Shown here: positions 1 through 20,477 of the stretch, piece by piece
How the letters are laid out: each line of letters opens with the position of its first letter
Position numbering within the stretch: the first letter of the stretch is position 1
IMG/VR virus record: IMGVR_UViG_3300027833_000263
Location: 1-20,477 of that record
Reading direction: 5' to 3' (one strand)
Length of the DNA: 20,477 nt
DNA from: a virus
Notes under the pieces: generated by a model
What the model saw: the letters and a program-made list of their open reading frames with translations, nothing else
What the model was told of the DNA's origin: nothing
Databases searched by the model: none
Translations under genes and position numbers: made by a program

Positions 1-493
1 CTTGAGATAGGTTCGGGTAATCAGATGCCATCTGTACCTGAATAGCAGTCATGTCATCCATTTCGGAAGGGTTCATGGACTGGTAAACAAACCAATCTCT
101 AGGGTCACGGCCAGTCTTTTCGACAAATTCCGCGATCACAGAAATTCTTTCATCGAGCTCTCTCTGCTCCTGCTGCTGCCCCTGTAGGTCATCTAAAGAA
201 CGGACATCTCTCCCAAGCCTTTCGCTAAGGAAGTTGAATACCGCGCCTTCGACTTCTTCAGGTGCATATTGTTGTTGGGCTTCGGGCTGATCGCCAACCT
301 GCTCAACAGGTGTTTCTTGTGTTTGTTCAACCTGCGAAGGAGCTTCCTGAGTAGGCTGTTCCGTTTGCTGGGGTTGGTTAATCTGAGCTACCTCTTCGTC
401 GCTTACAAAGCTAAATGATGACGTAGACTCTTCTGGTGCGGAAACGGGAGCCTGCTGCTCCATCGCCTCTACGGGTTGCGTGTTTTCTTCCAT
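1..493 (-). CDS. Probable capsid scaffold / head-assembly protein, N-terminal part (cut by window edge)
   Basis: The ATG is at 491-493 and the frame stays open to the left edge, so about 164 residues are visible and the C-terminus is missing. The first ~75 residues are very rich in Gln, Glu and Pro (for example EQQAPVSAPEES and QPQQTEQPTQEAPSQ) and look disordered. After that comes a charged, helical stretch containing ISVIAEFVEKTGRDPRDW and NPSEMDDMTAIQVQM. A disordered acidic head followed by a helical domain with a G-R-D-P-x-D-W motif resembles scaffold proteins that precede the major capsid gene in marine phages; this is a judgement by resemblance. A promoter box lies 18 bases upstream of the ATG, so the gene seems to begin its own transcription unit, as expected for highly expressed head genes. 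It could instead be another head-associated protein. Confidence 0.5.
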   Translation of the reverse strand, partial: MEENTQPVEAMEQQAPVSAPEESTSSFSFVSDEEVAQINQPQQTEQPTQEAPSQVEQTQETPVEQVGDQPEAQQQYAPEEVEGAVFNFLSERLGRDVRSLDDLQGQQQEQRELDERISVIAEFVEKTGRDPRDWFVYQSMNPSEMDDMTAIQVQMASDYPNLSQ

Positions 494-511
494 TAGAATT
501 TAATTTAAGTG

Positions 512-519
512 CAAATATA
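512..519 (-). promoter_or_regulatory. Bacteroidetes-type -7 box (TATATTTG) for the scaffold gene
   Basis: Read on the minus strand the site is TATATTTG followed by CAC, matching the Bacteroidetes -7 consensus TAnnTTTG. It lies in the 37-base gap between the 61-aa gene and the scaffold gene, with 18 bases from the box to the ATG. No TTG is seen 19-21 bases upstream. Confidence 0.7.
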
Positions 520-530
520 TAACTTATTTG

Positions 531-716
531 TTACCCGTGATTTACGAGCTTGAACTTAGCTTCCTTGATAGCGTTGGGATGCGGGGCATAATCACCCTTC
601 ATCAAGAAGTACCTTCCGCCTTCCTCCATCCAATGAAACCCAGACGGTGCAGGGACAGCTTTTGTGTCCTGCGTAATCTTTAGCTTACCGCCTTTATTAA
701 GTTTAACAGCTTTCAC
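531..716 (-). CDS. Conserved small phage protein of unknown function (61 aa)
   Basis: A 61-residue basic protein with PSGFHWMEEGGRYFLMKG followed by HPNAIKEAKFKLV. The pattern P-x-G-F-H-W-M ... L-M-K-G-x-x-x-H ... A-x-F is one I associate with small proteins near the head genes of marine phages; no function is known to me. The start is GTG at 714-716. It overlaps the TGA of the upstream gene (713-715) as GTGA, which argues for translational coupling and supports this start over any internal ATG. It has no signal peptide, membrane segment or cysteine. Its position just before the scaffold gene suggests a minor head or head-assembly role, by inference only. Confidence 0.75.
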   Translation of the reverse strand: MKAVKLNKGGKLKITQDTKAVPAPSGFHWMEEGGRYFLMKGDYAPHPNAIKEAKFKLVNHG

Positions 717-922
717 TGTACTTGATTCTTAGCAAGCAGAAGCTTGATCTCCTGGATGTCTTTCATCATCTGACGTACATCCTCTTTGAATTCTGTGTTG
801 TCCGTCTCAAGGACAGCTACACGAGCAGACAGCTTGTTGTAATCTGCCTGGAACTTAATCCAACCGCCTATAAGCGATCCCGCTACGATTAGAAATTCGA
901 AATGACTAATATGCTCTACCAT
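713..922 (-). CDS. Small membrane-anchored coiled-coil protein (holin-like or unknown)
   Basis: The 69-residue protein has one hydrophobic segment near its N-terminus (about residues 9-24, FEFLIVAGSLIGGWIKF). A long amphipathic helix with coiled-coil spacing follows (about 28-66, including LSARVAVLETD and MMKDIQEIKLLLAKNQ). One membrane span plus a coiled coil is also seen in XhlA-type haemolysin or holin-associated proteins, but there the order is reversed. Similar proteins ending in EIKLLLAKNQ recur in marine phages without assigned function. The ATG lies one base after the TAA of the preceding gene, and the 3' end overlaps the next gene as GTGA, so the three genes form a coupled set. A role in lysis or membrane association is plausible but unproven. 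Confidence 0.7.
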   Translation of the reverse strand: MVEHISHFEFLIVAGSLIGGWIKFQADYNKLSARVAVLETDNTEFKEDVRQMMKDIQEIKLLLAKNQVQ

Positions 923-923
923 T

Positions 924-1217
924 TTACCACTTTACTTTGTCGGCCCAATAAGCTGCGCTCATCTTGCCCTTTGCAATATTTCTAGCGTGTCTAGCTTTAA
1001 AACTAGCTCGCTTCTTCTTCATCTTGTCGCTTTCGCCCTCTTTAGCGGCGCCCGCTGTGCTAGCTCCTTGCTCGCCAAAACGGATTAAACGAATCTTATC
1101 CCCTACCTTAGCCAAGACTACATGAGACTTTTTAGCATGAGACGGAGTACGCTTAGGCTTGTTAACCCCGCTTAAACCGTTCTTCTTTAGAAGTCTCTTT
1201 ACTCTAGGGCTTGCCAT
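924..1217 (-). CDS. Conserved basic phage protein with C-terminal SFKARH...AAYWADKVKW motif
   Basis: This 97-residue, strongly basic protein has two blocks: an N-terminal one with NKPKRTPSHAKKSHVV and a C-terminal one with RASFKARHARNIAKGKMSAAYWADKVKW split around the invariant-looking RH, AAYWA and KW. I recognise this signature from a domain of unknown function that is widespread in marine and cyanobacterial phages, often near structural or packaging genes. The middle contains a beta-like segment (KIRLIRFGEQG) followed by a variable linker. The ATG is only four bases after a TATATTTG promoter box, so it is probably the first codon of a leaderless message. It heads a three-gene coupled unit running to 531. 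Charge suggests nucleic acid binding, but this is inference. Confidence 0.8.
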   Translation of the reverse strand: MASPRVKRLLKKNGLSGVNKPKRTPSHAKKSHVVLAKVGDKIRLIRFGEQGASTAGAAKEGESDKMKKKRASFKARHARNIAKGKMSAAYWADKVKW

Positions 1218-1221
1218 AATG

Positions 1222-1229
1222 CAAATATA
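1222..1229 (-). promoter_or_regulatory. -7 box TATATTTG four bases before an ATG
   Basis: On the minus strand TATATTTG-CATT-ATG. The box fits TAnnTTTG and sits directly after the fibre-module terminator (1232-1264), so one unit ends and the next begins within about 45 bases. With only four bases to the ATG, transcription would start at or next to the start codon. Confidence 0.75.
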
Positions 1230-1231
1230 GG

Positions 1232-1264
1232 AAATAAAAGAAGCCCCATTTCTGAGGCTTCTTA
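1232..1264 (-). terminator. Intrinsic terminator after the fibre module
   Basis: On the minus strand AAGAAGCC (1256-1263) pairs with GGCTTCTT (1238-1245), an 8-bp stem with a 10-base loop, followed by TTTTATTT. It lies 70 bases beyond the stop codon of the last fibre-module gene and faces the same way. The ~70 bases between that gene and the stem are AT-rich with no ORF. Confidence 0.8.
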
Positions 1265-1334
1265 AACTATAAGGTACTAGAAATCAAGAATATATAGTCG
1301 TTTTTATTTGTTCGTTGTTTTTAAATACTCCCTT

Positions 1335-1592
1335 TTAAACAGGATCTGAGTCAAAATAAGTCCAATCGTCTTCACAAACTATAGCACGAATCTCTTCAAT
1401 AGAATACTCCTGACTCCGTGTCGTAAGAGCGGTAACCGATGGCGGCATCTCTCCTACAAATTTAATAAAGGCTTTACTTCTGTCTAGATTCTTTCTAACA
1501 GTATCTAAAGATGTCTCCATAACCTCCGAGAAATCAATTGTTTCCAATTCCTCTACATCAAATATTACATAACGCCTAAGCTCTAAGTTCAT
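1335..1592 (-). CDS. Small acidic protein of unknown function at the end of the fibre module
   Basis: An 85-residue acidic protein (for example VIFDVEELETIDFSEVM and EYSIEEIRAIVCEDDW). It starts one base after the stop codon of the LamG gene, so it is in the same transcript and is the last gene before the terminator. The layout of a beta-strand start (RRYVIFDV), a helical middle (SLDTVRKNLDR) and a segment FIKFVGEMPPS recalls small proteins found downstream of fibre genes in marine phages. In well-studied phages this slot often encodes a fibre assembly chaperone. That role is an inference from position; the sequence has no chaperone signature that I recognise. Confidence 0.7.
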   Translation of the reverse strand: MNLELRRYVIFDVEELETIDFSEVMETSLDTVRKNLDRSKAFIKFVGEMPPSVTALTTRSQEYSIEEIRAIVCEDDWTYFDSDPV

Positions 1593-1593
1593 A

Positions 1594-2454
1594 TTAATAT
1601 CCGTATCTAGATTTTGTATTGTCGAAGTTATCCGTTATTTCTTGGTCGGTCAGAGCAACGTCGTAAACCATTATCTCAGCGATAATACCAGGGTCTACAA
1701 GACCTCCGTTCCTCTCATGCATAATACCTCCATCATCAGAGCTACCGTATCCAACAGCACTTCCATAGCCAGATTTGCTATAGCTAGTTCCTTTGCTGTC
1801 ATTTTGAAAGCATCGCCAGTCGTTGTAATCTGCTGAGTCAAATCTGAATGTAAATAAAGCCCAGCCTGTTGGCATGCTAAATTGAGACATTACAACACTT
1901 CTTCTTGAGGCGGTACCCCCGCCCCCGTCATTATCGAATTTATGCATAATGAATCTGCCTCCATAAGACGTTCGACCATCGTAAACACATGTAAGACCTC
2001 GGTATCTAGTTTGATTGAACATATTGTTATGCCAAAATCTATTTACGTCGTTGGTAGCGGAAATGTCAGCCCATACTTGAACAGTAAAGCCATTGTTCGT
2101 AAGATCCGATTCGGTAGGTCTAATTGGACCTGAGGTTGAGTTAGCAAGCTTGAATCCGTCGTCCACTCCGTCAAAAGAAAAAGAACCGCCTCCAGTGGTA
2201 GAAGAATACGTTGGGCTATTAACCATCGTTGCGTGTGTTCCACTCCCTGACAAATCAGACCACGTTGTTCCGCTGCCTGAATAACTACTACTATTCCCAG
2301 CGTCAAGGTGTTGGACTAGGTTATCTGTAATTATTAAACTAGAACTCGCAGAAGGCGCGGTAATGCCTGACACGTTCGCAATCGAAGTCGAAGAGATAGC
2401 AGACACCTTAGATATATCCGCCCAATTTTGACCGCTTATTTTATCTATAGGCAT
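1594..2454 (-). CDS. LamG / concanavalin A-like tail fibre or receptor-binding protein
   Basis: A 286-residue protein. Residues 1-35 are a short linker (SGQNWADISKVSAISSTSIA) of a type seen at the front of phage fibre proteins. From about residue 45 it follows the LamG jelly-roll pattern closely: NLVQHLDAGNSSSYSGSG, TTWSDLSGSG, then SFSFDGVDDGF near 91-101, and an end with AEIMVYDVALTDQEITDNF before a terminal RYG. The D-x-G-N-x-x-S-Y and F-D-G-V-D-D motifs are typical of the phage version of the fold. LamG domains bind carbohydrates or proteins, so this is a good candidate for the host-recognition tip. It is the most distal fibre gene in the operon, with a one-base gap on either side, consistent with a receptor-binding role. 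Confidence 0.85.
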   Translation of the reverse strand: MPIDKISGQNWADISKVSAISSTSIANVSGITAPSASSSLIITDNLVQHLDAGNSSSYSGSGTTWSDLSGSGTHATMVNSPTYSSTTGGGSFSFDGVDDGFKLANSTSGPIRPTESDLTNNGFTVQVWADISATNDVNRFWHNNMFNQTRYRGLTCVYDGRTSYGGRFIMHKFDNDGGGGTASRRSVVMSQFSMPTGWALFTFRFDSADYNDWRCFQNDSKGTSYSKSGYGSAVGYGSSDDGGIMHERNGGLVDPGIIAEIMVYDVALTDQEITDNFDNTKSRYGY

Positions 2455-2455
2455 A

Positions 2456-3433
2456 TTAGCTTATTTCGATCCAGTCTTGAGACGGATTAAAGAACACTAA
2501 ATTAGTTCCAATCTTATACCCCATTACTCTAGATACATCGCCCGTAGCAGATACGGGAGTAGTCGTCAATCTACCTGTAGCCGTACTTAAATAAACAACA
2601 TCTCCAACCGATCCGCCTGGGTCTGTAGCGACGTATACAATACCCCGAATAACCATGCCCGTAGCAGATGAAGCGCTAGTAGCGACGCCCATTAAGCCAA
2701 CGCTAGAAGCGACCGCGTCAGCATCTGAGCCCACCCACGCACTCGACCCTAAATAGTAAACATATCCCGCATTTAAACTAGTAGTAGTTGTAATTGTTAC
2801 AACCTCGGCATTTAACCCTACTTCTCCTGCACTTCCTGCCGTTGCTATAGCGGTTTCTAACTTGCCTACGGCCACCGAAGAGCCGTTACCGCTAATCTTT
2901 CCCGTAGTAGTTACGTCACCCGTTACGGATAATTCCGACCCGTTAAACGTTAAGTTGGACTCTCCGTTTAGAGTGTTGGCTGTACCAGACCCCGTAATGA
3001 GTCTGTTATCGGCGTTGGTGTTTATAGTTATGGTTGTGCCACCAGAAGGTGTGTCAATCCAAGACAATTCGCCAGTAGCGTTAGACTCAAGGATCTTGTT
3101 TGCGGCGCCTGGCACTGCATTAGGAAGCGTAATAGTGTAGCTAGCAACAGTTTCAGACTTAGGCTTTATGTTTACGTGCTCGCCGTTATTTCCATCGCTT
3201 AACCTAATTCCGTTAGCCAATCTAGCATCAAAGACCCCATTAGCATTATCAAATTGATAGTTTACTGCGTTTGAAGAGTTTGAAAACTTTACGACACCGT
3301 TCTTAAACAAAAGATTAGTTTCATTCCCATTAAGATCATAAGTCCTAGGGGAAGCGGCTTGAAGCAGATTAGCAGTAGCTAAGTTGTCAGTTACCGCATC
3401 ACCGTCTACTAATATTTTCTTCCAGGTAGCCAT
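2456..3433 (-). CDS. Tail fibre / virion structural protein (MATWKK family)
   Basis: A 325-residue, Ser/Thr/Gly/Val-rich, almost cysteine-free protein of the kind that builds beta-helical fibres. It begins MATWKKILVDGDAV, and the fibre gene at 3802-5196 begins MASWKRVVIQGDNA, so the two share an N-terminal attachment motif. The middle has NTLNGESNLTFNGSELSVTG, a repeat-like fibre motif. The C-terminal third has GDVVYLSTATGRLTTTP and VMGYKIGTNLVFFNPS, which I associate with distal domains of marine phage fibres. It is co-transcribed with its neighbours. Which part of the tail it belongs to cannot be told from sequence alone. Confidence 0.8.
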   Translation of the reverse strand: MATWKKILVDGDAVTDNLATANLLQAASPRTYDLNGNETNLLFKNGVVKFSNSSNAVNYQFDNANGVFDARLANGIRLSDGNNGEHVNIKPKSETVASYTITLPNAVPGAANKILESNATGELSWIDTPSGGTTITINTNADNRLITGSGTANTLNGESNLTFNGSELSVTGDVTTTGKISGNGSSVAVGKLETAIATAGSAGEVGLNAEVVTITTTTSLNAGYVYYLGSSAWVGSDADAVASSVGLMGVATSASSATGMVIRGIVYVATDPGGSVGDVVYLSTATGRLTTTPVSATGDVSRVMGYKIGTNLVFFNPSQDWIEIS

Positions 3434-3441
3434 ATGTAAGC

Positions 3442-3612
3442 TTAAGCTTTTTCAAGCTTTACAGAATCTTTTTCAGATAGTTTTTGCAACCGATCGAACT
3501 CCTTTGCTAGCTTGTCTAAAGTACCAGCAACAACAGCCGCGTCAGTGGCTTTAATAGTAGCGGTCTTTGCGACTTCGCTTAAAAAAAACACCTCGTTAAT
3601 TTCTAATTTCAT
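3442..3612 (-). CDS. Small helical protein between fibre genes (56 aa)
   Basis: ATG at 3610-3612, stop TAA at 3442-3444. The 56-residue product starts MKLEINEVFFLSEVAKT, continues through an alanine-rich helix (ATDAAVVAGTLDKLAKEF) and ends with a lysine-rich tail (LSEKDSVKLEKA). Stop and start codons of the flanking genes are 8 and 16 bases away, so it fits the tight operon. The pattern suggests a helical hairpin or short coiled coil. I know of no function; such mini-genes between marine phage fibre genes may encode assembly factors. Confidence 0.65.
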   Translation of the reverse strand: MKLEINEVFFLSEVAKTATIKATDAAVVAGTLDKLAKEFDRLQKLSEKDSVKLEKA

Positions 3613-3628
3613 TTTAATTCAATTTATT

Positions 3629-3802
3629 TTATTTCGCCTTCAGTTGATTCTGAAGTTTAATTACTACATCTGCCAGCAAAAGTACATCTTTTCCGTCGAA
3701 ACTACAATCATGTAGCGTCTTTAAAATAAATGTGAGCTCTTGCTGGGTCAGAGTGTCAGTGGTAACCCCACCGACAGCCCTGCCCTTACCAAGAATAGAC
3801 AT
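3629..3802 (-). CDS. Small conserved protein MSILGKGRAVGG... (57 aa)
   Basis: ATG at 3800-3802, stop TAA at 3629-3631, giving 57 residues. The start overlaps the stop of the 464-aa fibre gene by one base (TAATG), which supports real translation. The sequence has a glycine-rich head (MSILGKGRAVGGVTTDTL) and a helical body (QQELTFILKTLHDCSFDG, then DVLLLADVVIKLQNQLKAK). The G-K-G-x-A-V-G-G ... L-T-x-Q-E-L ... L-K-T-L layout recurs in small marine phage proteins next to fibre genes. No function is known to me. Confidence 0.7.
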   Translation of the reverse strand: MSILGKGRAVGGVTTDTLTQQELTFILKTLHDCSFDGKDVLLLADVVIKLQNQLKAK

Positions 3803-5196
3803 TAGTCAATATAGATCCAAAGACCTTTTGCTCCGCTTGTACCAGCGCTGTTGTAGTACATCGCTCCAGTCACAGGGGCTGAGGATGGGTCAACAGCTCC
3901 TTTGTCAAGAACAGCAACACCATGCTGAATGCCCGCCGAACCAGTGTCTCTGACTTTCCATCCAGCAACCGTATCTGAAGCAGCATCATACCAGCGGAAT
4001 GAAGCGAAGTTTGCTTGAGTCGCATCAGAGGCAACTCTAAGGCCAGCAGTGTCCGCAGCGGCTGGAGTTGTGCTGCCACTAGCGAGAGTAATAAACTGAT
4101 CTTCAACGTTCAAGACCTGAACGTCAATCGTTTCAGTATTCCCGTTAACTTGAAGGTTTGGTACAATCAGCGTATTTGTATCGGCGTTGTACTTCAGGTC
4201 AGCGTCATAGTGAACAGATTCGTTTCCGTTAGCAGCATTCTCAGAAAGCAACAAGAAAGTAGTCGTATCTGTAGTGGCGCTAATCGCAAGTTCTGTAGCT
4301 GAATCAGCATTACCAGTAACGTCGCCAGTAACGTTAGCTGTAATAGACGATGGCAAACCAAATGTGACTTCCTGACCGCTTACAGTAACATCAACTTCGT
4401 TGGCCGTACCCGTGAAAGTAAGCGTTTCGGAGTCGAGGTCAACAGAACTAGTGGTAGTACCATCAGTAATGTCGAGATCCGCTGCTGTTACTTGAGCGTC
4501 AACATAAGCTTTAATTGACTCAGTAGTAGCCAAAGAGATAGCGTCAGCAGAAGCAAAGTTGTCTTCGTCTCGGACAATGAGATCCCCAACAACCCCACCA
4601 ACACCCATCTTACCGAGGACCTTACCAGCAACAGCGGCTGAAGCTGTAGTTAGAGATGTGTGGCTGAGCTGCGCTCTGAAGATACCATCCGTCGCATCCG
4701 TCGCATCAGGGATGTCAACAGTGATTTGATCTGATGATTGAGAAACAAAGACCCCAGAGTCACCAGTGATAGAAACAGAGTCAGTTACATTATCCGAATC
4801 AGTCAGAACAATATTTGCAATGCCCGTCGATGCATCTGAAGTACTGACGTTGTACGTGGTGTTCTCACCAGCCGCACCAATATTCGCTACAGTTGCAGTG
4901 TAGAAGTGCGAGTTTGCAGCGTCCCAAGCCAACACCAAGTCGGTAGTTGCTGGGGACTCAGAAGCAAGGGACATATCAACCGACAGAACACCAGCTGTGT
5001 CTGTCAAACCAGTTGCAGTGTTAGTTCCAGCTACTAATCCTATCACATCGGCAATAGCGTCTCTTTTAATTAAGTTAGAGTCGTCTGCATCCGCAAATAC
5101 AAACGAATCTGAAAGTGTTGCCGTTGTATCTGTGGTAGCTAAGGCTACCGTAGCTGCGTTGTCGCCCTGAATGACGACTCTTTTCCATGATGCCAT
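3802..5196 (-). CDS. Large tail fibre protein, beta-rich (464 aa)
   Basis: This 464-residue protein has no cysteine and very high Asp, Ser, Thr, Ala and Val content, typical of phage fibre shafts. It begins MASWKRVVIQGDNAAT, paralogous to the start of the 325-aa fibre. Features in order: IKRDAIADVIGLVAGTNT (about 43-60), Thr/Asp-rich strands, a segment around VAGKVLGKMGVGGVVG (about 190), and ANVTGDVTGNADSAT (about 285). The C-terminal domain has QVLNVEDQFITLASGS and FRWYDAASDTVAGWKV and ends GAMYYNSAGTSGAKGLWIYID. The pattern VNVEDQFITLASG resembles distal domains of other marine phage fibres. A TATATTTG box 26 bases upstream gives it its own promoter. Confidence 0.8.
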   Translation of the reverse strand: MASWKRVVIQGDNAATVALATTDTTATLSDSFVFADADDSNLIKRDAIADVIGLVAGTNTATGLTDTAGVLSVDMSLASESPATTDLVLAWDAANSHFYTATVANIGAAGENTTYNVSTSDASTGIANIVLTDSDNVTDSVSITGDSGVFVSQSSDQITVDIPDATDATDGIFRAQLSHTSLTTASAAVAGKVLGKMGVGGVVGDLIVRDEDNFASADAISLATTESIKAYVDAQVTAADLDITDGTTTSSVDLDSETLTFTGTANEVDVTVSGQEVTFGLPSSITANVTGDVTGNADSATELAISATTDTTTFLLLSENAANGNESVHYDADLKYNADTNTLIVPNLQVNGNTETIDVQVLNVEDQFITLASGSTTPAAADTAGLRVASDATQANFASFRWYDAASDTVAGWKVRDTGSAGIQHGVAVLDKGAVDPSSAPVTGAMYYNSAGTSGAKGLWIYID

Positions 5197-5222
5197 GACT
5201 CAAATTTTTCTTGTTTATAGTG

Positions 5223-5230
5223 CAAATATA
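5223..5230 (-). promoter_or_regulatory. Internal late promoter, -7 box TATATTTG
   Basis: Minus-strand TATATTTGCAC in the 49-base gap upstream of the 464-aa fibre gene. Box to ATG is 26 bases. No TTG element at the expected distance. It would allow extra expression of the fibre genes relative to upstream genes. Confidence 0.7.
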
Positions 5231-5245
5231 CGTAAAATCAAATAC

Positions 5246-5761
5246 TTACTCCGTGCTTACTCCAAAGTACAAATCGTCAGCGTCATTAGCATACATACCC
5301 CCAGCAAAAGCTTGCGGAGGAGTGGCTGTGTGATCAAATTGCTTAAACTCTACAAGCCCGTCTAAGTTTACATGACCCGTTCCATTCGGAGTAAACGTGA
5401 TGTCTCTATTAACACTGGAGACAATAGATCGAGCCAGAACATCTAGATTGCCTCCAAGTTCTGGAGTAAGATCTTCTACAACGTTTTGTAAACCCCCGCC
5501 AATAATGGTAGCTAAGTCCGTCCATCCAGTAGCCTTCGTTGCGATATTAGACGAGTCTACTAAAAGGTAGAATTTAGAATCAGCCTCATGATAGACTATA
5601 CTAACGTACTCCTTGAGTTGATCGCTAACAGAGGTAAGCCCCGTTAGTCCAGCGTCGTTGGCGACCACTCTACCCCCACCTCTTACGAAGTTAGAATCAA
5701 CAAAAGCTTTTGCTGCGTTATTATGGCCGTATTCGCCTGCTCTTCCTACTTCAACTGGCAT
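5246..5761 (-). CDS. Tail fibre-associated structural protein (171 aa)
   Basis: A 171-residue protein whose start codon overlaps the stop of the collagen-like fibre gene by one base (TGATG). It begins MPVEVGRAGEYGHNNAAKAF and contains LQNVVEDLTPELGGNLDV (around 90-107) followed by ITFTPNGTGHVNLDGL. The segment D-L-T-P-E-L-G-G-N-L-D is a recurrent fibre motif in marine myo- and podoviruses, and the T-P-N-G-T-G-x-V strand is another. The C-terminal part (FAGGMYANDADDLYFGV) resembles a surface-exposed cap sequence. No enzymatic residues are evident. It is probably part of the fibre complex with its neighbours. Confidence 0.75.
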   Translation of the reverse strand: MPVEVGRAGEYGHNNAAKAFVDSNFVRGGGRVVANDAGLTGLTSVSDQLKEYVSIVYHEADSKFYLLVDSSNIATKATGWTDLATIIGGGLQNVVEDLTPELGGNLDVLARSIVSSVNRDITFTPNGTGHVNLDGLVEFKQFDHTATPPQAFAGGMYANDADDLYFGVSTE

Positions 5762-7389
5762 CAGGATATGTTTAAGAAATTGTTGTTAAATGCGTTAGTT
5801 GAATTGGATTTGTAAACCGTGTAATCAGTTGAGACCCCGTATCGGTTGCTTAAAGTAAAGGTACCTAAATTAGTAAAAGCCCCTATGGTTGGAGACACAC
5901 CATCTAAAGTTAGATCCTGTATAGTGTCGGTACCTGGATAAAATATATACATAAACTTATTGCTCGTTTGAACGGTGTATGTATTAGTATTCCCTATACT
6001 GTCAGGATAAGATCCTGTCTTGATCTCTCTTTCATTATTGCCACTGTCGTCACCACCAAACGCTGCATAAACAGTTTGAACGGCGGACTGAGAAGATCCA
6101 GTAGTCAAGGCTGTTGTGTCAAAACACACCTGATAAGAGTAGTAATAGTTTATGCTGGAAAAATCGCTAGATGTGTCGGTTCCATAAGTGCTATCAACAA
6201 CAATCCTATATTCATGAGATGTGGCCTCCGCTGTTAAATCAGTAGATCCGTCTGTAGCAACAGTAATTGAGTCCGTGTTTATAGCCAGAGAGATGTTATT
6301 CTGCGTAGATCCATTACCTAAAGAAGCAAGGTTTGTTGTAGAGTTAGGTGTTGTTATCTCCCTGTAATTGCTACCTATTTTAACCTGTACAACAGAATTA
6401 ATCAACGGATCATAAAGCTCGTCCCTTCTTACGTCATAACGAAGAGTAGATTGAACATCGCCATACTCTCTAGTTGTAGAGGTTGTACCCGTTGCAGCAG
6501 AAATAGAAGAGTTGCTCCTAGTTATTTGTTTGTTGCTAATGTCTGGAGCGTCAAAGCTATTGGCTGTTGTAAAGACGTTGGCAGTCTGTTCAGTTGTACC
6601 GCTAGTGCTGTCTGTTACCCTAAGACGAAAATGAAACACGTTATTGCTTGCCCAAGCTTCTCCAGTACTGTGAACCTTTGAGAGAAGCGAAGCCCCAAAA
6701 GTAACCTCTGAGGTTGTGTAGGATTGAACTGTAGTCCAAGAACCCGTAGGAGTGGTAGTGTTAGTAGATAACTGATACTCAAGAACAGCTGTACCTGTAG
6801 CTCCTTGGTTAGCAATACCGAAGTTTATAGAAGATATAGTTACAGAAGAAGCGTTTGAAGGGTGTTGATAATCAGGACCAGCAAGAGTAAAGCTAGGGCT
6901 AGGATTAACAGCGTCCGTGAATGCGTCAATCAAAAGCTCTGAAGCAGTTTTTCCGCTTGCGGGAATGGTATCTCCGTTCTTGTACTTACCGAAGGTTTTT
7001 ATCAATCCGCTTACCGTGGGCATGTTAGCCACGTAGTTCTGAGTGAAAGTTATCTGACCTCCGTCAGCACCATCTGCTCCGTCAGCACCATCTGCTCCGT
7101 CAGCTCCCGCAGCTCCCGCAGGTCCTTGAGCGCCAGCAGGTCCCGTATCGCCCTGAGCGCCAGCAGGTCCTTGAGCGCCAGCAGGTCCTTGAGCGCCCGT
7201 AGGTCCAGCGGCCCCAGCAGCTCCAGCAGGCCCAGCACCAATAGCGCCAGCTACCGTTACATTATTTGCTACCGTCTGATTTATTCTTACTATTTTGGTC
7301 TCCGTTGTGTTTACAATAGAAACCTTTATCAACCCTCCAGTAGAGCTAGATACAATTATTTTAGAAGGTTGGTCTAAGCTTATTGGCAT
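5761..7389 (-). CDS. Collagen-like tail fibre protein (542 aa)
   Basis: Residues 1-50 form a short N-terminal domain (MPISLDQPSKIIVSSSTGG). Residues 53-110 are an unbroken run of about twenty Gly-x-y triplets: first G-P-A, G-A-Q and G-P-T types, then five G-A-D repeats. This should form a collagen-like triple helix, known in phages as a trimeric fibre shaft. From about 113 to the end the protein is Ser/Thr/Asn-rich and beta-like, with Ig- or fibronectin-like spacing (SPSFTLAGPDYQHPSNAS, VLEYQLSTNT, VFHFRLRVTDSTSG). It ends with a domain around YPGTDTIQDLTLDGVSPT and LSNRYGVSTDYTVYKS. The protein is therefore probably a homotrimeric fibre with a globular distal tip. The stop overlaps the next ATG, and the start lies nine bases after the previous stop codon. 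Confidence 0.88.
   Translation of the reverse strand: MPISLDQPSKIIVSSSTGGLIKVSIVNTTETKIVRINQTVANNVTVAGAIGAGPAGAAGAAGPTGAQGPAGAQGPAGAQGDTGPAGAQGPAGAAGADGADGADGADGADGGQITFTQNYVANMPTVSGLIKTFGKYKNGDTIPASGKTASELLIDAFTDAVNPSPSFTLAGPDYQHPSNASSVTISSINFGIANQGATGTAVLEYQLSTNTTTPTGSWTTVQSYTTSEVTFGASLLSKVHSTGEAWASNNVFHFRLRVTDSTSGTTEQTANVFTTANSFDAPDISNKQITRSNSSISAATGTTSTTREYGDVQSTLRYDVRRDELYDPLINSVVQVKIGSNYREITTPNSTTNLASLGNGSTQNNISLAINTDSITVATDGSTDLTAEATSHEYRIVVDSTYGTDTSSDFSSINYYYSYQVCFDTTALTTGSSQSAVQTVYAAFGGDDSGNNEREIKTGSYPDSIGNTNTYTVQTSNKFMYIFYPGTDTIQDLTLDGVSPTIGAFTNLGTFTLSNRYGVSTDYTVYKSNSTNAFNNNFLNIS
7061..7235 (-). repeat. Tandem short repeats encoding the Gly-x-y collagen shaft
   Basis: The DNA is repetitive as well as the protein. 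An 18-bp unit is exactly repeated at 7061-7078 and 7079-7096 (the G-A-D triplets), and units related to gagcgccagcaggtcc recur several times between about 7115 and 7210 (the G-P-A and G-A-Q triplets). Near-identical codons make the tract prone to slippage or recombination that would change shaft length in steps of whole triplets. Confidence 0.85.
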
Positions 7390-7398
7390 AGCAAGATA

Positions 7399-7839
7399 TT
7401 AAGAAGTTATAGTAACATCTTCATTAATTTTGATTGTGCCATAAATTAAAGTAACGACGGTAGGGTCAGTTAGATTCTGTGGTGGATCTTGATCGTCTTT
7501 CATGACTTTTTGTTCAATATCATACACATAAAGACCCGACGGCATAGTCTCCATCGTTAATGCCGAAAGAGTTAAATCAATAAACCCCGCAGTAACGTCA
7601 TTAGCATCCGCAACCTTTGAAATTGCAAAATCAGCATTGGACGTATTTTCAATAATGTTTGAGTCTGCATCTCCGCTATCAGAATCTCTAACCTCCATTT
7701 TAAATACGTCGGCCACTTTAAAAGAAGCCACTGGTGGGGTTGAGTTATCCGTTAGCGTAAGCCGAAGCGAAAAAGTATCTCCTTTTCTACAGACGATGTC
7801 CACTCGCTGAGACGTATCTAAGTTTATTTGTGTAGCCAT
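7399..7839 (-). CDS. Tail fibre adaptor / baseplate-like protein
   Basis: A 146-residue protein with the layout of small phage adaptor domains: an early strand pair around CRKGDTFSLRLTLTDN (residues ~17-32), a middle with FKVADVFKMEVRDSDSG, then GFIDLTLSALTMETMPSGLYVYDIEQ and a C-terminal TLIYGTIKINEDVTITS. The order R-x-G-D-T-F-x-L-x-L-x-L-x-D ... Y-x-Y-D-I-E ... G-x-I-x-x-x-x-D-V-T matches N-terminal attachment domains of phage baseplate upper proteins and related fibre proteins. It lies directly between the portal gene and the collagen-like fibre gene, with a one-base gap to the portal stop. It is likely to anchor the fibre to the tail or neck. This is a family-level resemblance, not a confirmed homology. 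Confidence 0.65.
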   Translation of the reverse strand: MATQINLDTSQRVDIVCRKGDTFSLRLTLTDNSTPPVASFKVADVFKMEVRDSDSGDADSNIIENTSNADFAISKVADANDVTAGFIDLTLSALTMETMPSGLYVYDIEQKVMKDDQDPPQNLTDPTVVTLIYGTIKINEDVTITS

Positions 7840-7840
7840 G

Positions 7841-10291
7841 TTATAGTCCTCCTAATAGTTGTGAATCCATACCTGTAGGTTGTGAGTCCGTATCTGTAAG
7901 CTCGCCTCTTTTTTCTTGTCTCTGAGAAAGCAACTTACTCTGCTCAACCGCCTGCTTTTTTACTCGATCATCCTTACGATCTTCTTTTAACACCTCAAGC
8001 TTCTGCTTAAAGTTCTCGTCGTCTTCTTTAAATCCAAGAGTAGCCTGAGCTTTAATCATTTCAATCTCTTTTCTGAATTCATGCTTAACGCTCTCTAGCT
8101 GCGCCTCTAACTGAGCCCTGAGCTGCATTTCCTGAGTAGCAATCTGAGCCTCCATTTGCATTTCCTGCATCTTACCTTGAGACGCAGCCTGAGCAGAAGC
8201 TTGCTGGATCTGAGCTTGTTGCTGAGAGTTCTGCATAGCGATCTGCTGATTCATAGCGATACGCTTCTTTCGGCGGACCACTAACAGCCTCTCCGCTTGG
8301 TTAACATCTTTAAGCTGTCTCACAGCCATAGCGTCTTCTAAATCAAGCTCTTTTTGAGATAGAGAAATCTGGATGTTTTGCTCCAAATATTGCTTCTCAG
8401 TCTCCTCCATTTCCTTCACTACGTTAACGCCAAAGTTGTACATAGACAGATTTCGGAAAGAAGAAAGAACTCGCATGTTCTCTTTACCGATAGCGTTCTC
8501 GTAAATGCGATAAAGGATTGACTCTGGGTGAATTACCTGCAAACACTTAACTACATCCTGGCACACCTTCTTGTATAGAACCATAGAAGAGTTAGTGATA
8601 TCGTATATAGCGTTGTTACCAGCGGCCAAAGCTTGCTGACGAACCCCTACAAGCGCATCCCCTTTAGGAGAAGAGGCGTCCATAACTTCGTTAATCCCTG
8701 TAGCATCGCGGATCATACGCAAGTAATGGTTGTACAAGCCTATAAGCTCGTTTACATTTCTAATACTGTTGCCTATCTCGCGGATAGGTGGGTTCTGAAA
8801 ACCTCCCTCTGGGTTTTTACTTCTGTAATAGAACACACCTGTCTGCTCGTAGATGTCATGTAACTCCAGCGGCTGAAGTTCGCCACCTTTTCCTAACTGG
8901 ACATTCTCCAATCCTTCGATATCAATGACAATCCCGTCAGGCTTAGCCTTCGCAACCGATTGCTGCAATTTCAAGTGAGCTAACTGAATCTGATCCGCAA
9001 ATCCGATGCAGCTATCTACCATAGACTTAGGCATCATCTTAAGCATATTCGTAGCGCAAGCAGAATAAGAAAGGGTAGCCTTGGAAATATCGTGGACGTT
9101 CTTAGGTATGTTAACCTCTTTACCGTAGTTAAATAAGAAATCAGTACCAAGAACGTAACAACCGCCATAGATGACCGCGTTCTCAAGCTTCTCTACAGAC
9201 CGCTCATATACAGAGTTTAAAGGAGCTTTGTAGTTATCTCCTTTCATATAAAACCCTTGGTTGCCGTATTTGCTTTCTTTCTCTTCGAAATAGATACAGT
9301 CAACAGCAGTAAATTCAAAATCAAGAACCTCGATCATGTATTCGTCAAACCCGTAGTTCGACGCATTATTGTAAGCGTCGTAAGAAGATTGGTTTAGCTT
9401 AGAAGCATCATAACCGTATTTCTTCTGAGCTTGCTTAGCAATTTCTTTATATTCTTCGTCCGTAAACTGATCAGAAGCAATCCGACGAAGTTCCTGGATA
9501 GGCATTCTTCTTACATGACCAGCGTATACCAAGTCAGAAAAACTAGGGTCTTCTGTGTAGCTATGTATAAAGTTCGCTGGGTCTACGTAGTCGGTCTTAA
9601 TTCCGTAAGAGGGATCATTAGATCTTTTAATAACCGCCATGCCTATCGTAGCCATATCGTTGACGGATCTGCGATAAATAGTATCGTTAAAATCATTCCA
9701 AGACAGCGTCATGTTTGTAGCTATCTGCGCTGCAATCTCAGAAGAAGACTTGATGTTATTCTCAAGAAAAATTTCGGCCTCTTCTAATGTCTCTGGGACA
9801 GAATCAAGATCGCCCGCTACATCAACCCCCGTTTTTTGCTTAATTTGACGAAGGGTTTCTTTTTGTTGAATCAACATCTCTGTCTTTCGTCTCTCGGCGT
9901 CTTTTTCAGAAGAAGAGAGAGGGTCAATAGCCTCTAAGTTAGGATACGGAGACAGCGATAAAATCTTGTTTACTACAATGCGAACAAATTTTGGCAGGAT
10001 TGGAACAGGAGTAAAATCAAGGTTAAGCATACTTCCGTCCCCGTTATTAGGGTCTAGCGTATTAAGTAGCTGTTTGTAAATCTTAGTGTCCTGGGTTCCG
10101 TTAGCGTAGTCTCTATTTCGCGCAAAAACCTTAGATCTTTTATTATATAACCCTCCTTCTTGGTCTACGTTCCCCCACTGCTTGTATATAGCTTTCGCAT
10201 AGCTAAGGCCATACTCCTTTCCTTCTTTCACCTGTGCTGATGCGAGCGGGTCGGGGAATCCAGAAGCACTTTTACCTTTATCGTTGTACAT
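7841..10291 (-). CDS. Portal protein
   Basis: An 816-residue protein right after the large terminase gene, the usual position of the portal, the dodecameric ring through which DNA enters the capsid. Portal-like features include the N-terminal region with LPKFVRIVVNKILSLSPYPN (about 98-117), the segment DTIYRRSVNDMATIGMAVIK (about 205-224) with following strands (YVDPANFIHSYTEDP), and a central helix-rich stem region (NELIGLYNHYLRMIRDATGI). A conserved-looking G-V-R-Q-Q-A-L-A-A-G-N-N-A follows. The last ~180 residues are a long coiled coil rich in Gln, Lys and Glu (QQQAQIQQASAQAAS and following), consistent with an extended portal C-terminal barrel or an internal tail. It is at the long end of portal sizes, as in crAss-like and some marine Bacteroidetes phages. 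A promoter box lies 30 bases upstream of its ATG. Confidence 0.88.
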   Translation of the reverse strand: MYNDKGKSASGFPDPLASAQVKEGKEYGLSYAKAIYKQWGNVDQEGGLYNKRSKVFARNRDYANGTQDTKIYKQLLNTLDPNNGDGSMLNLDFTPVPILPKFVRIVVNKILSLSPYPNLEAIDPLSSSEKDAERRKTEMLIQQKETLRQIKQKTGVDVAGDLDSVPETLEEAEIFLENNIKSSSEIAAQIATNMTLSWNDFNDTIYRRSVNDMATIGMAVIKRSNDPSYGIKTDYVDPANFIHSYTEDPSFSDLVYAGHVRRMPIQELRRIASDQFTDEEYKEIAKQAQKKYGYDASKLNQSSYDAYNNASNYGFDEYMIEVLDFEFTAVDCIYFEEKESKYGNQGFYMKGDNYKAPLNSVYERSVEKLENAVIYGGCYVLGTDFLFNYGKEVNIPKNVHDISKATLSYSACATNMLKMMPKSMVDSCIGFADQIQLAHLKLQQSVAKAKPDGIVIDIEGLENVQLGKGGELQPLELHDIYEQTGVFYYRSKNPEGGFQNPPIREIGNSIRNVNELIGLYNHYLRMIRDATGINEVMDASSPKGDALVGVRQQALAAGNNAIYDITNSSMVLYKKVCQDVVKCLQVIHPESILYRIYENAIGKENMRVLSSFRNLSMYNFGVNVVKEMEETEKQYLEQNIQISLSQKELDLEDAMAVRQLKDVNQAERLLVVRRKKRIAMNQQIAMQNSQQQAQIQQASAQAASQGKMQEMQMEAQIATQEMQLRAQLEAQLESVKHEFRKEIEMIKAQATLGFKEDDENFKQKLEVLKEDRKDDRVKKQAVEQSKLLSQRQEKRGELTDTDSQPTGMDSQLLGGL

Positions 10292-10321
10292 TTACCGTTA
10301 GTGTTGCGAGATTAGCTCTTG

Positions 10322-10329
10322 CAAATATA
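10322..10329 (-). promoter_or_regulatory. Late promoter upstream of the portal gene, -7 box TATATTTG
   Basis: Minus-strand TATATTTGCAA in the 44-base gap between the large terminase and portal genes, 30 bases before the portal ATG. It would give the structural genes higher expression than the packaging ATPase. Confidence 0.72.
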
Positions 10330-10335
10330 GTAAAA

Positions 10336-12462
10336 CTACAAGTGCCAGGTTTTCGGCTTAAAAGTCCTAAAGAACTGCTTCTCATTAAAATCAGCCTTAG
10401 GCTTTTCTTTCTTTGTTTTCTGAGCGCCAAGTAGCGCCAGTCCAGAGCTGATAGTCAAGTCAAACTTAGTCCTCTTGTCTATTTTGTACCCAATCCAATC
10501 TTCTAAGGTCTTGTTAAAGTACATGTTACCAAACTCAGCGGATTCTGGCTTTATACCTACGTGATCATGAATATAAGCCTCGATAGCCTGAGCGTGAGAC
10601 TGGATAACATCCTGAGAGTTAGACGGAATCCCTTTAGTCCTAACGTTTACAGAAGAGTTACCAGTTTTAAGGTGGTCTGGCCTATCCATGAGATAGCCGT
10701 CATATCCTCTAGCTTCAAAGTACCTGACGATACCATATTTGTTGTTCTCTACCAGTAAAGGATACCCATAAAAGAAAGAACACATAAGGACGTCTTCATA
10801 GAATATACTGGCTAGATCTGGACGAGAAGCATACTCCACTACAAACATATTCGCAGGGACATCCATGTTAAACTTGTTGTACATATGGAGAGCTCCTTTA
10901 GATCCTCTACCATCCACTGTAGCGTCTAAGTCATACGAGTCAACACCGCCTACACCGATGTGTTTGTTAGGGGCTGTCTTCTTTCCTCTTTCCTCAGCTT
11001 TGTTGTTCCTAAGATGATCAGGCGGCATCCAGGCAACTCGGAATCTTCCGTTTGGATCTGGAGAGAACACTACTTCTTCGTCTTTCTTTCGCCATACAAA
11101 ATTACCCTGTACGACTGGATTGGGGTATAGGTCGTCATTGAACTCTATCTGCTGATAGATCTTACCTATATTAAATAAACTTCCTTCTATGCTGTCTCTA
11201 AATGCCTCGTCTGTAGTGAAAGGGAACTGCCTAATAACCTCATTGAGTTCCGAGGGGTCATCTTTAAAGGATTTCCTATCGTTCTTTAAGTAAGTCTTAC
11301 TCCCCTGGTCAATCATTTCCCCGTCAATCCCTTCTACAGGTTTTTCTGGATCTTCTATAACCGCATTACCGTACTTATCGAAAAACCCTTCTAACGCCTC
11401 ATAAGCTGGTATAAAAATCCTATACATCCCAGAGCGCGTCCGTCCGTTGTCGTTTCTCTGAGACGGATCTGAGTCCTCCCATAAGTCTTTGTATTCGTCC
11501 CCTCCTTTACTCATTGGGTTTACGGTACTGCCCACCAGGGCTTTACCTACGATACGTTTACCTACAATTAAACAAGTCCTCTCTACGCGCCACGCCTCAC
11601 GGATATCGGTAGGCTTCTCCCACTTACCAGCCTCATCGAGGTATAACATATGTAGCTTCTCCCCGTCATAAGCATTGTTTGTGGTGTTCTTCCAGTTAAT
11701 ACTGCTGTTCAGGGCGTCTCCTTTATAAGACGTTTTATTATTTTTGGTGATACGCTTAGAAGGTTCTCTAAAAGCAAGCTCCATACGTGGGTTTGTAGTA
11801 CCGTCCTGGATAGGTTTAAAGAAGAACGGGTAGCCTCTAAAAATAGAGACCACTTTCTTCATGAAGATGTTTTCCTGAGCGTCCTTACCAGTTTTCGACT
11901 GAATGCCAAGAAGTTTCTCTTTAACCTGACTAGCCTCGTCAACAAGTACAGCACTACAGACATTAGTGTACCCAGAACGGCGACACTTAGTATAAAGCTG
12001 ACCGAAACAACGAGTATCAGCTTCACACGCAGCCATGTGGACATAGATTTCTCTTTGGAATTGTAAGAATTGAGGATATCCGACATCGATTTTAGACCAT
12101 TGTAGAAACATATAGTGCCGCCCTGTAATATACGTAGGGATGCCATTATTGTAAAACCAAACACCGTCACGGCGACGCTGAAACTCTTGTTCGATGTAAG
12201 CAGAAAACTTCTTGCGGAACTCACTCGGTTTTTCGTGCCACTCATCCATACTTCGAACCCTTTGCATTTCCTCAGGCATTGGTATCCTTTGCCACAACTG
12301 CATGTGCTTTGGCCGATCATGGAAGAGAATCTTCGATCGGGGTGGTTTCTTTGGAAGGATAACGAGAAGCCCATGTAATTCGACAGCCTCTCCCTCTGTA
12401 CCGTTAGGGTCGATCTTAATCCCTTGATCTTCATAACCTTCTATGTCTATAAGGATGGACAT
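10336..12462 (-). CDS. terL: Large terminase subunit (packaging ATPase-nuclease)
   Basis: A 708-residue DNA-packaging motor. The N-terminal ATPase domain has a P-loop KCRRSGYT at 159-166. Its lysine is at the front instead of before the Ser/Thr, the same arrangement as the deviant Walker A of lambda gpA (KSARVGYS). Walker B is MLYLDEAGK at 272-280, with the catalytic glutamate next to the aspartate. A coupling-motif candidate is GSTVNP at 311-316. The nuclease domain appears to start at HIGVGGVDSYDLD (501-513), with D508 as a first metal ligand. E572 (LLVENN) and D668 (KFDLTIS) are candidates for the others. The upstream segment GIPTYITGRHYMFLQW (108-122) is common in large terminases of crAss-like and marine Bacteroidetes phages. 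The ATG overlaps the stop of the zinc-ribbon gene by one base. It is followed by the portal gene. Confidence 0.93.
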   Translation of the reverse strand: MSILIDIEGYEDQGIKIDPNGTEGEAVELHGLLVILPKKPPRSKILFHDRPKHMQLWQRIPMPEEMQRVRSMDEWHEKPSEFRKKFSAYIEQEFQRRRDGVWFYNNGIPTYITGRHYMFLQWSKIDVGYPQFLQFQREIYVHMAACEADTRCFGQLYTKCRRSGYTNVCSAVLVDEASQVKEKLLGIQSKTGKDAQENIFMKKVVSIFRGYPFFFKPIQDGTTNPRMELAFREPSKRITKNNKTSYKGDALNSSINWKNTTNNAYDGEKLHMLYLDEAGKWEKPTDIREAWRVERTCLIVGKRIVGKALVGSTVNPMSKGGDEYKDLWEDSDPSQRNDNGRTRSGMYRIFIPAYEALEGFFDKYGNAVIEDPEKPVEGIDGEMIDQGSKTYLKNDRKSFKDDPSELNEVIRQFPFTTDEAFRDSIEGSLFNIGKIYQQIEFNDDLYPNPVVQGNFVWRKKDEEVVFSPDPNGRFRVAWMPPDHLRNNKAEERGKKTAPNKHIGVGGVDSYDLDATVDGRGSKGALHMYNKFNMDVPANMFVVEYASRPDLASIFYEDVLMCSFFYGYPLLVENNKYGIVRYFEARGYDGYLMDRPDHLKTGNSSVNVRTKGIPSNSQDVIQSHAQAIEAYIHDHVGIKPESAEFGNMYFNKTLEDWIGYKIDKRTKFDLTISSGLALLGAQKTKKEKPKADFNEKQFFRTFKPKTWHL

Positions 12463-12650
12463 TAATAGCTACTGCCTAATTTATTCATACGCCCCAAACT
12501 AGGGACGCCCGTCTTAGGGTTGGTAAGCTTCATCTGGGATCCGCATTCGCAAGCCCCCTCGACGTAATAAGCTTTATCGTCCTTTACTCGCATAGTAAGG
12601 CTCTTCTCGTACTTCTCTTTTCCGCAATCGGGACAGTATAAGTCTGGCAT
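12462..12650 (-). CDS. Small zinc-ribbon protein
   Basis: A 62-residue protein with CPDC at residues 6-9 and CECG at 34-37. The four cysteines 6, 9, 34 and 36 are placed for a single zinc ribbon, although the second pair is C-x-C and not C-x-x-C. Between them are charged strands (KYEKSLTMRVKDDKAYYVEG). The C-terminal tail (NPKTGVPSLGRMNKLGSS) is basic and flexible. It precedes the large terminase and its stop overlaps the terminase ATG, so the two are translationally coupled. Such mini zinc proteins often bind nucleic acid or regulate transcription; involvement in packaging is possible, but its function is unknown. Confidence 0.78.
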   Translation of the reverse strand: MPDLYCPDCGKEKYEKSLTMRVKDDKAYYVEGACECGSQMKLTNPKTGVPSLGRMNKLGSSY

Positions 12651-12668
12651 AATTCTAAATTTAATTTG

Positions 12669-12876
<208 letters not shown>

Positions 12877-13091
12877 TTTCTTTTAGTTCTTTTACCATCT
12901 GTTCTAGTTTTTGGCGCTCCACCAAAAGCTCTTTACAATCAATGGCCGTTTGCTTTATGGATTGGAGCTCGGCCTTACGAGCGCTTCCTCCAGCCTCTGG
13001 ATCGACAGGCTTCTTAACCTCCTCGATCATATTATTGATTGCGACCTCCATACTTGCCATGAGGCGCTGAGAGGCATCTATTGTGGTGAAT

Positions 13092-13676
13092 TTAGACTTC
13101 GACATACATCAGATCTTCTGCGCGAGTTCTATAATACTCTTTACCGTCGATGTTAACGCGGTAATCCATGTTCTTACGAAACCCTACTATATCGCCTACT
13201 TTAGCTCCTATCTCCTCAATCCAAGGAGCCTCAAACGCGACACGACCCTTTGTGACAGGGACCTCTGAGAATTTAACCACCTCGATAGTGTCCGACTCTT
13301 GAACTTTCTCTTCTTCGACTGGCTCAAGAAGGCTCCAACCCGCAAGAGGGTGTATATCCCCAGTATGCTGATCTTTATAAGCAATAGCCTGATTATTAAT
13401 AGTATGCTCTGGATCAAAGCGAACAGTATAGTGATTAGGCTCTCCAGTAAGTACCTGGCCTTCGTTAAGCACCACGAGATGATGGAAGTAAAGCGTGTCC
13501 CCAACCTCAACCCCTGTATCGTGTTTAAAAGGCGCCGCCACAACGGGGCCTTCTTGGATTCTGTTTTCAAATTCATTAAATTTAGTATCTATAAAAAGCT
13601 CTAACCCTCCAGGGGTCGTCATCGTATCCTCAAGCTGTTTATCTAGCTTGACGATAAATAAGTCGAATGTTCTCAT
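13092..13676 (-). CDS. GroES-like co-chaperonin (phage-encoded, about one and a half GroES domains)
   Basis: A 194-residue protein. Residues 5-70 follow the GroES fold: a first strand DLFIVKLDKQ, a mobile-loop-like segment (16-33) containing GGLEL where GroES has GGIVL, a strand pair around EGPVVAAPF and the V-G-D turn at 58-60 (VEVGDTLYFHH). Residues 71-120 complete this domain, ending GWSLLEPV. After an acidic linker (121-137) a second GroES-like half follows: TKGRVAFEAP, KVGDIVGFRKNMDYRVNIDG and EDLMYVEV, matching the C-terminal half of GroES but with no second mobile loop. Phage co-chaperonins (T4 gp31, RB49 CocO) replace host GroES with GroEL to fold capsid proteins. ATG 13674-13676 is preferred over an in-frame TTG two codons earlier. 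It overlaps the next gene by 14 bases. Confidence 0.75.
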   Translation of the reverse strand: MRTFDLFIVKLDKQLEDTMTTPGGLELFIDTKFNEFENRIQEGPVVAAPFKHDTGVEVGDTLYFHHLVVLNEGQVLTGEPNHYTVRFDPEHTINNQAIAYKDQHTGDIHPLAGWSLLEPVEEEKVQESDTIEVVKFSEVPVTKGRVAFEAPWIEEIGAKVGDIVGFRKNMDYRVNIDGKEYYRTRAEDLMYVEV

Positions 13677-13679
13677 CAA

Positions 13680-13916
13680 TTAAAAATTCAGATCAAACTC
13701 TAACATACAGGGCATCTCATCGATTGCTTTCCAAAGGACTGTCCCTTCTTCGTTCTCAATGTACACCAAGTATCGCTTCTTTCCAAATTTAACGAGTGTT
13801 CTTTCGTCTTCTAAAATAGCAGAGACTTTTCCATCTCCCGCTCGCATGCCTGTATAGTAAGCCATGCCGTTTTTAGGGTCCTTCCCTACGATTATTTTTC
13901 TAATAAGCCCTTCCAT
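13680..13916 (-). CDS. Conserved phage protein of unknown function (78 aa)
   Basis: A 78-residue, probably all-beta protein: LIRKIIVGKDPKNGMAYYTG, then KVSAILEDERTLVKFGKKRY and LVYIENEEGTVLWKAIDEMP. The motif I-I-V-G-K-D-x-K-N-x-M-A-Y-Y-x-G is one I associate with small proteins near the packaging genes of marine phages; no function is known to me. The stop codon is three bases before the co-chaperonin ATG and the start follows the acidic gene by five bases, so it belongs to the same transcript. There is no signal peptide or membrane segment. Confidence 0.72.
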   Translation of the reverse strand: MEGLIRKIIVGKDPKNGMAYYTGMRAGDGKVSAILEDERTLVKFGKKRYLVYIENEEGTVLWKAIDEMPCMLEFDLNF

Positions 13917-13921
13917 TGTAT

Positions 13922-14221
13922 TTAGTTTAGTGAAATACCTAAGTCTCCGAGAAGCCCATCGAGGGAATCTTCATCGGGCTGGTACATTGCGTCCATCAAT
14001 TCTTTAATTACTTCTAGCTCATCCCTACTGTCTAGGTGAAAGCTATACATCGTTTTTACTTGAGCCATGTCATCTTCTGAGTCCATGTCGTCTTCATCAA
14101 AAAGACCTATAACTACAGAGGCGAGAAGGCGATCTTTAACTTCGAACTCTTCTATGAGCTCCTCCATCTTTTTTACCAAATGGTACATTTCCGCTAGGAA
14201 CTGTGTGTCTTTGCCTTCCAT
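13922..14221 (-). CDS. Acidic helical protein of unknown function (99 aa)
   Basis: A 99-residue, strongly acidic and mostly helical protein. It has an N-terminal coiled-coil-like segment (FLAEMYHLVKKMEELIEEF), an acidic loop (LFDEDDMDSEDDMAQ) and a C-terminal part ending DEDSLDGLLGDLGISLN. The acidic, Met-rich character would suit a protein that mimics DNA or binds a basic partner, but no family is recognised. It is the first gene of the pre-packaging operon, starting 20 bases after a TATATTTG box whose region also carries an opposing promoter. Confidence 0.7.
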   Translation of the reverse strand: MEGKDTQFLAEMYHLVKKMEELIEEFEVKDRLLASVVIGLFDEDDMDSEDDMAQVKTMYSFHLDSRDELEVIKELMDAMYQPDEDSLDGLLGDLGISLN

Positions 14222-14225
14222 GATA

Positions 14226-14233
14226 TAACTTTG
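14226..14233 (+). promoter_or_regulatory. Plus-strand -7 box TAACTTTG
   Basis: TAACTTTG fits TAnnTTTG and lies 27 bases before the ATG of the winged-helix gene. It is only eight bases from the oppositely directed late box at 14242-14249, so the two promoters face each other and their start sites would overlap. Confidence 0.5.
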
Positions 14234-14241
14234 TTGTATTC

Positions 14242-14249
14242 CAAATATA
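14242..14249 (-). promoter_or_regulatory. Late promoter -7 box TATATTTG for the pre-packaging operon
   Basis: Minus-strand TATATTTG (followed by GA where the other boxes have CA), 20 bases upstream of the 99-aa gene at 14221. It lies inside the leader of the plus-strand winged-helix gene. Confidence 0.68.
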
Positions 14250-14260
14250 CAACTTTAATT

Positions 14261-14677
14261 ATGCCAAAGTCTGAAGTAAAGAAGTCAAAATTATTTAGAG
14301 AGTCGTCAAAACTTGCTGACAAGTACGTAAAGCACAACTACCTAAAGAATATCAGGAACGTCAAGACTGAGTTTATCTTAAAAAGTAAGATACCTGGGAA
14401 CTGGTTGGACTTTATGCTATGGACATATGACTTAGAATTCTTTACTATATGGTACGCGGCGGACGAGTACGGAATGTATAAAGACAACCTAGCGGACAGA
14501 CTTATATACCCTATGCTAAAAGAAGGTTATTTATACAAGCACTTCGATAAGCTCACCCCTTCTCAGACAAGGGAAGATCACTTGTTTCGTGATGAGACAA
14601 AATACAACTACCGTGTAAGATATGCACTATCGCAGAAAGGCAGAATGGCGGTACAGCGTTTTTACAACGCACTTTAA
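14261..14677 (+). CDS. Winged-helix (MarR-like) DNA-binding protein, plus-strand island
   Basis: ATG at 14261 gives 138 residues; an upstream TTG at 14231 is rejected because it lies inside the promoter. The basic N-terminus (MPKSEVKKSKLFRESSKL) is followed by a core with the spacing of a winged helix: FMLWTYDLEFFTIWYAADEY, then a recognition-helix candidate DNLADRLIYPMLKEGYLYKH, then a wing and helix NYRVRYALSQKGRMAVQRFY. Y-x-L-S-x-K-G-x-x-x-V near the end is typical of MarR/PadR-type proteins. It is the only likely regulator in the window. It is transcribed against the late operon, its promoter opposes the late promoter, and its stop overlaps the end of the M15 peptidase gene by four bases. 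A switch role for late transcription is plausible. Confidence 0.65.
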   Translation: MPKSEVKKSKLFRESSKLADKYVKHNYLKNIRNVKTEFILKSKIPGNWLDFMLWTYDLEFFTIWYAADEYGMYKDNLADRLIYPMLKEGYLYKHFDKLTPSQTREDHLFRDETKYNYRVRYALSQKGRMAVQRFYNAL

Positions 14678-15156
14678 ATAACCTTATAGTGAATCCCTTT
14701 AGAGTCTCTGTAGGCTCTCTTCACTTGTTTTCTGTTAGCTGGCTGGTTCGGAGCGTAAGCCCCCTCGTTTTTGTATGACACATGAACCCAGTCTGGAGAG
14801 TCGTCATCGCCGAACTCCCAGATCAGCTGATCGAATATAAGGTTCTCTTTAATGAATCTAAACAACTCTCTATTGGTTACCTTACCGTATACATCGGCAT
14901 CGATATCCAAAGCCTGCCCTGATTTATGCTGAGAGTACTTACTCCCTCCTATAGCCTTATTTAATTCTTTACATCTAAACCCAGATGATATATATAAAGG
15001 AACTCCGAAGTGATCTCTTAAGGGTTGGAACACTTCTTCAGCAATAGCTCTAAGGTTCTTAATGTCGAATTCTTCAGGGCTGTTATCTATCCCCAGGCGG
15101 TTTGCCGTATTTGATTTCGTTACTTCCTTTAGGGTGAGGTTTTTGCTTAGCTTCAT
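14674..15156 (-). CDS. M15-family zinc D,D-carboxypeptidase-like peptidase
   Basis: This 160-residue protein matches the peptidase M15A domain throughout: an N-terminal LTLKEVTKSNTANRLGIDN, FQPLRDHFGVPLYISSGFRC (about 43-62), the zinc motif SQHKSGQALDID (75-86) and DWVHVSY (122-128). H77, D84 and H125 are the expected zinc ligands, and E114 in LIWEFG or D122 may act in catalysis. Such enzymes cut peptide cross-links in peptidoglycan, as endolysins or as virion enzymes that open the cell wall. It has no signal peptide. Together with the GH19-like enzyme at 16.7-17.5 kb this gives the phage both a glycan- and a peptide-cutting activity. Its 3' end overlaps that of the convergent plus-strand gene by four bases. 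Confidence 0.9.
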   Translation of the reverse strand: MKLSKNLTLKEVTKSNTANRLGIDNSPEEFDIKNLRAIAEEVFQPLRDHFGVPLYISSGFRCKELNKAIGGSKYSQHKSGQALDIDADVYGKVTNRELFRFIKENLIFDQLIWEFGDDDSPDWVHVSYKNEGAYAPNQPANRKQVKRAYRDSKGIHYKVI

Positions 15157-15229
15157 TGAATTTATTTTTTTCTGCTACCCAAGCTGGGTTGATTCTCTTG
15201 ATCGACGGGTTGAAATAATACTTTTTCAA
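15083..15229 (-). CDS. Possible small overlapping ORF with TTG start (doubtful)
   Basis: A frame reading KKYYFNPSIKRINPAWVAEK and KQKPHPKGSNEIKYGKPPGDR runs from a TTG at 15227-15229 to TAA at 15083-15085. It overlaps the start of the M15 gene by 74 bases in another frame. The same frame is open another ~45 bases upstream (FFLIRDPDQLTNRRL) but has no ATG. The composition is protein-like, so it may be a remnant of a gene that lost its start, or chance. Confidence 0.2.
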   Translation of the reverse strand: MKKYYFNPSIKRINPAWVAEKNKFNEAKQKPHPKGSNEIKYGKPPGDR

Positions 15230-15244
15230 TCTACGATTGGTTAA

Positions 15245-15299
15245 CTGATCTGGATCTCGGATTAGGAAAAACGAAAACTTTGCCGTACCTTGAGATCAG
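15245..15299 (+). promoter_or_regulatory. Inverted repeat flanking a weak promoter-like box
   Basis: CTGATCT (15245-15251) and AGATCAG (15293-15299) are exact 7-bp inverted arms. Between them AAACTTTG (15275-15282) is one mismatch from TAnnTTTG and lies 56 bases before the secreted-protein ATG. This may be its promoter and an operator. The TTG element is missing. The ~180-base gap 15157-15338 holds little else besides the doubtful ORF. Confidence 0.3.
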
Positions 15300-15338
15300 C
15301 GAAACCAAAAATACAACAAATCAATTAATTCAATCGCT

Positions 15339-15779
15339 ATGAAAAATTCAATCTTAACCGCAGCATTCGCCCTGCTGACAGTAACGGGCCTTTCTCAATC
15401 GCTCGACAAGAGCTTAGTGGAGTCATTTGCACCCACATGCAGTGCAGACTCAATCCGCGTATTTCAAATGAGCGGGGGTTGTCTCGACATAAACCCTGGG
15501 TTATTCGGTGACGTAGACTACAGTGAGTTCGATTTCACTTCTGTGGCTTCATACGGCGTTAACAGCGCCACTCACAAGTGGAATGAAGCGGGTGCATATG
15601 TAGTCTTCTGCACTAAAGGTGGTGAGCCAGTGAACGAGCGAACAATATTCATTGTCAATGATCGTTACGTAGAAAAAGTATCTGGTTTTAAAAGTTCGAT
15701 TGAGATTAACAACACTGTATACTCAAACGTGTTTGAATATGTAGGGTACGATCGCCTCAACATAGTTTCTGTTGATTAA
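15339..15779 (+). CDS. Secreted protein with signal peptide, probable moron gene
   Basis: A 146-residue protein. Residues 1-20 are a classic signal peptide (MKNSILTAAFALLTVTGLSQ), with cleavage likely after S19, Q20 or S21. No lipobox cysteine follows, so it is probably exported to the periplasm or beyond. The mature part has three cysteines (34, 48, 91) and a beta-rich body in which HKWNEAGAYVVFCTKGGEPV and ERTIFIVNDRYV resemble Ig or PKD-like strands. The gene sits on the strand opposite to its late-gene neighbours, has its own upstream region and is followed by a strong terminator. That is the layout of a moron, a cargo gene expressed independently to change the host surface or exclude other phages. 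The function is unknown. Confidence 0.75.
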   Translation: MKNSILTAAFALLTVTGLSQSLDKSLVESFAPTCSADSIRVFQMSGGCLDINPGLFGDVDYSEFDFTSVASYGVNSATHKWNEAGAYVVFCTKGGEPVNERTIFIVNDRYVEKVSGFKSSIEINNTVYSNVFEYVGYDRLNIVSVD

Positions 15780-15798
15780 ATAAAAACACTACGTAAAA

Positions 15799-15826
15799 GA
15801 AAAGGCCCGCAAGGGCCTTTTTTATT
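15799..15826. terminator. Strong intrinsic terminator with GCAA tetraloop, bidirectional
   Basis: AAAGGCCC (15801-15808), loop GCAA and GGGCCTTT (15813-15820), followed by TTT on the plus strand and preceded by an A-rich run that gives U residues on the minus strand. It lies between two convergent genes (stops at 15779 and 15842) and can end both transcripts. GCAA is a stable GNRA loop. Confidence 0.92.
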
Positions 15827-15841
15827 TCGTGATGATTAGAC

Positions 15842-16399
15842 TCACAAACCCATAGATTTTCTTAATGCAATCTCGGCTTGAGTAAGCTCACCCTGTGGGG
15901 TGTTCTCAAGTATCATGCCTGGTTGTCGTCTTGGAGCTGGTCCCTTTTTATTTTTCATGTAATCGAGAAACTCTTGCTCAAACTGTCTGTTCTGGTCGAA
16001 TCTAGTATTAGCCCCAGACATAGCGTCTTTCAAGGTAGGTCTTCTATCACCAGTACGCATTCCACCGATCATAGATTCGTTCATATAATTGGCTCCAAGA
16101 CCCTCTGGCATCAAGGATGTTGGGATCGCCATACTCTTTCCCTGACTCCTGATCATCATCCTCAATTCAGATGGCGACAACCTTTCCCCTTTGTATTCTT
16201 CATGATAAAGGGGGTTTCCGTTACCTCTCGTTCTATATTTCAGATATTCTTGGAATTCAGGACTGTTTGGGTCAACGTCTGGGTTGCCTTCTACAGGGCC
16301 TCCGTCCTCATAATTCGTTACCTTACCACCGTTCATATATGACTCAATCATCTTATAGAGATCGGCCTGACCACCCCGATTGTACCTAGCTGCTTTCAT
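15842..16399 (-). CDS. Phage protein with GG-V motifs, unknown function
   Basis: The ATG at 16397-16399 gives 185 residues. An upstream in-frame ATG would add 49 residues but runs through the promoter and the preceding gene, so it is rejected. The N-terminus has MKAARYNRGGQADLYKMIE, then YMNGGKVTNYEDGGPVEGNP and PEFQEYLKYRTRGNGNPLY. G-G-x-V repeats with tyrosine are common in marine phage virion proteins, and the endolysin has a related stretch (YAAGGRVDGNPPKGPGNPP). The rest is polar with segments SPSELRMMIRSQGKSMAIP and RFDQNRQFEQEFLDYMKN. It is probably virion-associated. The start codon lies four bases from a TATATTTG box, predicting a leaderless message. Confidence 0.7.
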   Translation of the reverse strand: MKAARYNRGGQADLYKMIESYMNGGKVTNYEDGGPVEGNPDVDPNSPEFQEYLKYRTRGNGNPLYHEEYKGERLSPSELRMMIRSQGKSMAIPTSLMPEGLGANYMNESMIGGMRTGDRRPTLKDAMSGANTRFDQNRQFEQEFLDYMKNKKGPAPRRQPGMILENTPQGELTQAEIALRKSMGL

Positions 16400-16403
16400 A
16401 GTG

Positions 16404-16411
16404 CAAATATA
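16404..16411 (-). promoter_or_regulatory. -7 box TATATTTG four bases before an ATG
   Basis: Minus-strand TATATTTG-CACT-ATG in the 19-base gap between the HNH-like gene and the 185-aa gene. Same spacing as at 1222-1229 and 17804-17811. Confidence 0.75.
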
Positions 16412-16418
16412 ATGATTT

Positions 16419-16658
16419 TTATTTCTTTTTTTTAAGCCACCCTTTAAGCCTGCTCTTCTCTCTACGGCCTCGGTTAGTAGACTGTCCCTCCATCTTTGTA
16501 CTCCCGTCGGCCTGGTGAGATACATCAAGGCCATCTCCGTTACCATACGTACCCGCCTCCCTGTTCTTCCGATTGAGATCCACCCTATAAGCGATCTTTT
16601 CTGGTGAAGACTGAAACTTCTTGTACTCGTCTTTATAGTCTCTTTTCTTGGCTCTCAT
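16419..16658 (-). CDS. Small basic HNH-like phage protein
   Basis: A 79-residue, very basic protein with SSPEKIAYRVDLNRKNREAG, then GNGDGLDVSHQADGST and EGQSTNRGRREKSR and a poly-lysine end. The order of a helix, G-D-G-x-D-V-x-H, a short loop and S-x-N-R-x-R-R resembles a widespread small phage protein of HNH-like fold (G-D-G-K-D-V-D-H ... S-K-N-R-S). Here several nuclease residues are altered, so it may bind DNA without cutting it. Its ATG overlaps the endolysin stop as ATGA, so the two genes are coupled. Confidence 0.65.
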   Translation of the reverse strand: MRAKKRDYKDEYKKFQSSPEKIAYRVDLNRKNREAGTYGNGDGLDVSHQADGSTKMEGQSTNRGRREKSRLKGWLKKKK

Positions 16659-17503
16659 TCTTCGAGACGCTTGGTATATCTATCCATCTTGCGAAGCCCT
16701 TGACGCCCTACTGGGTACGAGCGAGGATCTTTACCTCCAGATACCTGAGAGGCAACGAGCAGATTGTTGTCTTCTTGAGACATATCCTCTGTATTAATAT
16801 CATACCCATACTTCTCTATTAGCCTGTTTAAAGTACTGTCTTTATTTCTCTTTAAAAACCATGTAGACACCTGCTCAGCATATTCTGGCTGAGTAACTAG
16901 ACTAGGATTCTTTACTAATCTGTCATCCCCGAAAAGATCTTCAGAGGCTTTAGCGTAGTTAGCTTTACCTGTCAGCTGAATAGGCCCCCTCCCTCTATAC
17001 ATATAACCGTCTCCACGCTCTGTGTTGCCAAGGTTTTTCTCCCCATATTCGCCTCCATAGGCAGCATTAAAGAGCGCTTCTGGATTTCTTTTAAGCTGTC
17101 TTACCCCCTTGTTTGTATACCCTTGCGCTTTTAAACGAGGAAAGACTTCGTTAATCCTAGAGGCCGACTTGTAGTACCCGTCTTCCTCTTTTTCTCTTAT
17201 TCTCCCAGACTCTTTATCCATTGCCGCCTCTACAGAGTTGTAGTATTTATTAGTAGCCTCAGGGAACCTATTTTTCATAGTAGGATCTTCTTCCTGCGTA
17301 ACAAACGCCTCATCGAGAAGAATTGTGTCAGGAGGAATTACAGGAGGATTACCAGGGCCTTTTGGAGGATTTCCGTCTACTCTACCCCCTGCTGCATATT
17401 TCTGCGGCGCTGTCTCAAAGCCCTCTAAAAACTTCAACAGATCGGCTGTGCTTATCTGCTTGTGACGAGACGGAGATGGTTTCTTTTTCGTTATTGCTCT
17501 CAT
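16655..17503 (-). CDS. GH19-like endolysin (chitinase/lysozyme fold)
   Basis: A 282-residue protein. Residues 1-75 are a basic, then proline- and glycine-rich region (FLEGFETAPQKYAAGGRVDG, NPPKGPGNPPVIPPDT) unlike usual endolysins. The catalytic domain follows: AAMDKESGRIREKEEDGYY at 93-111, with E98 as catalytic acid candidate where GH19 enzymes usually have H-E-S-G, then EVFPRLKAQGYT, PEALFNAAYGG and the GH19 signature YRGRGPIQLTGKANY (169-183). The end has SLVTQPEYAEQVSTWFLKRN. Phage GH19 enzymes hydrolyse peptidoglycan glycan. The histidine before E98 is replaced by lysine. There is no signal peptide. The N-terminal GG-V-D-G-N-P element is shared with the 185-aa protein, so it may be a virion-associated hydrolase and not only a lysin. 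Its start follows a TGATATG junction. Confidence 0.85.
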   Translation of the reverse strand: MRAITKKKPSPSRHKQISTADLLKFLEGFETAPQKYAAGGRVDGNPPKGPGNPPVIPPDTILLDEAFVTQEEDPTMKNRFPEATNKYYNSVEAAMDKESGRIREKEEDGYYKSASRINEVFPRLKAQGYTNKGVRQLKRNPEALFNAAYGGEYGEKNLGNTERGDGYMYRGRGPIQLTGKANYAKASEDLFGDDRLVKNPSLVTQPEYAEQVSTWFLKRNKDSTLNRLIEKYGYDINTEDMSQEDNNLLVASQVSGGKDPRSYPVGRQGLRKMDRYTKRLEE

Positions 17504-17504
17504 A

Positions 17505-17573
17505 TCACTTACAGCTGCAAAGGTTGACGTTAGCTAAAGAGCAAATAGCACAGATGGATTCTTCTTTTCTCAT
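17505..17573 (-). CDS. 22-aa four-cysteine microprotein
   Basis: ATG at 17571-17573, stop TGA at 17505-17507. The product has cysteines at 8, 11, 19 and 21 (C-x2-C-x7-C-x-C), starting MRKEESICAICSLANVN. Both its junctions are the same: the upstream stop and its ATG form TGATATG, and its own stop and the endolysin ATG form TGATATG again. Without it the two larger genes would be 71 bases apart in an arm where most gaps are under 20 bases. The four cysteines could hold one zinc ion. No homologue is known to me. Confidence 0.5.
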   Translation of the reverse strand: MRKEESICAICSLANVNLCSCK

Positions 17574-17574
17574 A

Positions 17575-17799
17575 TCAGTTGTTTTTTAAAAGAACTTTTT
17601 TAACGGACTTAATTGTATCTTTTTTTCTTTTAAAGGCTTCCTTTACGTTCTTTTTAGCTTGAGACTTTTGACCTTCAAAAATAAAACCTCCAGACTTGTC
17701 GTAAGATCTAATTGTTTTTTTTCCGACTTTCTTTTCAGTACGGGCTCTCTCCATTTGATCCCTAGCTGTTTGCCGTATTTGCTTTTTTACTGCCTTCAT
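17575..17799 (-). CDS. Very basic small protein at the head of the late arm (74 aa)
   Basis: A 74-residue protein with about a third Lys plus Arg: KKQIRQTARDQMERARTEKK, then TIRSYDKSGGFIFEGQKSQA and KRKKDTIKSVKKVLLKN. The helical, charged flanks around a short glycine-containing centre suggest nucleic acid or capsid-interior binding, but no family is recognised. It is the first gene of the leftward late arm, transcribed from a TATCTTTG box that lies only four bases from its ATG. It is followed by the microprotein and the endolysin in a coupled chain. Confidence 0.68.
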   Translation of the reverse strand: MKAVKKQIRQTARDQMERARTEKKVGKKTIRSYDKSGGFIFEGQKSQAKKNVKEAFKRKKDTIKSVKKVLLKNN

Positions 17800-17803
17800 A
17801 TTA

Positions 17804-17811
17804 CAAAGATA
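17804..17811 (-). promoter_or_regulatory. -7 box TATCTTTG four bases before the first late-arm ATG
   Basis: Minus-strand TATCTTTG-TAAT-ATG. It matches TAnnTTTG. This is the leftmost edge of the large gene-free region and drives the lysis block. Confidence 0.68.
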
Positions 17812-18366
17812 AACAAAGAAGCTTATATGCTTTCTTGTGTTTAAACCCTAAAAACTAAGAGGACAGTCTTTGCGCCACCACAACATTAAGCTACTTTGTC
17901 TCTGCGTTTACGCCATAATGCCCAATTGGGTTTATGTGCTCAGGAGTGTCGTTCCTAATTTGCTTTAGCGAAGGTACAACAAAAAAACTACAAAGTCAAG
18001 CCCCAAATGCATATGTGTAAAATTATTTTTTCGACTACTATAAGCCTTAATGACAGCCTATGATCAGATCGCAATACGCAAACCCCGTGGCCCAACGCAA
18101 AAAAGCCCAGTAATACAGAGTTTGGGGATTATGTATAGTTACACGCGATGCGCACACGTACCCGAAACGTATCCGCCCGACCCCGTACCGCGCATGTATC
18201 GTGCGATGCCGCATACATTTCAGCTTTAGGTAACAGCAGTCAACCTGTTGTAAAGCAGTGAGTTACCGACGTTGATTAAAGTAGCTGTTGAAGTAGGCTA
18301 GGCTAAGTAGCAGTATTCCAAGGCAGGACAATCCCTCACCTAACCCTATGCTCGACCTCCAGCCTT

Positions 18367-18389
18367 CACACATGCATGCGCATACACAC
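18367..18389. repeat. 23-base alternating pyrimidine-purine tract
   Basis: From c18367 to c18389 every base alternates pyrimidine and purine (CA, TG and CG steps), followed by a run of six C. Such tracts can adopt Z-form DNA under negative supercoiling. A second alternating run of 14 bases is at 18148-18161. Confidence 0.8.
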
Positions 18390-18395
18390 CCCCCT

Positions 18396-18455
18396 CATGA
18401 CATACACATGACATGTACATGCCTGATCGCAGCTGCGGATTTCGCGTGATTTCGC
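18396..18455. repeat. Cluster of short direct repeats and palindromes
   Basis: CATGACAT occurs at 18396-18403 and 18407-18414, CATGTACATG (18412-18421) and CGCAGCTGCG (18428-18437) are perfect 10-bp palindromes, and GATTTCGC occurs at 18438-18445 and 18448-18455, one helical turn apart. Spaced like protein-binding sites, these could be iterons or operators for the early promoter 50 bases further on. Confidence 0.7.
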
Positions 18456-18505
18456 ACTTGCATTATGCACAGGAAAATGGCAGGTGAAATCAGTTCCATC
18501 AAAAT

Positions 18506-18537
18506 TTGGGATTACGCTTTTCGTCGCCGTATCTTTG
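18506..18537 (+). promoter_or_regulatory. Early promoter, TTG-N21-TATCTTTG
   Basis: TTG at 18506-18508 and TATCTTTG at 18530-18537 with a 21-base spacer fit the Bacteroidetes primary-sigma consensus at both elements. It reads rightward, 39 bases before the ATG of the H1-like gene. Confidence 0.85.
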
Positions 18538-18541
18538 TGGC

Positions 18542-18572
18542 TCAGCAATTCCGCTGAAATCTAAATCTCTTA
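18542..18572 (+). promoter_or_regulatory. Early leader: 5' hairpin plus AAATCTCTTA element
   Basis: TCAGC (18542-18546) pairs with GCTGA (18553-18557) near the predicted 5' end, and AAATCTCTTA (18563-18572) ends four bases before the ATG. The same order is found in the leader at 19503-19535. Confidence 0.5.
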
Positions 18573-18576
18573 CGTC

Positions 18577-19134
18577 ATGTCGAAGACATCACAAACCCCC
18601 CGTATCGAACTGCTTAAGCAGTTAAAGTCAAACGTCAATAGCTTTGCTTTCACTCCTACGGAGTCTAAGCGAGAGGCGGTACAGAAATCCATCGAAGCCC
18701 TTCAGGGCTTCCTTGAAGCCGTCGAGGTCGTTGCCGCGAAGCCAAAGGCTTCTAAGCCAAAGTCAGCTAAGAAGCCGAAGGCTACTAAGCGAAAGCCGAC
18801 CAAAGCGGTCAAACGTCCGAAGCGTACATCTGAAGCGGGTCTTGAGCTTGCTCAAGCTAAGGACGGCATCGGAATTGGCGAAGCCAAGAAGACCAAAGTA
18901 GTCAGTGCCATCACAGGGGGTGCAGCACAAGCACTTGAGCAGCGTATGGAAATCCCTGCTCCAGAGCCGAAGGCTAAGAAGAAAGCGGTATTGGAAGTGT
19001 TTACACTTCTCGACGGTGAATCGCCGCAAGATGCCGTTCGTCGTCGCCGCCTAGAGCAAGAGCAGGAGCGTACTGCCCTTGAGGCTGAGGCGTTGATGAG
19101 CGGAGCACCTGACTTCGACGAGTCTCCTTTCTGA
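18577..19134 (+). CDS. Histone H1-like basic protein with SSB-type C-terminal tail
   Basis: A 185-residue early protein. Residues 9-52 are helical (IELLKQLKSNVNSFAF, KSIEALQGFLEAVEVV). Residues 54-84 are an H1-like run of Lys, Pro, Ala and Ser (AKPKASKPKSAKKPKATKRK and following), likely to bind DNA or RNA. A glycine-rich turn, a second basic patch (131-136) and a charged helix (about 150-172, VRRRRLEQEQERTALEAEA) follow. The last residues, PDFDESPF, closely resemble the SSB tip DFDDDIPF that docks on replication and repair proteins through its final Pro-Phe. No OB fold is visible, so it is not an ordinary SSB. First gene after the strongest early promoter. It ends with tandem stops TGA-TAA inside a palindrome. 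It may compact DNA, recruit host repair proteins, or mimic the SSB tail. Confidence 0.78.
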   Translation: MSKTSQTPRIELLKQLKSNVNSFAFTPTESKREAVQKSIEALQGFLEAVEVVAAKPKASKPKSAKKPKATKRKPTKAVKRPKRTSEAGLELAQAKDGIGIGEAKKTKVVSAITGGAAQALEQRMEIPAPEPKAKKKAVLEVFTLLDGESPQDAVRRRRLEQEQERTALEAEALMSGAPDFDESPF

Positions 19135-19148
19135 TAACGTAGTTATCA
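19132..19148 (+). promoter_or_regulatory. Palindrome TGATAACGTAGTTATCA over tandem stop codons
   Basis: Arms TGATAAC and GTTATCA (7 bp) around GTA. It contains the TGA stop of the H1-like gene and an immediately following TAA. As RNA it forms a 3' hairpin with no U-run; as DNA it could be an operator. Confidence 0.55.
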
Positions 19149-19184
19149 CTTCATTAGTTATTAAACCTTTTAAATCTACGATTT

Positions 19185-19439
19185 ATGAATCAACCAATTT
19201 TTGCTTTTGTCTTCCCGTTCGATAGCGGGGCTGAGTTTCGCTGTAAGCGTAACTTCCTAGATGCGGAGACTGCCGCGAACTGGGCGTTGGAAATCATCCT
19301 CAAAGAGGGGGATGAGCATTGCTACTTCAAAGAAGTAGAATCTTCGGAACACGTATTCGAGCCTGCGCTTGAATCGCACTCCGTGGTGTGTTGGCGTGAT
19401 GACGCTCCCACATGGGAGATGTACGATGTCATTGACTAA
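19185..19439 (+). CDS. Early protein of unknown function (84 aa)
   Basis: An 84-residue acidic protein starting 50 bases after the H1-like gene, with no separate consensus promoter, so probably co-transcribed. It opens with strands rich in Phe (MNQPIFAFVFPFDSGAEFRC), then a helix (AETAANWALEIILKEGD), a strand (CYFKEVESSEHVF) and an end with VVCWRDDAPTWEMYDV. Three cysteines and three tryptophans are scattered without a zinc pattern. The small alpha/beta layout and early position would fit a host-takeover protein, but no family is recognised. A small hairpin follows its stop. Confidence 0.72.
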   Translation: MNQPIFAFVFPFDSGAEFRCKRNFLDAETAANWALEIILKEGDEHCYFKEVESSEHVFEPALESHSVVCWRDDAPTWEMYDVID

Positions 19440-19440
19440 T

Positions 19441-19454
19441 TACCCTTTAGGGTA
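19441..19454 (+). terminator. Small hairpin between early units, weak terminator candidate
   Basis: TACCC (19441-19445), loop TTTA, GGGTA (19450-19454). The stem is only 5 bp and an A-rich, not T-rich, stretch follows, so termination is doubtful. It sits just before the next promoter and may limit read-through. Confidence 0.3.
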
Positions 19455-19466
19455 CTAAAATTAAAT

Positions 19467-19497
19467 TTGGAATAACGGAAAATCTGTTATATCTTTG
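19467..19497 (+). promoter_or_regulatory. Second early promoter, TTG-N20-TATCTTTG
   Basis: TTG at 19467-19469 and TATCTTTG at 19490-19497 with a 20-base spacer. It starts the coupled chain of small early genes, 41 bases before the first ATG. Confidence 0.85.
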
Positions 19498-19502
19498 TAA
19501 CC

Positions 19503-19535
19503 GACGGCAACGATGCTGTCACTCAAAATCTCTTA
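19503..19535 (+). promoter_or_regulatory. Early leader: 5' hairpin plus AAATCTCTTA element
   Basis: GACGGCA (19503-19509) pairs with TGCTGTC (19514-19520), 7 bp with one G-U and an ACGA loop, directly after the promoter. AAATCTCTTA (19526-19535) ends three bases before the ATG. The stems differ from those at 18542, but order and spacing are the same. Confidence 0.5.
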
Positions 19536-19538
19536 GCT

Positions 19539-19694
19539 ATGCATAACACAAGCAAGCAAACGGCGATGAACGCCTTGTTCAACGATGTTCAATTCTTCAG
19601 CATGGACGTAGTCCGTAACACATCCCAATGGGATGCACTCACTTGCGATGAGCAGATGAGGTTGGAAGACCTTGTAAACACCGACGAAGTATGA
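19539..19694 (+). CDS. Small early protein (51 aa)
   Basis: ATG at 19539-19541, TGA at 19692-19694. The 51-residue acidic product starts MHNTSKQTAMNALFNDVQFF and contains a helix QWDALTCDEQMRLEDLVN. It is the first gene after the second early promoter. Its stop overlaps the next ATG as ATGA. Promoter, shared leader element and coupling together make it real despite its size. No function is known; small acidic early proteins in phages often inhibit host enzymes. Confidence 0.68.
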   Translation: MHNTSKQTAMNALFNDVQFFSMDVVRNTSQWDALTCDEQMRLEDLVNTDEV

Positions 19695-19798
19695 ATACTT
19701 TAATAAGCCTTGGCGATGCGGTCGCCCTAAGCGTTCTAGCAATGGAATTCATTGCTCTATTAGTCCAATTCGTAATCGACCGAGAGTATGACGCATAA
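19691..19798 (+). CDS. 35-aa single-span membrane microprotein
   Basis: ATG at 19691 (overlapping the previous TGA as ATGA), TAA at 19796-19798. The product is 35 residues: a short polar head, then a hydrophobic stretch from about residue 10 to 29 (AVALSVLAMEFIALLVQFV) and a charged tail IDREYDA. One membrane span with one acidic residue inside (E19). It overlaps the next gene by 11 bases. The sequence looks real from its position in the coupled chain. Early membrane microproteins may affect host membrane potential or exclude other phages; that is only a suggestion. Confidence 0.55.
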   Translation: MNTLISLGDAVALSVLAMEFIALLVQFVIDREYDA

Positions 19799-19937
19799 TC
19801 ACTTCCTTGAATTCTCACTAAGTGAGATGGTAGAGGCGTATACGTACTTTACCGACATACATGACTATGAGGGGTGCCGCTTAGTAGGCGAAGCCTTTCA
19901 CAAAACAACTTCAGTTGAATTTAAAAACCTAATATGA
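19788..19937 (+). CDS. Small early protein (49 aa)
   Basis: ATG at 19788-19790, TGA at 19935-19937, 49 residues. It starts MTHNHFLEFSLSEMVEAYTY and ends FHKTTSVEFKNLI. Aromatic-rich and weakly acidic, probably one helix plus strands, with one cysteine. It overlaps the upstream microprotein gene by 11 bases and the downstream gene by four (ATGA), so its translation is coupled at both ends. No family is recognised. Confidence 0.6.
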   Translation: MTHNHFLEFSLSEMVEAYTYFTDIHDYEGCRLVGEAFHKTTSVEFKNLI

Positions 19938-20389
19938 TGAATAGATTAATATTTGATGCGGCGTGCCGCTTGGCTTATGGCAAGACCATGATGGACGGGG
20001 GATCGACCGTGACCACAAAAGATGCTTTTTGGTATGAAATACCAACCGAAGGTTATGTAGTTGGCGGTTTATGGGAGGAAGTAAAGCTTCCGAAGGAAAT
20101 TTGCACTCCGAATCTGTTCCGTTCTGTATGGATGCGATACATGGAGCAAGCGCAAGCCATCTGCAAGGAGAAAGGCAAAGACGATACTATAAGTATAGGG
20201 ACTTGGATTGACTCCGACGGTGCTGTTGTCTTCGACATTGCTGAGATATTCACAGACAGTGAGCATGACGATGGGACTCTTGCAAGCGTAAGAGCGATGG
20301 ACAGATGTGTCCAGCGTGACGAAGATGCCATGTACGACCTTGCCAACCACAAGGAAGTTCCTAACCCTGCAAAGACGAAGAAAGCATGA
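19934..20389 (+). CDS. Early protein of unknown function (151 aa)
   Basis: A 151-residue acidic protein. The first ATG overlaps the previous stop as ATGA and a second ATG follows directly. The N-terminal half has MMNRLIFDAACRLAYGKTMM, then DAFWYEIPTEGYVVGGLWEE. The middle has NLFRSVWMRYMEQAQAICKE, a helix. The C-terminal half is a strand-rich part (TISIGTWIDSDGAVVFDIAE) and a helix (AMDRCVQRDEDAMYDLANHK) with a basic end (PAKTKKA). No catalytic motif is evident. It overlaps the next gene by four bases. It does not match a family I know. Confidence 0.75.
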   Translation: MMNRLIFDAACRLAYGKTMMDGGSTVTTKDAFWYEIPTEGYVVGGLWEEVKLPKEICTPNLFRSVWMRYMEQAQAICKEKGKDDTISIGTWIDSDGAVVFDIAEIFTDSEHDDGTLASVRAMDRCVQRDEDAMYDLANHKEVPNPAKTKKA

Positions 20390-20477
20390 ATTTATACCAC
20401 GAAGACGAACTTTACCTTTATGGTAAATCAATTGAATCAGGTGAATGGTCAAAGCTAACGCTTTGTAGGTCACTTTG
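20386..20477 (+). CDS. Early protein, N-terminal fragment (cut by window edge)
   Basis: ATG at 20386-20388 overlaps the previous TGA as ATGA. The visible 30 residues (MNLYHEDELYLYGKSIESGE then WSKLTLCRSL) stay open to the right edge. It is the fifth gene of the coupled chain. Too little is visible to assign a function. Confidence 0.6.
   Translation, partial: MNLYHEDELYLYGKSIESGEWSKLTLCRSL

Follow-up and report, generated by a model that had tools for sequence, protein, structure and literature searches.

A four-cysteine frame of 22 codons, kept among changing neighbours in flavobacterial-type phages, is likely a translated gene

A 22-codon frame with four cysteines, here named p22, is likely, as judged from comparison of its sequences, to be a genuine translated gene. 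It was identified in a viral DNA of 20,477 nucleotides (IMG/VR record IMGVR_UViG_3300027833_000263, positions 1 to 20,477), which we refer to in its entirety as the window. Together with nine further IMG/VR contigs this makes ten contigs that carry p22, with 22–23 codons and four cysteines in all of them. The comparative support for p22 is good: the frame and its cysteines are kept as the neighbouring genes are exchanged, and in some phages the frame lies directly behind a promoter. Zinc binding by the peptide is plausible, and p22 is filed here as a putative new, narrowly distributed family of phage microproteins. A gene of 22 codons is easily missed by gene calling. Should p22 prove to bind zinc, it would rank with the smallest metal-binding proteins found in nature, and as a synthetic peptide it would be easy to study.

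The p22 frame in the window

An earlier note on this DNA had described a 22-codon four-cysteine frame between a basic 74-aa gene and an endolysin, with TGATATG at both of its ends. Both points are borne out: the frame reads from the sequence as described, and the two TGATATG motifs are found at 17577 and 17507. The features of this part of the window are the following.

17804..17811, minus strand: promoter box TATCTTTG, exactly 4 nt ahead of the ATG of p74
17575..17799, minus strand: p74, a basic 74-aa gene upstream of p22, with relatives in L003 (96%), L071 (59%) and L018 (57%)
17571..17577, minus strand: TGATATG joint, made of the p74 stop, one base and the p22 start; a real stop-start in only two of the ten contigs
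17505..17573, minus strand: p22, an ATG-started frame of 22 codons, MRKEESICAICSLANVNLCSCK, with C-x2-C-x7-C-x-C; the frame has relatives in nine further contigs
17501..17507, minus strand: TGATATG joint, made of the p22 stop, one base and the start of the 282-aa endolysin-like gene
16655..17503, minus strand: 282-aa endolysin-like gene downstream of p22, matching the PHROG endolysins phrog_181 (E 1.7e-28)
16419..16658, minus strand: p79, a 79-aa gene after the endolysin-like gene, matching phrog_6437 of unknown function (E 1.8e-14)

The cysteines of the 22-aa peptide are C8, C11, C19 and C21 (C8-x2-C11-x7-C19-x-C21). The minus strand of the window has three TGATATG motifs (17577, 17507 and 4978) and the plus strand none. 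The match of the 282-aa gene to Pfam GH19 is weak (E 4e-5) and falls short of the GH19 cut-off, and a search of the viral collection found no relative of its protein.

Some minor observations were made around these genes. The 234-aa ORF at 15842–16546 of the window probably starts later than called, with an ATG at about 16399, downstream of the overlap with p79. Its codons for HYICTM spell TATATTTG, followed by 4 nt and then ATG, which is a leaderless-type spacing, and the same letters occur in L003. Close to the start of p74, some 40 bases (17758–17796) share 83% identity with 15089–15129 within the M15 peptidase ORF, a similarity that may be due to chance (E 2.7e-4). The divergent intergenic region upstream of p74 (17800–18576) is partly conserved before p22 or p98 elsewhere, though the first gene differs, and within that conserved part AAACACAAGAAAGCATATA precedes the promoter box.

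Relatives of p22 and the phage group

The search with the p74 protein led to L003 and that with the terminase to 80 loci; among those 81 loci, p22 was found by tblastn in three (L003, L005 and L061). A DNA pattern consisting of the cysteines and a few other codons was run against the viral collection and matched nine contigs, all nine of which are true members. Because this pattern itself asks for cysteines, more weight is given to the searches that are blind to them, and these reach all nine of the other contigs: seven through the 162-aa neighbour gene, L061 through the terminase and L087 through the promoter pattern. For the 162-aa gene, the one downstream of p22 in L003, 29 loci were found, and seven of these have an intact p22 directly upstream. 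One other locus, L230, starts inside the gene, with no upstream sequence visible, and in the remaining 21 of the 29 neither p22 nor a recognisable remnant of it was found within 160 nt upstream. With p79 as the anchor at least 80 loci were obtained; among the matches listed, which leave out the p22-bearing L003 contig, only L317 (the same contig as L061) has p22.

Each of nine contigs checked has one copy of p22, and the genes of L085 and L086 are identical. In L018 and L071, which carry relatives of p74, p22 is absent. A tblastn search of all collected loci with both forms of the peptide recovered the family with E values no higher than 4e-5 and gave no broken copy; the next match, from the bacterial scan at E 0.021, is a chance one. 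Neither a broken frame nor changed cysteines next to conserved flanking genes, which the earlier note had named as what would speak against p22, was found in the relatives. Where the p22 frame is missing, the whole frame is missing.

The closest named phages by terminase are Flavobacterium, Maribacter and related phages, to which the window terminase is 40–47% identical. The window resembles Elemovirus and other Flavobacteriaceae phages in the order of M15-type peptidase, GroES, terminase and portal, as annotated in an Elemovirus, and differs from them in p22 and p74, for which there is no match in the named phage collection. A flavobacterial-type phage with a host among the Bacteroidetes would fit the window, because the promoters are of the TAnnTTTG kind. 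Excerpts of PMC6847099 describe Bacteroidetes mRNAs as lacking Shine-Dalgarno sequences, with Kozak-like adenines being of importance. A tRNA gene was also located by Rfam near the terminase (12669–12742, minus strand).

Changing neighbours

Three arrangements are seen upstream of p22, and three different genes downstream. In six contigs (L084–L088 and L091) a promoter immediately precedes it, in two (the window and L090, which is the L003 contig) it comes after p74, and in another two (L089 and L092) an unrelated 98-aa gene ends 16 nt ahead of it. The gene that follows is the 282-aa endolysin-like gene in one contig, the 162-aa gene in seven and the 79-aa gene in one, the last being the L061 contig, where p79 comes directly after p22. 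The 162-aa gene has no match in Pfam or PHROGs. The L086 locus ends soon after p22, and its 162-aa gene was seen through L231, which is the same contig. In L087 p22 has its own promoter and is followed by the promoter box TATATTTG and a separate gene, with no coupled gene downstream. Despite these changes of neighbours, the open frame, start and stop of p22 are kept in all ten contigs. The arrangements place p22 as a small module at a fixed position, the head of the operon, and it looks like an exchangeable module that heads a lysis-side operon.

Coding evidence

All seven variants of p22 keep M1, R2, C8, C11, L13, A14, N15, L18, C19 and C21, and the sole indel among them is one whole codon. 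The second and fourth cysteine codons swap between TGT and TGC, a synonymous change that leaves the residue as it is. The comparison of synonymous with non-synonymous changes, which the earlier note had recommended, gave a divided answer on purifying selection. Between the window and L084, pS (0.53) exceeds pN (0.18), whereas in several close pairs the changes are wholly or mostly non-synonymous: there are none synonymous and three non-synonymous between the window and L090, none and two between L089 and L090, and pN exceeds pS between L087 and L088. From its sequence, L088 looks like a recombinant of the two p22 forms.

In a simulation with sixteen random substitutions, the frame and the four cysteines both survived with P 0.007; the count of amino-acid changes in p22 alone is not significantly low (P 0.088). 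As RNA, the 69-nt gene folds less than its shuffles (z +2.26), and three longer or related p22 stretches gave z values of +1.68, +2.15 and +0.53 against shuffles. The only Rfam match in the window is the tRNA elsewhere in it. A structured-RNA reading of p22 was rejected on the grounds that the gene folds less than shuffles and that Rfam gives only this tRNA. Translation of p22 is made very likely by the retention of the frame and cysteines, the outcome of the simulation, the unstructured RNA and the change of neighbours taken together. The proposal that the frame is translated thus finds support in the conservation of frame and cysteines while the neighbours change.

Stop-start junctions

The letters at the start of p22 are TGATATGAG in seven of the ten contigs, TAATATGAG in two and GGGTATGAG in one; the start context of three copies is TAAT (two) or GGGT (one). 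The stop of an upstream gene coincides with these letters in only two contigs, the window and the L003 contig, and in five others the TGATATG letters follow a promoter, with no gene ending there. At the end of p22 the letters are TGATATG in seven contigs and TGAGATG in two, with no start in one; a 1-nt gap and then ATG follow the p22 stop in nine of the ten. As a true stop-restart at both ends of p22, TGATATG occurs in two of the ten contigs, again the window and the L003 contig.

To see how common such junctions are, ORFs of 80 aa or more were surveyed in the window and in the loci reached by the terminase and p74 (L003–L083). With ORFs defined mechanically by the first ATG, uncurated, and in loci that are mutually related, 240 distinct close junctions were obtained, 56 with a 1-nt gap (22 TAATATG and 5 TGATATG) and 59 with a 1-nt overlap. 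A stop-start gap of one nucleotide is an ordinary feature, the house style, of these flavobacterial-type phages. As a check on rarity, micro-ORFs of 12–45 codons were collected from the window and these loci wherever each flank held an ORF of 60 aa or longer at a distance of 0–12 nt. Among the seven distinct micro-ORF peptides, two have 1-nt gaps on both sides, and these are p22 and its L003 relative only. The cysteine spacing combined with TGATATG gave 57 stretches in the whole viral collection, six of which belong to the p22 family, and none of the other 51 was accepted as a relative. In one of these 51, L124, an ATG-started frame antisense to a 412-aa ORF is bordered by TGATATG on both sides.

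The geometry of p22 is non-random, yet it is the phage group's ordinary way of starting genes, and the observation exceeds chance mainly because the frame is conserved elsewhere. The view that three genes are tiled by stop-restart signals holds for the window and the L003 contig, but not in the sense of a special signal, given its presence in two of the ten contigs and the 56 of 240 junctions with the same gap. Likewise, the suggestion that such geometry is hard to expect by chance is right in that it is non-random, and is weakened by the ordinary 1-nt gaps and by L124, which also has TGATATG at both ends. Coupling is described in excerpts of PMC10666635 as needing short overlaps or very short gaps. 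p22 is like termination-reinitiation pairs in that its next start is within one base of a stop; it is unlike them in that in eight of the ten contigs no gene ends within one base of its own start, a promoter or a 16-nt gap being found instead.

Promoter spacing and leaderless starts

The ATG of p22 lies exactly 4 nt after the TAnnTTTG box TATCTTTG in six of the ten contigs, and that of p74 does likewise in the window. For 1007 distinct ORF starts (at least 80 aa), the box is 4 nt away in 44 cases, 5 nt away in four and at any other distance between 0 and 12 nt in one. A second cluster of TAnnTTTG boxes, at 19–20 nt, was noted for 33 of the 1007. In excerpts of PMC9723704, the TAnnTTTG box of Flavobacterium psychrophilum is at −12 to −5, and from that position a spacer of 4 nt brings the A of the ATG to +1. 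The spacing predicts a leaderless mRNA for p22 and for the genes of the 4-nt cluster in this phage group. The likeness to Flavobacterium-type promoters is in the TAnnTTTG box, the leaderless state of the phage genes being deduced from the spacing, and a difference is that leaderless mRNAs are rare in F. psychrophilum (5.5%, in excerpts of PMC9723704). Among the matches listed in a search of the literature on Flavobacterium, Cellulophaga or crAss-like phages, the word leaderless was absent. The sharp 4-nt spacing between promoter and ATG may offer a simple rule for finding leaderless, perhaps tiny, genes in Bacteroidetes phages.

A more tentative, and in our view doubtful, proposal is that the TGATATGAG repeat is a built-in exchange joint and p22 its cargo, which would then be among the smallest free-standing phage metal-binding proteins. 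The same 8–9 letters would double as the promoter-to-ATG spacer of leaderless genes and as the stop-N-ATG joint, and recombination between copies of the joint could take out or bring in a microgene (p22 or p74, for example) with the promoter, stop and start unharmed. Two copies of TGATATGAG flank p22 in the window, as two of TGATATGA flank p74 in the L003 contig, so that recombination between the copies would remove either gene cleanly. Arrangements with and without p74 or p22 are both seen. Shared constraints on starts and stops, rather than repeat-driven exchange, could yield the same repeat picture.

Possible function of p22

We consider it on balance probable that p22 is a head-of-operon module translated into a cytoplasmic, partner-binding peptide of 22–23 aa whose cysteines hold one metal ion, most likely zinc. 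Directly behind a TAnnTTTG promoter it would be translated from a leaderless mRNA, and behind p74 by stop-restart coupling. The four cysteines would hold the ion in a minimal knuckle, and the peptide would most likely stay in the cytoplasm and, while infection proceeds, bind some larger partner from the host or the phage. A metal site, most simply for zinc, is suggested because there are four invariant cysteines in two close pairs (C-x2-C and C-x-C) within 14 residues; the pairs of potential ligands are the same across all variants. Speaking against this reading are the rather hydrophobic core of the peptide (hydropathy 1.07–1.72), its lipobox-like end, the small number and close kinship of the copies, some pairs of which differ by non-synonymous changes only, and the failure to match any known zinc family.

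Zinc is not the only use for cysteine pairs of this type, and p22 may be real with its cysteines engaged in redox chemistry, joined in a disulfide, or holding copper or an iron-sulfur cluster instead of structural zinc. We regard this as unlikely, although neither a typical zinc-ribbon knuckle such as C-P-x-C-G nor a match to any zinc family was found in p22, since two close cysteine pairs within 14 residues would most simply form a site for one metal.

The end of p22 reads L-C-[GS]-C, which raises the question of whether it is a minimal lipoprotein or membrane peptide, in which residues 7–18 would be a hydrophobic signal, L-C-[GS]-C the lipobox, and the short lipidated end or the signal would act in lysis. 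All members end in L-C-[GS]-C-[KQ], the hydropathy of the core would suit a signal, p22 adjoins lysis genes, and an ORF of a flavobacterial-type phage (L178/L213) has a lipoprotein-like end, LLCSC. The acidic residues at the start of p22 nevertheless adjoin the hydrophobic part, every member has Asn or Gln right before the box, and cysteines 8 and 11 are left unexplained, all of which makes this reading quite improbable. A lipobox regular expression rejects all seven p22 variants but also two of three controls, so it counts for nothing.

Little credence is likewise given to p22 as a leader peptide or coupling frame, of which the translation and not the product would set ribosome loading on the next lysis gene. 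The start of the next gene one base after the p22 stop in nine of the ten contigs is what such a frame would show, but 1-nt gaps are common between ordinary genes in this group, there is no RNA structure at p22, and the residues of the peptide stay constant before three kinds of downstream gene. A pure leader peptide is disfavoured because p22 is uncoupled in L087, where a new promoter follows, and because the downstream genes are exchanged. Finally, that p22 is no gene at all, but a frame left open by chance or a non-coding element that travels with the genes beside it, is barely credible: the copies are indeed few and closely related, and some close pairs differ by non-synonymous changes only, but the frame is constant while the neighbours change on both sides, no copy among the collected loci is broken, the promoter spacing is gene-like, the simulation gave its low P, and the RNA is unstructured.

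Similar proteins and other microgenes

No match to p22 was found in Pfam, PHROGs or PDB sequences at E up to 10, searches that are weak for 22 aa, nor by tblastn in named phages, also at E up to 10. Bacterial genomes gave 17 pattern matches, none of which was accepted as a relative. The peptide cores ICAICSLANV and CSVCLLANI were not found in the literature searched.

The nearest look-alikes are the zinc-ribbon-like proteins of DUF6171 (PF19668) and phrog_13558, which p22 resembles in being a short phage ORF where a C-x2-C pair is followed further on by a cluster of cysteines. p22 has less than half the length of such proteins and is without the second C-x2-C and the C-terminal CP..KW part. 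Kinship of the two is unsupported, with a tblastn E of 1.3 and an hhalign profile probability of 0.7%. DUF6171 was not found by name in the literature searched. A 56-aa ORF of the DUF6171/phrog_13558 kind (L308, 350–598) has SLANVKLC, near the SLANVNLC of p22; it reads ...SLANVKLCAKCGC where p22 reads SLANVNLC.GC.

Phage small proteins (<100 aa) are as a class already well described, according to excerpts of PMC11323111, and p22 is like them in being a tiny phage-encoded product that probably acts through a larger partner. The products named in those excerpts have 51–79 aa, and the excerpted text is without the words zinc, cysteine and smallest.

A second cysteine-rich microgene of 30 aa, MAYGKPKGPRVVKKKCKCGKPKACGCKNSY, was noted at 3745–3837 of L008 and 3969–4061 of L222. 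It has no family match, is identical in these two sister contigs, and fits between ORFs of 136 and 62 aa, from which it is separated by 3 and 1 nt.

Follow-up and report, generated by a model that had tools for sequence, protein, structure and literature searches.

A basic phage protein with a histone-H1-like tract and, in some lineages, an SSB-type Pro-Phe end in uncultured phages of Bacteroidota

The tip of SSB is a hub peptide which is read by many genome-maintenance enzymes. Among the SSBs of Bacteroidota with a complete end all 78 finish in LPF, and 72 of them in DDLPF. Histone-H1-like, AlgP and Hc2-type proteins, on the other side of the comparison made here, carry Lys-Pro-Ala tails. A search of a limited paper collection for phage mimics of the C-terminal SSB peptide (SSB-Ct) found no paper. 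In this work we analyzed a stretch of 20,477 nucleotides of viral DNA (IMG/VR record IMGVR_UViG_3300027833_000263, positions 1 to 20,477; the window), in which the first gene of the rightward operon, an intact ORF with an ATG start at 18577-19134 (+), encodes a basic phage protein of 185 aa with the C-terminus PDFDESPF. As in the SSB-Ct of Bacteroidota, acidic residues are followed by a terminal Pro-Phe, and in one sister clade of the protein (TSDDLPF) the DDLPF end is identical to that of SSB. Unlike SSB, the basic protein has no predicted OB fold, a Lys/Pro tract stands in place of the ssDNA-binding domain, and its end varies across the family. With the H1-like, AlgP and Hc2-type tails it shares the low-complexity, strongly positive K/P/A tract, but it gives no Pfam or PHROGs match, and a helical hairpin and a conserved C-terminal region accompany the tract.

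The protein begins with a helical hairpin at residues 7-48 (18595-18720, +), supported by alignments and by an AlphaFold2 model (pLDDT about 82-93), the two helices spanning residues 7-25 and 29-48 when a 17-sequence alignment is used. The hairpin is kept in most relatives, reaching the most distant ones, and Foldseek and VIA fold searches with it returned only generic helical pairs of the PDB (Z ≤ 6.3). Residues 54-84 (AKPKASKPKSAKKPKATKRKPTKAVKRPKRT; 18736-18828, +) contain 12 K, 3 R, 5 P and 5 A, giving a net charge of +15 in a protein with an overall pI of 9.8; this tract differs in length among relatives and is predicted to be disordered (pLDDT about 50-58). A conserved C-terminal helix at residues 150-174 (GESPQDAVRRRR..LEAEALM; 19024-19098, +; pLDDT about 64-81) precedes the SSB-Ct-like end DFDESPF, residues 179-185 (19111-19131, +), which is lineage-specific. 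The middle and tail are disordered in the model from the 17-sequence alignment and no beta strands are present, so that an OB fold is not predicted. The Pfam SSB domain (PF00436) does not match the protein, nor does it match any of the 18 relative contigs searched, whereas 11 of 14 control genomes gave a match. The preliminary description of this DNA had proposed an H1-like lysine/proline tract joined to an SSB-type acidic Pro-Phe tip without an OB fold, and all three elements are borne out. Sequence searches of Pfam, PHROGs and the PDB gave nothing meaningful, no homologue of the basic protein or of one distant relative was found among 50,697 named phages, and there were no relatives in the bacterial genomes searched.

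The phage is an uncultured, marine-type phage of Bacteroidota. Both terminase and portal have their matches in a podovirus-like group of phages of Flavobacteriia, so the host is probably a member of Flavobacteriia; the closest named relatives are the unclassified podovirus MW202828, Flavobacterium Elemovirus and Cellulophaga phi38:1 (Pervagoviridae). Kolpuevirus (Crassvirales) is present among the terminase matches, outside the listed best ones; the nearest named relatives (MW202828, Elemovirus, Pervagoviridae phages) are not Crassvirales. A crAss-like label was not adopted: of four giant proteins searched for the RNA-polymerase motif DxDGD, three gave no match, and the lone match in the fourth is unconvincing. 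The structural genes run leftward, and among them is 5761-7389 (-), whose product, a structural protein, has a collagen-like GPAGAQGPAGAQG tract. Within this leftward block lies a solitary rightward gene at 14231-14677 (+); a relative of its product (138-165 aa, MPKSTVKK..QKGRLAVQRFYN.L) occupies the equivalent place in 6/6 long relative contigs. The gene of the basic protein lies beyond a divergent intergenic region and is the first rightward gene past it, an arrangement that the window shares with six long relative contigs. About 40 bases upstream of its ATG there is a Bacteroidota-type promoter-like site, TTTG-N21-TATCTTTG (18505-18537, +), which recurs in L007 and L010 and in a looser form in L008, but which most relatives lack. 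Three such matches occur in the window where 0.76 are expected; the others are at 14242-14268 (-), between the divergent genes 13922-14221 (-) and 14231-14677 (+), and at 19466-19497 (+; TTTG-N20-TATCTTTG), upstream of a small gene at 19539-19694. In L007 a similar stretch (TTTG..TACCTTTG) is found immediately 3' of the basic-protein gene. Since the gene leads the rightward operon, early expression is likely; of the earlier designation as the first early gene, "first" holds in the window and the six long contigs, while "early" is read from position only.

Relatives of the basic protein were collected by IMG/VR profile searches, which gave about 30 distinct full sequences and a more distant group. 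Conservation is highest in the N-terminal hairpin and in approximately 100 residues preceding the tip, and the middle tract varies in length; except in the most distant group, the conserved region up to "LEAEAL" is present throughout. What follows the conserved xAP/GCP, on the other hand, is hypervariable and differs by lineage. In the window clade and L003 the tails are DFDESPF, TFDDCPF, EFDESPF and DFGDSPF, in one sister clade TSDDLPF or TSDDFPF, and in another ADTAPF, where only the terminal F is added and the Pro belongs to the conserved xAP. In clade IV (10 rows) the tail is PSFAPAV and the Pro-Phe end is missing, while L248 has an intermediate form (DMMEPSFAPAV). The family tails also include NPMLEPSFAPAV, and other tails without Pro-Phe are GAPEVF, STEA, NAEA, MNFEA, GAPQVA, QPA, QTA and EPMEA. 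The tree shows the Pro-Phe end in the window clade and L003 and in both the TSDDLPF and the ADTAPF clade; the nested ten-row clade lacks it. The distant phage L237 ends in QTSSEVQPF and its sisters in GAPQVA or QPA, which points to a second, independent Pro-Phe end; the end on the basic protein has thus probably arisen at least twice. Given the hypervariability after xAP, the acidic Pro-Phe end is lineage-specific and optional, coming and going in a family that it does not define, and because many relatives are without it the tip cannot be the core function of the protein. The expectation of a D-F-D-x-x-P-F end kept family-wide against a variable middle therefore fails, with APAV, EVF, STEA, QVA and MNFEA tails among the relatives, and homologues lacking the acidic end, named in advance as a result that would count against the proposal, do occur. 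What holds of the expected tip conservation is narrower: in the window clade and two sister clades Pro-Phe is kept as its flanks change.

These phages also encode an SSB-like protein of their own. This protein of ~100 aa (P0007; L027:6346-6648) is known from other relative contigs, the window and its nearest relatives ending before the module concerned, and lies beside a RecE-like exonuclease, a primase/helicase and a putative annealing protein, the last being our reading of an uncharacterised family. All 88 of the copies found have a Pro-Phe end (DLPF, DIPF, DMPF, TIPF and others), and small proteins of the equivalent module in named relatives end in HDDLPF (elemo) and SDDVPF (MW202828). P0007 has no relative among the 50,697 named phages. 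Its model has an OB-like strand order but a pLDDT of 63 and no PDB match (Z ≤ 2.2), for which reason we rejected it as a proven OB fold; with a model this poor, its status as a candidate phage SSB follows from position and tip. P0007 and the basic protein have the Pro-Phe end and their genomes in common, but they differ in sequence and the tip of P0007 is invariant. Since the phages have this candidate SSB, whose tip is invariant, the tip on the basic protein may be recognised not by a host protein but by one of the phage that normally reads the phage's own SSB. Pro-Phe ends are seen as well on proteins at L324:6219-8078 (-), L326:13723-16167 (+) and L325:9545-11437 (-), which finish in NNEIPF, PIVRPF and IVPNPF; in two cultured relatives these are primase/helicase or primase-polymerase proteins, and in MW202828 the carrier is a large VirE-like protein.

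Several unrelated small early proteins of these phages carry Pro-Phe ends. An early protein of 60 aa ends in AEELPF, ADELPF or NEELPF (L276:11893-12075 (-), and also L272 and L279; one of the cases falls below the codon-bias filter), and in these three contigs the basic protein is tipless, in one case ending in MNFEA, or was not found. An early protein of 140 aa (MYKIRFHLGRG; L107:6690-7136 (+), and also L109, L111 and L112) has acidic Pro-Phe ends (EDPVDSPPF, NEPEPPF) in a few phages; since its relatives end in NHECEE or similar, the Pro-Phe is an addition, and in the clade carrying EDPVDSPPF the basic protein ends in APAV, without the tip. Exactly one further Pro-Phe-ending protein was present in 10/19 of the long contigs with the SSB-like gene and two in 0/19, the extra carrier being the basic protein in 6/10, the 60-aa protein in 3/10 and the 140-aa protein in 1/10. 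The contigs are related, so this pattern is suggestive and not a statistic. That the phages keep one extra SSB-tip peptide moving between unrelated small early proteins, as a carrier-switching mimicry of the SSB hub, is a speculative and rather doubtful extension of these observations.

A basic protein of DNA-condensing or nucleoid type could instead have a drifting tail without a specific partner, with Pro-Phe as one among several neutral endings inherited within clades. The family-wide hypervariability after xAP is what such drift would produce, as is the missing tip in clade IV and the distant members, and the DNA near the tip is so well conserved within clades that the apparent conservation may reflect recent descent. 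It fits less well with the frequency of the end: of 705 distinct tails (289 gene families from 21 long contigs), 9 end in Pro-Phe where 1.13 would be expected, and when the SSB-like family is left out there are still 6, in three families. This ~8-fold excess, with probably more than one origin, indicates that the end goes beyond chance. Pro-Phe is invariant in the 15 relatives that bear the tip, although at least 4 changes have occurred at each of positions -3 and -4; the Pro codon has changed 4 times, always silently. The silent changes also speak against drift, but a Pro-Phe end was the condition for including the 15 rows, a bias that led us to down-weight them as proof of selection and to treat the support that they may lend as weak. 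We regard the drifting tail as the main rival of a docking role, quite possible though somewhat less probable.

If the acidic end were an internal regulator, it would fold back onto the Lys/Pro tract, mimic nucleic acid and tune DNA binding; a basic tract and an acidic tail within one chain would suit this role, and the acidic C-terminal tips of Hfq (PMC5606850), which mimic nucleic acid, offer a precedent for autoregulation. Such a role fits poorly because the ADTAPF clade retains the Phe with just one acidic residue, which also favours a docking contact that would be hydrophobic over charge alone, and the tails of clade IV are acid-poor; overall it is the Phe that persists and not the charge, and we consider internal regulation unlikely. 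Clamp motifs end in hydrophobic or aromatic residues and terminal residues often serve as degrons, so the end could also be a sliding-clamp (DnaN) peptide or a C-terminal degradation signal instead of an SSB-type tip. The tail lacks the Gln-Leu core that clamp motifs have, however, and the exact match of one clade to the host DDLPF would be left without an account, making this the least probable of the explanations weighed.

Our preferred reading, to which we give a probability of about 0.4 and which is accordingly tentative, is that of an accessory DNA-binding early protein which in some lineages presents an SSB-Ct-type docking peptide to the readers of SSB tips. The helical hairpin would oligomerise, so that the protein self-associates, and the Lys/Pro tract, judged by its composition, would bind DNA non-specifically. 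In the lineage of the window the hypervariable C-terminus would have become the docking peptide, its terminal Pro-Phe entering the pocket of SSB-interacting enzymes; candidate partners are host RecO, PriA, ExoI or RNase HI, or phage recombination and replication proteins that read the phage SSB-like protein. Enzymes docked in this way might be brought to the phage DNA or withheld from the host SSB, and recruitment appears slightly likelier, the peptide being linked to a tract that would bind DNA. The SSB-tip mimicry put forward in the preliminary description survives in part: the form of the tip matches host SSBs on a protein with no OB fold, but the end is not family-wide and its reader may be phage-encoded.

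If the tip reading fails, the basic protein is one more small basic early phage protein. If it is true, a tip on a non-SSB, DNA-coating protein would be a simple means to steer or starve the network of enzymes that read the SSB tip, and the lineage pattern supplies natural tip-plus and tip-minus versions of one protein.
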